Origin: Caballeronia insecticola
GTDB taxonomy: Bacteria > Pseudomonadota > Gammaproteobacteria > Burkholderiales > Burkholderiaceae
DNA: 64,000 bases
Direction of reading: 5' to 3'
NCBI RefSeq assembly: GCF_000402035.1
Contig: NC_021294.1
Location: 496,001-560,000 of the forward strand
Made by a program: the position numbers and the translations under genes. How positions within the stretch are numbered: the stretch's first letter is position 1; each line of letters opens with the position of its first letter. Positions 1-64,000 of this stretch are shown in pieces. A model generated the notes under the pieces. That model did no database searches and was not told where the DNA came from. It saw only the letters and a list, made by a program, of their open reading frames with translations.

Positions 1-1
1 C

Positions 2-415
2 GGTTCGGCTGACGGCACGGTCAAGCTGCCGGCAGTCCAGACTCGGGATCTGACGGGCGCATCCGGCAAGATCACGGGCGGCGATACCAGCTACAAGGTC
101 ATTCTGAAGAACTGTACCGCGATTACGGGCTTCAGCAAGGCGCTGGTGTTCTATCAGGCAGGGGCAACGGTTGACCCGGTTGACGGCCGACTGATCGTTC
201 AGCCGGGTGGTGCCGAGAACGTCAAGATCGAACTGTTGAATCAAGACGGCACCCAGATCAAGGCGGGCTACGCAACCGATCTGCAGAACTCCAAGGCGGT
301 CGATATCTCTTCGGGTGGCGCCACGTTGTGGTACATCGCGCGCTATTACGCCACGGGTCAAACGACCGCAGGCGCTGCAAATTCGTCGGTCGTCTACAGC
401 GTCGCTTATCAGTAA
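2..415 (+). CDS. Type 1 fimbrial major subunit (partial, 5' end outside window)
   Basis: The reading frame is open from the window edge to a TAA stop, so the start lies outside; about 137 residues are visible. They have the make-up of a FimA/PapA-type pilin: a Cys in a VILKNC context (the second half of the pilin disulfide), a small, polar, beta-rich domain, and an alternating hydrophobic C-terminus ending Y-S-V-A-Y-Q, the terminal strand that accepts chaperone and neighbouring subunits. A pilin of this family is secreted to the periplasm and polymerised on the cell surface by donor-strand exchange. A fimbrial chaperone gene follows 105 bp downstream, which supports the assignment. The usher gene that should complete the system is broken (see 1413-2828). 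Confidence 0.85.
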   Translation, partial: GSADGTVKLPAVQTRDLTGASGKITGGDTSYKVILKNCTAITGFSKALVFYQAGATVDPVDGRLIVQPGGAENVKIELLNQDGTQIKAGYATDLQNSKAVDISSGGATLWYIARYYATGQTTAGAANSSVVYSVAYQ

Positions 416-460
416 ATCGAGTTTTCTCGGGCGGCCTTCGCTTGAGCGAGGGCTGCGAAA

Positions 461-486
461 AGGCGGGTGCATGCCCGCCTGTCTTT
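461..486 (+). terminator. Hairpin between pilin and chaperone genes (possible attenuator)
   Basis: AGGCGGG and CCCGCCT form a perfect 7-bp stem around a 6-nt loop, followed by GTCTTTG. The T-run is short. A partial terminator after the major pilin gene is common in fimbrial operons and keeps subunit output above that of the assembly genes. That role is inferred here. Confidence 0.5.
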
Positions 487-520
487 GTAATTAAGTCGGG
501 TTAGGAGCTGCGTCGGCACT

Positions 521-1264
521 ATGAAATTGGCAAAAACATTGGTAAAGATCGCGACCGCGTGTGTCGTGCTGTTGGGTTTATCTGCCCAGGCAAACGCATC
601 GGTGGTGATCGCCGGAACGCGCGTCGTCTATAACCAGAGCGATTCCGAAGTCACGGTCAAGTTGACCAATACGGGCAAGCTCCCGGGGCTGATCAAGGTA
701 TGGCTGGACAAGGGCGATCCAGACGCGAAACCCGACACGATCGAGGTTCCGTTCACCATCACGCCTCCGCTGATGCGAATCGATCCGACGAAGTCGCAAA
801 CGCTGCGCATCATGTTTGCCGGTGATCCATTGCCAGCCGATAAAGAGTCGATCTTCTACCTGAACGTGCTTGAAGTGCCGCCGAAATCCACGGGCGACGG
901 GGCCTCATCGAATCAACTGCAACTGGCGTTTCGTACGCGTATCAAATTCTTTTATCGCCCGACCGGCCTGAAGGAACAATCCGTCGACGCTCCCGGGCAT
1001 ATCGTCTGGCATCTGAAGAAGCAAGGTGCCACCAACATGATTGAGGCGTCGAATTCGACAGAATTCCACGTTTCATTCGACAACGTCCAATACACCGATG
1101 GAACCCGCAATGCCGCCTTTATGGAGGGGGGTATGGTGGGTCCCGGCGAAACAAAGGATTTCCCTCTCAAGGGCGATTTGCCAGGCGCCGGTGCCAAGGT
1201 CAAGTGGACGGTCATTAACGACTATGGCGGACCTCAGCATGGTGAATCCACCATGTCGCCCTAA
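521..1264 (+). CDS. Periplasmic fimbrial chaperone, PapD/FimC family
   Basis: This 247-aa protein starts with a signal peptide (basic MKLAKT, then a hydrophobic stretch ending A-N-A-S). The first immunoglobulin-like domain follows, with the family pattern of a VVYNQSDSEVTVKLTN strand, the PPLMRIDP region and a Q-T-L-R-I-M-F strand before an ESIFYLNVLEVPP segment. Chaperones of this family cap pilin subunits in the periplasm by donor-strand complementation and hand them to the outer-membrane usher. Length is normal for the family. A TAGGAG lies 13-18 bp upstream of the ATG, rather distant. It lies between a pilin gene and a broken usher gene, so it may no longer have an assembly platform encoded here. 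Confidence 0.93.
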   Translation: MKLAKTLVKIATACVVLLGLSAQANASVVIAGTRVVYNQSDSEVTVKLTNTGKLPGLIKVWLDKGDPDAKPDTIEVPFTITPPLMRIDPTKSQTLRIMFAGDPLPADKESIFYLNVLEVPPKSTGDGASSNQLQLAFRTRIKFFYRPTGLKEQSVDAPGHIVWHLKKQGATNMIEASNSTEFHVSFDNVQYTDGTRNAAFMEGGMVGPGETKDFPLKGDLPGAGAKVKWTVINDYGGPQHGESTMSP

Positions 1265-1412
1265 ACGTTCAATCGGCCTTAACCGAAGTATGTGGCGGAA
1301 CGCGTAGCGCTAACGTAGTCGCCTCCGATCAATTCGAACCGAAGCATGAGCGTGCGTGATAACCGCATGCGGGACACGTTCATGCGTAAATTTCGAAGTA
1401 CTAAGAGCTATT

Positions 1413-2828
1413 ATGCATCTCCGTAGATCTCACGCGTCTGGATCGCGCTTAAGCCCGATCAGTATTGTCACGCTGCAGGCGATAGCCGCGATGGGCGTCA
1501 GTGCGCACGCGTGGGCCGACGCGCCACAACACTTCGCTCAGGTCGAGTTCAACGATCAGTTTCTTGACGCAGGAGGGTCCGACAAGGTCGACATCTCCCG
1601 TTTCAACAAGGGGCAGCAGGTTCTGCCGGGCACCTATCGGGTGGAAGCGTTCGTCAACGAACTGTGGCGGGGCAAGTTCGACGTCGAGATTCGCGAAGCA
1701 TCGCCGGGATCCGGCGAGATGCAGCCTTGCTTCAACAGCGATCTGCTGGAACGCGTCGGGGTGGACCTGAGGAAGCTTTCGCCGGAAGCGACCGCGAAGC
1801 TCGAATCCGCGGGTAAGGCCTGTCTGGTTTTGTCGGACCTGATCCCGAGCGCATATGCCTCGTTCGACGGCGGCGAGCAGCGAGTCGATATCAGCTTGCC
1901 GCAGATCGTCATGTTCAGCCGCGCGCGCGGCTACGTCGACCCGAAGTACTGGGACGAAGGCGTTCCCGCCGCTACCCTCCAGTACAACGCGAACGTCTAT
2001 CACAGTTCGGCCGGCGGCTATGCCAACGACACGCAGTATCTCGGCGTGATCGGCGGCCTGAACGCAGGTCCGTGGCGCTTCCGTTATCAGGGCAACCTGA
2101 CGAACTCCAATATCGGCGGCCAGCACTATCAATCGGTGCAAACGTACGTTCAGCGCGGCTTTAGCGATATCAAAAGTCAGTTGACGGTCGGCGACACCTT
2201 CACCGATGGCGCGCTCTTCGATAGCTACGGGGTGCGCGGCGTTACGCTGCGCGAACTGGACGCGCGTCATACACGTGATGTTCAGGACGTCCGGACGCGC
2301 TTCGAACAGGAACGGCAGGACGTCACCATATCCGCCCCGAAGGGCGGCACTGTCACGTTCTCTGGACTTGTCGCGGGTCGCATGCTGGCGGCCAGCGATG
2401 TCGCGCTGGTAATCGCGACGAAGGAAAACGGCCCGTTGCGGGCGGCGTTGAGTATTCCGTCGCGTCGTCGAGGTTTCGTGCGGGAAGGTCAGACCATCAG
2501 ACTCAAGTTCGATGCGTTCCCCTACGCCAAGTTCGGCACCTACGAGGCGCACATCGACTCGATCTCGGGTACGACGGTTCTCCCCGCGAGCCCGCCGAGC
2601 CCGCCCGGTACGCCGGGCGGTTCAGACCCGGTGGAAGAAACGCCCGGCGCGAAGGACTCCGACGGCGACTATCTGGCCTGGGCGACATTGCGCAGCAATA
2701 CATTCGATTTCGACGGGCAACATTTCGCGATTCTCCCGGGGATGCGCGCGACGGCAAGTATTGTCGTCGAGCGCAGGTCGATCGTTGAGTGGGTGCTGGC
2801 GCCGCTGTTCCGAATGCTGAGAGGTTGA
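1413..2828 (+). CDS. Chimeric ORF: fimbrial usher N-terminus fused to HlyD/CvaA-type adaptor C-terminus
   Basis: The ATG at 1413 gives 471 aa and a normal signal peptide; the frame is open further upstream to 1356. Residues about 35-275 are a fimbrial usher (PapC/FimD) N-terminus: FNDQFLDAGG, DISRF, PGTYRVEAFVNE, then the beginning of the barrel (TVGDTFTDGALFDSYGVRG). From about residue 280 the sequence changes to the C-terminal half of a HlyD/CvaA membrane-fusion protein: end of a coiled coil, the lipoyl-like strand TISAPKGGTVT, GFVREGQ, DAFPYAKFG, and a final hydrophobic ILPGMRA...WVLAPLF segment. Ushers are usually about 800-870 aa and these adaptors about 400-450 aa, so about 550 usher residues and the adaptor's N-terminus with its membrane anchor are missing. 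The fusion is in frame. A deletion between two once-adjacent clusters is the simplest explanation; an assembly misjoin is the alternative. Neither parental function is likely to survive. Confidence 0.8.
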   Translation: MHLRRSHASGSRLSPISIVTLQAIAAMGVSAHAWADAPQHFAQVEFNDQFLDAGGSDKVDISRFNKGQQVLPGTYRVEAFVNELWRGKFDVEIREASPGSGEMQPCFNSDLLERVGVDLRKLSPEATAKLESAGKACLVLSDLIPSAYASFDGGEQRVDISLPQIVMFSRARGYVDPKYWDEGVPAATLQYNANVYHSSAGGYANDTQYLGVIGGLNAGPWRFRYQGNLTNSNIGGQHYQSVQTYVQRGFSDIKSQLTVGDTFTDGALFDSYGVRGVTLRELDARHTRDVQDVRTRFEQERQDVTISAPKGGTVTFSGLVAGRMLAASDVALVIATKENGPLRAALSIPSRRRGFVREGQTIRLKFDAFPYAKFGTYEAHIDSISGTTVLPASPPSPPGTPGGSDPVEETPGAKDSDGDYLAWATLRSNTFDFDGQHFAILPGMRATASIVVERRSIVEWVLAPLFRMLRG

Positions 2829-2831
2829 GTT

Positions 2832-4949
2832 TTGCGAGTTATTTATCAGAATGAAGTCGCCGAGTGCGGATACGCATGCCTCGCGATGGTGTTGTCGAAT
2901 CTTGGACGCGCTACCGAAGTGCGGGAGTTGTCGGCGCACAAGCCGATTTCGGCGAACGGTCTTTCCTTGATGGACCTGTACGACGTGGCCATCGAATACG
3001 GACTGGCGGTGCAGGCCTTTCGTTTCGATCCTTCGCATTTGTCGCAGGTGAAGAAAGGCTCGATCATGCATTTCGGCGGCGCCCACTTCGTCGTGTTCGA
3101 GAAGATCAGCCGCGGCTACATCAGCATCATCGATCCCGCGACGGGACGGCGGCGCGTGTCGATGGACACGTTCCGCTCGGCCGTATCGGGCTTTCTGCTG
3201 GAGTTCGCGCCGACGCCGGAGATGCCGCGCATTCGCGCGAAATCCCGCGTTCCGGCGGCGCTCGCCCGTGTTCGCGCGCTCAATCCGCAGCTCAGAAAGC
3301 AGATTGGCAAGGTGCTGTTCGTCGCGTTGGGCAGCCAGTTCGCGATTCTCGCGATGCCGTATTTCGGCAATCTCGTGCTCGATTACGTCGTCGCCGCGGA
3401 CAACCGCAATCTGTTGAATACGCTCGTCATAACGTTCGCCAGCATTTTCCTGCTGGGCGCGCTAAGTGAATACGTCCAGAAGTATCTGACCGAGCTGCTT
3501 TACAACCTGACGCAGATCAACTCGACCGCAGGTCTTGTTGGTCACTTGCTGCGCAATCCGATGTCCTGGTTCGAAAAGCGCCACGTCGGCGATGTGTTCG
3601 CGCGGGTGAAATCCCAGGATGAAATCAGCATCTTCGCGACGCGTACCGCGGTCTCGCTCTACATCGATCTGACCGTGGGCACGATCGCGCTGATGCTCAT
3701 GTTGATTCAGAGTCCGCCGCTCACCGCCATCGCACTGGTCATCTTCGCCATGTACGTGATCGTCGCGTTTTGCATGTATCCCGCCATGCGCGATACGGCT
3801 GCGCTCGTGATGGAGACATCCGCGCGCTGCGACGATTCGATGATCGAGACCATTCGCGCGGCATCGTTGCTCAAGCTCGCACAGGGCGAGACGCGGCGCA
3901 CGGCGATCTACATGACGCTTTTCAAGGCCTACGCATCGGCGGTCCTTCAGCGCAGCCGGCTCACCTGCACACGCGACGCGATCCTCAAGCTGGTCAATTA
4001 CGCGGACACGATCATCATTACGTGGCTCGCGGCTCAACTGATGCTTGGCGGGAAGGTTTCGGTCGGTGTGTTCTATTCCTTCCTGATTTACAAGTCGCTC
4101 ATGTCCGAGCGGCTGGCCAGCGGCATCAACGCAACGTTTCAGTACTTCATGCTGAGCGTTCCGACGGCGCGCGTCGACGATATCGTCGAATGCGAGAACG
4201 AGCGTTATACGCCGCTCACCGACACGCAACGCGCAACCGAAGTGCGGCAATTCGAGCAGATCCAGGTGCGTGATGTCACGTTCACCTACGGGATCTCCGA
4301 TCAGCCGGTGCTGCGACACGCGAACATCGACATCCGCAAGGGCGACAAGATCGTCATTACCGGTCCGTCGGGTAGCGGTAAGTCCACGCTGTTCAAACTG
4401 CTGTCGGCGTCCGAGCCGCTGCAGGAAGGACAGATTACGCTGAACGGCATCGCGTGGCCGAATCTTGCCGTCGATGAAATTCGCCGTCATCAGGCGCACA
4501 TGCGCCAGGGCGACATCATCCTGCACGGTTCGATCGCGGACAACGTGACGCTCTTCGCCGGACAGACTGACGACGACCGCATCCACGCGATCCTCGAACA
4601 AGTCGGATTGCTTCCGGACATCATGAAGCTGCCGATGCGTACGCGCACCATCATCAGCGACACCATCGCGAATATTTCCGCCGGGCAGCGGCAGCGCCTC
4701 CTTCTGGCGCGCGCGCTCTACCAGCAGCGCGAAGTCCTGCTGCTCGACGAGCCGACATCGAACCTGGACCCGGTCTCGGTTCAACATGTCGCAGCGCTGT
4801 TGCGCGGGCTCGATCGCACGGTGGTGATCATTACCCATGACATGTCGCTCGCGTCGTGGTTCGACATGCGCTATCGCTTTGAAAACGGAACGCTCGTGCG
4901 TGAAGGGGATTCGCAAGCGGTGGCCTCGCCGGAAATGCTTCATGCTTAA
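2832..4949 (+). CDS. Peptidase-containing ABC exporter (C39 family, CvaB/bacteriocin type)
   Basis: This 705-aa protein starts at a TTG three bases after the upstream stop. An N-terminal C39 peptidase domain (residues 1-130) keeps the catalytic set: Gln6, Cys12 in AECGYAC, His85 in GGAHFVVF and Asp101 in IIDPATG. A six-helix ABC membrane domain follows (about 160-440), then an ATPase domain with Walker A GPSGSGKST (511-519), signature ISAGQRQR and Walker B VLLLDEPTS. Such exporters cut double-glycine leader peptides from bacteriocins or similar small peptides and export them through an adaptor and TolC. The TolC-like gene overlaps its 3' end, but the adaptor immediately upstream survives only as part of a chimera. 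No leader-peptide substrate gene was seen nearby. Confidence 0.92.
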   Translation: MRVIYQNEVAECGYACLAMVLSNLGRATEVRELSAHKPISANGLSLMDLYDVAIEYGLAVQAFRFDPSHLSQVKKGSIMHFGGAHFVVFEKISRGYISIIDPATGRRRVSMDTFRSAVSGFLLEFAPTPEMPRIRAKSRVPAALARVRALNPQLRKQIGKVLFVALGSQFAILAMPYFGNLVLDYVVAADNRNLLNTLVITFASIFLLGALSEYVQKYLTELLYNLTQINSTAGLVGHLLRNPMSWFEKRHVGDVFARVKSQDEISIFATRTAVSLYIDLTVGTIALMLMLIQSPPLTAIALVIFAMYVIVAFCMYPAMRDTAALVMETSARCDDSMIETIRAASLLKLAQGETRRTAIYMTLFKAYASAVLQRSRLTCTRDAILKLVNYADTIIITWLAAQLMLGGKVSVGVFYSFLIYKSLMSERLASGINATFQYFMLSVPTARVDDIVECENERYTPLTDTQRATEVRQFEQIQVRDVTFTYGISDQPVLRHANIDIRKGDKIVITGPSGSGKSTLFKLLSASEPLQEGQITLNGIAWPNLAVDEIRRHQAHMRQGDIILHGSIADNVTLFAGQTDDDRIHAILEQVGLLPDIMKLPMRTRTIISDTIANISAGQRQRLLLARALYQQREVLLLDEPTSNLDPVSVQHVAALLRGLDRTVVIITHDMSLASWFDMRYRFENGTLVREGDSQAVASPEMLHA

Positions 4950-6261
4950 ACGGACGCTCACAACCTGGGCTGTGGCGTCGGCCCTCGGATGCGCGCACGC
5001 CGCGCGGGCCGAGGACCTCGCTACTATCGTCCAGCAAGCACTCGATTACGATGCACAACTGGCCCAGGCGCGCGCCGATTACGAGGCGACGAAGCAATCG
5101 GTGCCCATCGCGCGCGCGGCCTTGCTGCCCCAGATCACGGGCGGCTGGGGGCGGGCGTACAACCGCATCGACATGGACGGCTTCCCCAGGCAGGCCTATT
5201 GGCAGAGCGGCTGGCTCGTCAACGTGTCGCAACCGCTCTTCGACTGGAGCCGGTGGGCAGCCTATCGTCAGGCCGATCTCGTGGTGGCGCAGGGCGCCGT
5301 CGATTTCGCGGGCGCGCAGCAGGACTCCATGCTTCGCGCGGTCCGTGCTTATTTCGACGAACTCGCCGCGGAAGACGAAGTGAAGCGCTCGGCGGAATAC
5401 CTGAAGGCTATCGACATTCAGCGCGATCAGGTGAGCCGCAAACGCGCGGCCGGCGAGGCGACGCTGATCGACACGCAGGAGGCCGAGACCGCGCACCAGC
5501 AAGCTCAGCTGCAAGTGATGGATGCGCAACAGGATCTGGGCGTCAAGCAGCGCGTGGTGCAGCAAGTGACCGGGCGCGCGTTTCCCGGGCTGAGCGCACT
5601 GCCGCCTGGCATCGCTTTGCCCAGTCTCACCGAAAGCGAACAAGTCTGGGCGGATCAGGCGAAGGCTTCGGGTTATGGCGTGCAGTCGAAGCAACTCGGC
5701 TGGGAAATCGCCAAATACGATTCGACCAAAGCGCGCTCGGCAGGCTATCCCACGGTCAACCTGGTGGGCAGTTATTCGCCGGCGGGCGCGGCGGGGGGCT
5801 ACTCGCGCCCGACCACGACGACTACCGCCATGTTGCAAGTGCAGATTCCGCTCTACGCGGGCGGTGAGATTCAGGCGAAGGTCAAGCAGTCGCTCGCATT
5901 AGAAGACAAGGCGGAGCAGGGCTACAAGGCTGCGTCGGTGCAAGCGGAAGCGTCGGCTCGGGATAACTTCGCGCGATACACGCGCGAGCGTATCCGTACC
6001 GACTCGCTTACGCGTCTCGTTGCATCGGCGAGCGACACGCTCAACGCGACGCAAATCGGCTACAAGGTTGGAAGCCGCGCGAGCACGGACGTTCTGCGCG
6101 CCATCGATACGCTCTACACCGCCAAGCGCGATCTGCTGCGCTCGCGTTACACCGCAATCGTCTCGTTCCTGCAACTCAAGGCCGACGTCGCGACCCTGAG
6201 CATGGCCGACATCGATTCGATGAGCGCGACCCTCTGCTGCGCGCCGGCAACCGCGAAGTAA
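4942..6261 (+). CDS. TolC-family outer membrane channel of the type I secretion cluster
   Basis: The ATG at 4942 overlaps the exporter stop by 8 bp, which implies coupling; it yields 439 aa with a clean signal peptide (MLKRTLTTW... ending A-R-A-E). The mature protein has the two internally repeated halves of the TolC/OEP family, with long amphipathic helices rich in Ala and Gln and the usual PxLxLxGSYS-like strand (YPTVNLVGSYSPAG). These proteins trimerise into an outer-membrane barrel with a periplasmic tunnel and dock to an inner-membrane exporter through a HlyD-type adaptor. The context ties it to the C39 exporter; with that adaptor damaged it would need another partner. Confidence 0.9.
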   Translation: MLKRTLTTWAVASALGCAHAARAEDLATIVQQALDYDAQLAQARADYEATKQSVPIARAALLPQITGGWGRAYNRIDMDGFPRQAYWQSGWLVNVSQPLFDWSRWAAYRQADLVVAQGAVDFAGAQQDSMLRAVRAYFDELAAEDEVKRSAEYLKAIDIQRDQVSRKRAAGEATLIDTQEAETAHQQAQLQVMDAQQDLGVKQRVVQQVTGRAFPGLSALPPGIALPSLTESEQVWADQAKASGYGVQSKQLGWEIAKYDSTKARSAGYPTVNLVGSYSPAGAAGGYSRPTTTTTAMLQVQIPLYAGGEIQAKVKQSLALEDKAEQGYKAASVQAEASARDNFARYTRERIRTDSLTRLVASASDTLNATQIGYKVGSRASTDVLRAIDTLYTAKRDLLRSRYTAIVSFLQLKADVATLSMADIDSMSATLCCAPATAK

Positions 6262-6271
6262 GCCAAGTAAA

Positions 6272-6853
6272 TCACTCGGCGCGCGCGTCGCGCCGGACCG
6301 CGCGCACTACGCGCGCGAGCGCCTTCAATGCGTCCGCGGGCGAATCCGCGAATTGCGCCGCGACGATCGCGCCATCCACCGCGAGCGCAAGCGCTTGCGC
6401 GTCGGCCTTCGCGGTGCGTGACGCCGGCATGAGCGCGCGAATCGCCGCGGTCATGTCGCGCTTATGGCGCCGCGAAATCTCCATCGCCTGCGGCAGCGTA
6501 CCGCCGACTTCCACCACCGAATTGATGAACGCGCAGCCGCGATACGCGTCGGCGCCGAACCATTCCGCAAGCGCAGGCACGAGCGCGGGCAGTCTGCCGC
6601 CATGACGCTGCAATGCTTCGCGAAACCACGTGATCCAGACCTCGTGCCGATAATCCAGGAACGCGACAATTAACGCGTCCTTGCTCGGAAAATAGCGATA
6701 AAACGTCTTCTTCGCGACGCCCGATTCGGCGATCACGCGATCGATGCCTGTGGCGCGAATGCCATCGCGATAGAACAAATCGTGCGCAGTATGAAGAATG
6801 CGCGCGTCCGGCGCAAGGTCCACAATATTGGCTGAGACGGAAGCAGTATTCAT
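6272..6853 (-). CDS. TetR/AcrR family transcriptional regulator
   Basis: This 193-aa protein has an N-terminal TetR helix-turn-helix (about residues 14-60): ILHTAHDLFYRDGIRATGIDRVIAESGVAK is followed by TFYRYFPSKDALI, the family signature. The remainder is an all-helical ligand-binding and dimerisation domain. It is transcribed away from the DUF1348 gene at 6969, and the 115-bp gap holds two identical-type palindromes (6864-6881 and 6901-6918). The likely role is a repressor of itself and of the divergent gene, relieved by an unknown small molecule. The position of the palindromes is observed; the regulation is inferred. Confidence 0.92.
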   Translation of the reverse strand: MNTASVSANIVDLAPDARILHTAHDLFYRDGIRATGIDRVIAESGVAKKTFYRYFPSKDALIVAFLDYRHEVWITWFREALQRHGGRLPALVPALAEWFGADAYRGCAFINSVVEVGGTLPQAMEISRRHKRDMTAAIRALMPASRTAKADAQALALAVDGAIVAAQFADSPADALKALARVVRAVRRDARAE

Positions 6854-6863
6854 GCATCCGATT

Positions 6864-6881
6864 GTAGACAGGTTTGTCTAC
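6864..6881. promoter_or_regulatory. TetR-type operator 1
   Basis: GTAGACA-GGTT-TGTCTAC is a perfect 7-bp inverted repeat with a 4-bp spacer, 11 bp from the TetR start codon. It shares both arms with the second site at 6901-6918. Twin palindromes in a divergent tetR promoter region are the expected binding sites for the adjacent repressor. Confidence 0.8.
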
Positions 6882-6900
6882 CTGCGCTAGAGTGCGCCAG

Positions 6901-6918
6901 GTAGACAGAGCTGTCTAC
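6901..6918. promoter_or_regulatory. TetR-type operator 2
   Basis: GTAGACA-GAGC-TGTCTAC has the same 7-bp arms as operator 1 with a different 4-bp spacer. The centres are 37 bp apart, about three and a half helical turns, so two dimers could sit on the DNA without clashing. It lies 50 bp upstream of the DUF1348 start. Confidence 0.8.
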
Positions 6919-6968
6919 TTCTCGCTGTTCTTCTCGTTGTTCGTCACTCACTTCAAAGAGGACTCGCC

Positions 6969-7436
6969 ATGGAAAGCAAACCGCCGTTCCCGCCGTTCGA
7001 TGAAGAATCGGCCAAGTTGAAGGTTCGACTCGCGGAAGATGGATGGAATACGCGCGACCCCGAGCGCGTGTCGCTGGCGTATAGCGTCGACACGCGCTGG
7101 CGCAATCGCGCGGAGTTTGCGAACGGCCGTGAGGAAGTGGTCGCGTTTCTGCGGCGCAAATGGGCGCGCGAACTCGACTATCGGTTGATCAAGGAGCTTT
7201 GGGCGTACACCGGCAATCGCATTGCGGTGCGTTTCGCCTACGAATGGCACGACGACGCCAACAATTGGTATCGCAGCTACGGCAACGAGAACTGGGAGTT
7301 CAACGAAGCCGGGCTGATGACGCATCGTCATGCGTCCATCAACGATCTGCCGATCAAGGAAGCGGACCGCAAATATCACTGGCCGCTCGGTCGCCGGCCC
7401 GACGATCATCCGGGTTTGAGCGATCTGGGCTTCTGA
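6969..7436 (+). CDS. DUF1348 (NTF2/SnoaL-like) family protein
   Basis: This 155-aa soluble protein begins with [10 protein letters not shown] and has the conserved DUF1348 pattern: [57 protein letters not shown] and YGNENWEF, then a [11 protein letters not shown] motif. The family adopts the cone-shaped NTF2/SnoaL fold with a small-molecule pocket; its biochemical role is not established. An AGAGGA ribosome-binding site lies 6-11 bp upstream of the ATG. It is divergent from the TetR gene across paired operators, so it is probably that regulator's main target and may be induced under chemical stress. Length matches the family. Confidence 0.88.
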
Positions 7437-7457
7437 CCGCTCGAACGCTCGCGTGCA

Positions 7458-8480
7458 CTAGAGATTGCGGCTGCGCCGGAACGCCCACCATCCGGCCAGC
7501 GCGGTGAAGCTCGCGACGATCACCACCAGCAGCCAGAAGCCGTGATGATTCTCCGCGAGCGGAATGCCGCCGACGTTCATGCCGAAGAAACCCGCGACAA
7601 TATTGATCGGCAGCGCGAGCACGGTGACGAGCGTCAGCGTAAACAGCGTGCGGTTGCTTTGCTCGTCCATGCGCGTCGCGACTTCTTCTTGCAGAAGCTT
7701 GATGCGCTCGACGAGGCCCGCGAGATCGTTCAGCACGAGCGAAAATTCTTCGGTCGCGTCGCGCAAGTCCTGGATGTCCTGCGAGTGCAGCCAGCGCGGC
7801 GGCCGCGCGAGCAGCCGGAACACGGAACCGGGCTCCGGCGCGAGCAGCCGCTGCAATCTCACGAGCACGCGGCGCAGGCCGCCGAGATCGGTGCGCGTCT
7901 CGGTGACGCGCCGCGCGAGAAAGCGATCCTCGATGCCATCCACTTCGACGCTCGTCCGCCGCACGATATGCACAAGCAAGTCGGCCTGATCGCGCAGCAG
8001 ATGCGCGAGCAATTCGGCGGGCGAGCGAAACAATTCGCCGCGCCTGACCGACTCGCGCAGCGAATCGACCGAGCGCAACGGCTTGAGGCGCGCCGTGACG
8101 AGCAGTTTCTGATGCGTATAGACCCAGAGCGTCGCGATTTCCGAGGGCGTCAACTCGAAGTTGAACATCACGTCGTTGATGACCGCGAAGAGCGCACCTT
8201 CCTGGTGCTCGATGCGCGTCGAGTGCGATCCTTCGTGCAGCGTGTCGAAGAACGCGTCGGGCAGGCCGAGACGTCCGCGCATCCAGCGTTCGCACGCGCT
8301 GTTCGCCAAATCGAAATGCAGCCAGACGAATTCCTTCGGCGTGTCGTCGCGGGTGAGCCATTCGCTCGCGGCTTCGGCGTCGATCGGCATGCCGGGCTCA
8401 TCGGCGTGAAATCGGAAGCCACAGACGAGGCCGGAGAAGTCGGAACCGTAGGGCGGTCTTTGCGGGATAGCGGGATTCAT
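7458..8480 (-). CDS. CorA/ZntB-family divalent cation transporter
   Basis: This 340-aa protein has a large N-terminal cytoplasmic domain (residues 1-270) with long helices, then two C-terminal membrane segments. The signature GMN tripeptide sits at the end of TM1 (GFFGMNVGG), and a second segment (FWLLVVIVASFTALAGWWAF) precedes a basic tail. CorA-type proteins form homopentameric funnels for Mg2+ or related ions, and the ZntB branch moves Zn2+. The MNVGGIP context resembles ZntB-like members, but the substrate cannot be read from the sequence. It converges with the DUF1348 gene (21 bp between stops). Confidence 0.88.
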   Translation of the reverse strand: MNPAIPQRPPYGSDFSGLVCGFRFHADEPGMPIDAEAASEWLTRDDTPKEFVWLHFDLANSACERWMRGRLGLPDAFFDTLHEGSHSTRIEHQEGALFAVINDVMFNFELTPSEIATLWVYTHQKLLVTARLKPLRSVDSLRESVRRGELFRSPAELLAHLLRDQADLLVHIVRRTSVEVDGIEDRFLARRVTETRTDLGGLRRVLVRLQRLLAPEPGSVFRLLARPPRWLHSQDIQDLRDATEEFSLVLNDLAGLVERIKLLQEEVATRMDEQSNRTLFTLTLVTVLALPINIVAGFFGMNVGGIPLAENHHGFWLLVVIVASFTALAGWWAFRRSRNL

Positions 8481-8754
8481 GCGGAATTCGGTTGCGGTTC
8501 TGATGATTCGGCGGGCGTGCTGCCGGCGTCCGTACGTTGCATGCGCACTGTCCGCGCTAGTGTGCCACCGGTCGCGCCCCGAATTGCGATGACAGGGGTG
8601 ACGTTAAGCGCGATCGTAACGCGCGAGCGCGGGCGAAACGATCGCGGCGTATGTATCGGCACGCGCAAATACGACTGTCATATTGACGGCGTATCATCGC
8701 GCCACGCAAGACGGGCGCACGTGCCGCGCCGCGAGCCAACCTGGGGAGAAGGCA

Positions 8755-9123
8755 GTGGAAGACAGTGACGATCTGGATGGCACGACGCAGACGACCGCCG
8801 GAGGACTGATTCGGCTGGCGTCGGTGATCGCCGTGCTCGCGCGCGAAGGCGTGGTGGACACGCGTTTCGGCGCGAAGCTTTTCAAGCGCCTCGACAAGGA
8901 AGCGCGGCGCGTGGCCGGGCACGGCCCGACGCCGCTCGACGAAGTCGACCAGGCGGCGCTTTTCGGCGCGCTCGGCGAACTCGATGTTGCGTTGCGCCAG
9001 CGCGACGCGGCGTCGCTCGTCGAAGCGAACGCGCGTCTTCGTGACAGCGAAAGCGAAAGTGAAGGCGCAAGCGAAAACGCGACGGGCAAGCGGCGCAAGA
9101 GCAAGAAGGAAGGCGACGTCTGA
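8755..9123 (+). CDS. Hypothetical protein, conserved-looking small soluble protein
   Basis: The GTG at 8755 is chosen because GGGGAGA (8743-8749) is correctly spaced; the frame is open to 8683 without a better start. The product is 122 aa, with an N-terminal helical region (GGLIRLASVIAVLAREGVVDTRFGAKLFKRL) and a charged Ser/Glu/Lys-rich tail ending RRKSKKEGDV. No signal peptide or membrane segment is seen. I do not recognise the family. It stands upstream of a receiver-domain gene, separated by a 7-bp GC-rich hairpin (9148-9166), so cotranscription is uncertain. Confidence 0.65.
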   Translation: MEDSDDLDGTTQTTAGGLIRLASVIAVLAREGVVDTRFGAKLFKRLDKEARRVAGHGPTPLDEVDQAALFGALGELDVALRQRDAASLVEANARLRDSESESEGASENATGKRRKSKKEGDV

Positions 9124-9209
9124 CCAGCACTGACCACGCCTGAGCGCCGCCCGGCTTGTCCGGGCGCGAAACGTGCTGTCGCTTCGGCAAGTGCACTTGT
9201 CGAATAGCT

Positions 9210-9641
9210 ATGTCCGTCCTTCTGCATTCCCCTCGATGTGCGCTGTGGACGAACCGCAGCGTAGACGCGGACCACGATGCGTGGCGCATCCTCATCGTCG
9301 ACGATAACGCCTTCAGCGCCGAGGCCCTCGCGGCCGCGCTCACCTCCGACGGTTTCGATACGCGTTTCGCCCTCTCGGGCGTCGATGCGCTGCATGCCGT
9401 CGACGGTTGGGTGCCGGATGTCTTCATTCTCGATATCACCATGCCCGAGCACGATGGCTACGCGACCGCTCGCGTGCTGCGACGGATCGCCCGTACGCGC
9501 GACGCGGCGATCATCGCGTTTACGGCGCTCGGCGAGGAGAGCGTGCGGCCGGAAGGCATGCACGCCGGCTTCGACGGCTATTGCCAGAAGGGCAATCCGC
9601 CCGCGGCGCTCGTCCGCCTGATCGAACGTCTCGTTCACTGA
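9210..9641 (+). CDS. Stand-alone receiver-domain response regulator
   Basis: The frame opens at a TTG at 9156, but that codon lies inside a hairpin, so the ATG at 9210 is preferred (143 aa). Nearly the whole protein is a CheY-like receiver: acidic pair Asp31-Asp32 (LIVDDN), phospho-acceptor Asp75 (FILDITMPEHDGY), Thr105 (IAFTAL) and Lys127 (CQKGNPP). There is no output domain, so it should act by protein-protein contact or as a phosphorelay intermediate. No cognate kinase is adjacent. A weak hairpin (GCGTG-AAAA-CACGC, then TTTT) at 9659-9676 may end the transcript. Confidence 0.85.
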   Translation: MSVLLHSPRCALWTNRSVDADHDAWRILIVDDNAFSAEALAAALTSDGFDTRFALSGVDALHAVDGWVPDVFILDITMPEHDGYATARVLRRIARTRDAAIIAFTALGEESVRPEGMHAGFDGYCQKGNPPAALVRLIERLVH

Positions 9642-9960
9642 GATAACGTCGAAAAATCGCGTGAAAACACGCTTTTCGTACGCCCGTTCGACAATTAATT
9701 GTTCTGTCCCCGCTGAACGAATTTGCGCAAGCGCGCGCGACGCACCACCCGTCGCGCCTTTACGGGCGGACTTCAGCACGATTTCAGCACGTCCGTGCGG
9801 CCAGCGATTGTTGGCGGAGAACGAAAACTGAATTGAAATTTATGGAGATAAAAAATCAATAGTAGGGGTATACACTGCATTCCATCGACGTAGCAGACAG
9901 TTTCTCGCAAGACCGCTGCGGCGCTTTCTGAATGAACGTCAACCGTCTTTGGAGCACACC
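9642..9960. other. Intergenic region with several small palindromes
   Basis: No coding potential was seen. It contains the short hairpin with T-run at 9659-9676, the 12-bp palindrome ACAATTAATTGT at 9691-9702 and an 8-bp GC stem at 9735-9757 (GCGCGACG with CGTCGCGC). The 9831-9880 part is markedly AT-rich and includes TATACA at 9869, a plausible -10 for the small secreted protein gene; no convincing -35 is seen. Confidence 0.4.
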
Positions 9961-10236
9961 ATGACCCGCAATCTCCTCGCTACTCTCCTGATCGCCGCTT
10001 CCGCCACCGTCGCTGCACCCGCTTTTGCCAGCGGCTACGGTCCGGCTCCGTTCTACCGTCCGGCAGTCGGCGCGCCGGCATCGCAACAAGGCCCGAGCGC
10101 ACAAACGATCGCCGCCGAAGAAAACGCTCACGGCACCGACACGCAGGCCTTCGGTGGTTCGCGCGACACGCTGGCGCAATCGGGCAACCGTGCGCAGCAA
10201 AGCAACAACCCGCAATCGGTCTTCTTCGGTCACTAA
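9961..10236 (+). CDS. Small secreted protein of unknown function
   Basis: The ATG at 9961 follows a GGAG 6 bp upstream and gives 91 aa. Residues 1-24 are a textbook signal peptide (MTRNLLATLLIAASATVAAPAFA). The mature part of about 65 residues is polar, rich in Gln, Asn, Ala, Ser and Pro, without Cys, and ends QSVFFGH. It is probably periplasmic or secreted. Short proteins of this style are frequent in Burkholderiaceae, but I do not recognise a named family. It is monocistronic: a strong terminator follows directly. Confidence 0.75.
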   Translation: MTRNLLATLLIAASATVAAPAFASGYGPAPFYRPAVGAPASQQGPSAQTIAAEENAHGTDTQAFGGSRDTLAQSGNRAQQSNNPQSVFFGH

Positions 10237-10289
10237 TCGATTCAGCCGGCCCGGCCTACCCGCCGGGTTAATCGGCTGAAAGACTGTTT

Positions 10290-10346
10290 CGGCGCCCGGT
10301 CGCGCAGACTCACGAGGTCTGCGCAACCGGGCGCCGATCGTTTTTT
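10290..10346 (+). terminator. Intrinsic terminator after small secreted protein gene
   Basis: CGGCGCCCGGT pairs with ACCGGGCGCCG, continued by GCGCAGAC with GTCTGCGC (small mismatch between), then TTTTTT at 10341-10346. It also lies just beyond the stop of the convergent cheV gene. Confidence 0.85.
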
Positions 10347-10370
10347 GCGGTGGGTTTTCGTCGCCGCGAC

Positions 10371-11330
10371 TCAGGCCGCCCGAACGAGCGCGCCGCGCAT
10401 CACGTCCGCAAGTTCCGTCGGCTCGAACTTCGATACATACGCATTTGCACCGACCTTGCGCACGTGCTGTTCGTTCGCCGATCCCGACAGCGACGAGTGG
10501 ATCACCACCGGAATGTGCATCAGATCCGTATCCGACTTGATGCGGCGCGTAAGCGTGAAGCCGTCCATTTCGGGCATTTCGAGATCGGTGAGCACGAGCG
10601 CGATCTGATCGGACACTTCCGTGCCGTCCTTCTGCGCTTTTCTCAGCGCCGCTTCGAGCACGTCCCACGCTTCCTGACCGGTTTTCGTCATCACGAAAGG
10701 AACGCCCATCGCGGTGAGGCTCTGTTCGATGAGCGCACGCGCCACGCCCGAGTCGTCCGCCGCCAGCACGCGCGCGCCCGGCTTGATGCGCAGACGGCCG
10801 GTGTTCGCCTCGGTGATATCCGATTCCTTCGCCGGCAGTACATCGCGCACAATGCGCTCGACGTCCAGCACCTGCGCGAGCCGCGAGCCGTCCACGTTCC
10901 CGTCGAGTCGCGCGAAACTCGTCACGGCGCTGCCGCCCGAGTGCGATTCCGCCGACAACACCTGATTCCACTCCAGCCGCACGATATCGTCCACTTCCTC
11001 GACCGCGAAGCCCTGTGTCGTGCGCGCGAATTCGGTGACGAGCAGAATCTTCGGCCCGTTCTTCGGACGGCAGCCCGTGATGCGTGCGAGATCGATCACG
11101 GGAATGATCTGCCCGCGAATGTCCGCGACGCCGAGAATGTCGCCGCTTGCGCCCGCGACGGCGGTGATCGTCGGCATCGCGAGAATTTCGCGCACCTTGA
11201 ACACGTTGATGCCGTAAAGCTCGCGCTGTTCCGATCCCGGCGCCTCGCCGAGCCTGAACAGAAGCAATTCGAACATGTTGCTGCCTGCGAGCCGCACGCG
11301 CTGCTCGATATCCTGTTGTGAACTGCTCAC
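10371..11330 (-). CDS. cheV: Chemotaxis coupling protein CheV (CheW-receiver fusion)
   Basis: This 319-aa protein starts at GTG preceded by GGAGAACAAG. Residues about 15-165 form a CheW domain (LLFRLG...YGINVFKVREIL, then GVADIRGQIIPVIDLA). Residues about 185-315 form a receiver with the acidic pair in VLAADDS, phospho-acceptor Asp in LVLTDLEMPEMDGF, Ser in VVIHSSLSG and Lys in AYVSKFEP. CheV couples chemoreceptors to CheA and its phosphorylation is linked to adaptation. It is a single gene here, not beside other che genes. Confidence 0.93.
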   Translation of the reverse strand: MSSSQQDIEQRVRLAGSNMFELLLFRLGEAPGSEQRELYGINVFKVREILAMPTITAVAGASGDILGVADIRGQIIPVIDLARITGCRPKNGPKILLVTEFARTTQGFAVEEVDDIVRLEWNQVLSAESHSGGSAVTSFARLDGNVDGSRLAQVLDVERIVRDVLPAKESDITEANTGRLRIKPGARVLAADDSGVARALIEQSLTAMGVPFVMTKTGQEAWDVLEAALRKAQKDGTEVSDQIALVLTDLEMPEMDGFTLTRRIKSDTDLMHIPVVIHSSLSGSANEQHVRKVGANAYVSKFEPTELADVMRGALVRAA

Positions 11331-11680
11331 CTTGTTCTCCGTGTACGGCGCCGCGCGCCGCGTTGCCTTCGTGTCATGCTTGACCTGGCGACGACTTTCC
11401 GTCGAATGTCTGCACCGAATGCCTGATTAGCGGCATGAATCGGCGAAACTGTAGGCAGGCGATACGCGCGGCATGCCGCACGTGCTTGCCTCGCCCGTGA
11501 TCTATACTTTTTTTGAATGGTCGGGTTAATGCCGATGAAGGCGTCGAGCGCAAGGCTTTAGGCTCATCAGTGGCGCAGGACATCCCATCCCAGGCGCAAC
11601 ACCGTTTCCCGCACACAACAACACGCGATCGGCCGGCACGGAAGCGCCGGCAGGCCGCACAAGCCAGTCGGAGGCGCTCG
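11331..11680. other. Intergenic region between divergent cheV and CBS-protein genes
   Basis: No supported gene. It must hold the promoters of both flanking genes. TATACT followed by a T7 run at 11503-11515 is a plausible -10 element for the CBS-protein gene, but no matching -35 at normal spacing is seen. The frame of the CBS gene is open back to 11513 without a ribosome-binding site. Confidence 0.3.
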
Positions 11681-12121
11681 ATGGCAACAGTCGCACAGGT
11701 TCTGAATTCGAAACCCGAACAGACGGTCTATACGATTGCCGCAACGGCGTCGGTCTTCGATGCGATCAAGATGATGGCCGACAAGCATATCGGCGCGGTG
11801 ATCGTCACTGAGGGCGACGCGATCGTGGGCATCATGACCGAGCGCGACTATGCGCGCAAAGTCGTCCTGATGGACCGCGCGTCGAAGCAGACGCCCGTGC
11901 GTGACATCATGACCTCGCACGTGCGCTACGTGCGCCCGGACCAGACCACCGACGACTGCATGGCCCTCATGACCGAGAAGCGCATGCGCCATCTGCCGGT
12001 GATCGACAACGGCAAGCTCGTCGGCATGATTTCGATTGGGGACCTGGTGAAAAACATCATCTCCGAGCAGCAGTTCACCATCCAGCAGCTCGAGTACTAC
12101 ATCCGCGGCGAACATACGTAA
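11681..12121 (+). CDS. Tandem CBS-domain protein
   Basis: The ATG at 11681 is preceded by GGAGG. The 146-aa product consists of two CBS domains (about residues 9-63 and 72-130): ADKHIGAVIVTEGDAIVGIMTERDYARKV, and EKRMRHLPVIDNGKLVGMISIGDLVK. Paired CBS domains fold into a Bateman module that binds adenine nucleotides or related ligands and usually senses energy or ionic state. No enzymatic domain is attached, so the partner is unknown. Length is typical for stand-alone two-CBS proteins of proteobacteria. Confidence 0.9.
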   Translation: MATVAQVLNSKPEQTVYTIAATASVFDAIKMMADKHIGAVIVTEGDAIVGIMTERDYARKVVLMDRASKQTPVRDIMTSHVRYVRPDQTTDDCMALMTEKRMRHLPVIDNGKLVGMISIGDLVKNIISEQQFTIQQLEYYIRGEHT

Positions 12122-12277
12122 GCGGCGCGTCTTGCCGGACTCCGCCACTGCAGCGGCCGGCAATCAATTTGTAAGGCTTTCGTTATAATCGGCAGGCCTC
12201 GTGCAAGCGTGCGAGGCCGGTTCGCCGTGTCTTCCGTGCACGGGAAATCGCAACGAAACGGCGAAGGATCGCTGCCG

Positions 12278-13264
12278 ATGACCCCTATCTCCGCCACCGA
12301 CGCGGCGGGCCAGCCGCTCGCCGCCGACGCGCCGTTTTTCATCGTGATGAACGCAGGTTCCGGCCGCCAGCAGGCAGACGCAACGCGCGCCGTGCTGGAG
12401 CGCGAACTCGGCGCGGCCGGGCGGCACTTCGAGATGCGCGTCGTCGATGACCCGCGCCAGCTCGAAAGCGTCGCGCGCGAAGCGGCTTCGGCGGCGGCCG
12501 CGCAGGACGGCGTGCTCGTCGGCGCGGGCGGCGACGGCACGCTGTGCACCGTCGCCCACGCGGCGCTCGACGCCGGCTGCCCGTTCGCGGTGCTGCCGCG
12601 CGGCACCTTCAATTATTTCAGCCGCGATCACGGCATTCCCGCCGATCTCGACGAGTCGACCCGGCTGCTGCTCGATGCGCGCGCTTATCCCGTGCAGGTC
12701 GGCTTCGTGAACGAACGGATGTTCATCGTCAATGCGAGCCTCGGCCTTTATCCGCGGTTGCTGGAAGATCGCGAGACGTACAAGCGGCAGTTCGGCCGCA
12801 GCCGGCTCGTCGCGTTGTGGTCGGCGCTTTCGACGATGCTCAAACCGCACCGCCACTTGCGCCTGCATCTCGAACACGAGGGCAGCACGACGGAAGTCAG
12901 CTCATCGACGCTGTTCGTCGGCAATAACCGGCTGCAGATGGAGCAGATCGGCATGCCCGAGGAAGCGCGCGCGCTGGAACAGGGCTTGCTCGCCGCAATT
13001 GCACCGCGTCCGGTCGGGCGGCTCATGCATCTGTGGCTGTCGCTACATGGCGCGGCAGGGCGGCTGTCCGACTCGGATCATGTCGTGAGCTTCACGTTCG
13101 AGCGCATCGTCGTGACGCATCCGTCGAAGAAGCGCCGCCTCGTGAAAATAGCCACCGACGGCGAAATCACGCGCCTTCGGATGCCGCTAGAATTCCGCGT
13201 GTCCGACAAGCCGCTTCTGCTGCTCAAACCCGAGCCGGCGGTGGCGCAAGCAAATCGCTCATGA
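12278..13264 (+). CDS. Diacylglycerol kinase-family lipid kinase
   Basis: The ATG at 12278 follows GAAGGA; the frame extends upstream to 12209 without support. The 328-aa protein shows the DAGK catalytic pattern: NAGSGR at 25-30 and the nucleotide-binding GGDGT at 84-88, followed by AVLPRGTFNYFSRDHGIP and a C-terminal beta-rich domain with VGNN and ATDGE motifs. Enzymes of this family phosphorylate diacylglycerol or related lipids at the membrane. The stop overlaps the start of a metallophosphoesterase gene (ATGA), suggesting a coupled pair. Confidence 0.88.
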   Translation: MTPISATDAAGQPLAADAPFFIVMNAGSGRQQADATRAVLERELGAAGRHFEMRVVDDPRQLESVAREAASAAAAQDGVLVGAGGDGTLCTVAHAALDAGCPFAVLPRGTFNYFSRDHGIPADLDESTRLLLDARAYPVQVGFVNERMFIVNASLGLYPRLLEDRETYKRQFGRSRLVALWSALSTMLKPHRHLRLHLEHEGSTTEVSSSTLFVGNNRLQMEQIGMPEEARALEQGLLAAIAPRPVGRLMHLWLSLHGAAGRLSDSDHVVSFTFERIVVTHPSKKRRLVKIATDGEITRLRMPLEFRVSDKPLLLLKPEPAVAQANRS

Positions 13265-14118
13265 CCTTGTTGTTGCAGATTTCCGATACGCATTTCGGCA
13301 CCGAGCGGCCGCCGGTCGTCGCGGCCCTGTCGCGCCTGATCGACGCGTTGTCGCCGGATCTCGTCGTGTTGTCCGGCGATATCACGCAGCGTGCCCGCAA
13401 AAGTCAGTTTGCCGCGGCGCGCGCGTTCGTCGATACGCTCGGCGCGACGCCCGCGCTCGTGTTGCCCGGCAATCACGACATTCCGCTGTTCGATCCGTTC
13501 GCGCGGCTGTTTCGCCCGTATGCGAATCATCAGCGGGCGTTCGGCGCGGATCTGGAACCGTCGTTCGAATCGCCGGAGTTGCTCGTGCTCGGCGTCAACA
13601 CGACGCGGCCGTATCGGCACAAGGACGGCGAAGTGTCGATGCAGCAGATCAGGCGCGTCGCGGCGCGTCTGGAGACGGCGCGCGATGCGCAACTGCGGGT
13701 CGTCGTGACGCATCAGCCAGTGGCCGTCACGCGCGCGCAGGACGAAAAGAACCTGCTCCACGGACGTGAGCGCGCCGTTCAGCGCTGGGCGCGCGCAGGC
13801 GTCGATCTGATTCTCGGCGGGCATATTCATCTGCCGTACGTGCTGCCGCTGCACGATACGTTCGCGGGATTGCCGCGCCGCGTGTGGGCGGTGCAGGCGG
13901 GCACGGCGCTGTCGTCGCGCACGCGCGGCACCATCGACAATTCGGTGAATGTGATTCGCCACGGTCCCGGCGCGGGCGGCGCGCGGCAGACGACCGTAGA
14001 GCGCTGGGATTACTCGGAGACAAGCGCGGAGACGAGCGGCGCGTTCGACATGATCGTGCGTCACGAACTTGCGCTCGACGGCGCGGCGCCGCCGGTCGCC
14101 GTCACGCTGGGCGGATGA
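13261..14118 (+). CDS. Calcineurin-like metallophosphoesterase
   Basis: The ATG overlaps the lipid kinase stop as ATGA. The product has 285 aa with the five metal-binding blocks of the family: QISDTHFG (Asp9, His11), LSGDIT (Asp40), PGNHD (Asn71, His72), a VVVTHQP histidine and GGHIHLP. It resembles the bacterial CpdA/Icc-like phosphodiesterase group, but the substrate is not determined. Coupling with a lipid kinase suggests, without proving, a phospholipid or phosphomonoester substrate. Its last 17 bp overlap the convergent PPC-domain gene. Confidence 0.9.
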   Translation: MTLLLQISDTHFGTERPPVVAALSRLIDALSPDLVVLSGDITQRARKSQFAAARAFVDTLGATPALVLPGNHDIPLFDPFARLFRPYANHQRAFGADLEPSFESPELLVLGVNTTRPYRHKDGEVSMQQIRRVAARLETARDAQLRVVVTHQPVAVTRAQDEKNLLHGRERAVQRWARAGVDLILGGHIHLPYVLPLHDTFAGLPRRVWAVQAGTALSSRTRGTIDNSVNVIRHGPGAGGARQTTVERWDYSETSAETSGAFDMIVRHELALDGAAPPVAVTLGG

Positions 14119-14509
14119 CGAGTTCCGCGAAGCCCGTCGCGGGGTCGTGCTCGCGCGTGTAGCGAACGTCCGGCAGACTCGCGGCGAGAATCTCCGCCGT
14201 CGTGCGCACGATGCAGCCCGGTGTGACGTGGCCGCCGAACACGCGGCCGTCGACGTCGGACACGCTGATGTGCAGGTGCGGACCTTGCGCTGACAATGAG
14301 CCCGCGAGCGTCAGGATTTCGAGGTCGCCATGTAGCTCGCCGTGCAGTTCGGCGGCATCGTCGCGGCCCGCGTAGCGAATCCGCGCCACGCTCAGACTGC
14401 CGATGCCCTGCAGCACGAACGCGGCCGAGAGGCCATGTGCATGAAAAGCGTGATCGAGCGCGGCGCGCACATCATCGCCGGGCGAGAGACGTAAGGTCAT
14501 CGCATGCAT
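14102..14509 (-). CDS. PPC/DUF296 domain protein
   Basis: This 135-aa single-domain protein matches the PPC (plant and prokaryote conserved, DUF296) family: MTLRLSPGDDVRAAL, LQGIGSLSVARIR, ILTLAGSLS, PHLHISVSDVDGRVFGGH and a terminal ELVI strand. Bacterial PPC proteins form trimers with a metal-lined pocket formed by the conserved histidines; the physiological function is unknown. There is no AT-hook, as is usual for bacterial members. Its 3' end overlaps the convergent phosphoesterase gene by 17 bp. Confidence 0.85.
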   Translation of the reverse strand: MHAMTLRLSPGDDVRAALDHAFHAHGLSAAFVLQGIGSLSVARIRYAGRDDAAELHGELHGDLEILTLAGSLSAQGPHLHISVSDVDGRVFGGHVTPGCIVRTTAEILAASLPDVRYTREHDPATGFAELVIRPA

Positions 14510-14608
14510 GAGTGAAAGTCGGAGCCGGGTCGCATCAAGACTACACGCTCGCGGGTCGTGGTGGCATGATGGGCGCGACCATTCGCAGGCAATTTTTCAG
14601 GAGACGCC

Positions 14609-14998
14609 GTGAGTTTCGAACTGACGATGCTGGCGTGGACGCTCGTGCTCGCTCTGGCGCAGGTTTTACTGCCCGCCGTGGTGCGTAGTCGCGAATTCGG
14701 TCTCAAATATAATGCCGGTCCGCGCGACGGTCCGACGCCGCCGCCCGGCAAGCTGTCCGGACGGCTGATGCGCGCCCAGGCGAATCTATACGAAACGCTG
14801 CCGATCTTCGCGGTCGCCGTGCTGATCGTGCATGTCGCGGGGCGCGAGAACGCGCTCACGCATTACGGCGCGCTCACCTATTTCGTCGCGCGCGTGGTCT
14901 ACGTGCCGCTGTATGCGGCGGGCGTGCCGTTCGTGCGCTCGCTCGTGTGGCTGGTGTCGGTCGTGGGCATCGTCCAGATTCTCGTTCCTATCATCTGA
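14609..14998 (+). CDS. MAPEG-family membrane protein
   Basis: The GTG start is preceded by CAGGAG. The protein has 129 aa and four hydrophobic segments; its signature is in the second quarter: RLMRAQANLYETLPIFAVAVLI, the conserved R-x-x-R-A-x-x-N-x-x-E motif of MAPEG proteins (membrane-associated proteins in eicosanoid and glutathione metabolism). Bacterial members are inner-membrane trimers; their substrates are mostly unknown. The carboxylesterase gene starts 16 bp downstream with its own CAGGAG, so the two probably share a transcript. Confidence 0.88.
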   Translation: MSFELTMLAWTLVLALAQVLLPAVVRSREFGLKYNAGPRDGPTPPPGKLSGRLMRAQANLYETLPIFAVAVLIVHVAGRENALTHYGALTYFVARVVYVPLYAAGVPFVRSLVWLVSVVGIVQILVPII

Positions 14999-15014
14999 AG
15001 CAGGAGTGCCCAGC

Positions 15015-15689
15015 ATGTCCGATCAACCGTCCGTCATCGAGATCGAAACCGCGCCGAATCCCGAGTTCGCCGTGATCCTCATGCACGGCCTCGGCGCCGA
15101 CGCCAACGACTTCGTGCCGCTCGTGCCCGAGTTGCGTCTCGCCGATGCGCGCGCCATGCGCTTCGTCTTCCCGAATGCGCCGGAAATCGCCGTCACCGCC
15201 AACAACGGCTACGTGATGCGCGCGTGGTACGACATCCTCTCGTTCGAAGGCATCAACCGGCGGGTGGACGAAGCGGGCATCGAGCAATCGGTGGAACGCG
15301 TGCGCGCGCTCGTCGCCGAGCAGAACGCGCGCGGCATTCCGACAGAGCGCATTTTCATCGCGGGATTTTCGCAGGGCGGCGCGATGACGTATCACGCCGG
15401 CCTCACGCATCCCGAGCGGCTTGCCGGGCTGATCGTGCTGTCGGGATACATTCCGTCGGAAGGGCTGATCGGCGAATCGCTGAGCGAGGCCAATCGTTCG
15501 ATTCCCATTTTCGCCGCGCACGGTTCGTTCGACGACGTGCTCAACGTCAGTCTCGGCGAGCAGGCCTGCGAATTCGCGCGCGAGAAGGGCTGCAACGTCG
15601 AATGGCACACCTATCCGATGCCGCATTCCGTCTGCATGGAGGAAGTCGAGGCACTGCGCCAGTGGCTCGGCGCGCGGTTAGCCGCGTAA
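15015..15689 (+). CDS. Alpha/beta-hydrolase carboxylesterase (phospholipase/carboxylesterase family)
   Basis: The ATG at 15015 follows CAGGAG. The 224-aa product has the oxyanion motif MHGLGADAND, the nucleophile elbow GFSQGG (Ser119), Asp173/174 in HGSFDDVL and His204 in MPHSVC, a complete catalytic triad. Family members hydrolyse short-chain esters or lysophospholipids in the cytoplasm. The long upstream open frame (to 14832) overlaps the MAPEG gene and is not used. The last 12 bp overlap the convergent nucleoside hydrolase gene. Confidence 0.93.
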   Translation: MSDQPSVIEIETAPNPEFAVILMHGLGADANDFVPLVPELRLADARAMRFVFPNAPEIAVTANNGYVMRAWYDILSFEGINRRVDEAGIEQSVERVRALVAEQNARGIPTERIFIAGFSQGGAMTYHAGLTHPERLAGLIVLSGYIPSEGLIGESLSEANRSIPIFAAHGSFDDVLNVSLGEQACEFAREKGCNVEWHTYPMPHSVCMEEVEALRQWLGARLAA

Positions 15690-16637
15690 AGTTCGCGTGA
15701 AGAGATCGAGCACCGCGGCCGCATCGACGCCGATGCACGCATCGCACGGCGGACGCGTGTCCCAGTCGGGCGCGGGCGCGCGCATCGAGGCGGGCTTCTG
15801 CACGGTGAGACCGGCGGCGATGCCATCGGTCAGCACGCGCACCGGGCCGCTGCGCGTCGTGTAAAGCTCGCGCGCCACGACAAACGCCGCCGCCGAATAG
15901 TCGTGCGCATAGATGCCGCGCGACATGCCGTCGTCCGCGTGAAAGCGCTCGTAGAAACGCGACACGTCCCAGACGAAGCGGCCGGCGTCACCCGCGCTGT
16001 CGCGTAACGCGGCGAGAAACGCGGTGGTCATCACAGTTTCGTGCGTGACATCCAGCCCGACAATCGACACTTTCCACGCCGCGCCGAAGACGATATCGGC
16101 GGCGTCCGGGTCGCCGTGCATGTTCGCTTCGGCGGCGGGTGTTGCGTTGCCGAGTTCGCCGCCCACGCCGAACGCGCCGCCCATCACGACGACCTCGCGC
16201 ACGAGCCTTGCGATGTCCGGATCTTCCCGGAGCGCCAGCGCGAGATTGGTGAGCGGCCCGACCGCGAGCAACGTGATTTCGCCCGGATTCGCCCGCACCA
16301 TCTCGACGATGAAGCGATGCGCCGCGCGCCCATCCTCCTGCTGGCTCACGTGCCCAGTGCGCGAAATTTCGCCGAGCCCGTCCTTGCCGTGGATATGCGG
16401 AATCGGCGCGGGCGGCGGGTGTCGCAATGGCGCCGCCGCGCCGCGCACGACCGGCACGCCCGGCGCAAAGCGTGAAGCGAGATAGAGCGCGTTGGCGGTC
16501 GTCGTGTCGATGTCGGCATTGCCGAACACGCTCGTGATGCCGACAAGTTCGATCTGCGGATGCCGCGCCTGAAACACGAGCGCGATGGCGTCGTCGATGC
16601 CGGGATCGGTGTCGTAGATGATCTTGTGCTTCGTCAT
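15678..16637 (-). CDS. Inosine-uridine preferring nucleoside hydrolase
   Basis: This 319-aa protein opens with the hallmark calcium-binding DTDPGIDDA cluster (residues 9-17), followed by GITSVFGN, LLAVGPLTNLALAL and VVMGGAFG, and a late YDYSAAAFV-like segment (AHDYSAAAFV) with the active-site His. These enzymes hydrolyse the N-glycosidic bond of ribonucleosides for base salvage. Its start codon overlaps the stop of the hybrid histidine kinase gene as ATGA, so the two are translationally coupled. Confidence 0.92.
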   Translation of the reverse strand: MTKHKIIYDTDPGIDDAIALVFQARHPQIELVGITSVFGNADIDTTTANALYLASRFAPGVPVVRGAAAPLRHPPPAPIPHIHGKDGLGEISRTGHVSQQEDGRAAHRFIVEMVRANPGEITLLAVGPLTNLALALREDPDIARLVREVVVMGGAFGVGGELGNATPAAEANMHGDPDAADIVFGAAWKVSIVGLDVTHETVMTTAFLAALRDSAGDAGRFVWDVSRFYERFHADDGMSRGIYAHDYSAAAFVVARELYTTRSGPVRVLTDGIAAGLTVQKPASMRAPAPDWDTRPPCDACIGVDAAAVLDLFTRTLRG

Positions 16638-18649
16638 GCGGTCGTGGCGCTATCGCCCGCGATCAGGCCGAGCATGCCGCTGCGCAGTTCGGCCGGGCTG
16701 ACCGGCTTGGACAGCACGTCCTGCTCGCACGCGAGCGGCACGATGCTCGCGGAAGGCTCGCCCGTCACGACGAGGCAAGGGCAGGGGCGGCCGAGCTTCA
16801 CGGCGCCGGTCATCGCCACTTCGCGCGCGGTTTTGGAATCGCGCAGGCGGAAATCGGTGATGATCAGATCGGGAAAACGCTCGATATCGCCCAGGATGGT
16901 CTCGAATTCCTCGAAGGTCGCGGCGGAGTCGTAGAGCACGCCCCATTGCGAGAGCAGCGCTTCGGTCGATGCACGCACGAGGCCGTCGTCTTCCACGAGC
17001 AGGACGTAGCGTCCCTTGAGCTGCGCCGCTTCGGCGGCTTCCGAGCGCGCCGGCGCCCGCGCCGACGGCTTGTCCGGCGACGGACCGCACAGCGGCATTT
17101 CCAGCGAGAAGCGCGAGCCGCGCCCTTCGGTCGACTTGAGTTCGATGCGGTGCTGATCGAGCATCGACATCACCGCATTGACGATCGACAGCCCGAGACC
17201 GAGCCCCTTGTCGCGATCCTGCTCGGGATTGTCGACCTGAAAGAACGGCTGGAAGATCGCGTCGAAATAATCGGCCGGAATGCCGATGCCGTTATCCAGC
17301 ACGTCGATGCGCGCCCGCGTGGCCGAGCGCACCACGCCGACGATCACCGTCGGCTTCGACGATTTGTTCTGGTCCGCATACTTGATGCCGTTCGACACCA
17401 GATTCGCGACCGCGCGGCCGAGCCAGTGCGAATCGCTGCGCACGCAGACGACTTCCTCCTTCGGCAGACGCAGCCGCAATTCGACGCCGCGGCTCGTCGC
17501 GAACGGCCGCAGTTGCGCGGCGGCTTCCTCGACGATCTGCCGCACGTCGAACACGTGATAGCGCGGCACGACGCGCCCCGATTCCAGCCGCGACAGATCG
17601 AGCACCGCGTTCAGCAAACGCGCGAGGATCACGGAAGAACGCCCGCATTCGTCGATGAGCCGCTCCGCCTGCGCGAATTCGCCGTTGCGGATGGCTTCGG
17701 CGGCGGCTTGCAGAAACAGGTTGAGCGCGTGCATCGGTTGACGCAGATCGTGTGTCGCGGCGGCGAGGAAGTTGGATTTCTCGCGGCTCGCGGTCTGCGC
17801 GGCGATCATCTGCTGTTCGCGCAGCGCGAGCAGCGCATGCGTCTTGTTTTCCTGATCCTTCTTCGATACTTCCAGCTCGCGGTTCTTGCGGCCGAGCGAC
17901 ACGTTGGCGGTGCGCAGTTCGTCGTTGAGCGAGGCGAGCGCGCGCTCCGAACTGTACCGCTCGCGCGACACGCGCTCGGCGTGCGTGCAGACGCCGTGAC
18001 CCACGATCACGACGTTGAACATATAGAACAACCCGGCGAAGAAATCCTCTGTGTTGAGCAGATGAATGGCGATCTGCGCGACGATGACCGACGCCATCGT
18101 GACGATGCCCACGCTCAGCGCGACCCGCGAGCGCAGGTAAAAGAAGCTGAACTGGAAGAACAGCGCGAGATACAGGCCGATGAAGTACTGCGTGTAGTTG
18201 TAGGGCGCGGGCGTGATCGCGACCATCGTGAGGATCAGGCACAGCAGCCCGAAGATGCCCGTGAGAATGACGCGATGCGCGGTGGCGTGCGAGCGGAACG
18301 ACGGCCGCAGCACCAGCGCGCCCACGAAAATCAGCAGCGCGACGCCTGCGAAGCGCAGCGCGAGGATATCGGCCAGGCGCACGTTGAGCGCCTTGTTGCC
18401 GCGCACGAAGCTGAAGTCCCACCAGAGAAAACACGTCCAGATGACGAGCGCCAGCAGCGCCGAGGCGCGCCGGAACGCGCAGAAGCGCTGGCTGTGGTCT
18501 TCGAGGAACTGGGCCTCGACGACGGGATCGGAGAACGGCGCCGGAATCGAGAGATTGCGCACCAGGCTCGCGCCGGCTTCACGCGCGGCGGCGGACAGAA
18601 TGCCTGGAGTACGCACGCCGGCGGCGCGTTGCGGTACGGCCATCTTCAT
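16634..18649 (-). CDS. Hybrid sensor histidine kinase with C-terminal receiver
   Basis: The 671-aa protein has about six membrane helices (residues 50-215), a coiled-coil linker, a HisKA dimerisation domain with the phospho-acceptor His in AATHDLRQPMHAL, an HATPase domain (N, G1 and G2 boxes in NLVSNGIKYA, DNGIGIP, GLGLGLSIV) and a C-terminal receiver (LLVEDDG, Asp in IITDFRLRDS, Lys in DVLSKPVSP). The short-loop membrane domain suggests sensing in or at the membrane. ATG at 18643 is an alternative start with better spacing from GAGGGAG. No response regulator is adjacent; the downstream coupled gene is a nucleoside hydrolase. Confidence 0.9.
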   Translation of the reverse strand: MKMAVPQRAAGVRTPGILSAAAREAGASLVRNLSIPAPFSDPVVEAQFLEDHSQRFCAFRRASALLALVIWTCFLWWDFSFVRGNKALNVRLADILALRFAGVALLIFVGALVLRPSFRSHATAHRVILTGIFGLLCLILTMVAITPAPYNYTQYFIGLYLALFFQFSFFYLRSRVALSVGIVTMASVIVAQIAIHLLNTEDFFAGLFYMFNVVIVGHGVCTHAERVSRERYSSERALASLNDELRTANVSLGRKNRELEVSKKDQENKTHALLALREQQMIAAQTASREKSNFLAAATHDLRQPMHALNLFLQAAAEAIRNGEFAQAERLIDECGRSSVILARLLNAVLDLSRLESGRVVPRYHVFDVRQIVEEAAAQLRPFATSRGVELRLRLPKEEVVCVRSDSHWLGRAVANLVSNGIKYADQNKSSKPTVIVGVVRSATRARIDVLDNGIGIPADYFDAIFQPFFQVDNPEQDRDKGLGLGLSIVNAVMSMLDQHRIELKSTEGRGSRFSLEMPLCGPSPDKPSARAPARSEAAEAAQLKGRYVLLVEDDGLVRASTEALLSQWGVLYDSAATFEEFETILGDIERFPDLIITDFRLRDSKTAREVAMTGAVKLGRPCPCLVVTGEPSASIVPLACEQDVLSKPVSPAELRSGMLGLIAGDSATTA

Positions 18650-18930
18650 GCTCCCTCACGGAATCGGGGAACTCTACTTTAGGCCAATGCGGTCATACCA
18701 ATACGCCTTTTTTTAGCAATCAGCCGTTATAAACGGAAATTATTGCGGCTTTATCGTGGATCGATGGCGGATTTTGGCGGGCGATGGCGCGCGTTGGCGC
18801 GTACGGCGCTGCGGCAGGGAAAAGGAAGGAGGTCGAACGGCGAGCGCAGCGCGTGCGCACCGCCGTTTCGAAGGACAGCCACAACGAATGCCCCCCGCAC
18901 GACGACGAGGGCGAAACTTTCGACGCTCGC

Positions 18931-19089
18931 TCAGGCCTTCGGCTTGGCCTTGGTGCTGCGCTTCGTGACCTGCATTTCCTTGGCGCCGGTTGCTTTCGCG
19001 GGCGATGCCTTGGTGCCGGCGGTTTTCTTGCGGCTCGACATTTCCGTTTCAGCGGGCTGGCTCGCTTGAGCCTTGCGTGGGGATGGCAT
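18931..19089 (-). CDS. Small basic Lys/Ala-rich protein (histone-tail-like)
   Basis: The ATG at 19089 is preceded by GGAGGTCAAC, a perfect ribosome-binding site, and gives 52 aa. The sequence is almost wholly Lys, Ala, Thr, Ser, Pro and Gly (MPSPRKAQASQ..., ending KRSTKAKPKA), with no hydrophobic core. It resembles the disordered tail of H1-like bacterial nucleoid proteins and is probably unstructured and nucleic-acid binding; that is inference from composition. About 280 bp upstream of the hybrid kinase start hold no other supported gene. Confidence 0.65.
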   Translation of the reverse strand: MPSPRKAQASQPAETEMSSRKKTAGTKASPAKATGAKEMQVTKRSTKAKPKA

Positions 19090-19246
19090 GTTGACCTCCT
19101 TCAGTGTTGTGTCCATAGCGACACACTGATAACCATAGGATGCGCCCAGCCGGTATTCAAGACGCGGCGCGGCGTGCGCGCAACGTCGGGCCAAAAAAGC
19201 TTCTGAGGCCGAAGCATTTTCACGTGCGACGGCCTGCCACGAACCT

Positions 19247-22045
19247 TTAACCGATCAGCTTCAGCCCTGCCGGCAGCGTTTCACCGAACACGCGGCCCAC
19301 GTCCGCGCGATCGAGTTCGACGGTCTCGCGGACCATTGCGATCCACGCGTGCGCGGCGCCCATCGCTTCGAGGCGCTGCACGACGGCGGCGCGGGCGTCG
19401 TCGGGGAGATCGCGTGAGCGGTCGCCGGTCATGCGGGCGATCTGCACGGCGGCGAACGCGGCCGGATCGACCTTTTTCCAGTCGAGCGCGAGGATCGCAT
19501 CGAGCCACGTCACCGCGATTTCCGGCGGCACGACGCCATGCGCGCTGCCGTAGAACGGCTGGCGCGCGCCGATGCGGCCGACCGCCCACCAGCTTTGCAT
19601 GTTCTCCGAAGGCTTCTTGAGGCGCGTGAGCAGCCATTCGCCCACTTCGATCTTGCGTTCGACCGGCACGCGTTCCAGCGATGCCGCGAGCCGCACCATG
19701 TCCTCGTAACCCGCGCGCGCCGCGCCCGCCGCCCGCCGATAGCGACTCGTGCCGGGCGGCTGGAGCACGAAGGCCATATCGTCGAGCAGGCGTAGTTGTG
19801 CCGGCTCGGCGAGGCCGCCTGCCGCGCGGCGCCAGAGCGTCCACCATTCGGACCAGATCTGACTCTCGTTACTGTACTGAATGCCCTGGTCGAACAACGT
19901 CCACAACTGCTCGACGCGCCATTCGTCGAGCGGATAGCCGAAGCCCGGCCGCATGCAAAAACCCGCGAGATTGAGCCACAGACGCTCGTGATCGGCGGAG
20001 CGGCGGCGCTTCTTCGCGCGTTCCCACAGCGCGCCGAACAGCTCGCGCAGCAGCGCGATGTCCCACGTATCGCGCGTGCCGAGCGCCTGTTCGAGCTGCG
20101 CGCGCAGACGTTTGATTTCCTTCGGGCCGATATCCTGCGCCCGCGAGCCGAACGTGCGGTCGATCAGCTCGATCGCCTTCGGCAGCGCGGGATGCGATTC
20201 GGCGGCGGCGTCGTCGGCGGGTGGGGCCTCGCGGCGCAACTGGAATTCGAGCAGCCAGCGTTGCGAGGGATCGTCGACGGCGATGCAGTGCATCTCCAGC
20301 GTGCCGACTTCGGTGAGCGATGTCGTCAGTTGCACGGCCGTCTCGCGCGGCTTGCCCTTGTCGCCGGCGCGCGGCTCGACGACGGTCGCGATCGGCGGCA
20401 GGCGCACGTAATCGCCGCTGGCCGCGCTCAGGTCGGCGAGTTCGCCCGCGCTGTACGCGGTCTCCGTCACCGATGACGCCAGGTGGAAGCGCACCGGCGC
20501 GCCCAGCGTGAGCGCAAACGTGCGGTCCGCGAGATGGATCGGCTGGCCTTCCTCGGTGCCGCGCGGCAGCACGCACACGGCGCGGGCGGCATCGTCGGCG
20601 GGTGCGGCGGCGTCGTCGAGCAGAAGGAAGAAGCTGCGCGCCGAGCCGCCGCCGATCTTCGGCGCATGGCCCGCACGCGCGAGCGCATAGGCGACCGCGC
20701 CGCGCGCGACCGCCACGTCGGGATCGCGGTTTTCGAGCACGTTGACGGCGTCGCCGCGCCAGCCCGACACAGTATCGGCGATGCGTTTCGCCAGCGGATC
20801 GGCACGGAACACGCCGCCGTTCAGCAGCAGGGTGTCGGGAATCGCGGCGGCGTCGTCGGAGATGTCGAGCGCCTTGCGTGCCTCGCCCGCGTGCTGGCCG
20901 AGGAAGGCGGCGATGTGCCGCGTGATGGCCGCATCGCTCGCATACGGCAGCCCGAATTCGACGATGCCGCCCCGTGCGCGGCCCGGCCGGTCGCTCGCGG
21001 ACACCATCGGAAAAAAGCCATCGACGATGATCCGCTCGATTTCCTCGCGCGTCACATCCGCCGAACGCGCGCCGCCGATCAGTTTCGCGCCCGCGCCGAG
21101 CAAGGTGATCGACGTGGAATCGGGCGCATGCTTGCCCAGCAACTGCTCCTTCGCGGCGCGGCAGCGTTCGACCAGTTGCGACAGACGCCCGGCGGAGAGC
21201 CGCGCATCGCTGCCCGCGAGGCGCTTTTCGACCAGATGCGCGAGCGCGAGGTCCATGTTGTCGCCGCCGAGCATCAGGTGGTTGCCCACGCCGATGCGCG
21301 TGAGCACCGGCTCGCCGTCCTCGATCGCGACCTGGATCAGCGTGAGGTCGGTCGTGCCGCCGCCGACATCGACGATCAGCACGAGACGCGTGGCCGCGAG
21401 TGCATCGGCGAGTGTCGAGCGGTGATGAAACAGCCAGTCGTAGAACGCGGCCTGCGGCTCTTCCAGAAGCCGCAGTTTTTCGAGCCCCGCCATGCGCGCG
21501 GCTTCGAGCGTGAGGGCGCGCGCGCCTTCGTCGAAGGAGGCGGGCACGGTCAAGACCACCTCTTGCGCATCGAGCGGCGCATCCGGAAATCGCTCGTTCC
21601 AGGCCGCGTGCACGTGCGCCAGATAGCTTGCGCTGGCGATCACGGGCGAGATTTTTTCGACGTCGTCGCCCGCGCCCCACGGGAGAATGGGCGCGAGACG
21701 ATCGACCGCCGCGTGCGACAGCCAGCTCTTCGCGCTCGATACGAGCCGTCCGGGCACCTGCGCGCCGAGCGTCCGCGCGATCGTGCCGATCACGGCGGGC
21801 GCTTCCATCTCGCCCCACGGCAATTGCAGATCGGCGCTTTTGAGTTCGCCGGGCGCGAAGTGATAGCGCAGCGACGGCAACAGCGGCCGCGCGGACACTT
21901 CGCCGGGACTGACGAGTTGGTCGATGTCGAACACGCGGATATCGTTCGAGCCGGTTTCCGCGTAGGCGACGACGGTATTGCTCGTCCCCAGATCGATGCC
22001 GACGCTGTACCGCGCGCCCGGCGCCTTTTTCTTGCGTGCGGCCAC
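19247..22045 (-). CDS. Hsp70-family protein with C-terminal extension (DUF3731-type)
   Basis: The protein of 932 aa starts at a GTG directly abutting the stop of the upstream Hsp70 gene. It has an actin-like ATPase domain: phosphate-1 loop VGIDLGTSNTVVAY, phosphate-2 loop LIVDVGGGTTDL, and LLNGGVFRADPL. A substrate-binding-like beta region (about 470-600) follows, then a 300-residue helical C-terminal region rich in Trp and Arg, the part known as DUF3731 in these atypical Hsp70s. Ordinary DnaK is about 640 aa. There is no DnaJ or GrpE gene beside it. The client and purpose of this Hsp70 class are not established. Confidence 0.9.
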   Translation of the reverse strand: MAARKKKAPGARYSVGIDLGTSNTVVAYAETGSNDIRVFDIDQLVSPGEVSARPLLPSLRYHFAPGELKSADLQLPWGEMEAPAVIGTIARTLGAQVPGRLVSSAKSWLSHAAVDRLAPILPWGAGDDVEKISPVIASASYLAHVHAAWNERFPDAPLDAQEVVLTVPASFDEGARALTLEAARMAGLEKLRLLEEPQAAFYDWLFHHRSTLADALAATRLVLIVDVGGGTTDLTLIQVAIEDGEPVLTRIGVGNHLMLGGDNMDLALAHLVEKRLAGSDARLSAGRLSQLVERCRAAKEQLLGKHAPDSTSITLLGAGAKLIGGARSADVTREEIERIIVDGFFPMVSASDRPGRARGGIVEFGLPYASDAAITRHIAAFLGQHAGEARKALDISDDAAAIPDTLLLNGGVFRADPLAKRIADTVSGWRGDAVNVLENRDPDVAVARGAVAYALARAGHAPKIGGGSARSFFLLLDDAAAPADDAARAVCVLPRGTEEGQPIHLADRTFALTLGAPVRFHLASSVTETAYSAGELADLSAASGDYVRLPPIATVVEPRAGDKGKPRETAVQLTTSLTEVGTLEMHCIAVDDPSQRWLLEFQLRREAPPADDAAAESHPALPKAIELIDRTFGSRAQDIGPKEIKRLRAQLEQALGTRDTWDIALLRELFGALWERAKKRRRSADHERLWLNLAGFCMRPGFGYPLDEWRVEQLWTLFDQGIQYSNESQIWSEWWTLWRRAAGGLAEPAQLRLLDDMAFVLQPPGTSRYRRAAGAARAGYEDMVRLAASLERVPVERKIEVGEWLLTRLKKPSENMQSWWAVGRIGARQPFYGSAHGVVPPEIAVTWLDAILALDWKKVDPAAFAAVQIARMTGDRSRDLPDDARAAVVQRLEAMGAAHAWIAMVRETVELDRADVGRVFGETLPAGLKLIG

Positions 22046-23932
22046 TTACCGGCCCATGCCCTGATCCGCGCTGACGCCGCCGCGCACGTCGAACTCCACT
22101 TTCCAGCGTTCCGACGAGCCGCGCGGAATTGCTTCGAGTTCGAGCGTGCCGGCTTCGGTCACGCGCGCGTGCAGCTTGACGGGCACGACTTCGCCCGGCG
22201 TGCGGCCTTCGGGCGGCAGCGAAGCTTCGATTTCCTCGAGTTCCTGCAACTCGTCCGGCTGCCAGTATTCGAGCAGCGTGCCGACCTGATCCTGCCGCCG
22301 CACCGACGAGCCGAAGAAGCGGAAATGCACCGGCTCGCCGACCACGAGACCGAATTCCTGCGCGGGCAGTTCGGCCTCGGTGCCTTCTTCCATGCCGAAG
22401 GGCGCGATGCACAGCGCCTGCACCGGCGGCTCCAGTCCTGGCACGGCGGGCATCGCCGATTCGACCGCGACGTAATACGCGCGCGCCGTGCCGCCGCGGA
22501 TGCGCACGCCACGGCCGCGCCGCACGTAGCCGTAATAAGCCGCGCCGCGCGCGACCGCGAGATCGAGATCCGCGCCTTCGAGCAGACGCGCGGCGGGCGC
22601 GTTTTCGCTGGCGAGCCACGCGTTGAGCGTGCTCATCACGCGCTCGACGAGCAGCGGCGACTTGAACACGCCGCCGTTGAAGAGCACGGCGGTCGGATGC
22701 AGCAGCGTCGCGCCTTGCGGTGCCTGATGCTGGAGGCCTTCGACTTCCGCGAGCGCGTTCACCTGGCGGCCGAGGAACGCGGCGAGATGGCGCGTCACGG
22801 CGGCGTCCTGCGCGTAGGGCAGACCGAGTTGCGTCAGGCCGACGCGCGCGCGGGAAACGGGCCGCGCCGCTGCATCGACCGACGGGAAAAAGCCTTCGAG
22901 CAGGATCTGCGTGAGTTCGGCGCGCGTGAGTTCGGTGCGCAGCGTCCCGCCGATCAGCTTCGAGCCGCGGCTCGGCACGACGAGCGGCACGGCATCGACG
23001 GATGGATCGGAGAGCAGCGTTTCCTTCGCCGAGCGGCACGCATAGGTGAGCGCGCGCAACTGCCACGGATCGGGCTGCGTGCCCTGCGCCGCGAGCTTGC
23101 GTGCGACCGTGTGTGCAAGCGCGAGATCCATGTTGTCGCCGCCGAGCAGGATATGCTCGCCGACCGCCACGCGATGCAGTTCGAGATTCCCTTCGCGCTC
23201 GACGACCGCAATCAGCGACAAGTCCGTCGTGCCGCCGCCGACATCGACGACGAGAATCACGTCGCCCACGCGCACTTGCTTGCGCCAGCCGCCGGCCGAC
23301 TTCTGGATCCAGCTATAGAGCGCCGCCTGCGGTTCTTCGAGCAGCGTCATGCGCGTGTAGCCGGCGGCCGCAGCCGCTTCGGCGGTGAGTTCGCGCGCGG
23401 CGGGATCGAAGGACGCGGGAATCGTCACGGTGACGTCCTGCCGATCGAACGGCGCGTCCGGATGCGCATGGTTCCACGCTTCGCGCAAATGCGTCAGATA
23501 GCGCACGGAGGTTTCCATCGGCGAGACGCGCTCGACTTCCTCGGGTGCATCCGCCGGCAGAATGGCCGCGCGCCGGTCGACACCCGGATGGCACAGCCAG
23601 CTTTTCGCGCTGGAGACAAGACGGATCGGCGTGCCCGCGCCCCGGCTGCGCGCCAGTTCGCCGACGATGAACCGGCGCTCCTGCGTCCACGGCAGCGTGA
23701 GATCGCCGGGCGCGAGTTCGCTTTCGTGCGGCAGATAGAGGAAGGACGGCAGCAGATCGCGTTCTTCGGCGGCGCCGGGCGCGGTCAGTTGCGAGATCGG
23801 CAGCACGCCTTGCGCGGTTTTTTCGCCGTCGCTTGCGCTCATGTCGACGTACGAGAGCGCGCAGTGCGTCGTGCCGAGATCGACGCCGATCGAATAGCGC
23901 GCCTGATTTTCGTTCGAATGGATATCGCTCAC
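22046..23932 (-). CDS. Hsp70-family protein (shorter partner)
   Basis: This 628-aa protein has the actin-like ATPase motifs IGVDLGTTHCALSY and ILVVDVGGGTTDL, plus VLFNGGVFKSPLL, followed by a short beta-rich C-terminal part ending in a VEFDVRGG strand. It lacks the long extension of its neighbour. Its start overlaps the DUF2760 stop (ATGA) and its stop abuts the next gene's GTG, so three proteins are made from one coupled message. Two distinct Hsp70s in tandem suggest a hetero-complex, an inference from coupling only. Confidence 0.9.
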   Translation of the reverse strand: MSDIHSNENQARYSIGVDLGTTHCALSYVDMSASDGEKTAQGVLPISQLTAPGAAEERDLLPSFLYLPHESELAPGDLTLPWTQERRFIVGELARSRGAGTPIRLVSSAKSWLCHPGVDRRAAILPADAPEEVERVSPMETSVRYLTHLREAWNHAHPDAPFDRQDVTVTIPASFDPAARELTAEAAAAAGYTRMTLLEEPQAALYSWIQKSAGGWRKQVRVGDVILVVDVGGGTTDLSLIAVVEREGNLELHRVAVGEHILLGGDNMDLALAHTVARKLAAQGTQPDPWQLRALTYACRSAKETLLSDPSVDAVPLVVPSRGSKLIGGTLRTELTRAELTQILLEGFFPSVDAAARPVSRARVGLTQLGLPYAQDAAVTRHLAAFLGRQVNALAEVEGLQHQAPQGATLLHPTAVLFNGGVFKSPLLVERVMSTLNAWLASENAPAARLLEGADLDLAVARGAAYYGYVRRGRGVRIRGGTARAYYVAVESAMPAVPGLEPPVQALCIAPFGMEEGTEAELPAQEFGLVVGEPVHFRFFGSSVRRQDQVGTLLEYWQPDELQELEEIEASLPPEGRTPGEVVPVKLHARVTEAGTLELEAIPRGSSERWKVEFDVRGGVSADQGMGR

Positions 23933-24522
23933 AGTTCCACCTCCGCCGGCGCGACGATGCTCGCATCATGGGACGGCGCGAGCTTCGGCAGGCGCGTGTC
24001 CTCGACCTTCCAGCCGCGATGGCTGAGATTGCCGCTGAAAGGCGCACGGCCGACGACATTGCCCGTCAGGCGTACCGCGGCTGCGTCGAAGCCTTCCTGC
24101 AGCGTGATGCGGCTGCCTTCGGCTTCGCTGCGCACGGGCGCGATCGTGAAGTGTTCGCGCAGCACGGCGCGGCAGCCGTCGTGCACGAGGCGGGCGGCCG
24201 CGCCGATGTCGGCGTCGCCGTAATTGGCGATGTCCTCTTCGACGAAATCGATAAAACGCGCATCGCGCTGCAAAAGCGCGAGCAGTTGCAGCGCGGCGAT
24301 CGGGCTTGCTTCCTTGAGCGTCGAGGGCGCGGGCTGGACGGGCGCGGCGGCGGGCTTCGGTGTTACCGGCGCGGCGGGCGCGACAGGTGCGGCCTCAGGC
24401 GCATGCGGCACTTCGCGCAGGCGCTGCACGCGGCCTGCGAACGCTGCATTGCCCAGAATGCCGAAAAAGGCGCCGAAGGCAATGCCTAGCCTGCCGAAAA
24501 AGCCTGGATTCATGTCGGTCAT
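23929..24522 (-). CDS. DUF2760 family protein, first gene of the Hsp70 cassette
   Basis: The ATG at 24522 is preceded by CAGGAG (frame open to 24711 without support). It gives 197 aa: a short hydrophobic N-terminus (FFGRLGIAFGAFFGILGNAAFA), an Ala/Pro linker, then a conserved domain with LQLLALLQRDARFIDFVEEDI, AARLVHDGCR and ending in the typical SHDASIVAPAEVEL. DUF2760 genes regularly stand before paired atypical Hsp70 genes. The N-terminal segment may anchor the protein to the inner membrane. The gene overlaps the following Hsp70 gene by 4 bp. Confidence 0.85.
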   Translation of the reverse strand: MTDMNPGFFGRLGIAFGAFFGILGNAAFAGRVQRLREVPHAPEAAPVAPAAPVTPKPAAAPVQPAPSTLKEASPIAALQLLALLQRDARFIDFVEEDIANYGDADIGAAARLVHDGCRAVLREHFTIAPVRSEAEGSRITLQEGFDAAAVRLTGNVVGRAPFSGNLSHRGWKVEDTRLPKLAPSHDASIVAPAEVEL

Positions 24523-24889
24523 GTGATGCTCCTGTAGGCCGCGCGAGGACGACCCCATCCTCGGGCGGCGCGGGTGGCCGGTGTTCGGTGCCGTATCGGC
24601 GGGTGTGATGCCGGGATTCTGCTGACGCGCGCCCGGACGGCGGCGTCGCGAGCCTTGTCGAAGGCCGCGCCGCCGCTTTCGCGCGCGGTATCCGGGACGC
24701 GGAAACGCCAACGGCGTTTATACCGCATCCCGATATTGTCCATGATGTCGCGCCCCGGCCGGAAAAACGCGCCGGCGGGCGGGCGCGGCGGCGCGCCACA
24801 TTCTCGCGATTTGCGCCGCCAAGTCAAGGCGCGGCGCGGCTTTCTGCGCGCTCGGGGTCGCTCAGGCCGCTTATGCCGCTTATGCCGGC
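24523..24889. other. Intergenic region with tandem short repeat
   Basis: No gene supported. Directly after the adenosine-specific kinase stop there are three imperfect tandem copies of GCATAAGCGG on the minus strand (24867-24897), repeating the stop-codon context. The rest is GC-rich and must contain the promoter of the DUF2760-Hsp70 operon; no clear -35/-10 pair is seen. Confidence 0.4.
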
Positions 24890-25375
24890 TTATGCCTTGT
24901 AGCCGATCTTGCGCAGCAGATCGTGGCGCCACTGCACGTCCTCGGCGGTCTCGACGCCCAGCGGCGGCAGCCCGTCGATCACGCCGACGATCCCGCGTCC
25001 CTGATCCGTCTGCGCGACGAGCACCTGAGTCGGATTCGCGGTCGCGCAAAAAATGCGGCAGACCTCGGGCACCATCTTGACGGTATTGAGCACGTTGACG
25101 GGAAAAAAGCCGTCGCCGAGCACGATGATGAAGCTATGCCCCGCGCCGATGTTCTGCGCATTGCGCGCGGCCAGATCGACGCAATGCGCGTCCGTGCCCG
25201 ATGTGCGCACGAGCCGCTTGCCCGATGCCTCGCAGAACGCGAGCCCGAAGCGGATGCCCGGCACGGTGCCGACGAGCGCCTCGTGCAGATCCTCGACGGT
25301 CTTGATGAAATGCGATTGCCCGAGGATGAAATTGGTGTCCTCGGGCTTGTCGATGGCAATGGCGAGCAGTTCCAT
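24890..25375 (-). CDS. Adenosine-specific kinase family protein (DUF355/Adenosine_kin)
   Basis: This 161-aa protein starts at ATG after GGAGATTCGCC and matches the compact Adenosine_kin family over its whole length: AIDKPEDTNFILGQSHFIKTVEDLHEAL, FGLAFCEASG, GTDAHCVDLAARNAQNIGAGHSFII, NTVKMVPEVCRIFCATANPTQV and GVIDG. A thermophile member phosphorylates adenosine; activity in proteobacteria is not established. It lies 45 bp downstream of nasS in the same direction, so read-through from the nitrate regulatory genes is possible. Confidence 0.88.
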   Translation of the reverse strand: MELLAIAIDKPEDTNFILGQSHFIKTVEDLHEALVGTVPGIRFGLAFCEASGKRLVRTSGTDAHCVDLAARNAQNIGAGHSFIIVLGDGFFPVNVLNTVKMVPEVCRIFCATANPTQVLVAQTDQGRGIVGVIDGLPPLGVETAEDVQWRHDLLRKIGYKA

Positions 25376-25420
25376 GGCGAATCTCCGGTGCGCGCTGGAG
25401 ATTTCATGGTAGGCGCTTTT

Positions 25421-26551
25421 CTATGCGCCGATCGCGAAGCCCGCGAGATACGCCGCCGTGTCGCCGCCGTCCCAGACGCGGCCGTCGCAAAAGGTGGCGG
25501 CGCGTTGTTCGCCCGGAACGGCGATGCCCGCCGCCTTTGCCGCTTCACGATAGAGCGCGGTCTGATTGACGCTCGCGGCGATGGCGGCGTCGTCGATATC
25601 GGTGTTCAGCATGCCCCAGCGTCGATATTGCGTGATGAACCACAGCCCGTCCGATGCGCGCGGATAGTTGACCGCGCCGCCGTCGAAAAAACGCACGGGA
25701 AGGGCGCGCGCGGCGCCGCCATCGGTTGTCGCGAGCCGTGCTTCGATCAGTTCGCGCGACACGCCGAGCAGCTCCTTCGACGCCAGCGCCCCGGCGATCT
25801 CCGTGCGATGCGCGGGCGCATCGAGCCATGCGCAGGCGTCGAGCAGCGTGCGGATGAGCGCGCGCGCCGTGTTCGGATAGAGCGCGGCGAAATCGCGCCG
25901 GCACGCCAGCACCTTTTCCGGATGATCCGGCCAGATTTCGCTCGTGTACGCGACCGTGCGCCCCGCGCCGCGCGCCTGCGCCACCGCGTGCCACGGCTCG
26001 CCCGCGCAAAAGCCGTCGAGCGCGCCTTCGACGAGCGCGTCGGCCATGCGCGGCGGCGGAATCACGACGCTCTGCACATCGCGCAGCGGATGCACGCCTT
26101 GCGCCGCGAGCCAGTAGTAGAGCCACATCGCGTGCGTGCCGGTCGGGAACGTTTGAGCCAGGACCGGGGGACGGCCGAGCGCACGCAGCGCCTGCTTAAC
26201 GCTCGCGCCTGCATCGATGGCATCGGCAAGCGGACGCGACAGCGTGATCGCCTGACCGTTGCGGTTGAGCACCATCAGCACGGCCATGTCCGCCTGCGGC
26301 CCGCCGATGCCCAGTTGCACGCCGTACACGAGCCCGTAGAGCGCGTGCGCCGCGTCGATTTCGCCGGAGAGCAGCTTGTCGCGCACGGCCGCCCACGACG
26401 GCTGGCGGCACAGTTCGATCGTGATGCCGTGCCGGGCGCCCAGATCGCGCAGTGCGGCGGCGGCGAGCGGCGCGGCATCGGAAAGCGCGACGAAGCCGAG
26501 CCGCAGATGCGTGCGTTCGGGCGCGGAGAATGTCGTGTCGGGCGAAGTCAT
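25421..26551 (-). CDS. nasS: NasS-type nitrate sensor (periplasmic-binding-protein fold, cytoplasmic)
   Basis: The 376-aa protein has the NrtA/SsuA-like binding-protein fold (LRLGFVALSDAAPL, DAAHALYGLVYGVQLGIGG, FPTGTHAMWLYYWLAAQG, DGFCAGEPWHAVA, SEIWPDHPEKVLACR) but no signal peptide, as expected for NasS. In the NasS-NasT system the sensor holds NasT inactive without nitrate or nitrite and releases it when the anion binds. Gene order cobA-nasT-nasS, with 22 bp between nasT and nasS, fits this pairing, as does the ANTAR-type leader upstream of narK. Confidence 0.9.
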   Translation of the reverse strand: MTSPDTTFSAPERTHLRLGFVALSDAAPLAAAALRDLGARHGITIELCRQPSWAAVRDKLLSGEIDAAHALYGLVYGVQLGIGGPQADMAVLMVLNRNGQAITLSRPLADAIDAGASVKQALRALGRPPVLAQTFPTGTHAMWLYYWLAAQGVHPLRDVQSVVIPPPRMADALVEGALDGFCAGEPWHAVAQARGAGRTVAYTSEIWPDHPEKVLACRRDFAALYPNTARALIRTLLDACAWLDAPAHRTEIAGALASKELLGVSRELIEARLATTDGGAARALPVRFFDGGAVNYPRASDGLWFITQYRRWGMLNTDIDDAAIAASVNQTALYREAAKAAGIAVPGEQRAATFCDGRVWDGGDTAAYLAGFAIGA

Positions 26552-26573
26552 ATCGGATTCTTGAATGCGTGCG

Positions 26574-27173
26574 TTAGCGCAGGAGATCGGCCATGGAGAG
26601 AAGCTGGCGCGCGATTTCCGCGACCTTGACGCCCTGATCCATTGCGCGTTTGCGCAGCGCCGCGTAGGCGTCGTTTTCGGACATGCCGCGCTTGTCCATC
26701 AGGAGGCGTTTCGCGCGGTCGATGACCTTGCGCTGTTCCAGCTCGTCTTCCACTTTGGCGAGGCGCTGGCGCAACTGTTCCTCGTGCGCGAAACGCGCGA
26801 GCGCGACTTCGATGATCGGTGCGAGCCGCGCGGGCGCGAGCCCTTCGACGGAATACGCCGTCACGCCCGCGCCGACCGCCGCGCGGATGAATTGCTGATC
26901 GGCGTCGGTGCTGAACATCAGCACGGGACGCGGCGCGGCCTTGTTCATCACGGCGAGCTGTTCGAGCGTATCGCGCGAAGGCGACTCGGTATCGATGATG
27001 ACGACATCGGGCTTCTGGCTCTCGACGGCCGCATGCAGCGCCGACGGCGCGGCCACCTCGGCGAGCATGTCGTAGCCCATGCGCGCGAGCTGCTCGCGCA
27101 GGTCGCCGATGGGCTTGGCGGTGTCGGTGACGAGCAGGACGCGCAGCATGCGGGAAGCGAAGGAAGCGGTCAT
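26574..27173 (-). CDS. nasT: NasT-type ANTAR transcription antiterminator
   Basis: This 199-aa protein has an N-terminal pseudo-receiver (about 9-125; LRVLLVTDTAKP, VVIIDTESPSRD) and a C-terminal ANTAR RNA-binding domain (about 135-190): RKVIDRAKRLLMDKRGMSENDAYAALRKRAMDQGVKVAEIA, the three-helix signature. NasT binds tandem hexaloop hairpins in nitrate-gene leaders and prevents terminator formation. A matching leader lies at 28564-28683, upstream of narK. An internal ATG at 27149 is an alternative start; neither has a clear ribosome-binding site. Confidence 0.92.
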   Translation of the reverse strand: MTASFASRMLRVLLVTDTAKPIGDLREQLARMGYDMLAEVAAPSALHAAVESQKPDVVIIDTESPSRDTLEQLAVMNKAAPRPVLMFSTDADQQFIRAAVGAGVTAYSVEGLAPARLAPIIEVALARFAHEEQLRQRLAKVEDELEQRKVIDRAKRLLMDKRGMSENDAYAALRKRAMDQGVKVAEIARQLLSMADLLR

Positions 27174-27236
27174 GCGAAGAACGGCGAGAGAGACGCTGAC
27201 GACTTTAACGCGCCGCTTGCCGTTTGAGAACCCGCT

Positions 27237-28004
27237 TCACGCCGCATGCGCGAGGCTCCGCGTATCGTCCGTGCGCGCGGCGAATTCGGCCGCTTCGCCG
27301 ATCGCCCCGCCGATGAGAATCACCGCAGGACTTCCGAGACCGGCGGCGAGCGCTTCGTCCGCGAGACGATCGAGTGTCGTAACGAGACGGCGTTCCTCGT
27401 GCGATCCCGCGTTCTGCACGACGGCGGCGGGCGTGTTCGCGGGCAACGCGTCGAGCAACGCCGCCGTGAGGCTCGCGATGCGGCTCATGCCCATATAGAT
27501 CGCGAGCGTGGTGCCGGTGGCGGCGAGCGCGGCCCAATCCGGCTGGCTGTGATCCTGCATGTGCGCGGTGACGAAGGTCACGCCCTGACAATGATCGCGA
27601 TGCGTGAGCGAGATGCCGAGTCCCGCCGCCGCCGCGAATCCCGACGACACCCCGTTCACGATATCGACCGGAATATGTGCTTCACGCAAAGCCGCGATCT
27701 CTTCGCCCGCGCGGCCGAACAGCAAGGCGTCGCCGCCCTTGACGCGCACCACGTGCAGCCCCTTCTTCGCGTAACGCTGCATCAGGCGCTGGATGAACGC
27801 CTGCGGCGTGGATTTGCAGCCGCCGCGCTTGCCGACGCGGATCACGCGCGCATGCTTAGCCAGCGTGACGATGTCGGCGTTGGCGAGATCGTCGACGAGG
27901 AGGACGTCGGCGGCGGCGAGCGCCTTCGCGGCGCGCAGGGTCAGCAAGTCCAGATCGCCGGGACCTGCGGAGAGTAGGGTGACTTTGCCTTGTACGGTGC
28001 TCAT
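27237..28004 (-). CDS. cobA: Uroporphyrinogen-III C-methyltransferase (siroheme branch)
   Basis: The ATG at 28004 follows AGGAAGCAACG and gives 255 aa; the open frame to 28349 runs over the regulatory region and is not used. Family motifs are intact: LLSAGPGDLDLLTLRA, VVRVKGGDALLFGRAGEE, GVSSGFAAAAGLGISLTHR, TTLAIYMG and an IGGAIG C-terminus. The enzyme uses SAM to make precorrin-2, the precursor of siroheme needed by NirB encoded across the spacer. It is the first gene of the minus-strand cobA-nasT-nasS set (63 bp to nasT). Confidence 0.93.
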   Translation of the reverse strand: MSTVQGKVTLLSAGPGDLDLLTLRAAKALAAADVLLVDDLANADIVTLAKHARVIRVGKRGGCKSTPQAFIQRLMQRYAKKGLHVVRVKGGDALLFGRAGEEIAALREAHIPVDIVNGVSSGFAAAAGLGISLTHRDHCQGVTFVTAHMQDHSQPDWAALAATGTTLAIYMGMSRIASLTAALLDALPANTPAAVVQNAGSHEERRLVTTLDRLADEALAAGLGSPAVILIGGAIGEAAEFAARTDDTRSLAHAA

Positions 28005-28397
28005 CGTTGCTTCCTGATTCGGCGTGGCGAGTGTGCGGAGTGCAGCGGCGCGGCGCAGTAAACGCAAAAAGCGTCCGCTCGTGTCGATGCACGAAAGGGA
28101 CGCCGTTGTCCTTGCATGGATAGTTCTCGTGCCACGAACGCCGTTGCCCGCAGCGCATTCAGCAATGCAATAAGCGGGCCATTCGCGTGCGCGCCGTCGT
28201 GTCTTGCTGCGTCGATGCTCACGGTGCTGCCAAAGGCACCGCGCTTGTGCGCGTCGCTTGACATCGCACCGCTTCGGCGCGGCTGTGCATCGCGCGAGTG
28301 AACGTAAGAAGCTCACGAAACGGTTAATCAGATTAACTGAATCGTACAAATAACTGCGTCACGAATATTCGATCCGCATCGCGCGAGGTCCGTGTGC

Positions 28398-28433
28398 GCA
28401 CGTCATCAGTGCTGCGTCGCACCATCGCTGTGC
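28398..28433 (+). promoter_or_regulatory. Tandem NtrC-like enhancer sites upstream of narK
   Basis: Two matches to the NtrC consensus (GCACC-N5-GGTGC): GCACG-TCATC-AGTGC at 28398-28412 (two mismatches) and GCACC-ATCGC-TGTGC at 28419-28433 (one mismatch). Their centres are 21 bp apart, two helical turns, and lie about 134 and 155 bp upstream of the predicted start. This is the usual layout for NtrC at sigma54 promoters. Binding is inferred. Confidence 0.6.
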
Positions 28434-28533
28434 CTGTCTGCATCGAAACACGACGCGAAGCGTGCGCGCGGAAGCGGTGCATGCGGCCCGCGAAGCCTTG
28501 TCCTGCGCCGCTCTCCGGCCGATGCGCCGCGCA

Positions 28534-28549
28534 TGGCATAGGCCTTGCC
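28534..28549 (+). promoter_or_regulatory. Sigma54 (-24/-12) promoter for the nitrate operon
   Basis: TGGCAT-AGGCC-TTGCC fits the consensus TGGCAC-N5-TTGCW with the GG and GC dinucleotides at the exact 12-bp offset. Counting 12 bp past the GC puts the transcript start near 28560, just before the first leader hairpin at 28564. NtrC-like sites stand upstream. Confidence 0.65.
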
Positions 28550-28563
28550 TTAAGCGTTGCCAT

Positions 28564-28581
28564 CGGATCAACGGCGATCCG
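28564..28581 (+). promoter_or_regulatory. ANTAR-target hairpin 1 in narK leader RNA
   Basis: CGGATC-AACGGC-GATCCG: a perfect 6-bp stem with a hexanucleotide loop having A at position 1 and G at position 4, the recognition features of ANTAR RNA targets. It begins about 4 nt after the predicted transcript start. Confidence 0.75.
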
Positions 28582-28613
28582 TCCTGAATACAGCGCCCGG
28601 CAGGTCGACGACA

Positions 28614-28643
28614 TGCGGGCATCGGACAACGGCGTCCCCCGCA
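28614..28643 (+). promoter_or_regulatory. ANTAR-target hairpin 2, overlapping the terminator arm
   Basis: GGAC-AACGGC-GTCC carries the same hexaloop as hairpin 1. An outer stem TGCGGG/CCCGCA (28614-28619 with 28638-28643) extends it across a 4-nt bulge. Its 3' side uses the bases that form the left arm of the terminator at 28631, so the two structures are mutually exclusive. This is the expected NasT switch. Confidence 0.75.
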
Positions 28644-28683
28644 TCGGCTAACCGGCTGCATGCGCGGGACGCCTTTCTTTTTT
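28631..28683 (+). terminator. Leader terminator controlled by NasT (predicted attenuator)
   Basis: Arms 28631-28643 and 28661-28673 pair at 12 of 13 positions, followed by TTTCTTTTTT. It ends 24 bp before the narK ATG, so without antitermination the nitrate operon would not be read. The left arm overlaps ANTAR hairpin 2. Confidence 0.88.
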
Positions 28684-28707
28684 GGCGATCACAGGAACGA
28701 CACAGCG

Positions 28708-30033
28708 ATGGACAAAGCCACCCGGATCGATCTTTTCAGCATGCGCACGGCGCCGATGCGCGCCTTCCATCTCACGTGGATGGCGTTCTTCGTGTGCTTC
28801 TTCGCGTGGTTCGCCTGCGCGCCGCTGATGCCGCTCATCAAGCGCGAATACGGACTTAGCGCGGATCAGGTCGCCAACATCAACATCGCGGCCGTGGCGG
28901 TGACGATTCTCGTGCGCCTCGTCGTCGGTCCGATGTGCGACCGCTTCGGCCCGCGCAAGGTGTATAGCGTGCTGCTGCTCGCGGGCGCGGTGCCCGTGCT
29001 CGGTGCGGCACTTTCCACGGGCTACGACAGCTTTCTGTGGTGCCGTCTCGCGATCGGTGCGATCGGCGCGAGCTTCGTCATCACGCAGTACCACACGTCG
29101 GTGATGTTCGCGCCGAACGTCGTCGGCACCGCGAACGCGACGACCGCTGGCTGGGGCAACGCGGGTGCGGGCGCGGCGCAGGCGATCGTGCCGCTGCTCG
29201 TCGCGGCGGCGATCGCACTCGGCGCGGGCGCTGCATCGGCATGGCGCATCGCGCTGATCGTGCCGGGCATCGCGATGCCGGTGATGGCGTACTTCTACTG
29301 GCGCTATACGCAGGACTGCCCGCAAGGCGATTTCTCGACGCTACGCCGCGCGGGCATCGCGATCGACGGCGGCAAGAAAGGCGGATGGCAGAGCTTCCTC
29401 GCCGCGTGCTCGAACTATCGCGTGTGGATGCTCTTCGTGACCTACGGCGCGTGCTTCGGCGTGGAAGTGTTCATCCACAATATGGCGGCGGTGTATTACG
29501 TCGATCGCTTTCAGTTCACGCTCGCTCAGGCAGGCATGGCGGCGGGCAGCTTCGGCCTGCTGGCGCTGTTCGCGCGCGCACTCGGCGGCTGGCTCTCGGA
29601 CAAGGCGGCCGCCCGCCGCGGCCTCGACATTCGCGCGACCTTGTTGTTCGCGCTGATCGCGGGCGAAGGCATCGGTCTGTATGCGTTCGCGCATGCGCCG
29701 AGCGCCGCGCTCGCCGTCATCTCGATGCTCGCATTCGGCCTCTTCACGCACATGGCGTGCGGCGCGACCTACGCGCTGGTTCCGTTCATCGATCGAAAGG
29801 CGCTCGGCGGCGTGGCGGGCGTGATCGGCGCGGGCGGCAATGTCGGCGCCGTCGCGGCGGGCTTCCTGATGAAAGGCTTAGGCAGCGCGCAAGCAACGTT
29901 GTCGATGCTCGGCGTGATCGTCGCGGGCACCGCGCTCTGCGCGCTCGCCGTGCGCTTCTCGCCGGAACACAAAGCGCGCGAAGCCGCGTTGCGCGAAAGC
30001 GCACTGGCCGTCAACAGCGGCATCGCCAACTAA
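28708..30033 (+). CDS. narK: Nitrate/nitrite transporter, NarK family (MFS)
   Basis: The ATG at 28708 gives 441 aa; the frame is open to 28660, inside the terminator. The protein has 12 hydrophobic segments and the nitrate signature of NarK proteins twice: AGWGNAGAGAAQ (TM5 region) and GAGGNVGAVAAGF (TM11 region), plus RLVVGPMCDRFGPRK between TM2 and TM3. It imports nitrate across the inner membrane. It is first in the operon narK-nirB-nirD-oxidoreductase-nasA, 29 bp before nirB. Confidence 0.93.
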   Translation: MDKATRIDLFSMRTAPMRAFHLTWMAFFVCFFAWFACAPLMPLIKREYGLSADQVANINIAAVAVTILVRLVVGPMCDRFGPRKVYSVLLLAGAVPVLGAALSTGYDSFLWCRLAIGAIGASFVITQYHTSVMFAPNVVGTANATTAGWGNAGAGAAQAIVPLLVAAAIALGAGAASAWRIALIVPGIAMPVMAYFYWRYTQDCPQGDFSTLRRAGIAIDGGKKGGWQSFLAACSNYRVWMLFVTYGACFGVEVFIHNMAAVYYVDRFQFTLAQAGMAAGSFGLLALFARALGGWLSDKAAARRGLDIRATLLFALIAGEGIGLYAFAHAPSAALAVISMLAFGLFTHMACGATYALVPFIDRKALGGVAGVIGAGGNVGAVAAGFLMKGLGSAQATLSMLGVIVAGTALCALAVRFSPEHKAREAALRESALAVNSGIAN

Positions 30034-30062
30034 GCATCTGAGAATTGAAAAGGGTCCCCGTC

Positions 30063-32603
30063 ATGAAAATCGTCGTCATCGGCCACGGCATGGTCGGCCA
30101 CAAGTTCCTCGAATGTCTCGCCGAGAGCGGCCACGACGCACTCGACGTGACCGTGCTCTGCGAAGAACCGCGCGCGGCCTACGATCGCGTGCATCTGACC
30201 GAGTTCTTTTCGGGCAAGTCGGCGGACGATCTCTCGCTCGTCCAGGAAGGCTTCTTCGAGCAGTCGGGCTATGTGCTCAAGCTCAATGCACGCGCGGTTG
30301 CGATCGATCGTGCGGCGCGCACCGTCACGGCATCAAACGGCGACGTGCTCGCTTACGACAAACTCGTGCTCGCGACCGGTTCGTATCCGTTCGTGCCGCC
30401 GGTCGAAGGACGCGATCGCGATGGCTGCTTCGTGTATCGCACGATCGAGGATCTCGAAGCGATGCAGGCATGCGGCGCGCGCTCGAAGACGGGCACGGTG
30501 GTCGGCGGCGGCTTGCTCGGTCTCGAAGCGGCAAAGGCGTTGCGCGACATGGGGCTTGAGACGCACGTGGTCGAATTCGCGCCGCGCCTGATGGCGGTGC
30601 AAGTCGATGAAGGCGGCGGCCGCATGCTGCGCGGCAAGATCGAAGAACTCGGCGTGACTGTGCATACCGGCAAGAACACGCTTGCGATCGTGGACGGTGC
30701 GGATGCGGCGAACCGCATGAACTTCGCCGACGACACGCATCTCGACACCGACATGATCGTGTTTTCCGCAGGCATCCGTCCGCGCGACGACATCGCGCGT
30801 GCAGCGGGTCTCGAGATCGGCGCACGCGGCGGCATCATGATCGACGACGCTTGCCGCACGAGCGATGCCGATATCTATGCGATCGGCGAATGCGCGCTGT
30901 GGCAAGGCCAGTTGTTCGGTCTTGTTGCGCCGGGTTATGACATGGCGCGCATCGTCGCGAAACAGATCGCCGGTATCGAAGCCGCGTTCGCGGGCGCGGA
31001 CATGAGCACCAAGCTCAAGCTGATGGGCGTGGACGTGGCGAGTATCGGCGATGCGCACGGCAAGACGCCGGGCAGCCGCACGTATCAATACAGCGACGAG
31101 CGCAAGCAGGTCTACAAGAAGCTTGTCGTATCCGATTGCGGCAAGTTTCTGCACGGCGCGGTGATGATCGGCGATGCGAGCGAATACGGCACGCTGTTGC
31201 AGATGATGCTCAACAAGATCGAGTTGCCCGACGCGCCCGAATTCCTGATCCTGCCTTCGAGCGATGGCCGGGCGAAGCCCGCACTCGGCGTCGAAGCGTT
31301 GCCCGATGCCGCGCAGATCTGCTCGTGCAACAACGTGAGCAAGGCCGAAATCTGCGCGGCGGTGTGCGCAGGCGCAACGAGCATCGGCGCGATCAAGTCA
31401 TCGTGCAAGGCGGGCGCGACGTGCGGCGGCTGCGTGCCGCTCGTGACACAAGTCATGAAGTCGGAGATGAAGCGGCAGGGCATGGCCGTCAACAATCATC
31501 TCTGCGAGCACTTCGCTTATTCGCGTCAGGAGCTGTATCACATCGCGCGCGTAGAAGGGCACCGCACGTTTGCATCGATGCTCGCGAAGCACGGCAAGGG
31601 ACGCGGCTGCGATATCTGCAAGCCTGTCGTCGCGAGCATTCTCGCTTCGTGCTGGAACGAGTTCGTGCTGAAGACGGAGCACGCGAGCCTGCAGGATTCG
31701 AACGACTACTACCTCGCCAACATTCAGCGCGACGGCACGTATTCCGTCGTGCCGCGCATGCCGGGCGGCGAAGTGACGCCCGATGGTCTGATCGCCGTTG
31801 GTCAGGTCGCGAAGAAGTACGGCCTCTATACGAAGATCACAGGCGGGCAACGCGTCGATATGTTCGGTGCGCGCGTCGAGCAGTTGCCGTTCATCTGGGA
31901 AGAGTTGATCGCCGCGGGCTTCGAGTCGGGCCATGCCTATGGCAAGGCGTTGCGCACGGTGAAGTCGTGCGTCGGTTCGACGTGGTGCCGCTATGGCGTC
32001 GGCGATTCGGTCGGCCTCGCGATCGAGCTTGAGAACCGCTACAAGGGTCTGCGCACACCGCACAAGATCAAGTTCGGCGTGTCGGGCTGCACGCGCGAAT
32101 GCGCCGAAGCGCAAGGCAAGGACATCGGCGTGATCGCGACTGAAAAGGGCTGGAATCTCTATGTCTGCGGCAACGGCGGCATGAAGCCGCGTCATGCGGA
32201 ATTGCTCGCGTCGGATCTCGATCACGCAACGCTCGTGCGTTATATCGATCGCTTCCTGATGTTCTACGTGCGGACGGCCGACCGTCTGCAACGCACGAGC
32301 GTCTGGCGCGACAACCTCGAAGGCGGTCTCGATTATCTGATCGATGTGGTGATCAACGACAAGCTCGACATTGCCGCCGAACTCGAATCGGAGATGCAGC
32401 TCGTGGTCGATACCTACGAAGACGAATGGAAGAAGGCCGTCACCGATCCGCAAACGCGCAAGCGCTTCCGCCACTTCGTGAACAGCGACGAGGGCGATGC
32501 GAACGTGACATTCGTCGAGGAGCGCGGCCAGATTCGTCCCGCGACGCCTGAAGAGCGCAAGTTGAAGCTCGCCGGGATTCCTGTTGTCATCGAAACCGTC
32601 TGA
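30063..32603 (+). CDS. nirB: NAD(P)H-dependent assimilatory nitrite reductase, large subunit
   Basis: The 846-aa protein starts at ATG 30063 after AAAGGG. Domains in order: FAD-binding (VVIGHGMVGHKF near the N-terminus), NAD-binding (VVGGGLLGLEAAKAL), a BFD-like [2Fe-2S] segment (Cys420, Cys422, then SSCKAGATCGGC), and the siroheme/[4Fe-4S] reductase half with cysteines in KSCVGSTWC (about 636-643) and SGCTRECAEA (about 675-680). It reduces nitrite to ammonium in the cytoplasm. Siroheme comes from the CobA branch encoded divergently. nirD follows after 25 bp. Confidence 0.96.
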   Translation: MKIVVIGHGMVGHKFLECLAESGHDALDVTVLCEEPRAAYDRVHLTEFFSGKSADDLSLVQEGFFEQSGYVLKLNARAVAIDRAARTVTASNGDVLAYDKLVLATGSYPFVPPVEGRDRDGCFVYRTIEDLEAMQACGARSKTGTVVGGGLLGLEAAKALRDMGLETHVVEFAPRLMAVQVDEGGGRMLRGKIEELGVTVHTGKNTLAIVDGADAANRMNFADDTHLDTDMIVFSAGIRPRDDIARAAGLEIGARGGIMIDDACRTSDADIYAIGECALWQGQLFGLVAPGYDMARIVAKQIAGIEAAFAGADMSTKLKLMGVDVASIGDAHGKTPGSRTYQYSDERKQVYKKLVVSDCGKFLHGAVMIGDASEYGTLLQMMLNKIELPDAPEFLILPSSDGRAKPALGVEALPDAAQICSCNNVSKAEICAAVCAGATSIGAIKSSCKAGATCGGCVPLVTQVMKSEMKRQGMAVNNHLCEHFAYSRQELYHIARVEGHRTFASMLAKHGKGRGCDICKPVVASILASCWNEFVLKTEHASLQDSNDYYLANIQRDGTYSVVPRMPGGEVTPDGLIAVGQVAKKYGLYTKITGGQRVDMFGARVEQLPFIWEELIAAGFESGHAYGKALRTVKSCVGSTWCRYGVGDSVGLAIELENRYKGLRTPHKIKFGVSGCTRECAEAQGKDIGVIATEKGWNLYVCGNGGMKPRHAELLASDLDHATLVRYIDRFLMFYVRTADRLQRTSVWRDNLEGGLDYLIDVVINDKLDIAAELESEMQLVVDTYEDEWKKAVTDPQTRKRFRHFVNSDEGDANVTFVEERGQIRPATPEERKLKLAGIPVVIETV

Positions 32604-32628
32604 TTCATCGGCACTCAAGGAGATCATC

Positions 32629-32976
32629 ATGAACGACCGCATCGAACAGGACTGGACCGCCGTTTGCGAACTCGACGACATCGTGCCGGATACCGGCGTC
32701 TGCGCGCTCGTGAAGGGCACGCAGGTCGCGGTGTTCCATCTCGCCGGCGACGACGAAGCGAGCGTCTATGCAATCGACAACTACGATCCGCATTCGCAAG
32801 CAGCGGTGCTTTCGCGGGGCATCGTCGGCAGTCTCGGCGAGCGTGTCGTGGTTGCATCGCCTATCTACAAGCAGCACTTCGACTTGCGCACCGGCGAATG
32901 CCTCGAAGCGCCCGAGCTTTCCGTCAGCGCCTATCGCGTGAAAGTGGCGGGCGGCAAGGTGTGGATCGCCGCATGA
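32629..32976 (+). CDS. nirD: Nitrite reductase small subunit
   Basis: The ATG at 32629 follows AAGGAG; 115 aa. The fold is Rieske-like (VCELDDIVPDTGVCALVKG, VYAIDNYDPHSQAAVLSRGIVG, VVASPIYKQHFDLRTGEC), but the Cys-His cluster ligands are replaced (YDPHS and SPIYKQ), as in E. coli NirD. It is a structural subunit of the NirBD nitrite reductase rather than an iron-sulfur protein. The stop overlaps the next start (ATGA). Confidence 0.94.
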   Translation: MNDRIEQDWTAVCELDDIVPDTGVCALVKGTQVAVFHLAGDDEASVYAIDNYDPHSQAAVLSRGIVGSLGERVVVASPIYKQHFDLRTGECLEAPELSVSAYRVKVAGGKVWIAA

Positions 32977-34244
32977 AAACCGAATATGCGGTTGCGGGTC
33001 TCGCCTCGCTGAATGAAGCGAAAGCGCGTCAGCGTCTGGTCGTCATCGGCAACGGCATGGCGGGCATGCGCACGGTCGAGGAACTGCTGAAGATCGCGCC
33101 CGAGCTTTACGACATTACCGTGTTCGGCGCGGAGCCGTACGGCAACTACAACCGTATCCTGCTCTCGCCGGTGCTCGCGGGAGAGAAGAGCGTCGACGAC
33201 ATCATTCTCAACACGCGCGATTGGTACGACGCCAACGGCATCACGCTGCATGCGGGCGATGCCGTGACTGCGATCGATCGCGCGAAGCGTATCGTGCGCT
33301 CGCAAAAGGGCGTCGAGGTGCGCTATGACCGTCTGTTGATCGCGACCGGCTCGAAGCCGTTCATCATTCCGGTGCCGGGTTGCGATCTTCCCGGCGTGAT
33401 CGCGTTTCGCGACATCCAGGACGTCGAGATCATGCTCGATGCCGCACGCGATCATCGTCATGCGGTGATCATCGGCGGCGGACTGCTTGGGCTGGAGGCG
33501 GCCAACGGCTTGCAGCGGCAGGGCATGTCGGTGACGGTGGTGCATGCGAGCGAAAGCCTGATGGATCGTCAACTCGATGCCAGCGCGTCGGCTTTGCTCA
33601 AGCGTTCGCTCGAAGCGATTGGTCTTCGTTTTGCGATGGCCGCGCAGACGAGCGCGATCATCGGCGACGACCGCGTGCGTGCGGTGCGCTTCGCCGATGG
33701 CACGCAGATCGACGCGGACCTCGTCGTGATGACGGCGGGCGTGCGGCCGAACATCGCGCTGGCTCAGGCGTCGGGTTTGCATTGCGAGCGCGCGATCGTC
33801 GTCGACGACACGCTGCAGACCTTCGATCCGCGCGTCTATGCGGTGGGCGAATGCGTGCAGCATCGTTCGGCGACATTCGGTCTTGTCGCGCCGATCTGGG
33901 ATCAGGCGCGCGTGGCGGGCGCGCATCTCGCGGGCGCGGGGCATCGCCGCTACGTGCAGCGCGCGACCGCGACCAAGCTCAAGGTAACGGGCGTGGACCT
34001 CTATTCCGCAGGCGATTTCATCGGCGATGACGACAGCGAGGACCTCGTGCTGCGCGATCCTCGCCGCGGCGTCTACAAGCGTCTCGTGCTGCAAGCGGGC
34101 CGCGTGATCGGCGCGGTGCTTTACGGCGACGTGAAGGACGGCGGCTGGTACTTCGACCTTATCCAGAACCGCACCGACGTCGCGCATCTGCGCAACAGGC
34201 TTCTCTTCGGCCGCGCGCTGTGCGAAGCGAACGGATCAGCATGA
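32973..34244 (+). CDS. FAD/NAD(P)-dependent oxidoreductase of nitrate assimilation
   Basis: The ATG overlaps the nirD stop by 4 bp; 423 aa. It has an FAD Rossmann motif (VVIGNGMAGMRTVEEL), the LLIATGSKPF segment, an NAD-binding motif (VIIGGGLLGLEAANGL), the second FAD motif (VYAVGECVQH) and a reductase C-terminal dimerisation domain. It resembles the N-terminal half of NirB and NasB-type electron-transfer proteins. Position between nirD and nasA suggests it passes NAD(P)H electrons to the nitrate reductase. The open frame to 32664 overlaps nirD and is a shadow. Confidence 0.88.
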   Translation: MKTEYAVAGLASLNEAKARQRLVVIGNGMAGMRTVEELLKIAPELYDITVFGAEPYGNYNRILLSPVLAGEKSVDDIILNTRDWYDANGITLHAGDAVTAIDRAKRIVRSQKGVEVRYDRLLIATGSKPFIIPVPGCDLPGVIAFRDIQDVEIMLDAARDHRHAVIIGGGLLGLEAANGLQRQGMSVTVVHASESLMDRQLDASASALLKRSLEAIGLRFAMAAQTSAIIGDDRVRAVRFADGTQIDADLVVMTAGVRPNIALAQASGLHCERAIVVDDTLQTFDPRVYAVGECVQHRSATFGLVAPIWDQARVAGAHLAGAGHRRYVQRATATKLKVTGVDLYSAGDFIGDDDSEDLVLRDPRRGVYKRLVLQAGRVIGAVLYGDVKDGGWYFDLIQNRTDVAHLRNRLLFGRALCEANGSA

Positions 34245-34269
34245 AGCATCAGCAAGAGAGACTTCGAAC

Positions 34270-37005
34270 GTGAGCATGCCCATCATCCCGATTCAATCTG
34301 CAACGGTTAAGACAACGTGCCCGTATTGCGGCGTCGGCTGCGGCGTGGACGCGACGCCTGCGAGCGCGACCGAAGTCACGATCGCGGGCGACGAGACGCA
34401 TCCGTCGAATTTCGGGCGTCTGTGCGTGAAGGGCTCGGCGCTCGGTGAAACGGTGGGACTCGAAGGACGCCTGCTTGCGCCGAAACTGCGCGACAGAAAT
34501 ACGGGCTTGCTCACCGACGTTTCATGGGACGACGCCGTAGGCACGGTCGCGAGCGGCTTCGCGCGCATCATCGCGCAACATGGACCGGATGCGGTCGCGT
34601 TCTACGTGTCGGGGCAACTGCTCACCGAGGACTATTACGTCGCCAACAAGCTGATGAAGGGTTACATCGGCAGCGCGAACATCGATACGAACTCGCGGCT
34701 GTGCATGTCGTCGTCCGTGGCGGGGCACAAGCGTGCGTTCGGCGAAGACCTCGTGCCGATGAACTATGAAGACCTCGAACTCGCGGACCTGGTCGTGCTT
34801 GTTGGCTCGAACACCGCGTGGTGTCATCCGATTCTCTTTCAACGCATCGTCAAGATGAAGGAGAAGCGGCCGGAGATGAAGATCGTCGTGATCGATCCGC
34901 GCTATACCGCGACGTGCGAAATGGCCGATCTGCATTTGCCGCTCAAGCCGGGCACCGACGTGCGGCTGTTTAACGGCCTGCTCGCGTTCCTCGCCGAACA
35001 CGGCGCAACCGATGCCGCTTTCGTCGATGCACACACACATGGCTTCGACGCCGCGCTCGCCGCCGCCGGTCCCGCGGACCTCGCGCAGACGGCGAAAGAC
35101 TGCAAGATCGATCAACATGACCTCATGGCGTTTTATCGTCTGTTCGCGCGCACCGAGCGTGTCGTGACGGTGTACTCGCAAGGCGTGAATCAATCGAGCG
35201 CGGGCACGGACAAGGTCAACGCCATCATCAATTGCCATCTGCTGACAGGGCGCATCGGCAAGCCGGGCATGGGGCCGTTCTCGTTCACCGGACAGCCGAA
35301 CGCAATGGGCGGCCGCGAAGTGGGCGGCCTCGCGAATACGTTGGCGGCGCATCTGGAGTTCGGCGATCCGCTGCACGGCGAGATCGTGCAGACGTTCTGG
35401 AACTCGCCGGCTATTGCGCAACGCGCCGGGCTGAAGGCGGTCGAATTGTTCGATGCCATCGAAAGTGGCCGCGTGAAAGCCGTGTGGATCATGGGCACGA
35501 ATCCGGTCGTGAGCCTGCCCGACAGCGATCGCTTGAAGCGTGCGCTCGACATGTGCGAACTGGTCGTGAGTTCGGACATCATCGAGAAGACGGACACGAA
35601 CGCATTCGCCGATGTGTTGCTGCCCGCGCTCGGCTGGGGCGAGAAAGACGGCACGGTGACGAACTCGGAGCGGCGCATCTCGCGTCAACGTGCTTTCATT
35701 CCGGCGCCGGGCAAGGCGCGCGCGGACTGGCGCATCATCTGCGATGTGGCGCGGCGCATGGGATTCGATGGCTTCTCATTCGCGGGACCACAAGAGATTT
35801 TCGATGAGCACGCGCGTCTGAGCGCGTATCGCAACGATGCCGCGACGGGCGTGCATCGCGCGTTCAATGTGAGCGGTTTGATCGGCATGGACCGCGCACG
35901 CTACGATGCGTTGCAGCCCGTGCAATGGCCGCTGTTTGCGCCGGACGGACAGGGCGTTGTGCGTCTCTTCGAAGATCGCCGCTTCAGTCACGCGGACGGC
36001 CGCGCGCGCTTCATCGCAACGGCGCCGCGCGCACCGAAGAACGCGCCCGACGAAGACTATCCGCTCGTGCTCAATACGGGCCGCGTGCGCGACCAATGGC
36101 ACACGATGACACGCACGGGCCGCTCCGCGAAGCTCGCGGGGCATATCGGCGAATCGTTCATCGACATGCATCCGCAGGACGCGCTCGCATGCGGCGTGCG
36201 CGAAGGCGAACTCGCGCGCGTGGCGAGCCGCTGGGGCTCGATGGTGGCGCGCGTGCAGCACGGCGGCGGCATGCCGCGCGGCAGCGTATTCGTGCCGATC
36301 CACTGGAACGATCAGGTCGCCTCCGATGCACGCGTCGGCGCAGTGGTGAACCCGGTCGTCGATCCGGTTTCAGGCGAGCCCGAATTCAAGCACACGCCCG
36401 TTTCAATCGAAAAATTTCACGTGACGTGGCATGGCTTTTCGTTGTCCCGCAGCGCGCCCGATCTCGACATGGTCACGCACTGGACGCGCGTGCACGGCGC
36501 GCGCTTCGTGCGCTATGAGATGGCGGGCCGCAATCGTTTCGATGCCTCGAATGGCGATCATCGCGACTGGGCGCGCACGCTCTTTCGTATCGACGATCAA
36601 CACGCCGACTGGATCGAATACGAGGACAAGAGCGCGGGCGTGTATCGCGCGGCGCATGTGATCGATGATCGCATCGAAAGCTGCGTGTTCATTTCCGAGC
36701 GTCCCGATCTGCCCGCGCGCGCGTGGCTCGCGAGTCTCTTCGAGAAGGACCGCCTCGACGAAGAGGATCGCATAAGCCTGCTGCTCGGCCAGCCGATGGG
36801 CAAGGGCGAGGACACGGGACCTACGGTGTGTTCGTGCTTCGGCGTCGGGCGCAATACCATCTGCAATGCGATCCGCGACAAGGGCCTCAAAAACGCGGCG
36901 GAAATCACGTCGTGTCTGAAGGCGGGCGGCAACTGCGGGTCGTGCGTGCCAGAGTTGAAGAAGCTCATCGTCGAAACGGAAATGGCGCGTCTGAGCACGG
37001 TTTGA
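34270..37005 (+). CDS. nasA: Assimilatory nitrate reductase catalytic subunit with C-terminal [2Fe-2S] domain
   Basis: The GTG start (ATG at 34276 is an alternative) gives 911 aa. An N-terminal [4Fe-4S] motif has Cys17, Cys20, Cys24 and Cys52 (CPYCGVGC, LCVKG). Molybdopterin domains follow (LCMSSSVAGHK, MGTNPVVSLPDSDRLK, NTGRVRDQWHTMTRTGRS). A C-terminal BFD-like [2Fe-2S] domain has cysteines at about 854, 856, 889 and 892. It reduces nitrate to nitrite in the cytoplasm with Mo-bis-MGD. The extra cluster is typical of the NAD(P)H-linked assimilatory type and fits the upstream oxidoreductase as donor. Confidence 0.95.
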   Translation: MSMPIIPIQSATVKTTCPYCGVGCGVDATPASATEVTIAGDETHPSNFGRLCVKGSALGETVGLEGRLLAPKLRDRNTGLLTDVSWDDAVGTVASGFARIIAQHGPDAVAFYVSGQLLTEDYYVANKLMKGYIGSANIDTNSRLCMSSSVAGHKRAFGEDLVPMNYEDLELADLVVLVGSNTAWCHPILFQRIVKMKEKRPEMKIVVIDPRYTATCEMADLHLPLKPGTDVRLFNGLLAFLAEHGATDAAFVDAHTHGFDAALAAAGPADLAQTAKDCKIDQHDLMAFYRLFARTERVVTVYSQGVNQSSAGTDKVNAIINCHLLTGRIGKPGMGPFSFTGQPNAMGGREVGGLANTLAAHLEFGDPLHGEIVQTFWNSPAIAQRAGLKAVELFDAIESGRVKAVWIMGTNPVVSLPDSDRLKRALDMCELVVSSDIIEKTDTNAFADVLLPALGWGEKDGTVTNSERRISRQRAFIPAPGKARADWRIICDVARRMGFDGFSFAGPQEIFDEHARLSAYRNDAATGVHRAFNVSGLIGMDRARYDALQPVQWPLFAPDGQGVVRLFEDRRFSHADGRARFIATAPRAPKNAPDEDYPLVLNTGRVRDQWHTMTRTGRSAKLAGHIGESFIDMHPQDALACGVREGELARVASRWGSMVARVQHGGGMPRGSVFVPIHWNDQVASDARVGAVVNPVVDPVSGEPEFKHTPVSIEKFHVTWHGFSLSRSAPDLDMVTHWTRVHGARFVRYEMAGRNRFDASNGDHRDWARTLFRIDDQHADWIEYEDKSAGVYRAAHVIDDRIESCVFISERPDLPARAWLASLFEKDRLDEEDRISLLLGQPMGKGEDTGPTVCSCFGVGRNTICNAIRDKGLKNAAEITSCLKAGGNCGSCVPELKKLIVETEMARLSTV

Positions 37006-37072
37006 ATTACGTGGTCTGCCGCACGTAAAACGCGCGCACCCGCCGCGCACCATCACGGCGCATCCGTGGAAA

Positions 37073-37096
37073 CCCGCGAAAACAGAGCGTTTGCGG
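37073..37096 (+). terminator. Possible terminator of the nitrate operon
   Basis: CCCGC and GCGGG flank an inner AAAC/GTTT pairing, forming a short stem about 70 bp after the nasA stop. There is no clear T-run (CTTCTG follows), so this is a weak call. Confidence 0.3.
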
Positions 37097-37283
37097 GCTT
37101 CTGCGCCTATCATATGAGTGCTGTCCAACTCAATTTCTCACGATCTGGCGCGACGTGAGATCGAATGTTGGCTCTCCCACGCTTGACCCGGTTCATCTTC
37201 CGTACAGTCACCACAAAACACAGGCACTCAGCAAATACGAAAACGCCTGAGAACATCATCGAAAAGATGATACGGGGATTGCG

Positions 37284-37448
37284 ATGAAGACGAACGCAAA
37301 GCACATCAAAAAAGCGGAAGGCCTGCGCGCCATGTTCCGTTCGACGGGAATCGACAACCCGTCTCACTCAAACATCGATCTGAAGGGTCACGAACGGCGG
37401 CTTCGTTGCATCGAAGCATGCGGCGTGATGGCTTCATACCGTATCTGA
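37284..37448 (+). CDS. Possible small basic protein (54 aa)
   Basis: An ORF from ATG 37284 to TGA 37446-37448 with a GGGG element 8 bp upstream encodes 54 aa beginning MKTNAKHIKKAEG and ending GVMASYRI. It is basic, has two Cys and no signal peptide. I do not recognise it. It is the only plausible gene in the 630-bp space between nasA and the secreted-protein cluster. Codon use and spacing are acceptable, but support is thin. Confidence 0.4.
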   Translation: MKTNAKHIKKAEGLRAMFRSTGIDNPSHSNIDLKGHERRLRCIEACGVMASYRI

Positions 37449-37633
37449 ACGCTGGCCCACGCCGGCACGCATTCCGCTCACTCGCTCCCTGACATTCGTT
37501 CCGGTTCTCCGAGGCGAAAGAAAGGTAGTCGATTGAAATAGGACTGCGAATAAAAAACGAATTGCTGTGCCTGCTACATATCGGCGTCGATGTAGCCGGA
37601 TATAACCGTGCGCCTACCAATGGAGACCTCATC

Positions 37634-37981
37634 ATGCAACGCAAACTGATCGCAGCAGCCATCCTCTCGCTCGTTTCCGCAGCAGCCTTCGCAACGGGCA
37701 CGAGCTCCAGCTCCAGCTCGACGTCGGGCGGCAACACCGCCGCAGCCGTCTACGGCTTCGGTTCCTTCACGGCGACCAACGCGGGCCTCTCGAACGGCAA
37801 CGCGTCGGCGACGGCAGGCTCGGGCTTCGGCGTGACGGGCAACACGACCAACGCAACGACCGGTCACATCAACAACTCGTCGGTGGGCGGCAAGGGCTTC
37901 GGCGGTTCGTCGGCAACGGGCGTGTCGGGTGCGGATGCCGCTGCGAACGCCTGGAGCAAGCTCGGCGGCGGCTGGCGTTAA
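37634..37981 (+). CDS. Secreted Ser/Gly/Thr-rich protein, paralogue 1
   Basis: The ATG at 37634 follows GGAGACC; 115 aa. Signal peptide MQRKLIAAAILSLVSAAAFA is followed by a low-complexity TGTSSSSSSTSGGNT stretch, then a glycine/aromatic block (YGFGSFTATNAG, SGFGVTGN) and the C-terminus GADAAANAWSKLGGGWR. The next gene encodes a protein of the same length, layout and C-terminus. No Cys, no membrane span. Function unknown; the repeats of G-F-G and S/T/N would suit an extracellular or surface polymer. Confidence 0.8.
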   Translation: MQRKLIAAAILSLVSAAAFATGTSSSSSSTSGGNTAAAVYGFGSFTATNAGLSNGNASATAGSGFGVTGNTTNATTGHINNSSVGGKGFGGSSATGVSGADAAANAWSKLGGGWR

Positions 37982-38106
37982 GCCACGCGGCGAAGGATGG
38001 CGAGCAGCGCCGCAACGCACGTTCGCTTTCCTCGGCCGTAGTCGTCATCGTTTGGCTGGTTAAAAAAGAGAATTCAAACTTACTTGATCGATAAGGAATG
38101 CAAATC

Positions 38107-38454
38107 ATGAAACGCACTCTGATCGCTGCCGCACTGCTCTCGTTCGTCTCCGTCGCCGCCATGGCCACGACCACGAACTCTTCCTCGAGCTCGACCTCGG
38201 GCGGCTCGACCTCGGCTTCCGTCTCGGGCTTCGGCCACTTCACCGCGACCGACCGTGGTACCGCCAACGGCAACGCGCAATCGATCGCCGGCAGCGGCTT
38301 CGGCGTGACGGGCAACTACACGAACGCCACGACGAGCCACACCAACACGTCGACGGTCGGCGGCTTCGGCCACGGCACGTCGCAAGCAGGCGGTACGTCC
38401 GGCGCGGACGCTGCAGCGAATGCCTGGAGCAAGCTCGGCGGCGGCTGGCGTTAA
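38107..38454 (+). CDS. Secreted Ser/Gly/Thr-rich protein, paralogue 2
   Basis: The ATG at 38107 has AAGGA 10 bp upstream; an ATG at 38098 is too close to it. It has 115 aa, with signal peptide MKRTLIAAALLSFVSVAAMA, then TTTNSSSSSTSGGST, SGFGHFTATDRG, GSGFGVTGNYTNATT and the same C-terminal GADAAANAWSKLGGGWR as its upstream neighbour. The pair is a clear tandem duplication that has diverged in the middle. The 125-bp gap has no terminator, so cotranscription is possible. Confidence 0.8.
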   Translation: MKRTLIAAALLSFVSVAAMATTTNSSSSSTSGGSTSASVSGFGHFTATDRGTANGNAQSIAGSGFGVTGNYTNATTSHTNTSTVGGFGHGTSQAGGTSGADAAANAWSKLGGGWR

Positions 38455-38613
38455 GACGGCCTGTGAGCCACGGCAGGGGCGGCGTCGTGACGAGCCGCGT
38501 GTTTGCAGGACGCAGCCTTTGCCGCAACCCATATCGCAATCAATAAAAATTCTAAGTCGTGCTCCGGGATCGCCATGCACCAAGGCTTTCCCCTTTCCTT
38601 CCGGAGAACCAAA

Positions 38614-39699
38614 ATGAACAAGACCACTTTGCAACTGGCATGTGCGGTTCTGTTTTGCGCCGCGCAACTTGCCCACGCCGATACCGCGGCCAATTCCTCA
38701 TCGGGCTCGATCTCGGGGTCGACCTCCACCGGCATCGGTCAGGGCGGCGGCTCGAGCCTGAACAACATCGGCACGTCGGCTAACTCGACGGCCAACACGA
38801 GTTCCAATTCATCGTCGGTGGGCGGGCTCGGCGTCGCGACGGCCAACGGCGGCAATTCGTCGGCCACGGGCGGCCGCTCGTCGGCGACAGGCGGCCGTTC
38901 ATCGGCCATGGGCGGCTCGTCGAACGTGAACATCTCGCTGACGATGCCATCGCTGACGAACTCGAACTCCAGCGCAGCCTCGACGATGGCATCGAGCACC
39001 GGCGCCAGCGGCACCACCGGAACCGCATCGACCGGCGCGGATGCGACCGGCAAGGCCTCGACGCCCGGCTCCAGCGCCTTCGACACGCGCACGACCGTCG
39101 ACTACAACCAAAGCTCGTACTCGGTGCGCACGACGCCGTCGATCGCCGCGCCTGCGCTCACCACGACGCTCTCCGACACCTGCATGGGCTCGGCGAGCTT
39201 CGGCCTCTCGATCACCGGTTTCGGCGCGACGGGCGGCACGACCATGGTCGATCAGGCTTGCGTGCGCCGTCTCGATGCCCGCGAATTCCGCGCAATGGGC
39301 CTGACCGATGTCGCGCTCGCGCTGCTTTGCCAGAGCGATGCGAACCGCCGTGCAGTCGAAGCGACCGGCCATCTGTGCCCGGGCACGACCACGCCGCTCG
39401 CGAAGTCGGGCGAGGGCGCGGTGCTGTCGGACGACGAGAAGTACCGCGATCCGCTCGTGCGCGCGCGTCTCGGCCTGCCGGTCACCGCCGCGAACAATCC
39501 CGACGTCAAGCTCAAGTCGCAGGAAGCGCCGGAAGTGAAGCAGCCGGCGCCGGTGGCCGCGAAGCAGATCGCGCAGCCGGCTCCCGCCGCCGAGCCGGTC
39601 GCGGCTCCGGTCGCAGCACGCGTGTCCGAGCAAGCGGATGACGTCGATGTGGCGAGCGCGCCCATCGGCGAAAAGATCGAAGTCTCGATGATGAAGTGA
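38614..39699 (+). CDS. Secreted Ser/Thr/Gly-rich protein with short internal repeats
   Basis: The ATG at 38614 follows GGAGA; 361 aa. Signal peptide (MNKTTLQLACAVLFCAAQLAHA), then a long Ser/Gly/Asn/Thr-rich region with repeats (three near-copies of the heptad ATGGRSS) to about residue 175. A folded-looking region follows (about 180-275) with a pair of Cys-containing stretches (DTCMGSASFGLSITGFGATGGTT, VDQACVRRLDAREF, LLCQSD), then a Pro/Ala/Glu-rich tail. The folded part resembles short phage or surface-associated domains, but I cannot assign a family. Likely exported. Confidence 0.78.
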   Translation: MNKTTLQLACAVLFCAAQLAHADTAANSSSGSISGSTSTGIGQGGGSSLNNIGTSANSTANTSSNSSSVGGLGVATANGGNSSATGGRSSATGGRSSAMGGSSNVNISLTMPSLTNSNSSAASTMASSTGASGTTGTASTGADATGKASTPGSSAFDTRTTVDYNQSSYSVRTTPSIAAPALTTTLSDTCMGSASFGLSITGFGATGGTTMVDQACVRRLDAREFRAMGLTDVALALLCQSDANRRAVEATGHLCPGTTTPLAKSGEGAVLSDDEKYRDPLVRARLGLPVTAANNPDVKLKSQEAPEVKQPAPVAAKQIAQPAPAAEPVAAPVAARVSEQADDVDVASAPIGEKIEVSMMK

Positions 39700-39776
39700 C
39701 ACGCCGTGATCCGTGGCAGAGTGGCGCCACGGAGCAGAGGAGACGCGCCTCGTCGTTGGGGCCGTCTCTCCCTTTT

Positions 39777-39824
39777 AAGGGTTGACTCGGTTGTCTATGG
39801 TCCCGGAGAGTCAACCCTTGTTTT
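39777..39824 (+). terminator. Perfect 12-bp terminator hairpin upstream of gene at 39841
   Basis: AAGGGTTGACTC (39777-39788) and GAGTCAACCCTT (39808-39819) are perfectly complementary, followed by GTTTT. It lies 77 bp after the stop of one secreted-protein gene and ends only 16 bp before the start of the next, so it may act as terminator and attenuator at once. Confidence 0.8.
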
Positions 39825-39840
39825 CCCGCTGAGGCATGCG

Positions 39841-40467
39841 ATGAAGAGTCAGATGAAAGCGGCAGCCATCGCGCTTGCGACGAGTGCCCTGGTCGCGATG
39901 ATGCCGACGAGCGCACGCGCCGACACGAGCGCAGGCGTAATCTGGGCCGCGAACCCGGCCGGCGTGCAGGCCATGCCCAACGCTCAGGCGCTCGCCCTGT
40001 TGCCTTCGAGCGGCTACGTGCCACTGCAGACGTCGGGCGGCAAGTGCTTGCTGGTCGCGCGGCGCGGCACGCAGATCGTCGCGGTGGAGTTGTCGCCGCT
40101 TGCTATCGGCACGAAAGTGATCGGATGGAAGCCGCAGGAAATCGACATGAGCGCGCTCACGTCGAAGTGGGGCTACAAGGCCCCGGAATCATCGGTGGAT
40201 ACGAAGCGTTTCGGCAATCCCGTGACGACGCAGATATCCGCGCAAAGCAAAACGGATACGTCGAAAGACGGCTCGTTCGCGCGTGCAAGCGCGTGGAGCA
40301 ACGGCCAGGTCGAGGCGCATAGCAGCGCCATTGCATCGGGCTCGGGCGAGACCGAGGCGGCCGAGTCCGTGACGGTCAACGGCAAGACGTATCGCAAGTA
40401 CAGTCATTTCAAACCGGCAACGGCCGACGCGCCGGTCGCTGCATCGGACGAATACTTCTGTCAGTGA
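39841..40467 (+). CDS. Secreted protein of unknown function, end of the Ser-rich cluster
   Basis: The ATG at 39841 follows GAGG; 208 aa. Signal peptide with a long h-region ending A-R-A, then a domain of about 100 residues (GVIWAANPAGVQAM, GKCLLVARRGTQIVAVELSPL, IGWKPQEIDMSALTSKWGYKAP), a polar Ser/Thr/Lys linker and a C-terminal KTYRKYSHFKPA segment ending in Cys-Gln. I do not recognise a family. It follows the Ser-rich genes directly but must be transcribed through or from within the hairpin at 39777-39824. Confidence 0.75.
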   Translation: MKSQMKAAAIALATSALVAMMPTSARADTSAGVIWAANPAGVQAMPNAQALALLPSSGYVPLQTSGGKCLLVARRGTQIVAVELSPLAIGTKVIGWKPQEIDMSALTSKWGYKAPESSVDTKRFGNPVTTQISAQSKTDTSKDGSFARASAWSNGQVEAHSSAIASGSGETEAAESVTVNGKTYRKYSHFKPATADAPVAASDEYFCQ

Positions 40468-40489
40468 GCGTGAGCGTTCGAACGCTCGC

Positions 40490-41965
40490 TCATGTTGCCG
40501 CCGATTTCGTCTCGACGACCGGCGGCACCGGCAAAGATACATCGTTCGGTGCCCGCGATTCATTCCCGAAGCGCGCGACCGAAAACGAGAACGTGTTGAT
40601 GCCGTGCTCGCTCGTCGCGGACACAGTGCCTCGATGCATTTCCGCGACCGCCTTCACGATGGCCAGGCCCAGGCCGTGATTCTCGCGGCTGTTCGTGCGC
40701 GAACTCTCCGCGCGATAGAAACGGTCGAACAGATGCTGCATGACTTGCGGCTGAATCGGCGCGCCGGGATTGGCCACGGAGATGCGAATACGTCCATGCT
40801 CGCGCGAGATCGAGACCGAGATCGTCGCGCCGGGCGCGCAATGCTGAATCGCGTTCATGACGAGATTGGACAGCGCGCGGCCGAATAGCGATGTGTTGAC
40901 GAAGGCGCGCGCATCGCCGCTCGCGACTGCATCGACGTGTGCTTCCTCCAGCGGAATCTCCAGAAACTCCAGCGTGCGGGCAATTTCCGCCGCGAGCGAC
41001 ACTTCAACCAGACCGGTTGCGCGCTCGCCCTGATCGGCGCGCGCGAGAAACAGCATGTCGTTGATGATCGCGCGCACGCGTTCGAACTCTTCGAGATTCG
41101 ATTGCAGCGTATGACGCAATTCGTCGATGGAACGGTCGCGCGTCAATGCGACTTCCGTCTGACCGATCAGGATGGTGACGGGCGTGCGCAGTTCATGCGC
41201 GACATCGGCATTGAACGATTCGAGGCGTCCATAGGCGTGATCGAGCCGTTCAAGCGCGCCGTTGAAGGACTTCGCGAGGTCTTCGAGTTCCATCGGCAAA
41301 GAGCGCGTGTTGAGACGTTGCGAACGATTGTTCGGACTCAGCTTCTGCGCGTCGCGCGTGAGGCGTGTGAGCGGCGCGAGACCGAGCCGCGCCACCGAAT
41401 AGCTCAGAAGCAGCACGGCGACCGTTGCGAGCGCCATCAACGCGGCGAGTGCGAGACCGAAAGCGCGCATCGTATGGACGTTGGGCGAACAATCGATCGC
41501 GACGAACAATTGCAGCGGCGGACGATCGGCGTTGGGCGGAATTGTCAGCGTGCTCATCAGCATGTCGTAGGCGCGGTCGTCAGGGCGCACGAGCGCATAG
41601 CCGCCCATCACGCGCTTGACGATGTGTCCGGAGGGCGGCGTGCCGTATTCGAAGCGCGGATCGCTGCTGGACACGGCAAACAGCGTGGAGCCGTCGCGCG
41701 GCGTGATGTCTGCGAGCTTCTCCTTCGCGATCTTCCATTTGTCCGGATTCGACACGTGCGTGACGATGAGCCGCGCCACTTCCGCGCGATTGTCGAGCGA
41801 GTCGCGCAGATGCTGTTCGAGTTGCACGCGCAACACGAGGAACAGCCCCGAGCCGACGAGCGCGAACACGAACAGCGCGACGAGCGCGAACATGACCGCG
41901 AGGCGCCGCGATATGGAACGCTGCGCACGCGGCCCTTGCGGCAACGAAGCCCACGGCGTGTTCAT
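40490..41965 (-). CDS. Sensor histidine kinase of an efflux-linked two-component system
   Basis: The 491-aa protein has two membrane helices (about 25-48 and 175-195) bounding a periplasmic sensor domain of about 125 residues, a HAMP region, HisKA with the phospho-acceptor in FNADVAHELRTPVT, and an HATPase domain (NLVMNAIQH, GLGLAIVKAV). The layout is that of the heavy-metal/CusS-like kinase group. Its start overlaps the response regulator stop (ATGA). It belongs to the minus-strand run RND permease-adaptor-OMP-regulator-kinase, so it probably controls that pump; the signal is unknown. Confidence 0.92.
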   Translation of the reverse strand: MNTPWASLPQGPRAQRSISRRLAVMFALVALFVFALVGSGLFLVLRVQLEQHLRDSLDNRAEVARLIVTHVSNPDKWKIAKEKLADITPRDGSTLFAVSSSDPRFEYGTPPSGHIVKRVMGGYALVRPDDRAYDMLMSTLTIPPNADRPPLQLFVAIDCSPNVHTMRAFGLALAALMALATVAVLLLSYSVARLGLAPLTRLTRDAQKLSPNNRSQRLNTRSLPMELEDLAKSFNGALERLDHAYGRLESFNADVAHELRTPVTILIGQTEVALTRDRSIDELRHTLQSNLEEFERVRAIINDMLFLARADQGERATGLVEVSLAAEIARTLEFLEIPLEEAHVDAVASGDARAFVNTSLFGRALSNLVMNAIQHCAPGATISVSISREHGRIRISVANPGAPIQPQVMQHLFDRFYRAESSRTNSRENHGLGLAIVKAVAEMHRGTVSATSEHGINTFSFSVARFGNESRAPNDVSLPVPPVVETKSAAT

Positions 41966-42675
41966 GATGGTCTCGCGTCTTCTCGTGTTTCGCGCATGTC
42001 GCGGGCTTCGCGCACTTCGAGCACATAGCCCATGCCACGCACGGTATGCAGCAGCTTCGTGCGGAACGGTCCGTCCAGTTTCGCGCGCAGACGTTTGATG
42101 GCCGTTTCGACGACGTTGGTATGGCTTTCGAAATCGACTTCCCAGACGAGTTCGGTGATCGCCGTCTTCGAGAGAATGTCGCCGTGGCGGCGCGCGAGCA
42201 CGGAGAGCAGTTGAAACTCCTTCGCGGTGAGATCGAGCCGCACGCCGTCGCGGGTGGCGCGGCGGCCGATCAGATCGACGTACAGATCGCCCACGGAAAT
42301 GAGCGTCGATTCCTGTGCGCGCGTGCGGCGGGCGAGCGCATGCAACCGCTCGACGAGTTCGAGAAAGGAGAACGGCTTGGTCAGATAGTCGTCCGCGCCT
42401 TCGCGCAGACCGCGCACGCGATCGTTGATGTGATCGCGCGCCGTGAGCATGATGACGGGCGTCGACTTCTGCAGACGCAGCGCCTTCAGCACGGCGAAGC
42501 CGTCGCGGCGCGGCAGCATTACGTCGAGCACGATCACGTCGTAGTCGTATTCGATGGCGAGATGCGTGCCTTCCTCGCCGTCCATGGCGACATCGACGAC
42601 CCAGCCTTGCTCGGTCAACCCCGAGCGCAAGTAATCCACTACCTTGTGTTCGTCTTCGACAATCAGGACTTTCAT
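41962..42675 (-). CDS. OmpR-family response regulator
   Basis: The ATG at 42675 (MKVLIVEDE) is preferred over the GTG at 42684; 237 aa. Receiver: Glu-Asp pair at 7-8, phospho-acceptor Asp51 (IVLDVMLPRRDGF), Thr in MLTARD, Lys in YLTKPF. C-terminal winged helix: LDLTAKEFQLLSVLARRHGDILSKTAITELVW and HTVRGMGYVLE. It is coupled by ATGA to the kinase gene and lies 96 bp downstream of the pump's outer-membrane gene, so pump and regulator are probably on one message. Confidence 0.94.
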   Translation of the reverse strand: MKVLIVEDEHKVVDYLRSGLTEQGWVVDVAMDGEEGTHLAIEYDYDVIVLDVMLPRRDGFAVLKALRLQKSTPVIMLTARDHINDRVRGLREGADDYLTKPFSFLELVERLHALARRTRAQESTLISVGDLYVDLIGRRATRDGVRLDLTAKEFQLLSVLARRHGDILSKTAITELVWEVDFESHTNVVETAIKRLRAKLDGPFRTKLLHTVRGMGYVLEVREARDMRETREDARPS

Positions 42676-42771
42676 GCCTGGCACCTGTGCGCGTTCAGTG
42701 TGTGTTTACCGTATTGTCTCACCGCTCACTATACGAGTCTCGCGGGCATCTTGCTTACGTTTTGCTCGACG

Positions 42772-44229
42772 TCAGTGCGCCGGATTCTTGTTGGTTGCAT
42801 CTGCAACTTCTTGCGCTGCATCATTCGCATCCCAGCCGCCGCCCAGCGCCTTGACGAGCGCCACCGCGACCGTGCGTTGCTGACCGTGAATCTGCACGTC
42901 CTGACGCTCGCTCGTGAGCAGTTGCTGCTGTGCGGTGATCACGTCGAGATACGCAACGAGGCCGCCCGAATAGCGATCGTTCGCAAGCGACAAGAGGCGT
43001 TGCGCATCGTCGACGGCCGCGTGCGATTGTTTCGCTGCACCATCGAGCACCGACAATCCGACGATACCGTCCTGCACCTGCTGAAACGCGCCGAGCACGG
43101 TCTGCCGATAGTTCGCCACCGCCGCGACATAGCCTTCGCTCGCGAAGTCGACGGCGGCCGCGCGACGTCCACCGTCGAACACGACCTGACTCGCCATCGT
43201 GCCGATGGTCCACAACAGACTCGGCGCGGAAATCAGACTGGACAACGCAGTGCTTTCCCAACCGACGGTGCCGTTGAGCGTCAGGCTCGGAAAGAACGCC
43301 GCTTTCGCGACGCCGATCTGCGCATTGGCCGCGGCCATCGCGCGTTCGGCGGACGCGACGTCCGGCCTGCGCTGCAACACGTCGCTCGGCACGCCGAGTG
43401 GAATCGACGGCACGGGCCGCTCGCCGAGATCCGGCGCAATCGAAAATTGCGGCGCGGGCGTGCCGACCAGCGCGGCGATCGCGTGCTCGAATTGCGCGCG
43501 CTGATTCACGAGCAACTGCGCCTGCACGCGCGTGGAATCGAGCTGTGCTTGCTGCTGCAATACATCGAGGCCCGACACCGCGCCGAGATCGTGCTGCGTC
43601 TTCACGTAATCGAGCGCTTTCTTTTGCAGACCGACGGAGCGGTTCAGCACATCGATTTCGGCATCGAGCTCGCGCATCGAAAAGTAGGCGCTGGCGAGAT
43701 CGGTCGTGAGCACGAGGCGCGCATTGGCGAGATCGTCGCGCGACTGTTCCGCCGATGCCTGCGCGCCTTGCACTTCGCGACGAATGCGGCCGAAGAGATC
43801 GACGTCATAACTGACGGTGGGCGCGAGCTTGAGATCGTTCTGGACGGTGGTTGCGTTCGGCGTGTTGTAGTTGTTGACCGGGCGATTCTTCGAGATGCGC
43901 GAGCGCGATGCGTTTGCGCCAAGATCGATTTCGGGCAGCGCGAACGACGACGTTTGCGCGAGTGTCGCGCGGGCCTGTTCGTAATGCGCGCTCGCGGCGG
44001 CGAGCGTCTGATTCTGCGCGAGCGCCTGCGTTTCGAGCGTGTTCAATGTGGCATCGTCGAAACTTTGCCACCAGTCGGGCGCAAGCGGCGCATGCGACGG
44101 TGCACCGACGCGCCAGTACGAATCCGTCTGCCATGTCGGCGGCGTTTCGGCGGCCGCGCGCTTGTAATCAGGCCCGACCGTGCACGCGGCAAGCAGAGAA
44201 AGCAACGCGAGCGATGCAACCCGCTTCAT
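42772..44229 (-). CDS. Outer membrane efflux lipoprotein, NodT/OprM family
   Basis: 485 aa with a lipoprotein signal (LLSLLAAC at about 9-16, Cys lipidation site). The mature protein has the duplicated OEP architecture: TVGPDYKRA start, PDWWQSFDDATLN, ARATLAQTSSFALPEIDLGANASRS, then RRPDVASAERAMAAANAQIGVAKAAFFPSLTLNGTVG, the typical OprM second-half motif. It forms the outer-membrane exit of the RND pump. Its start overlaps the adaptor stop by 4 bp (ATGA). Confidence 0.94.
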   Translation of the reverse strand: MKRVASLALLSLLAACTVGPDYKRAAAETPPTWQTDSYWRVGAPSHAPLAPDWWQSFDDATLNTLETQALAQNQTLAAASAHYEQARATLAQTSSFALPEIDLGANASRSRISKNRPVNNYNTPNATTVQNDLKLAPTVSYDVDLFGRIRREVQGAQASAEQSRDDLANARLVLTTDLASAYFSMRELDAEIDVLNRSVGLQKKALDYVKTQHDLGAVSGLDVLQQQAQLDSTRVQAQLLVNQRAQFEHAIAALVGTPAPQFSIAPDLGERPVPSIPLGVPSDVLQRRPDVASAERAMAAANAQIGVAKAAFFPSLTLNGTVGWESTALSSLISAPSLLWTIGTMASQVVFDGGRRAAAVDFASEGYVAAVANYRQTVLGAFQQVQDGIVGLSVLDGAAKQSHAAVDDAQRLLSLANDRYSGGLVAYLDVITAQQQLLTSERQDVQIHGQQRTVAVALVKALGGGWDANDAAQEVADATNKNPAH

Positions 44230-45461
44230 GATGCGGCCTTCTGATTCGACGGATGCTGCTGGTCTTGCGGCGCGATCACGACATGGTCGCCGTCCGCGAT
44301 CGAATCGCTCGGATTGACGATGACCTTGTCGGTCGGCTCGATGCCGCTCTCGATCTCCAGCGACTGTCCGAGATCCTGCGCAATCACGATCTTGTTGAGA
44401 TGCACGTGTCCGTCCGCATCGACGACAGCGACACGCGGACCTTCCGCGCGAAAGAGCAGCGCGTTGCCGGGCACCAGCAGGCGCGCGTGCGCGGCAGCGG
44501 GCAGCGCGACCTGCACATAGGCGCCGGGCCGCAGGAGGCCATCGGGATTGGGCAGCCTCACTTCGACTTGCAACGAACGCGTAGGCACGTCGATCGCGCC
44601 GGAGACGTGCGTGATCTTGCCGTGAAATTGCTGGCCCGGCAGTTCGGCCTGCATGATCGTCACCTCCTGTCCGACCGACACGTTTTGCGCATACGCTTGC
44701 GGAAGTTGCACGAACACGCGCAACGGGTCCGACTGCGCGAGCGCGAACAGCGCGCGGCTCGTGCCGCTGCCTGCGTCGATGAGATCGCCGACATCGACAT
44801 TGCGCTGCGTGACCACGCCCGCGAACGGCGCGACGATGCGCTTGAAGGATTCGAGCTGACGCAGGCGCTTCACGTTGGCATCGGCGGCGGCGAGATTCGC
44901 GACATCCTGGTTGTACGTGCTCTGACGTTCATCGAGTTCCTGTTGCGAGACCGCATCGCGCTGACGCAGTTGCTGCCATCGTTCCAGCGAACTCTTCGCA
45001 AGACCGAGGCTCGATGCGGTCTGGTCCCGTTGCGCGACGGCTTGCGCAAGCTCCTGATCGATCTCGGGCGTATCGAGATCGGCGAGCAACTGGCCTTGCT
45101 TCACGCGCGTGCCGATATCCGCATACCAGTGAAGCAGATAGCCGGTGGCGCGCGCATAGATCGGCGACTCGACGAAGCCGCGCAGCGTGCCCGGCAAGGT
45201 GGTCTCGCCGCCGCCGTCGGTCTGCGTCGGCAGCACCACGTTCACGTATTGCTGCGCGTTCTGTTGCGTGCGCGTGGCGATAGAACGGTTGTGCATCATG
45301 TCGGTGACGACGGTGCGCGCGGCGCCGAGCGCGAGCAGCGCAAGCACGATGACGAGCGCGATCTTCGCGCGTTTCCATTCGACATGGCGCGGCGGCAGCG
45401 CGGGCCCTTCGTTCGGGTCGCGTGCGGGAATCGCAAGCGATGCGTGGTTCTTTTCGGTCAT
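44226..45461 (-). CDS. RND efflux periplasmic adaptor (membrane fusion protein)
   Basis: 411 aa with one N-terminal membrane anchor (about 32-52), a lipoyl-like region (GFVESPIYARATGYLLHWYADIGTRVKQGQLLADLD), a long helical hairpin and the beta-barrel domain (IVAPFAGVVTQRNVDVGDLID, VRLPNPDGLLRPGAYVQVAL). It bridges the RND permease and the outer-membrane channel. The gene sits 21 bp downstream of the permease gene and overlaps the OMP gene, forming a complete tripartite pump operon. Confidence 0.94.
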   Translation of the reverse strand: MTEKNHASLAIPARDPNEGPALPPRHVEWKRAKIALVIVLALLALGAARTVVTDMMHNRSIATRTQQNAQQYVNVVLPTQTDGGGETTLPGTLRGFVESPIYARATGYLLHWYADIGTRVKQGQLLADLDTPEIDQELAQAVAQRDQTASSLGLAKSSLERWQQLRQRDAVSQQELDERQSTYNQDVANLAAADANVKRLRQLESFKRIVAPFAGVVTQRNVDVGDLIDAGSGTSRALFALAQSDPLRVFVQLPQAYAQNVSVGQEVTIMQAELPGQQFHGKITHVSGAIDVPTRSLQVEVRLPNPDGLLRPGAYVQVALPAAAHARLLVPGNALLFRAEGPRVAVVDADGHVHLNKIVIAQDLGQSLEIESGIEPTDKVIVNPSDSIADGDHVVIAPQDQQHPSNQKAAS

Positions 45462-45482
45462 GTCCGTGATCTTGCTGTGATG

Positions 45483-48400
45483 TCAGTGTTGGCCGTTCGC
45501 GTCGTGTTGCGGCGACTGTCTCTTGCTCGCGGCGCGGCGTGCAAGGCGTGCATGAATGCCTGCAAAAACGAGCGGCACGAAAAAGAGTGTGGAAACCGTG
45601 GCGAACAGCAGCCCGCCGATCACCGCGCGGCCGAGCGGCGCGTTCTGCTCGGCGCCTTCGCCGAGGCCGAGCGCCATCGGAATCATGCCGATGATCATCG
45701 CGAACGCGGTCATCAACACAGGGCGAATACGGCTCGCGCCTGCTTCGAGCGCGGCCGTGAGCGGTGGCATGCCGGCGTTCAGACGTTGCCGCGCGAACGA
45801 GACCATCAGGATGCTGTTCGCGGTGGCGACGCCCATCGTCATGATCGCGCCGGTGAGCGCGGGCACGCTCAAATGCGTGCCGGTGAGAAAGAGCATCCAG
45901 ATGATGCCGGCGAGCGCGGCAGGCAACGCGCTCACGATGATGAGCGGATCGATCCACGACTGGAAGTTCACGACGATCAGCAGATACACGAGCACAATTG
46001 CCATCGCCACGCCGACGCCGAGTCCGAAGAACGACGTGCGCATGGTTTCGACCTGACCGCGCACGACGATCTGACTGCCGCGCGGAAGCGTCTTGCGTGC
46101 TTCGTCGACGAGATGATTCACCTGTCGCGCGACGCTGCCGAGATCGCGCCCTTCGACGCTCACGAACAGATCGATCACCGGGCGGATGTTGTAGTGCGTG
46201 ACCACGGCGAACTGACTCTGCGGCGAAATGCGCACGAGATTGCCGAGCAGTTGCGTGGGCCCGTTGATCGATGCGGACACTGGCGTGCGCAGCAGTTCGT
46301 CGATCGATGAAACTTGATATTGCGGCGTCTGCACCGCGAGGTTGTACTCGACGCCGTTACGCGGATTGAACCAGAAGCCGGGCGCCGTTTGCGAACTGCC
46401 CGAGAGCGAAACCAGCACGTTCTGCGCGACGTTGCTCGCGGAAAGATTCAACTGTTGCAGACGCGTGCGGTCCATCTGCAAGTCGATGGTCGGCTCGTCC
46501 AGCTTCTGCTGAATGTGCGTATCGACGTTGCCGGGAATCATGCGGATCTGCTTCATCAACTTGCTCGCGACTTCGAAGTTCGCCTGCGCGTTCTGCCCTT
46601 GAATCTGCACGTCGACGGCGGCGGGCAGACCGAAGTTCAGAATCTGCGTGACGATATCCGCGGGCTGAAAGAAGAATTCGACGCCGGGAAAGCGACGCGG
46701 CAGAAGTGCACGCAGTTCGTCGATATACGTTTGCGTGGGCGCGTGATCGGGCTTCAAGGCAACCTGAATCTCGCCGTCGAGCGTGCCGATCGTTCCCGCA
46801 TTGCTGTACGACAGATTGATGCCGCTATAGGGCAGACCGAGGTTATCGAGGATCGTCGCGAGTTCGTCTTGCGGCACGATCTGGCGCACGACCTTTTCGA
46901 CCTGATCGGCGAGACGCGCGGTTTCCTCGATGCGCGTGCCGGTCGGCGCACGCATGTGCATGCGGATATCGCCGGCATCGACGCTCGGGAAGAAGTCTTC
47001 ACCGAGCACAAAAACAAGGCCCGCGGAGAGCAGACAGAAGCCGAGGAACAACGAGGCGAACATGCGCCTGCGTACGAGCAGCGTCGAGAGAATCACGATA
47101 TACGCGGCGCGCATGCGCTCGAAACCGCGATCGAAACGACGATGCATGCGTACGAAGAGATTCGCTTTCGCCTTCGCATCGGGTGCGTGCGCGTGGCCCA
47201 TCAGCAGCATGGCGAGCGTCGGCACGAGCGTGCGCGACAGAATGTACGACGCGATCATCGCGAACACGACAGCCTCGGCGAGCGGCACGAACAGGAAACG
47301 CGCGACCCCGGTCAGGAAGAACATCGGTACGAACACGATGCAGATGCACAGCGTCGAGACGAGCGCCGGCACCGCGATTTCGCCTGCGCCTTCGAGAATC
47401 GCGTCGTGCAGATTGGTGCCCATGTGCAGATGGCGCTCGATGTTCTCGATGGTGACGGTCGCATCGTCCACCAGAATGCCGACCGCGAGCGCGAGGCCGC
47501 CGAGCGTCATGATGTTGATGGTTTGCCCGAGCGCATGCAGCACGATCAGCGACGAGAGAATGGAGAGCGGAATCGAGATCGCGATGATGCAGGTGCTGCG
47601 CCAGTTGCCGAGAAAGAGCAGGATCATGGCGGCAGTGAGCGCAGCGGCGATAAGCGCCTCGCGCACCACGCCCTGCACGGCGGCTTTCACGAACACGGAC
47701 TGATCGAACAGCGCGCTGATGTTGAGGTCCGGCGGCAGCGACGCGCGCGCCTGCGGCAGCAGATCCTTCAACGTATTGACGATGGAAAGCGTCGACGAAT
47801 TGCCGTTCTTCAGGATCGAGATCAGCACACCGCGACGTCCGTCCTGTCGCACGATGTTGGTCTGCGGCGAGAAGCCGTCGCGCACGTGGGCGACTTCGCG
47901 CAGATACGTGGTCGCGCCGTTGATCGTGCGCACGGGAATGTCGTTCAGTCCCGCGACCGTCGTGGGCGAACCGTTCATGTTGATGGTGTATTCCTTCGGG
48001 CCGATCTTCGCGGTGCCCGTCGGCAGGATCAGGTTCTGTGCATTGACCGCTTGCACGACATCGGTGGGCGTGAGGCCTTTGGCGAGCAGCGCGCGCGTGT
48101 CGAGATCGACGGAGACGAGGCGCGTCTTGCCGCCATAGGGATAAGGCACGGCGGCGCCGGGAATCGTCACCAGTTGCGGGCGCAGGAAATTGAGCGCGGT
48201 GTCGTTGAGGTCCTGCTCGGATTGCTTCGGGCTCGAAAGACCAAGCTGTATCACCGGGATGCTGGACGCGGAATAACTGATGACGAGCGGCGGCGTCGCG
48301 CCCGGCGGCATCTGCTTCAATTGCGCCTGCTCGACGGCGACCGTCTGCGCGATCGCGGTCTGGATGTTCGCCGTCGGCTGCAGAAACAGCTTGATGATCG

Positions 48401-48668
48401 CGATGCCCGGCAGCGATTGCGACTCGATGTGCTCGATGTTGTTGACCGTGGTCGTGAGACTGCGCTCGTTGACCGACGTGATGCGATTGGCCATGTCCTG
48501 AGCGGAGAGACCGGTGTAATTCCAGATGATGCTGACGACGGGAATATCGATTTCGGGAAGCACGTCCACGGGCGTCGTCAAGAGGACGAAGGGCGTCGCC
48601 AGCAGAATCATGATGGCCATCACGATAAACGTGTAGGGCCGCTTAAGCGCAACGTTGACTATCCACAT
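45483..48668 (-). CDS. RND efflux permease
   Basis: The ATG at 48668 (MWIVNVALKRPYTF) is preferred over the upstream frame to 48734; 1061 aa, full length for the family. Twelve membrane helices with two large periplasmic loops. The TM4 proton-relay motif GGLALAVGILVDDATVTIENI is intact, and a second-half GVATANSILMVSFARQR matches. The N-terminal loop has IIWNYTGLSAQDMANRITSVNERSL. It is closer to hydrophobe/amphiphile exporters than to heavy-metal CusA types, but the substrate is not predictable. It is the first gene of the pump operon. Confidence 0.93.
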   Translation of the reverse strand: MWIVNVALKRPYTFIVMAIMILLATPFVLLTTPVDVLPEIDIPVVSIIWNYTGLSAQDMANRITSVNERSLTTTVNNIEHIESQSLPGIAIIKLFLQPTANIQTAIAQTVAVEQAQLKQMPPGATPPLVISYSASSIPVIQLGLSSPKQSEQDLNDTALNFLRPQLVTIPGAAVPYPYGGKTRLVSVDLDTRALLAKGLTPTDVVQAVNAQNLILPTGTAKIGPKEYTINMNGSPTTVAGLNDIPVRTINGATTYLREVAHVRDGFSPQTNIVRQDGRRGVLISILKNGNSSTLSIVNTLKDLLPQARASLPPDLNISALFDQSVFVKAAVQGVVREALIAAALTAAMILLFLGNWRSTCIIAISIPLSILSSLIVLHALGQTINIMTLGGLALAVGILVDDATVTIENIERHLHMGTNLHDAILEGAGEIAVPALVSTLCICIVFVPMFFLTGVARFLFVPLAEAVVFAMIASYILSRTLVPTLAMLLMGHAHAPDAKAKANLFVRMHRRFDRGFERMRAAYIVILSTLLVRRRMFASLFLGFCLLSAGLVFVLGEDFFPSVDAGDIRMHMRAPTGTRIEETARLADQVEKVVRQIVPQDELATILDNLGLPYSGINLSYSNAGTIGTLDGEIQVALKPDHAPTQTYIDELRALLPRRFPGVEFFFQPADIVTQILNFGLPAAVDVQIQGQNAQANFEVASKLMKQIRMIPGNVDTHIQQKLDEPTIDLQMDRTRLQQLNLSASNVAQNVLVSLSGSSQTAPGFWFNPRNGVEYNLAVQTPQYQVSSIDELLRTPVSASINGPTQLLGNLVRISPQSQFAVVTHYNIRPVIDLFVSVEGRDLGSVARQVNHLVDEARKTLPRGSQIVVRGQVETMRTSFFGLGVGVAMAIVLVYLLIVVNFQSWIDPLIIVSALPAALAGIIWMLFLTGTHLSVPALTGAIMTMGVATANSILMVSFARQRLNAGMPPLTAALEAGASRIRPVLMTAFAMIIGMIPMALGLGEGAEQNAPLGRAVIGGLLFATVSTLFFVPLVFAGIHARLARRAASKRQSPQHDANGQH

Positions 48669-48853
48669 TGAGTCGTTCGGAAAATGCTTTTGAGGGGCGC
48701 GGCAACGCAAAGACATGCAGCGCGCGAGACGCAATGACGGAGCGAGGCAGGCGGTTCGCCATCTGTGCCGCTATGGTAGTGGCCGGGTGCCAACGACAAT
48801 ATGGCTTGAAAATGGCGTTTCTGTCAGATTAGGCGATTTGAAAGCAAGCATAC

Positions 48854-48883
48854 GAAAGCGCGCGGTCAGGACCGCGCGCTTTC
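48854..48883 (-). terminator. Terminator of first DUF4148 gene
   Basis: GAAAGCGCGCGGTC and GACCGCGCGCTTTC are fully complementary, 28 bp downstream of the minus-strand gene's stop. The stem is very strong; only a short TTTC run closes it. Confidence 0.55.
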
Positions 48884-48910
48884 ATCGATGAGAAGTGGAA
48901 TAGTCAGGCG

Positions 48911-49177
48911 TCAGCGCAGGTAACTGTCTGCATTGGGCGCGAGGTTCGGAAAGCCGGGCTGAGTGCGATAGACGCTCGCGCCGGTAAAGATGCCTTCCTT
49001 GATGTCGAGGAACGTGCCGGGATACCGGTTGTCCTGTTCGCCTGGACGGTAGCCGGCGCGTTCGGATTTGACCAGATCTTCTCGAACCTGCTGTCGTGTG
49101 AGTCCATTCGATTGAGCGAGCGCGGTGAGCGGCGCTGCACAGAGAACGACGAGCGTCATGCGGATGGCAAGCTTCAT
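48911..49177 (-). CDS. DUF4148 family secreted protein
   Basis: 88 aa starting at ATG after GAGGAGTTCGCC. A signal peptide ends A-L-A-Q. It is followed by the DUF4148 core: SNGLTRQQVREDLVKSERAGYRPGEQDNRYPGTF. Small periplasmic proteins of this family are abundant in Burkholderiaceae; function is unknown. A paralogue lies 226 bp upstream in the same orientation (49404-49670) with the same GLTR-Q-V motif. Confidence 0.88.
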   Translation of the reverse strand: MKLAIRMTLVVLCAAPLTALAQSNGLTRQQVREDLVKSERAGYRPGEQDNRYPGTFLDIKEGIFTGASVYRTQPGFPNLAPNADSYLR

Positions 49178-49403
49178 GGCGAACTCCTCATGCGGATTGA
49201 TGGGACGAACGCGGCTGTTGACGCAAGCGCGGTGTTCGAACAGCCGCGTTGCGATTGTAGGTTTCCGAAAATGAAGCGCTTAGCCCGTATGAGGCGATTC
49301 TCGAACGATTGCGCTAAAGAGGCAGGGCGGAGGGCGAGCGAGACGGCGCGGGAACGTTCGTGGCGGACGGCAGCCGCGCGGGTCTCGTGATGCGATGGAT
49401 GGC

Positions 49404-49670
49404 TTATTGCGAATTCTGCGGGGCCGATTGTCCCGAGGCGGACGATCCTTCCGCCGACGAACCATAGGCGGTCGACGATTGCAGTTTATCTTCCGCGGCC
49501 TGGATGTTGTTGGGATAGAAGGCGTCGCGTTCGGACGGGTTATAGCCGGCTTGCTCGACGCGTTGCAGATCCGCCTTGACCTGAGCGCGCGTGAGACCTT
49601 CGGATTGCGCGAACGCGGCCAGCGGTGCGGCGGCCAGTGCAATGACTGCGATGCGTGTGACTAGTTTCAT
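49404..49670 (-). CDS. DUF4148 family secreted protein (paralogue)
   Basis: The ATG at 49670 follows GAGGAGTACGCC; 88 aa. Signal peptide MKLVTRIAVIALAAAPLAAFA, core SEGLTRAQVKADLQRVEQAGYNPSERDAFYPNNIQAAEDK, then a Ser/Gly/Gln tail. It shares length, signal-peptide style and the GLTR-x-Q-V core with the gene at 48911, indicating an old duplication. Periplasmic location is predicted; function is unknown. Confidence 0.88.
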   Translation of the reverse strand: MKLVTRIAVIALAAAPLAAFAQSEGLTRAQVKADLQRVEQAGYNPSERDAFYPNNIQAAEDKLQSSTAYGSSAEGSSASGQSAPQNSQ

Positions 49671-49935
49671 GGCGTACTCCTCAAGCGTGTGAAGGATGAA
49701 CGCGGCGTGCGGTTGCGCGATTTGCAGCGTCGGCACGGTTACCACAGCCACAGGTGCATTCTATTTGTCGTACCGTGACGACATGCTGGCGTTCAGATGG
49801 CGCAATGGTCAGATTGGAGCGGGCGCTGAATGAATGTTGAAGGCGGGGTGAGGGCGTCTGTAAAGATGCGCAGCCGGTGATAGACTCGCCCGCGATACGC
49901 GTTTTGCCTGTGCATCGTGCGCACTGTGTCTTGCT

Positions 49936-51294
49936 TTGAATATCGCATCGGGAACCGATAAATTGCCGTTCAATCTACCGACCACGGCCACCGCGCCGTT
50001 TTGTCCATCCGAAGTCAAAGGCTCCGTCGCTGTCGCGCCGTCCGCGCCGTTATGGAAGAAGCTCTTGCAGTTCGCGGGTCCGGGCTTGCTGATTTCGATC
50101 GGCTATATGGACCCTGGCAATTGGGCGACGGATATCGAAGCGGGTTCGCGTTACGGATATAACCTGCTTTTCGTCGTCGTGCTGTCGAGCCTCGCGGCGA
50201 TGGTGCTGCAATGTCTTTCGATGCGGCTTGGCATTGTCACCGGAAAGGATCTCGCGCAATTGTCGCGGGAGCGTTATTCGAAGCCGGTCGCGAATGTGCA
50301 ATGGATGCTCGCCGAGTTGTCGATCATCGCGTGCGATCTCGCGGAAGTGCTGGGCGGCGCGCTTGCGTTTCACTTGTTGTTCGGTGTTTCGTTGATATGG
50401 GGTGTGGTGCTAACGGCATTCGACACGCTGATCGTGCTTGGCCTCAAGGGCAAGAATTTTCGCGATCTCGAAGCGATCATGCTGGGACTCATCGCGACGA
50501 TCGGCGTGGGCTATGTCGTCGAACTCGTGCTCGTGAAGCCCTATTGGCCATCGGTTGCGGCGGGCCTTGTGCCGTCGATTCATGCGTTGAGCGGTCGCGA
50601 GCCGCTTTATCTCGCGATAGGGATTCTCGGCGCGACGGTAATGCCGCATAACCTGTATTTGCATTCGTCGATTGTGCAGACGCGGGTGGTCAATCGGGAT
50701 GCCAAGAGCCTCGCATCCGCGATTACGCTTTCGCGGATCGATACCATTGTGTCGCTGGTGCTTGCGTTGCTGATCAATGCGGCGATTTTGATTCTGGCGG
50801 CGTCGGCTTTTCATGCGACGGGGCACACGCAGGTTACCGAAATCGAGGATGCGTATAAGTTGCTTGCGCCGATTGTGGGGACGGGGCTTGCCGCGGTTTT
50901 GTTTGCGGTGACGTTGTTTGCTTCAGGACAGAGCTCGACCTTTACGGGGACGATTGCGGGGCAGGTCATTATGGAAGGGTTCCTGCAACTGAAGATTCCT
51001 TGTTATCAGCGGAGGTTTATTACGCGGGCGTTGGCGCTTGTGCCGGCGTTGATTGGTGTGTACTGGCTCGGGAATGGGGCGGTGGGGAAGTTGCTGGTTG
51101 CGAGTCAGGTTGTGTTGAGTCTGCAATTGCCGTTCGCGCTTTATCCGTTGATTCGGATGACGAACGATCGGGGGGTGATGGGGGCGTTTGCTAATGCGGG
51201 GTTTATGAAGGTTGTGGCTTGGGGGTTGTTTTGTTTGATTAGTTTGGCTAATTTGTGGTTGGTGGTGCAGACGGTGGTGGGGTGGGTGGGGTGA
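49936..51294 (+). CDS. mntH: Nramp-family divalent metal (Mn2+/Fe2+) transporter
   Basis: The TTG at 49936 is the only usable start found; 452 aa with 11 membrane helices. Nramp motifs are intact: GPGLLISIGYMDPGNWATD in TM1 (metal-binding D-P-G-N) and GATVMPHNLYLHSS in TM6 (metal-binding M-P-H-N). It imports Mn2+ or Fe2+ with protons. The last 400 bp use G- and T-ending codons almost exclusively, unlike the first 900 bp, yet the protein motifs run on normally. No metal-responsive leader was recognised upstream. Confidence 0.93.
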   Translation: MNIASGTDKLPFNLPTTATAPFCPSEVKGSVAVAPSAPLWKKLLQFAGPGLLISIGYMDPGNWATDIEAGSRYGYNLLFVVVLSSLAAMVLQCLSMRLGIVTGKDLAQLSRERYSKPVANVQWMLAELSIIACDLAEVLGGALAFHLLFGVSLIWGVVLTAFDTLIVLGLKGKNFRDLEAIMLGLIATIGVGYVVELVLVKPYWPSVAAGLVPSIHALSGREPLYLAIGILGATVMPHNLYLHSSIVQTRVVNRDAKSLASAITLSRIDTIVSLVLALLINAAILILAASAFHATGHTQVTEIEDAYKLLAPIVGTGLAAVLFAVTLFASGQSSTFTGTIAGQVIMEGFLQLKIPCYQRRFITRALALVPALIGVYWLGNGAVGKLLVASQVVLSLQLPFALYPLIRMTNDRGVMGAFANAGFMKVVAWGLFCLISLANLWLVVQTVVGWVG

Positions 51295-51681
51295 GGGGGT
51301 GGTTTCTGATGAGTGTGGAAACCTGCGATGATGTGTCGCGGACTTTACGGCGGTGCTGCTTTCGGTTGCGGCGGCTCGTCGGCTCGTCGGCCTTTGCGGA
51401 CGCTCGCCGTTCCGGCGATTTGCGGCTGCAGCACCTTGCATTGCAGTCGTTGACGACGCGGTACGGTTGAGTTAGCTTCGAAGAGAATTTAAACGAGTCT
51501 TCACGACCCTTAGCGGACTTCCAGCCCGTCGAAGGTCAATCGCTCTTCGCAAGGTGAAGCAGACGCTCATCAGAGAGTCCGCCGACGACTCATCGGTTTC
51601 TACTGTCGCTCGCGCCGTCCTGGAACTCGCACTCGAACGACTGCATCACGTCACATTGCCTTGCTCAACCGAGGCTACCAT
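51295..51681. other. Gene-poor junction between mntH and the accessory island
   Basis: No supported gene. Short open frames exist on both strands (for example a 53-codon frame from 51309), but they have no ribosome-binding site or recognisable product. A GGCTCGTC motif is directly repeated near 51375. Composition becomes less GC-rich after about 51480, where the island seems to begin. No tRNA or obvious attachment site was found. Confidence 0.35.
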
Positions 51682-51960
51682 CTACGAGCGGCACAAGCAC
51701 AAACGCTTCAACCCCCGGGAGATTCCCACGTATACCGAGCGGTCCACATCGATGAACACGTAGCAGCCGGGGAAGTCGGTGGAGGGCCCGAGCTTGGTGA
51801 GCAACTCACGTCGAGCGCTCTTGAACCCCACAAACGTGGTGGCCGACAGCGGCGATTGGAGAGCGGTCTTCAAGCGTTCCAGGTGCGCCGGGAGGACTGA
51901 CGCCACCAGTTCGTCGAAGGTGTGGGTACAGTTGTCGATGGGCACGGGCCGTGCTCGCAA
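51682..51960 (-). pseudogene. Truncated GIY-YIG nuclease gene
   Basis: The 92-codon frame opens with a helical N-terminal part (LVASVLPAHLERLKTAL), then the GIY-YIG core start: FPGCYVFIDVDRSVYVGISRG, followed by LKRLC. After this the frame reaches a stop, whereas GIY-YIG domains continue with a catalytic Arg helix and a late Glu. The catalytic half is therefore missing, and no continuation was found in the other frames. The start codon (TTG at 51960) is uncertain. This is best read as a decayed mobile or repair nuclease. Confidence 0.6.
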
Positions 51961-52208
51961 GAAACAGAAAGAGGCTGATCATACCCGAGCACGCAGGGCA
52001 TACATGGCCATAGTCCCACGAGGAGCAAAAAAGCGCGCCTAAGAGGCATGCTCGCCGGAACCAGCATCCGTCCGGCGCAAAGCCAACGCGGCAGGGCAAC
52101 CCGTGATGCCGCCAATACTTCGCGTATGTGGTCTGCCCGGCAGCAGGTGGCACTAGGCCGATCCGGCGTGCTATGTTCTCAGTCGGAACAAGCTGAAACC
52201 AAAGGACC

Positions 52209-53036
52209 ATGGGCCAACAACAAGACTTGTACGAGCGCTGGAAACGGGCGAAAACCCAACTCAACGACCTGTTTAAGAAGCCCGAAAATACCCTCATTGT
52301 TCACTATTCTTGCGAGAGCTTTTACGACCAGACCAAAGCTGACTCACCGCGGGTTACGTCGATCGCGGTGCGGAATCTTCAATCGGGGCAGACCCACTCC
52401 TACTCGATCCACTTTGCTGCCGAGCGCGCCCACGCGCTCGACCAGATCGAAAATCGGTACGACGAGTTCGAAAAGGCGATGCTGCACGATTTTTTTGCGT
52501 TCGCGCGCGATCACCAGTTCCACACATGGCTGCACTGGAACATGCGCGATATGAACTACGGCTTTCCCGCCCTAGAACACCGGGCCGCCGTGCTGGAATC
52601 GCAAAGTTTCCACATCGACGAGAAGCAACTGGTGGACTTATCGCGCGTGCTCATTGCGATCTACGGCAACAAGTACACGGGCCATCCGCGCATTCAGTCG
52701 CTGATGGAGAAGAACCACATCACACCTCGTGACTTCCTTGTGGGTCAGGATGAAGCTAACGCGTTCGAGCAGAAACGCTTTTTGGACATGCATCGCTCAA
52801 CTTTATCCAAGGTCGACGTGTTCGCCAACTTCGCCGAACGCGCGCACAGTGGGACATTGAAAACCAACGCAACCTGGTTCGAGCGCAACGGGCGTTCGTT
52901 CAAGGCGGGGATCGAAAAAGTCCGGGAGCACTGGCTCCTGGGCGCGGTGATTGCCGGCGGTGTCGGTGCGTGGAACTATCACGAGCAAATCCTCGGCGTT
53001 TGGCACTGGGGCGCGAAGTTGTTGGCGCATGGTTGA
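52209..53036 (+). CDS. Hypothetical 275-aa protein with C-terminal membrane segment
   Basis: The ATG follows AAAGGA. Residues 28-200 form a mixed alpha/beta domain (TLIVHYSCESFYD, RVTSIAVRNLQSGQTHSYSIH, FHTWLHWNMRDMNYGFPALEHR, LDMHRSTLSKVDVFANF). The order of strand-acidic residue, W-N-x-x-D and late H...D vaguely recalls DEDD/RNase H-like exonucleases, but the first catalytic Asp is not evident. Residues about 245-270 (WLLGAVIAGGVGAWNY...) are one membrane helix or a short hairpin. No signal peptide. Family not recognised. It stands alone in the island, 250 bp from the decayed GIY-YIG gene. Confidence 0.75.
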   Translation: MGQQQDLYERWKRAKTQLNDLFKKPENTLIVHYSCESFYDQTKADSPRVTSIAVRNLQSGQTHSYSIHFAAERAHALDQIENRYDEFEKAMLHDFFAFARDHQFHTWLHWNMRDMNYGFPALEHRAAVLESQSFHIDEKQLVDLSRVLIAIYGNKYTGHPRIQSLMEKNHITPRDFLVGQDEANAFEQKRFLDMHRSTLSKVDVFANFAERAHSGTLKTNATWFERNGRSFKAGIEKVREHWLLGAVIAGGVGAWNYHEQILGVWHWGAKLLAHG

Positions 53037-53318
53037 GAAAAGTATGGCGTCAACGCGATTTTTGGCGTTCGGGTAGTATCGAGCGTTACGAGGCTTCGCG
53101 AACCTTGCGATTCGAGTGGTGCGCCGTCGGCATTCCACCACCATGACGTGAACAGCCCACGCGTGTAAGTCGACCTGCTCGCACAGAAACGGGCCTAATT
53201 GCAATGAGTCTGTCTATGTCGCGAGCAAAGATCGGTCGGCAGACTACCACTAATCGACCTTACCGTTTATTTGAAAACAACAGATTTTGCTGAGTCGACA
53301 AATTCGAACCCTCGCACG

Positions 53319-54209
53319 TCACGCCTGCAGGTAATCCCTATTCATCTCAAACTGCTCAAGAAGCTGAGCCGCTTCAAAAGGGTCTTTGACCGGTACGAGA
53401 GCGATCTTCTTCTGCTCGCTCATAAAAGTTAGCCTATCGAACAACTCACCTGCGATTCGGCGAGCTTCGGAAGTCTCCGCTGTGTTCAGCGGGGCTATAT
53501 TCACAAGCAGTGATGGCGACGAAGGAGCTGAATGAGATTGCAGCAGTCCCGCCGTGATATCCAGCTCAAGGATCTTACTCTCCGCCTCCTTTTGAAGCAC
53601 GACCAGGTGCGGCACGGTTTGGGGAAGGCTTGTGACCTGCACAAGACACTGCTCATACGCGTAGTCAATCGTCATCTGCGCCGACTTGTAGAGGTCGATA
53701 GTTTTATTGAAGCGCGCTTTGCGAGCCTCGTCATCTCGCGCAAAAGCAGAACGTAGCGACCGCAGGAACTGTCTGGTCGGAATCGAATTCCGCTGTTGCT
53801 GGTCCGCTTCGTCGTCGAAGCTCCCACGAGCTGCAAATGCGGACAGGGTTCGCGTTGCAGTATCAACGACTTGTCTCTCGGAGTATCCGCGAATTCGAGT
53901 CGCCTTTCCGACATGGAATTCATCAAAAGGTGCGATAACGTCAGCGAAGGCGGTGCCACCGGCGAGCTGTTGATGCATAAACTCGGCTACATGGCCCATG
54001 ATTCCGAGTGCAGACTGCGCTCGCTTCGCGCCAATCATCGCGCGGAGTTGCTTCGGCCCCAGCGCTAATCGCGCCAACGCTTTGCCGTGTTCGGGACTTT
54101 CATACTGAATCAGAACAATCGCGACGAAGCACTCGCCTGTCGACGCACTTGGCGTCCAGAGGACAGGCGCAGCGTGGGCCGTATAAGGGGGGGAATCCCA
54201 GAGGTTCAT
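53319..54209 (-). CDS. Partner protein of HipA-like kinase (possibly DUF3037-like)
   Basis: The ATG at 54209 overlaps the kinase gene's stop as ATGA, which fixes the start; 296 aa. The N-terminal strand region APVLWTPSASTGECFVAIVLIQ, with a Gly-Glu before a hydrophobic strand, looks like the opening of DUF3037 proteins, which commonly accompany HipA_2-type kinases. The middle and C-terminal parts (RQFLRSLRSAF, ARKARFNKTIDLYKSAQ, IAGELFDRLTFMSEQKK) are helical. The family match is weak and inferred mainly from pairing. It may be the substrate, inhibitor or cofactor of the kinase. Confidence 0.75.
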   Translation of the reverse strand: MNLWDSPPYTAHAAPVLWTPSASTGECFVAIVLIQYESPEHGKALARLALGPKQLRAMIGAKRAQSALGIMGHVAEFMHQQLAGGTAFADVIAPFDEFHVGKATRIRGYSERQVVDTATRTLSAFAARGSFDDEADQQQRNSIPTRQFLRSLRSAFARDDEARKARFNKTIDLYKSAQMTIDYAYEQCLVQVTSLPQTVPHLVVLQKEAESKILELDITAGLLQSHSAPSSPSLLVNIAPLNTAETSEARRIAGELFDRLTFMSEQKKIALVPVKDPFEAAQLLEQFEMNRDYLQA

Positions 54210-55105
54210 GGCGATGACCAAAGACTATCTTGAGACGGAATCTCGAGCCGCTTCGCAAGGTAAAGCGCAAGAGGCTGGAGACGAAGTGCGATCAGATCGA
54301 CAATGAGCGCAGCCATTGTGATTGTTGGCGCAATCTTGACATCTACTTCCCATCGACGCATCGCATGTGCGAGCAGCGCCAGCCTCTTCGAGTGACGTGT
54401 CATCTGCTCCGCCTCTGTGAGTGTCTCCCGGCTATTGCGATTCCGGCGGCAAAGCTCAGCGAGCAATTGGTTCACACGCGCGACATGCTCGACAATCGCT
54501 TGTTGCGCACTTTGCTGCTCCACTTTGGTATAGAGCTTCGCGAGTGGTTGGAGCGCGAGATTATGGTCGAAAAGCCACCACTTGCCTCCGTCGAAGAGGA
54601 GGTTTTGCGCATGCCGATCCGGGTTCGCGACAAGTTCATCCCAAGCAGCCCCTTTCGGTGCAACTTCGTCGTCACAAACCTTCTGCCAAATGTAGTCGAC
54701 GGCTAGGGGATTGTCCTCGATTCGTTGCGCGAAGAACGGATCAGGCGGCTGGAATACGCTTCCGAAGAGCATGACCGGACCGTGCTTCAAATTCGCGGGA
54801 TGTGAGGGAAGGTCTTCCAGATCGGCGATAACGAGCGCCGGCCTCGGAACCGGAAGTCGGAGGACCTGAGAAGCCAGGCCACATGCCAGCTCGATGTCTA
54901 ACTGAGACGTCTGTGGGAGATATTTGGCAAACACTGGAAGACCAGGCTCGTCCAGCCACGGCATGCCGGCCAACCCCTTCCACACGTGGTTCAAATGCTT
55001 GCCGTACACCTTGTCCGCAACGCCTAGCAAACGGTACACGGGCGACCGAGACGCGATTTCGACCATGTCGGAAGGAACGTCCACATTCATAAGCTGCCCG
55101 CGCAT
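54206..55105 (-). CDS. HipA-like (HipA_2 type) Ser/Thr kinase
   Basis: ATG 55105 gives 299 aa (GTG 55135 and ATG 55090 are alternatives). Kinase-fold landmarks: Lys61 in VFAKYLP, Glu72 in IELACGLASQ, the catalytic loop NPDRHAQNLLF (Asp163, His165, Asn168) and metal-binding Asp180 in WWLFDHNLAL. The loop is characteristic of the HipA/CtkA-like branch, and there is no HipB-type antitoxin gene beside it. The C-terminus is helical with a hydrophobic stretch (APTITMAALIVDLIALRLQPLALYLA). It is translationally coupled to the 296-aa partner. Target and role, toxin or defence effector, are unknown. Confidence 0.82.
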   Translation of the reverse strand: MRGQLMNVDVPSDMVEIASRSPVYRLLGVADKVYGKHLNHVWKGLAGMPWLDEPGLPVFAKYLPQTSQLDIELACGLASQVLRLPVPRPALVIADLEDLPSHPANLKHGPVMLFGSVFQPPDPFFAQRIEDNPLAVDYIWQKVCDDEVAPKGAAWDELVANPDRHAQNLLFDGGKWWLFDHNLALQPLAKLYTKVEQQSAQQAIVEHVARVNQLLAELCRRNRNSRETLTEAEQMTRHSKRLALLAHAMRRWEVDVKIAPTITMAALIVDLIALRLQPLALYLAKRLEIPSQDSLWSSP

Positions 55106-55250
55106 TGAAGAACACCCCGGCGAAGAATCGCCCACTGATGGCGTCGCTTCTCGGTCGGGGCCGTGAGAAGTTTAGCAGGTGAGTCGCGAGCGGTAGCCAG
55201 CTCCGTTAGCTACAAAGCGGCTAGATGAGGTGAGACCAAGGGAAAATACC

Positions 55251-55377
55251 TATGCCAACTCTAATACTATAGGCATATTCCGGCATAAACACATGATATA
55301 GTGTTTATGCCGACACTGAACACAAGATCTTGTGTTTTTGCCGGGGTGCCCGTTGAGTCTTGCACACTCAACGGGCA
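55251..55377. repeat. Cluster of perfect inverted repeats in island intergenic region
   Basis: Within 127 bp: TATGCC/GGCATA at 55251-55256 and 55272-55277; a 12-bp perfect inverted repeat with 8-nt loop at 55281-55312 (CGGCATAAACAC/GTGTTTATGCCG); an 18-bp perfect palindrome at 55319-55336 (AACACAAGA/TCTTGTGTT) followed by TTT; and a 12-bp perfect hairpin with 7-nt loop at 55347-55377 (TGCCCGTTGAGT/ACTCAACGGGCA). The first two share the GGCATA word. It lies between the divergent kinase gene and the small-protein operon, so operators, a structured RNA or bidirectional terminators are all possible. Confidence 0.85.
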
Positions 55378-55492
55378 ATTTCAGGGGCACAGGGCCTGAA
55401 ACGACATTGGATTCTAACCGCGACGAATGAGGATCCGAAGCGTAGTTACAATTCCGGCGCCTTGCCTCCGCACTTCCTATCAGGCAATCATC

Positions 55493-55645
55493 ATGAGCAA
55501 ACCACGACCGGACACTCACCCGGTGAATCGCAGCGCCGTTACGGGTCGCTTCGTCACTGAGCAATACGCCAAGTCGCATCCGCGAACAACCGAGCGCGAG
55601 CACGTACGCAATCCGTCTCCATCAATCCCTAAACGGTCGAAGTAA
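55493..55645 (+). CDS. Small basic protein with GRFVT-YA-HP-TT motif
   Basis: ATG 55493 gives 50 aa: MSKPRPDTHPVNRS, AVTGRFVTEQYAKSHPRTTEREHV and a basic tail ending KRSK. The motif G-R-F-V-T-x-x-Y-A-x-x-H-P-x-T-T recurs in many short bacterial and phage-associated proteins whose function is undefined. No hydrophobic core, so probably a DNA- or protein-binding peptide. It is the first gene after the inverted-repeat cluster and heads a four-gene plus-strand set. Confidence 0.65.
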   Translation: MSKPRPDTHPVNRSAVTGRFVTEQYAKSHPRTTEREHVRNPSPSIPKRSK

Positions 55646-55698
55646 CTTCACCGGATCGAGGCCGCTCACGGCGGCCTCACAACGTCGATGGAGACGCC

Positions 55699-55938
55699 AT
55701 GCGATTGAAATTCTCAACGCTCCTTCCGATTCACGGACAGGGTGTACGCGGACTTGAAAGCACTCCCCTTTCGGTCACCGGCGGCGTCAACGGAATGCGT
55801 ATGCAGTTCGTACCGCCGAGCCTTAGAAACCGGGGTCCCAGCCAAACGGAGGAATCCCGTGGAAAAACTAAGTCGAAAGACGAAAAGGCCCATGTCGAGA
55901 AAAGCGCACGTGCACAGGAAGCGAAGCGGAAGCCATGA
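55699..55938 (+). CDS. Small basic protein of unknown function, second in operon
   Basis: ATG 55699 follows TGGAG; 79 aa. The N-terminal half is mixed (MRLKFSTLLPIHGQGVRGLES, GGVNGMRMQF); the C-terminal half is disordered and highly charged (Lys, Glu, Arg). No signal peptide or membrane segment. The stop overlaps the start of the membrane-protein gene as ATGA, which supports it as a real gene. Not recognised. Confidence 0.6.
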   Translation: MRLKFSTLLPIHGQGVRGLESTPLSVTGGVNGMRMQFVPPSLRNRGPSQTEESRGKTKSKDEKAHVEKSARAQEAKRKP

Positions 55939-56387
55939 GTGACGAGGAGGAACCGAAGGAACGTCAGCGGCTGTATGACGCCTATCGCACGGAACTGGAT
56001 AAGCGGCATGTGTCGAACGCTGAGAATCTAGACAAGTCTGTTCTCACCTACTCGAGCGGCGGACTGGCTTTCTCACTGGGATTTCTCAAGGACTTCGCTC
56101 CGCACGGTCACGCTGTCTTCCGGTGGTCGCTGCTCACATCGTGGGGCTTGTTCACTTTTGCGATCGCGCTGGTTGTCGCATCATATCCGGTAAGTCAAAA
56201 AGTAATCAGGATTCAGCTGGATCGTTGTGAGCGTTACTTCAAGGAGTCTGAGGAGGGCGCGTTCGACGAAAGTAGTCGATGGGAAACGTTGTCCGAGGTA
56301 ATCACAATCCTTTCAGGTATTTCCTTCTGTGGGGCGTTAGCACTGTCGGCCATTTTCGTTGGTTTGAACATTTTGGAGCAACCATGA
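55935..56387 (+). CDS. Multi-span membrane protein of unknown function
   Basis: 150 aa with start and stop both in ATGA overlaps with its neighbours. A charged cytoplasmic N-terminus (MSDEEEPKERQRLYDAYRTELDKRHVSNAENLDKS) is followed by three or four hydrophobic segments: VLTYSSGGLAFSLGFLKDF, SLLTSWGLFTFAIALVVASYPV and a C-terminal ITILSGISFCGALALSAIFVGLNIL. A charged amphipathic loop lies between the second and third. The layout recalls small membrane effectors or sensors in defence-type operons. No family is recognised. Confidence 0.72.
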   Translation: MSDEEEPKERQRLYDAYRTELDKRHVSNAENLDKSVLTYSSGGLAFSLGFLKDFAPHGHAVFRWSLLTSWGLFTFAIALVVASYPVSQKVIRIQLDRCERYFKESEEGAFDESSRWETLSEVITILSGISFCGALALSAIFVGLNILEQP

Positions 56388-56575
56388 CGAGCAAGACTAA
56401 CTGGGCATATGCGCAGGACGGCGCGATCGGGATGAAGATGCAGAAAGCAGGTACTACGAAGCCGCAGCTAGTCGAGCGTGGAGCGACGGGACTTCCTTTG
56501 CAGCGAGTCGTACCACAGACCAAACCAGCACCACCCACCAGCCAAACGCCGAACAAGTCGTCGGGCTCGAAATAA
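56384..56575 (+). CDS. Small protein, last gene of the island operon
   Basis: ATG 56384 overlaps the membrane-protein stop as ATGA; GGAG lies 6 bp upstream. 63 aa, starting MTSKTNWAYAQDGAIGMKMQ and ending in a Pro/Thr/Ser/Lys tail. Predicted soluble and largely disordered. The chained overlaps across 55699-56575 mean that the three proteins are made in fixed ratio. Not recognised. Confidence 0.6.
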   Translation: MTSKTNWAYAQDGAIGMKMQKAGTTKPQLVERGATGLPLQRVVPQTKPAPPTSQTPNKSSGSK

Positions 56576-56746
56576 AGCGCGAGAAAACGTGAATCGTCCG
56601 TGCTGATGAAATCTGAAACAGGCTCGACCCGCTGGCTGCGAGAGCGCTGACCGGAGAGATGCCGACCGCAAGCCACCAGATCAAGCAGGCCATGTCACAC
56701 CTCAGTGAGAAAGCTGACCAGCAATACCTCGAGCGCAAGGGCGAAT

Positions 56747-56848
56747 TCAACCGGTCGATGCAATAGATTGCTGAAATCGCTCGGCTGGGATTTCGTAACC
56801 CAAGGTCTTTTTTGGGCGCTCGTTCAGCCGCCGCGCCACGGCGTTGAT
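56747..56848 (-). pseudogene. IS30-family transposase remnant (C-terminal end)
   Basis: The minus-strand frame ending at 56747 reads NAVARRLNERPKKTLGYEIPAERFQ and stops after ASTG, the typical C-terminus of IS30-type transposases. Upstream of 56848 the frame is closed by a stop, so only about 33 codons survive. On the plus strand just before it, a 48-codon frame without a start (LDPLAARALTGEMPTASHQ...) ends at 56764 and looks like a truncated helical gene, perhaps interrupted by the element. Confidence 0.7.
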
Positions 56849-56970
56849 TCACATTGAGGGTGGCTGGCGTTCAACGCGGCGGCGATATGAATGACCGGTG
56901 TCCTTCGTTCAACAGCCGTCCGAGGGCGGATCGATGAACGTCAGCAATGGCCGACGAACAGACCTCCAAC

Positions 56971-57001
56971 AGAAACGCGCCTCGCTCTCCCAAGCAAGGC
57001 G
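56971..57001 (-). terminator. Probable motAB terminator
   Basis: On the minus strand GCGCCT and AGGCGC pair around a loop with three further pairs after one mismatch, followed by GTTTC. It lies 28 bp past the motB stop. Confidence 0.45.
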
Positions 57002-57028
57002 CCCATCCAATCTAGACCTCAACCACGC

Positions 57029-58012
57029 TTACCTAACCACCCCCACCGCCCCATTCGCCTTCCCCACCACAGCCGCCGCCGTAACCGCCCCTTCAATCGG
57101 CTGCGTCTGATCCACCGTCGTCCGCCCCCCATCCCGAAAGAAAGCCTGCTCAGCCGCCTTATTCAGCACGAGAATACTAATCCGCCGATTAGTAGGCTCA
57201 TCCACAACATCCTTATTAAGCGGCAACGCATCCGCGAGCCCTCGCACCTGCAAAACCTTGCCTTCCTTCATCCCACCCGCGACCAGCGCGCGCCGTGCCG
57301 CATTGGCACGCTCACCCGAAAGCTCCCAGTTCGAATACCCCGCCTGACTACCGGAGTAGGGCACCGCATCCGTATGCCCCGCAATCGACACGCGGTTATC
57401 GACATCATTCAGCGATGACCCGATGTTAGTCAGAATTGTCGTCACATAACCTTCGAGCTTCGAACTTCCCGAAGCGAACATCGGCCGCTTAAGCGAATCG
57501 ACGATCTCGATACGCAATCCTTCGCTCGTAATCGCAATCCGTATCTGATCTTTATACGCACGCAATGCAGGCATCTGCTCGATAAGCGCCATAAGCTTCT
57601 GCTTGAGCTGCTGCAGCTTCTGCATGTCTTCCACCGCGACCGCCGCGCGCGCAATCGATGGCGGCACCGGCTGCGTCTGACTCTTGTTGCCTTCGCCAGG
57701 CCGCGAACTCGACAGATCCTTGCCGCCGCCCGTAATGACGCTCGTATGCGCCGACGCACCGCCATCGTTGCCGAACAGCGCGGAGAGCGGCGTATTGAAG
57801 TATTGCTCGATGCCTTCCTTGTCGTACTTCGATGTAGACCCGAGCAGCCACATCAACAGAAAGAACGCCATCATCGCGGTAACGAAGTCGGCGTAGGCAA
57901 TCTTCCAGGCGCCGCCATGATGACCATGTCCGTGCGCCTTCTTTTTGCGCTTCACAACCACGGTCGGCGCAAGCACGGATTGCAGCGGATCGCGTGACGG
58001 TTTCTCAGCCAT
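57029..58012 (-). CDS. motB: Flagellar motor protein MotB
   Basis: 327 aa: a basic N-terminus, one membrane helix with the proton-carrying Asp (KIAYADFVTAMMAFFLLMWLLGS), a linker containing the plug, and a C-terminal OmpA-like peptidoglycan-binding domain (SIAGHTDAVPYSG, NWELSGERANAARRALVAGG, DEPTNRRISILVLNK). It anchors the stator to the cell wall. The final 400 bp of the gene use G/T-ending codons almost only, unlike the 5' part. It follows motA by 36 bp; the che genes that often come next are replaced by the accessory island. Confidence 0.95.
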   Translation of the reverse strand: MAEKPSRDPLQSVLAPTVVVKRKKKAHGHGHHGGAWKIAYADFVTAMMAFFLLMWLLGSTSKYDKEGIEQYFNTPLSALFGNDGGASAHTSVITGGGKDLSSSRPGEGNKSQTQPVPPSIARAAVAVEDMQKLQQLKQKLMALIEQMPALRAYKDQIRIAITSEGLRIEIVDSLKRPMFASGSSKLEGYVTTILTNIGSSLNDVDNRVSIAGHTDAVPYSGSQAGYSNWELSGERANAARRALVAGGMKEGKVLQVRGLADALPLNKDVVDEPTNRRISILVLNKAAEQAFFRDGGRTTVDQTQPIEGAVTAAAVVGKANGAVGVVR

Positions 58013-58048
58013 GATTTATGCGCCTCGTCATCATCGTCATCGTCGTCA

Positions 58049-58921
58049 TCAGGAAGCCGACTTCGGCATCTTGGTCGCGCGCACCGCGTCGTCCAGTTCC
58101 TTGAAGCTCGGACGATCCGCGGTGAACAGCACCTTGCGGCCGAACTCGACGGCCACCGTCGGCGCATAGCCGTTCATCGACGCAAGCAGCACCGACTTCA
58201 CGCACTGAAACGGTTTGGCTTCCGCCACGCCTTTAGCGTTGAGCAAATCCGCAAGCGGCCCGATAAAGCCATACGCCAGCAAAATGCCCAGGAACGTGCC
58301 GACCAGCGCGCCCGCGATCATCTCGCCGAGCACCGCGGGCGCGGCGCCGACGGAGCCCATCGTGTGCACAACGCCCATCACCGCCGCCACAATACCGAAC
58401 GCCGGCAAACCATCCGCCATCTTCTGAATGGCGTTGGCCGCGACCGAGCTTTCCGCATGATGCGTCTCGAGTTCTTCGTCCATCAGGTCCTGCATCTCGA
58501 GTGCATTGACGTTGCCCGCCGACATCATGCGCAGATAGTCGACGATGAAATCAAGCAGATGATGATCGGCCATCACGTGCTCGTATTTCTGAAAGAGCGG
58601 ACTGGACTCGGGCGCATCGACATCGGCTTCGAGCGCCATCATTCCTTCCTTGCGCGCCTTCTGCAGCAATTCGTAGAGCAGGGCGATCAGCGCGACGTAT
58701 TTCTCTTTCGTATAGCCGCCGCCCTTGAAGATTTTCGGCACGGCCTGCAAGGTTTTCTTGAGCGTCGATGTTGGATTCGACACGACGAATGCGCCGATCG
58801 CCGCACCGAAAATACACAGCAGTTCGAAGGGCTGCACGAGCGCGGCAAGGTGGCCGCCGACTCCCAGAAAGCTCCCGATCACCGAGCCGATGACCAACAC
58901 CCATCCGATGATGACAAACAT
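58049..58921 (-). CDS. motA: Flagellar motor protein MotA
   Basis: The ATG at 58921 follows GGAGAAAAC; 290 aa, the normal length. Four membrane helices (start FVIIGWVLVIGSVIGSF, second LLCIFGAAIGAFVVSNP, then two near 170-220 with GIVAAVMGVVHTMGSVG and GALVGTFLGILLAYGF) and a cytoplasmic loop with conserved charged residues (LMDEELETHH). It forms the proton channel of the stator with MotB. The gene precedes motB in a two-gene unit. Confidence 0.95.
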   Translation of the reverse strand: MFVIIGWVLVIGSVIGSFLGVGGHLAALVQPFELLCIFGAAIGAFVVSNPTSTLKKTLQAVPKIFKGGGYTKEKYVALIALLYELLQKARKEGMMALEADVDAPESSPLFQKYEHVMADHHLLDFIVDYLRMMSAGNVNALEMQDLMDEELETHHAESSVAANAIQKMADGLPAFGIVAAVMGVVHTMGSVGAAPAVLGEMIAGALVGTFLGILLAYGFIGPLADLLNAKGVAEAKPFQCVKSVLLASMNGYAPTVAVEFGRKVLFTADRPSFKELDDAVRATKMPKSAS

Positions 58922-59179
58922 GTTTTCTCCGCAGATGTCCGCGCGCCGCGGGCCGTGCGCGCTTTCGGATGAGACGCGCACGGCTCGCGACGCATTGTTC
59001 GCTATTGTTGGCTTTTAACGGCCTGGAACACCCGGAGATTTAGGGTCGCGCGCGCAAGAATTTCTCCGCAAATGTTTGCGCAGTAAATCTTACGTTCGTT
59101 CTATAGCGCCATAGCGCATTGCGGCGATGACCTTGGAGGTAATGGAACGCAGGAGCGTGCTTCGTCTAAGATCGGCGAC

Positions 59180-60001
59180 ATGAACTCGACCCTCACGCAT
59201 TCACCCGTTCTTTCGACGACCGTCGGCACGCTGCTGCGCGAATGGCGTCAGCGACGACGCATGAGCCAGCTCGATCTCGCGGGCGAAGCGGACGTGTCCA
59301 CGCGTCATCTGAGCTTTGTCGAATCGGGGCGTTCTCTGCCGAGCCGCGAGATGCTGATGCGTCTGGCCGAGCAACTCGACGTGCCGCTGCGCGAACGCAA
59401 TACGCTCCTGATCGCCGCGGGCTATGCGCCGCTTTATCGCGAACGGGCGCTCGCCGATCCGCAACTCGCCGCCGCCCGCCGTGCAGTCGATCTGGTGCTG
59501 AAGGGCCACGAGCCTTATCCGGCGCTCGCGGTCGATCGTCACTGGACGATGGTCGCGGCCAATGCAGCGCTGGCGCCGCTGGTCGCGTCGGCGGATGCGG
59601 AACTGCTCGCGCCGCCGGTGAACGTGCTGCGCCTGTCGATGCATCCGCGCGGCCTGGCGAATGCCATCGACAACTGGGGCGAGTGGCGCGCGCATTTGCT
59701 TGCTCGCCTGCGCCGGCAGATCGAAGTCTCGGGCGACGCCACGCTCGTCGCGCTGCTCGCCGAACTCGACGCGTATCCCGCGCCCGCGCATGCCGGGCAC
59801 GCGCCGCGCGGGGAAACCGATCCGGTTGTCGTGCCGTTGCGCATGCGCACATCGCACGGCGTCCTTTCGTTCTTCAGCACGACGACGGTATTCGGCACGC
59901 CCGTCGATATCACGCTGTCGGAACTGGCGATCGAAGCCTTCTTTCCCGCCGACGACGCCACCGCCAACATCCTCCGCCAGCTCGCCGACGCGCGACGTTG
60001 A
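59180..60001 (+). CDS. XRE-family regulator with MmyB-like ligand domain
   Basis: 273 aa. N-terminal helix-turn-helix (about 14-70): LLREWRQRRRMSQLDLAGEADVSTRHLSFVESGRSLPSREML. The rest matches the MmyB-like domain of XRE regulators (AVDRHWTMVAANAALAPLV, LRLSMHPRGLANAIDNWGEW, VVPLRMRTSHGVLSFFSTTTVFGTPVDITLSELAIEAFFPAD), a PAS-like fold proposed to bind fatty acids or similar ligands. Divergent from motA across about 260 bp. Target genes are unknown. Confidence 0.9.
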   Translation: MNSTLTHSPVLSTTVGTLLREWRQRRRMSQLDLAGEADVSTRHLSFVESGRSLPSREMLMRLAEQLDVPLRERNTLLIAAGYAPLYRERALADPQLAAARRAVDLVLKGHEPYPALAVDRHWTMVAANAALAPLVASADAELLAPPVNVLRLSMHPRGLANAIDNWGEWRAHLLARLRRQIEVSGDATLVALLAELDAYPAPAHAGHAPRGETDPVVVPLRMRTSHGVLSFFSTTTVFGTPVDITLSELAIEAFFPADDATANILRQLADARR

Positions 60002-60128
60002 GCTTGCGTCGACGCGCGCGAGCTTACAGAATTGAACCTAGTCCGAGCACGCGGATCAATCAGACGTCAGGGGCGCTGATCGCGGCGCAACCTGGTCAGC
60101 TTTTGTCCAACTAACGCGGAAGGCAACG

Positions 60129-60401
60129 ATGATTCAAACATTCGAGCAAGTGATCGGCGGGCAAAACATGGCGTTCTGCGCGAGTCTCGCGGAGGGCGGC
60201 GGGCCGGCGCGCGTCATTATCAGCCGTGCGGATACGGCGGAGTCGCTCGTGATCGTCGAGGCCGACGGCATCATCGGCACGATCAAGGCGGAAGTGGAAG
60301 CACCGAGCACGCTCGTCGCCGATGCCGTGCGCAAGGCGCAAAACGAAGCGTTGATCGAACGCGCGCTGGAAACCGGCACCGTGCAGACAACGAGCCTGTA
60401 G
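60129..60401 (+). CDS. Hypothetical 90-aa protein
   Basis: The ATG follows GGAAGGCAACG. The protein has alternating strands and helices (FEQVIGGQNMAFCASLAEGGGPARVIISRADTAESLVIVEADGIIGTIKAEVE, then a helical VADAVRKAQNEALIERALE). No signal peptide or membrane span. Not recognised. A strong hairpin terminator follows 28 bp after the stop. Confidence 0.7.
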   Translation: MIQTFEQVIGGQNMAFCASLAEGGGPARVIISRADTAESLVIVEADGIIGTIKAEVEAPSTLVADAVRKAQNEALIERALETGTVQTTSL

Positions 60402-60429
60402 TTATCCATCGCAGACTCGCGAAGCAAAA

Positions 60430-60462
60430 ATGCCCGCGCGGCTCGAGTAGCCGCGCGGGCAT
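60430..60462. terminator. Bidirectional terminator
   Basis: A perfect 14-bp stem (ATGCCCGCGCGGCT/AGCCGCGCGGGCAT) with a 5-nt loop stands between two convergent genes. AAAAA on the left gives a T-run for minus-strand transcripts, and TTGCTTTG on the right serves the plus strand more weakly. Confidence 0.85.
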
Positions 60463-60489
60463 TGCTTTGTGCATTCGCGAAACCTGAAC

Positions 60490-60657
60490 CTACATGCGCG
60501 GCTCGCCGTTCTTCGGGTCGGCGGGCACCATCGGCGTGGCGGAATCCGGGCCGTCGGGCATGTCCGGATCGTCGGGATTCGGCGGGGCGTCCGGGTCGAG
60601 CAACTTGTCCGGGTCCGGTTCGAGCGGCTCGTCGGGCGAGCGGGGCATCGTCGACAT
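60490..60657 (-). CDS. Small Asp/Pro-rich acidic protein
   Basis: The ATG at 60657 follows AAGGAGAACACC; 55 aa. The protein is strongly acidic and proline-rich (PDEPLEPDPDKLLDPDAPPNPDDPDMPDGPD), without a hydrophobic core, and is presumably disordered. It lies 104 bp downstream of the MFS gene in the same direction, with a heptanucleotide repeat tract in the gap. Function unknown. Confidence 0.62.
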   Translation of the reverse strand: MSTMPRSPDEPLEPDPDKLLDPDAPPNPDDPDMPDGPDSATPMVPADPKNGEPRM

Positions 60658-60729
60658 GGTGTTCTCCTTGATGGATCGATGGCGTTCGTTCCAGCTCGAT
60701 GCTGCAACGCGCGTTCCCGCTGCGTCGCC

Positions 60730-60764
60730 TTCGTCGTTCGTTGTTCGTCGTTCGTCGTTCGTCA
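60730..60764. repeat. Heptanucleotide tandem repeat (TTCGTCG)5
   Basis: Five tandem heptads, three exact TTCGTCG and two with one change, cover 35 bp. They end exactly at the stop codon of the MFS exporter gene on the minus strand. A change in unit number would alter the distance to, or the read-through into, the small acidic protein gene. Confidence 0.85.
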
Positions 60765-62228
60765 TTCGGCTTCGTCCGCAAGCGGGCCGCCCGCGCGCGT
60801 CGCGTCATGGCTCTGGCGCGCGTTCGGCGAATTGCGCATGTACCGCGCGGTCAGCGCCGCGCATAGGAGCAGCGCGACGGAAATGCCCGCCGACCAGCGC
60901 ACTGCATCGACGATCGTTTCCGCGCCTTCGCCGTGACTCGCGAGCGCGCCGAACGCCGCGACGCCGATCGCGCCCGCCGCCTGCCGCGCCGTATTCAGCA
61001 CCGCCGACGCCGTGCCCGCGCGCTGCTGTCCGACGGTGCCGAGCAGCGCCGTGGTCATCGCGGGGACCGCGAGGCCCATGCCGGACGGAATCAGCAGGAA
61101 CGGCACGAGCAGCAGGGCGGTGGGCGTCGTTGCATCGACGAAACCAAGGGCGGCGAAACCGGCGGCGTCGAGCAGCGCGCCGAATATCATCGGGCCGCGG
61201 GAGCCGAAGCGCGCCACCACGGGTCCGCTCGCAAGATTCGAGATGAGAAAGCCGCCCGTTAGCGGCAGGAACGCGAGTCCGGTCTGCAAGGGCGAATGGC
61301 CGAGTACGCGCTGCAAATACAGGCTCAGCACGAACACCATCCCATAATAGGTGAGATTCACGCCGATGCCGAAGACGACCGCTGCGCTGAACGTGCGCTC
61401 GCCGAACAGCGAGAGCGGCAGCATCGGCGAGGCGCTGCGCCGCTCGATGGCGATGAACGCTCCGCCCGCCGCCAGCGCGAGCGCGAGGCCGCCCCATACG
61501 ACCGGATGCGCGAGTCCGAGCGGACGCAGTTCGATCACCGCGCCAACGAACGCAGCCAGCGCAACGATGGCGAGCGCCTGTCCCGGCAAGTCGATGCCAC
61601 GCGCTCGCTGTGCATGCTTCGGCCGAACGTTTTCGATCCACATAAACGTTGCCGCGATGCCCGCCGCGCAGATCGGCAGATTGACCCAGAAGATGCTGCG
61701 CCAGCCGAACGCCGCGATCAGCACGCCGCCGACAATCGGCCCCGCCGCGATCGACACCGCGCCCGCCGCCGTCCACAAGCCCACAGCGCGCGCCCGCAGA
61801 CGCCGGTCGTGGCCGCACGCCGCGTTCAGGAGCGCGAGCGAGTTCGGCAGCATTCCGGCGGCGCCGATGCCCTGCAACGCGCGCGCGGCGATCAGTTGCG
61901 GCGCATCGCGCGAAAAGGCGCACGCAAGCGACGCCAGCGCGAACAGCGCGAGTCCGCCGAGAAACATGCGCCGAGCGCCGAAGCGATCGCCGAGCGAGCC
62001 CGCCGAAAGCATGAGCGCCGAGAAGGCGAGCGCGTAACTGTCCACGGTCCATTGCAGGTTCGCGACGCCCGCGTGCAGATCGTGGCCGATGCTCGCCAGC
62101 GCCACGTTGACGATCGAGACATCGAGCTGGGAGACGACAAAGCCGACGCTGGTCGCGGTCACGACGAGCATCTGTCGCGCGGACAGGCGCGCGTCGGAGG
62201 AGGAAAGGTTCGAGTTCATGCCGTTCAT
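60762..62228 (-). CDS. MFS drug exporter, DHA2 (EmrB/QacA-like) family
   Basis: 488 aa with about 14 hydrophobic segments. Family motifs: FVVSQLDVSIVNVALASIGHDL in TM1, LSAGSLGDRFGARRMFLGGL (motif A) and RALQGIGAAGMLPNSLALL (motif B region), plus GPIVGGVLIAAFGWRSIFWVNLPI (motif C and TM5). It exports drugs or other organic compounds by proton antiport. Two candidate ATGs (62228 and 62219). No regulator gene is attached. Confidence 0.92.
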   Translation of the reverse strand: MNGMNSNLSSSDARLSARQMLVVTATSVGFVVSQLDVSIVNVALASIGHDLHAGVANLQWTVDSYALAFSALMLSAGSLGDRFGARRMFLGGLALFALASLACAFSRDAPQLIAARALQGIGAAGMLPNSLALLNAACGHDRRLRARAVGLWTAAGAVSIAAGPIVGGVLIAAFGWRSIFWVNLPICAAGIAATFMWIENVRPKHAQRARGIDLPGQALAIVALAAFVGAVIELRPLGLAHPVVWGGLALALAAGGAFIAIERRSASPMLPLSLFGERTFSAAVVFGIGVNLTYYGMVFVLSLYLQRVLGHSPLQTGLAFLPLTGGFLISNLASGPVVARFGSRGPMIFGALLDAAGFAALGFVDATTPTALLLVPFLLIPSGMGLAVPAMTTALLGTVGQQRAGTASAVLNTARQAAGAIGVAAFGALASHGEGAETIVDAVRWSAGISVALLLCAALTARYMRNSPNARQSHDATRAGGPLADEAE

Positions 62229-62299
62229 CGTAGACGCGTCGCGCGTTCGACGTTTCGGCGTGAGGTGAAACGTGGAAGTCGGCGGCTAGCGTGCCTGTT

Positions 62300-62460
62300 T
62301 GAAGAACGGCGTCGCGCATAGGGGGCGACGCGGACGCCATCGGGCTGAATTTCATCATCGGCGAGACGACGATCGGCGTAAGTCCGCCGAACACCGCATA
62401 CGTGATGTTGTGCGAGAACGAGATGCCCGAGAAGCGCACAGCGGCGGGAAGGCCTTCGCC
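62300..62460 (-). pseudogene. Fragment of an MHS-family (proline/shikimate-type) MFS transporter gene
   Basis: On the minus strand, between about 62460 and 62300, a frame reads LPAAVRFSGISFSHNITYAVFGGLTPIVVS, the characteristic TM9-10 region of MHS-family transporters (VRFSGIS, FGGLTP). It is open on both sides only into unrelated sequence, and no start or upstream half exists. The remnant covers roughly 50 codons and is followed by the DHA2 exporter gene. Confidence 0.55.
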
Positions 62461-62850
62461 ATCACGAACGGAATTCGTGATCCGCCGCCCGTTATCCGTG
62501 CTGCGCGACGCGACGGACTGTCGCGGGGCAGCTTGCAACGCGACGTCACGGCAAAACGACAGAAGCGGCACTCGCGAGCCAGACGCGCCGTTTTACATCA
62601 TAAAAGACGACATAAAAGCGCAAAATCGCCCGATTTTTCAAATGGTTGCGCGCGCGAAACGGGGTCTAAGCAAAAAGCGCGCCGTCACATGCCTTGACAA
62701 TTCGGACCAATCCGATGGGAAAGGGAGTCGCTGCTCTCCAGAATGCGCATCGAATTCCCCGTCTCATCGCGCGACGAGACGCCCTGCGGGCGCCCACGAT
62801 CGGCGTCCGCCCATTGTCTGTATGTAGTTGGACTCATCAGGTTAGACACC
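62461..62850. other. Intergenic region upstream of response regulator
   Basis: Between the transporter remnant and the regulator gene no gene is supported. The stretch at 62590-62660 is AT-richer than its surroundings and probably contains the regulator promoter, but no convincing -35/-10 pair is seen. Confidence 0.3.
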
Positions 62851-63594
62851 ATGCGCGTCGCCGTTTTGCAAACCGACCCCAGTTACCGAAATCTCATCAG
62901 CGACGTCGTTAAACGACTCGGCCATACCTGCGTCACGTTCGGGGACGGCCTCGTGCTGTCCAAAGCGTTGTCGCGTTCCACGGTCGATCTGCTGATCCTC
63001 GACTGGAACTCCACCGGCCTGTGCGGCCTCGACCTGCTCAAGTCCGTGCGTTCGAGCTTCGGCGAGCGCGTGCCCGTCATGTTCGCAACGCCGGACGGCG
63101 CCGAGCACAACGTAGTGTGCGCGCTGACCGCGGGCGCCGACGACTACGTCGTGTATCCGGTGCGTCCGGGCGAATTCGGCGCACGCGTCGAAGCGCTGCT
63201 GCGCCGCGCCTATCCCGGCACGTCCACGGCGTGTCTGGAAGTCGGCCCGTATCGCTTCGACGCCCGCCAGCAAACCGTCACGGTGCGCGGCAAGCCGGTC
63301 CAGTTGAGCGGCACGCAGTTCCGTCTCGCCCAACTGTTCTTCTCGAATATTGGCCGCGTGTTGTCGCGCGACCACATCTTCGCGATGGTCTGGGGCCGCG
63401 AATTCCGCGAAACCACACGCACCATCGACAGCCACGTTTCGCGTCTGCGTCTCGCGCTCGAAATCGAACCGGTCAACAACTTCCGCTTGCAGCCGGTGTA
63501 CAAGAGCGGTTATCGCTTGCTCCATCTGTACGATGAAGGCAAGGACACCGGCGAAGGCCACGTCGAGCCTGCGCCTGCACAGATCGCCGCTTAA
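62851..63594 (+). CDS. OmpR-type response regulator with atypical receiver
   Basis: ATG 62851 gives 247 aa. The receiver (1-115) keeps the phospho-acceptor Asp51 (LLILDWNSTGLCG) and Thr80. The N-terminal acidic pair is reduced to Thr8-Asp9 (VLQTDP), and the conserved Lys is replaced by Tyr102 (DDYVVYP). The winged-helix output domain (about 135-225) is normal: VQLSGTQFRLAQLFFSNIGRVLSRDHIF, TRTIDSHVSRLRLAL, YKSGYRLLHL. This suggests reduced dependence on phosphorylation. No kinase gene is adjacent. Confidence 0.9.
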   Translation: MRVAVLQTDPSYRNLISDVVKRLGHTCVTFGDGLVLSKALSRSTVDLLILDWNSTGLCGLDLLKSVRSSFGERVPVMFATPDGAEHNVVCALTAGADDYVVYPVRPGEFGARVEALLRRAYPGTSTACLEVGPYRFDARQQTVTVRGKPVQLSGTQFRLAQLFFSNIGRVLSRDHIFAMVWGREFRETTRTIDSHVSRLRLALEIEPVNNFRLQPVYKSGYRLLHLYDEGKDTGEGHVEPAPAQIAA

Positions 63595-63621
63595 AGTGGT
63601 CAATTCGGCGTCGGTCGAATG

Positions 63622-63651
63622 AAAAAATGCCGTCTTCGGACGGCATTTTTC
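63622..63651. terminator. Bidirectional UUCG terminator
   Basis: ATGCCGTC-TTCG-GACGGCAT forms an 8-bp stem closed by a TTCG tetraloop, with AAAAAA on one side and TTTTT on the other. It separates the response regulator gene from the convergent dapA-like gene. Confidence 0.93.
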
Positions 63652-63680
63652 GTTGGCGCGCGGTTTTTGCGGCGGATGCT

Positions 63681-64000
63681 TCAGATGGCCGGCAAGGCCG
63701 GGCGCGTCTCGATGCTGCGCCGGATCAGCGCTTCGACATCGCGCCGCTCCTCGCCCGCGAGCGGCAGTCGCGGCGGCCGCACAGGCTCCGTGCCCAGCCC
63801 GACGATCGTCTCCGCGAGCTTGATGTTCTGCACGAGCTTGTGCGACACGTCGAGTGCGAGCAGCGGCGCGAACCATCGGTAGATCGCGCGTGCTTCTTCC
63901 AGACGCCCCGCGCGAATGAGCTTGTAGATCGCGACCGTCTCGCGCGGAAATGCGCACACGAGCCCGGCAACCCAGCCGTGCGCGCCCATCAGAATCGCTT
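63681..64000 (-). CDS. Dihydrodipicolinate synthase (DapA) family protein, partial
   Basis: The minus-strand frame is open through the right edge, so only the C-terminal 106 residues are seen. GAHGWVAGLVCAFPRETVAIYKLIRAGRLEEARAIYRWFAPLLALD is the helical C-terminal part of the DHDPS/NAL aldolase family. The catalytic Lys and Tyr lie outside the window. Members include true DapA and sugar-acid or hydroxyproline-pathway lyases; which one cannot be told. Confidence 0.85.
   Translation of the reverse strand, partial: AILMGAHGWVAGLVCAFPRETVAIYKLIRAGRLEEARAIYRWFAPLLALDVSHKLVQNIKLAETIVGLGTEPVRPPRLPLAGEERRDVEALIRRSIETRPALPAI

Follow-up and report, generated by a model that had tools for sequence, protein, structure and literature searches.

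An in-frame hybrid of a fimbrial usher and a type I secretion adaptor in Caballeronia insecticola is probably a rearrangement scar

One open reading frame of Caballeronia insecticola begins as a fimbrial usher and ends as a type I secretion adaptor. It runs without interruption for 471 amino acids, from an ATG at position 1413 to a TGA ending at position 2828, on the forward strand of the window, which is the whole stretch of 64,000 nucleotides that was analyzed (NC_021294.1, positions 496,001 to 560,000). The hybrid is a true in-frame join of an usher start and an adaptor end, and we give a probability of about 0.8 to its being a non-working scar, left by a rearrangement that took place recently in a single Caballeronia lineage. 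Comparison with relatives shows an ancestral cluster with the order pilin, chaperone, usher, tip adhesin, minor pilin, GG-leader peptides, acyltransferase-like gene, adaptor, C39 exporter and TolC. At the window site this cluster would have broken and rejoined from usher codon 279 to adaptor codon 217, while part of its middle would have moved about 710 kb, in inverted orientation, to a junction with mobile-element debris. The in-frame hybrid may carry ribosomes to the adaptor's own stop codon, so that the exporter and TolC genes stay translated; this would be its only plausible use, and an indirect one.

The usher part (1413-2249, plus strand; usher residues 1-279) contains the N-terminal leader, the N-terminal domain and the first barrel strands. 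The adaptor part (2250-2828, plus strand; adaptor residues 218-409) contains what we take to be the last coiled-coil turns, the second lipoyl half, a beta-barrel-like domain and the C-terminus. An automatic list of open reading frames starts the hybrid at a GTG at 1356, but the ATG at 1413 is preferred as the equivalent of the C. ptereochthonis start. The putative signal peptide was read off the sequence by eye, with no prediction program.

Profile matches to the two halves agree with this division. The Pfam model PapC_N (PF13954) covers residues 45-194 (3.4e-45; profile positions 1-145 of 146), and Usher (PF00577) covers residues 212-281 with profile positions 4-73 of 549 only. A complete 24-strand barrel with its plug is lacking, since only the start of PF00577 is matched and the structure model has six strands, and the PapC C-terminal domain (PF13953) is absent from the hybrid but present in the intact usher of a relative. 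In the other half, the C-terminal HlyD domain HlyD_3 (PF13437) lies at residues 305-388 (3.2e-8; 34.7 bits against a cut-off of 22.2). The whole-family model type_I_hlyD (TIGR01843) scores 53.5 bits over residues 289-467, below its cut-off of 208.65, and the N-terminal anchor and coiled-coil hairpin are missing with adaptor residues 1-216. Fourteen of the 15 NCBIfam usher models listed stop at residues 278-287 (one reaches 333), and PDB matches to FimD and PapC end at residues 281-283. The claim of an earlier sequence-only reading, that a single frame joins an usher start to an adaptor end, is thus borne out by Pfam and NCBIfam, as is its expectation of PF13954/PF00577 in the first half and HlyD-type domains in the second. 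Relative to the C. ptereochthonis genes, the hybrid lacks 582 residues of the usher and 216 of the adaptor.

The position of the join can be fixed to one codon. Codon-level alignments of the usher and adaptor genes of 10 relatives converge on hybrid codon 279, a CTG for Leu279 at 2247-2249 on the plus strand, which falls inside the zone of change predicted at 2235-2260. The hybrid matches the usher to the left of this codon (GVRGVTL) and the adaptor to its right (LRELDARH); the usher stops after codon 279 and the adaptor follows from its codon 217 onward. C. ptereochthonis has CTG at the join position in both parent genes, which gives 3 nt in common, although it is not the actual parent and the true microhomology may differ by about one base. 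The usher codon at this position is CTC or CTT in the nine other relatives. No insertion-sequence junction is seen at the site, and homology to relatives reaches the join from both sides. The other two frames past the join would stop after 8 and 53 codons. An in-frame outcome of a random join is a one-in-three event, and it is possible either that it arose by chance or that it helped to keep translation of the exporter coupled.

The genes on both sides of the hybrid are those expected of the two parental systems. Upstream are a major pilin gene (2-415, plus strand; FimA/Fimbrial in Pfam), whose 5' end is beyond the window, and a gene for a PapD-type periplasmic chaperone (521-1264, plus strand; PapD_N and PapD_C) that is 88% identical to the C. 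ptereochthonis copy. Downstream, both remaining genes of a type I secretion operon are uninterrupted. The C39-peptidase ABC exporter gene (2832-4949, plus strand; Pfam and NCBIfam) has a TTG start 3 nt past the hybrid stop, and it is followed by the gene for a TolC-type outer-membrane channel (4942-6261, plus strand; OEP and type_I_sec_TolC above cut-off). The TolC matches were made on the open reading frame at 4837-6261, and the start at 4942 is our choice. These Pfam and NCBIfam assignments uphold the gene order proposed from sequence, which places the hybrid between pilin and chaperone genes on one side and C39 exporter and TolC genes on the other.

The nearest named genome is that of C. 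ptereochthonis LMG 29326, where the usher half (81-83% identical) and the adaptor half (87-88%) correspond to two separate genes. Chaperone, usher, adaptor and C39 exporter genes occur in order and on one strand in 11 of the 14 same-genus stretches fetched; within the stretch taken, the other three have only the chaperone and usher (L119) or only the adaptor and exporter (L121, L122). The parents of the hybrid were therefore neighbors in one ancestral cluster. An origin by bringing together two unrelated clusters is ruled out by this adjacency, and the earlier idea that two clusters had been joined is not sustained, whereas the intact usher and adaptor that were to be looked for side by side in sister species are found there in the same order and strand. 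The gap between the two join points measures 6007-7015 bp in 10 relatives. The C. ptereochthonis gap contains the remainder of the usher, genes for a tip adhesin, a minor pilin and three GG-leader peptides, a 336-aa ORF to which no Pfam model matches, and adaptor codons 1-216, so that fimbrial tip genes do lie between usher and adaptor as had been supposed.

Sister species keep both parents intact and separate, which indicates that the two were joined recently; within the reach of the searches, the fused architecture is not a conserved one. No further match covering both halves occurs in the 58 genus genomes searched (the C. insecticola genome included). Among the best 120 of 224 matches in a protein search, the only one to span both halves is the hybrid's own record, with 94% of the query covered, against 59% for the next match. 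Each of 74 loci from an 84,980-genome collection matches one half, with some alignments running up to about 36 residues beyond the join. The same fused architecture in many species, which would point away from a recent event, was thus looked for without success in the genus genomes, the matches listed and the 74 loci, and a conserved fused family is not supported. In the titles and abstract openings returned by a literature search, we recognized no such hybrid and none of the peptides described below. Shortened related ushers occur elsewhere in the genus, with open frames of 746 aa (L015, G057) and 729 aa (G037:C3:393763-394590), and a related usher of 734 aa (P0002) is among the protein matches listed.

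Much of the cluster middle is found at C4:1208547-1215496 on the minus strand, about 710 kb from the hybrid, on the same contig and inverted. A search of the C. insecticola genome with C. ptereochthonis DNA finds the window itself and two further minus-strand segments, C4:1208549-1209870 (76%) and C4:1213930-1215443 (73%). In gene order, the displaced piece (in stretch L131) encodes a tip adhesin that begins at residue 58 (71.6% amino acid identity to C. ptereochthonis), the minor pilin (80.6%), the acyltransferase-like protein (78.0%) and the first 90 residues of the adaptor (85.6%). Between the pilin and acyltransferase-like genes are five GG-leader peptide genes, all uninterrupted, and two near-identical displaced GG-leader genes 1508 bases apart look like a duplication. 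The adaptor piece is a 117-aa ORF in which homology is lost beyond residue 90. With the C. ptereochthonis DNA as query, tip adhesin residues 1-57 and adaptor residues 91-216 have no match in the genome, and for usher residues 280-861 there are just matches of 65-71% at two other usher loci, both on C1.

Both edges of the displaced piece are disrupted. The adaptor side gives way to unrelated sequence and an interrupted Mutator-family transposase (L131 7161-8453), of which the genome has one other copy, 95% alike, and which has many relatives in G039 and G037. The tip side runs toward the type VI secretion gene tssF (L131 15746-17260, minus strand), which is cut short at profile position 465 of 608. 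In G037, the left flank of L131 has its match on C2 at about 1.205-1.209 Mb and the right flank on the same contig at about 0.235-0.242 Mb, reversed. Because these counterparts are about 967 kb apart and in opposite orientation, the displaced site is a rearrangement junction relative to G037. The single deletion envisaged earlier is not supported: a large part of the material missing from the window site survives, displaced and inverted. A middle that lies so far away, inverted and at a synteny break with transposase debris, makes a more complex rearrangement more likely.

Codon alignments of C. insecticola with C. ptereochthonis (NG86, own script) suggest that this event was recent. The dN/dS values are 0.077 for the chaperone, 0.123 for the usher part, 0.113 for the adaptor part, 0.097 for the exporter and 0.206 for TolC, and in the displaced piece they are 0.133 for the tip adhesin, 0.092 for the pilin, 0.112 for the acyltransferase-like gene and 0.117 for adaptor residues 1-90. 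None of these nine pieces contains a stop codon. Values of 0.08-0.21 with intact frames imply little decay and therefore little elapsed time. Relaxed selection specific to the hybrid is not seen; a non-synonymous distance to the outgroups slightly larger than that of C. ptereochthonis is common to all nine pieces. This result would also fit a hybrid that is still in use.

We favor, short of proof, the view that the same piece moved, ahead of one in which the sequence at 1.21 Mb is left over from an older, second copy of the cluster. In the latter case a simple deletion of 6-7 kb would have made the hybrid, and the second copy would have lost its ends independently. At face value the synonymous distances count against the scar and for an older copy, since pS to C. 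ptereochthonis is 0.61-0.64 for the displaced tip, pilin and acyltransferase-like genes, as compared with 0.40-0.51 for the window pieces and 0.45 for adaptor residues 1-90. However, C. ptereochthonis and the outgroups also differ more in these three genes (0.68-0.74, with 0.66 for adaptor residues 1-90 and 0.52-0.60 for the window pieces; means taken without four more distant or partial stretches, L119-L122), which blunts the argument, and with gene rate allowed for, the relative distances are similar. FastTree trees with 11-13 relatives place C. insecticola as the sister of C. ptereochthonis for all nine pieces with local support of 0.95-1.00 (1.00, 1.00, 1.00 and 0.98 for the four displaced ones), which weakens the case for an older copy and strengthens that for a scar. 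The displaced set matches just one cluster in C. ptereochthonis, and blastn finds no overlap between it and window positions 1-9000. An older copy would be compatible with the several related ushers of another species (G037) and with displaced GG peptides that do not agree with the C. ptereochthonis ones in sequence or in number. The surroundings of the cluster also vary, with colinearity at the window site downstream in all five genomes compared and upstream in only two (C. ptereochthonis and G037), and this counts against a scar, although colinearity on both sides with these two speaks for one. On balance we regard an older second copy as unlikely.

An assembly error, with an intact cluster in the real genome, is very improbable. 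The hybrid is known from a single genome assembly, and although its database cluster counts two member sequences, just one could be traced. Parental homology continues up to a join with only 3 nt shared, so the join does not sit in a repeat common to both parents. The missing usher part, paralogues apart, is not found elsewhere in the assembly, in which the window belongs to contig C4 (1,465,356 bases) of a 7.0-Mb genome in five contigs that is 99.99% complete. In addition, the displaced middle is bounded by a second set of breaks, which would be hard to produce by one assembly mistake.

A functional hybrid that is exported and, as a split adaptor or one anchored by its usher part, continues to serve the downstream exporter is harder still to credit. 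Both halves are free of stops and have low dN/dS, and the exporter, TolC, the five GG peptide genes and the N-terminal 90 adaptor residues all survive in the genome. Nevertheless, the hybrid has neither anchor nor hairpin, homology in the displaced N-terminal piece is lost past residue 90, and no homologue of the same architecture is among the matches listed. An AlphaFold model built from an alignment of only 32 rows has a mean pLDDT of 54 and a pTM of 0.29 and is confident only in the usher N-terminal domain. Averaged in ten-residue blocks, pLDDT is 75-88 for residues 71-170, 62-73 for the strands at 181-240, 30-46 for 251-340 and 29-67 for the tail at 341-471. The model has six strands within residues 187-281 and one helix (286-303) at the expected place of the hairpin. 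Foldseek matches it to FimD, PapC and isolated usher N-terminal domains, with a per-target TM-score (0.64-0.83) that is high only for the isolated domains, and its weak matches to adaptors (BesA and MacA among them; E about 0.02) are a further point in favor of function.

Ushers form a 24-strand barrel with a plug and C-terminal domains, and HlyD-type adaptors need an anchor and a hairpin. Judging from what is missing, the hybrid should be unable to form a pore, with about six of 24 strands and neither plug nor C-terminal domains, and equally unable to act as an adaptor, having lost the membrane anchor, the first lipoyl half and almost all of the hairpin. Its signal peptide should direct export and the usher N-terminal domain may fold, but the protein is most likely degraded. 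That the anchored N-terminal 90 residues from 1.21 Mb might join a C-terminal half delivered by the usher signal into a split, hairpin-less adaptor between exporter and TolC, keeping peptide export running in trans somewhat like BesA (an adaptor that has no hairpin), seems barely conceivable.

The displaced genes belong to a peptide-export module that is found more widely. Small peptides beginning with M-x-K-I-x-R-x-x-L, followed by GG and a short tail rich in Ser/Thr or Cys/Pro, are encoded beside an acyltransferase-like gene, an adaptor and a C39 exporter (L131, L038, L109-L122). The acyltransferase label comes from a weak match to PF03279 (E 0.047) that is below cut-off. We examined 39 loci matching the adaptor half, leaving out two weak ones (L106 and L107); most are from Paraburkholderia and three from Herbaspirillum, and three (L053, L066, L089) are also in the genus-genome set. 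All 39 have the exporter, 36 have the acyltransferase-like gene and 32 have at least one GG-leader peptide by our own pattern. A weak usher match (38-41%) occurs within the stretch examined at only three. The peptide-export module thus stands on its own, and part of Caballeronia carries it next to a fimbrial cluster. No paper on such a module was recognized among the titles and abstract openings retrieved. In Candidatus Paraburkholderia kirkii (L025/L089, G018) the adaptor is apparently broken, with matches in several frames, an internal TAG in one of them, and a partial match to the exporter. C. insecticola also has a second C39-type locus at about 810-815 kb on C4 (L157, C4:806001-818000) with ORFs of 1040 aa, 257 aa and 457 aa, the last HlyD-like. 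We considered this HlyD-like ORF as a substitute adaptor, but it is about 35% identical over the tail and sits beside a different, longer exporter ORF, with no evidence of exchange.

The locus offers a clean comparative example of an in-frame hybrid of two unrelated envelope proteins arising from one broken cluster, and it cautions that annotations of chimeric genes can reflect rearrangement scars. The displaced middle and the peptide module are more informative than the hybrid itself. The locus also points to a conserved set of GG-leader peptides, acyltransferase-like gene and C39 exporter in Caballeronia and Paraburkholderia. If the exporter is still expressed, the locus is a natural test of whether a reading frame was kept to protect downstream genes.

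Compared with FimD/PapC ushers (PF13954, PF00577, PF13953), the hybrid has the leader, the N-terminal domain and the first barrel strands but lacks the 582 residues that make up most of the barrel, the plug and the C-terminal domains. From the HlyD/CvaA adaptors of Caballeronia and Paraburkholderia (PF26002/PF13437, TIGR01843) it keeps the last 193 residues and the same downstream C39 exporter and TolC genes, but not the first 216 residues with the inner-membrane anchor, the first lipoyl half and most of the hairpin. Chimeric pseudogenes produced by illegitimate recombination are a known general kind, and the hybrid resembles them as a one-off in-frame join between two genes of one cluster at a very short microhomology. 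It differs from them in that much of the lost middle of its locus survives elsewhere on the same contig.
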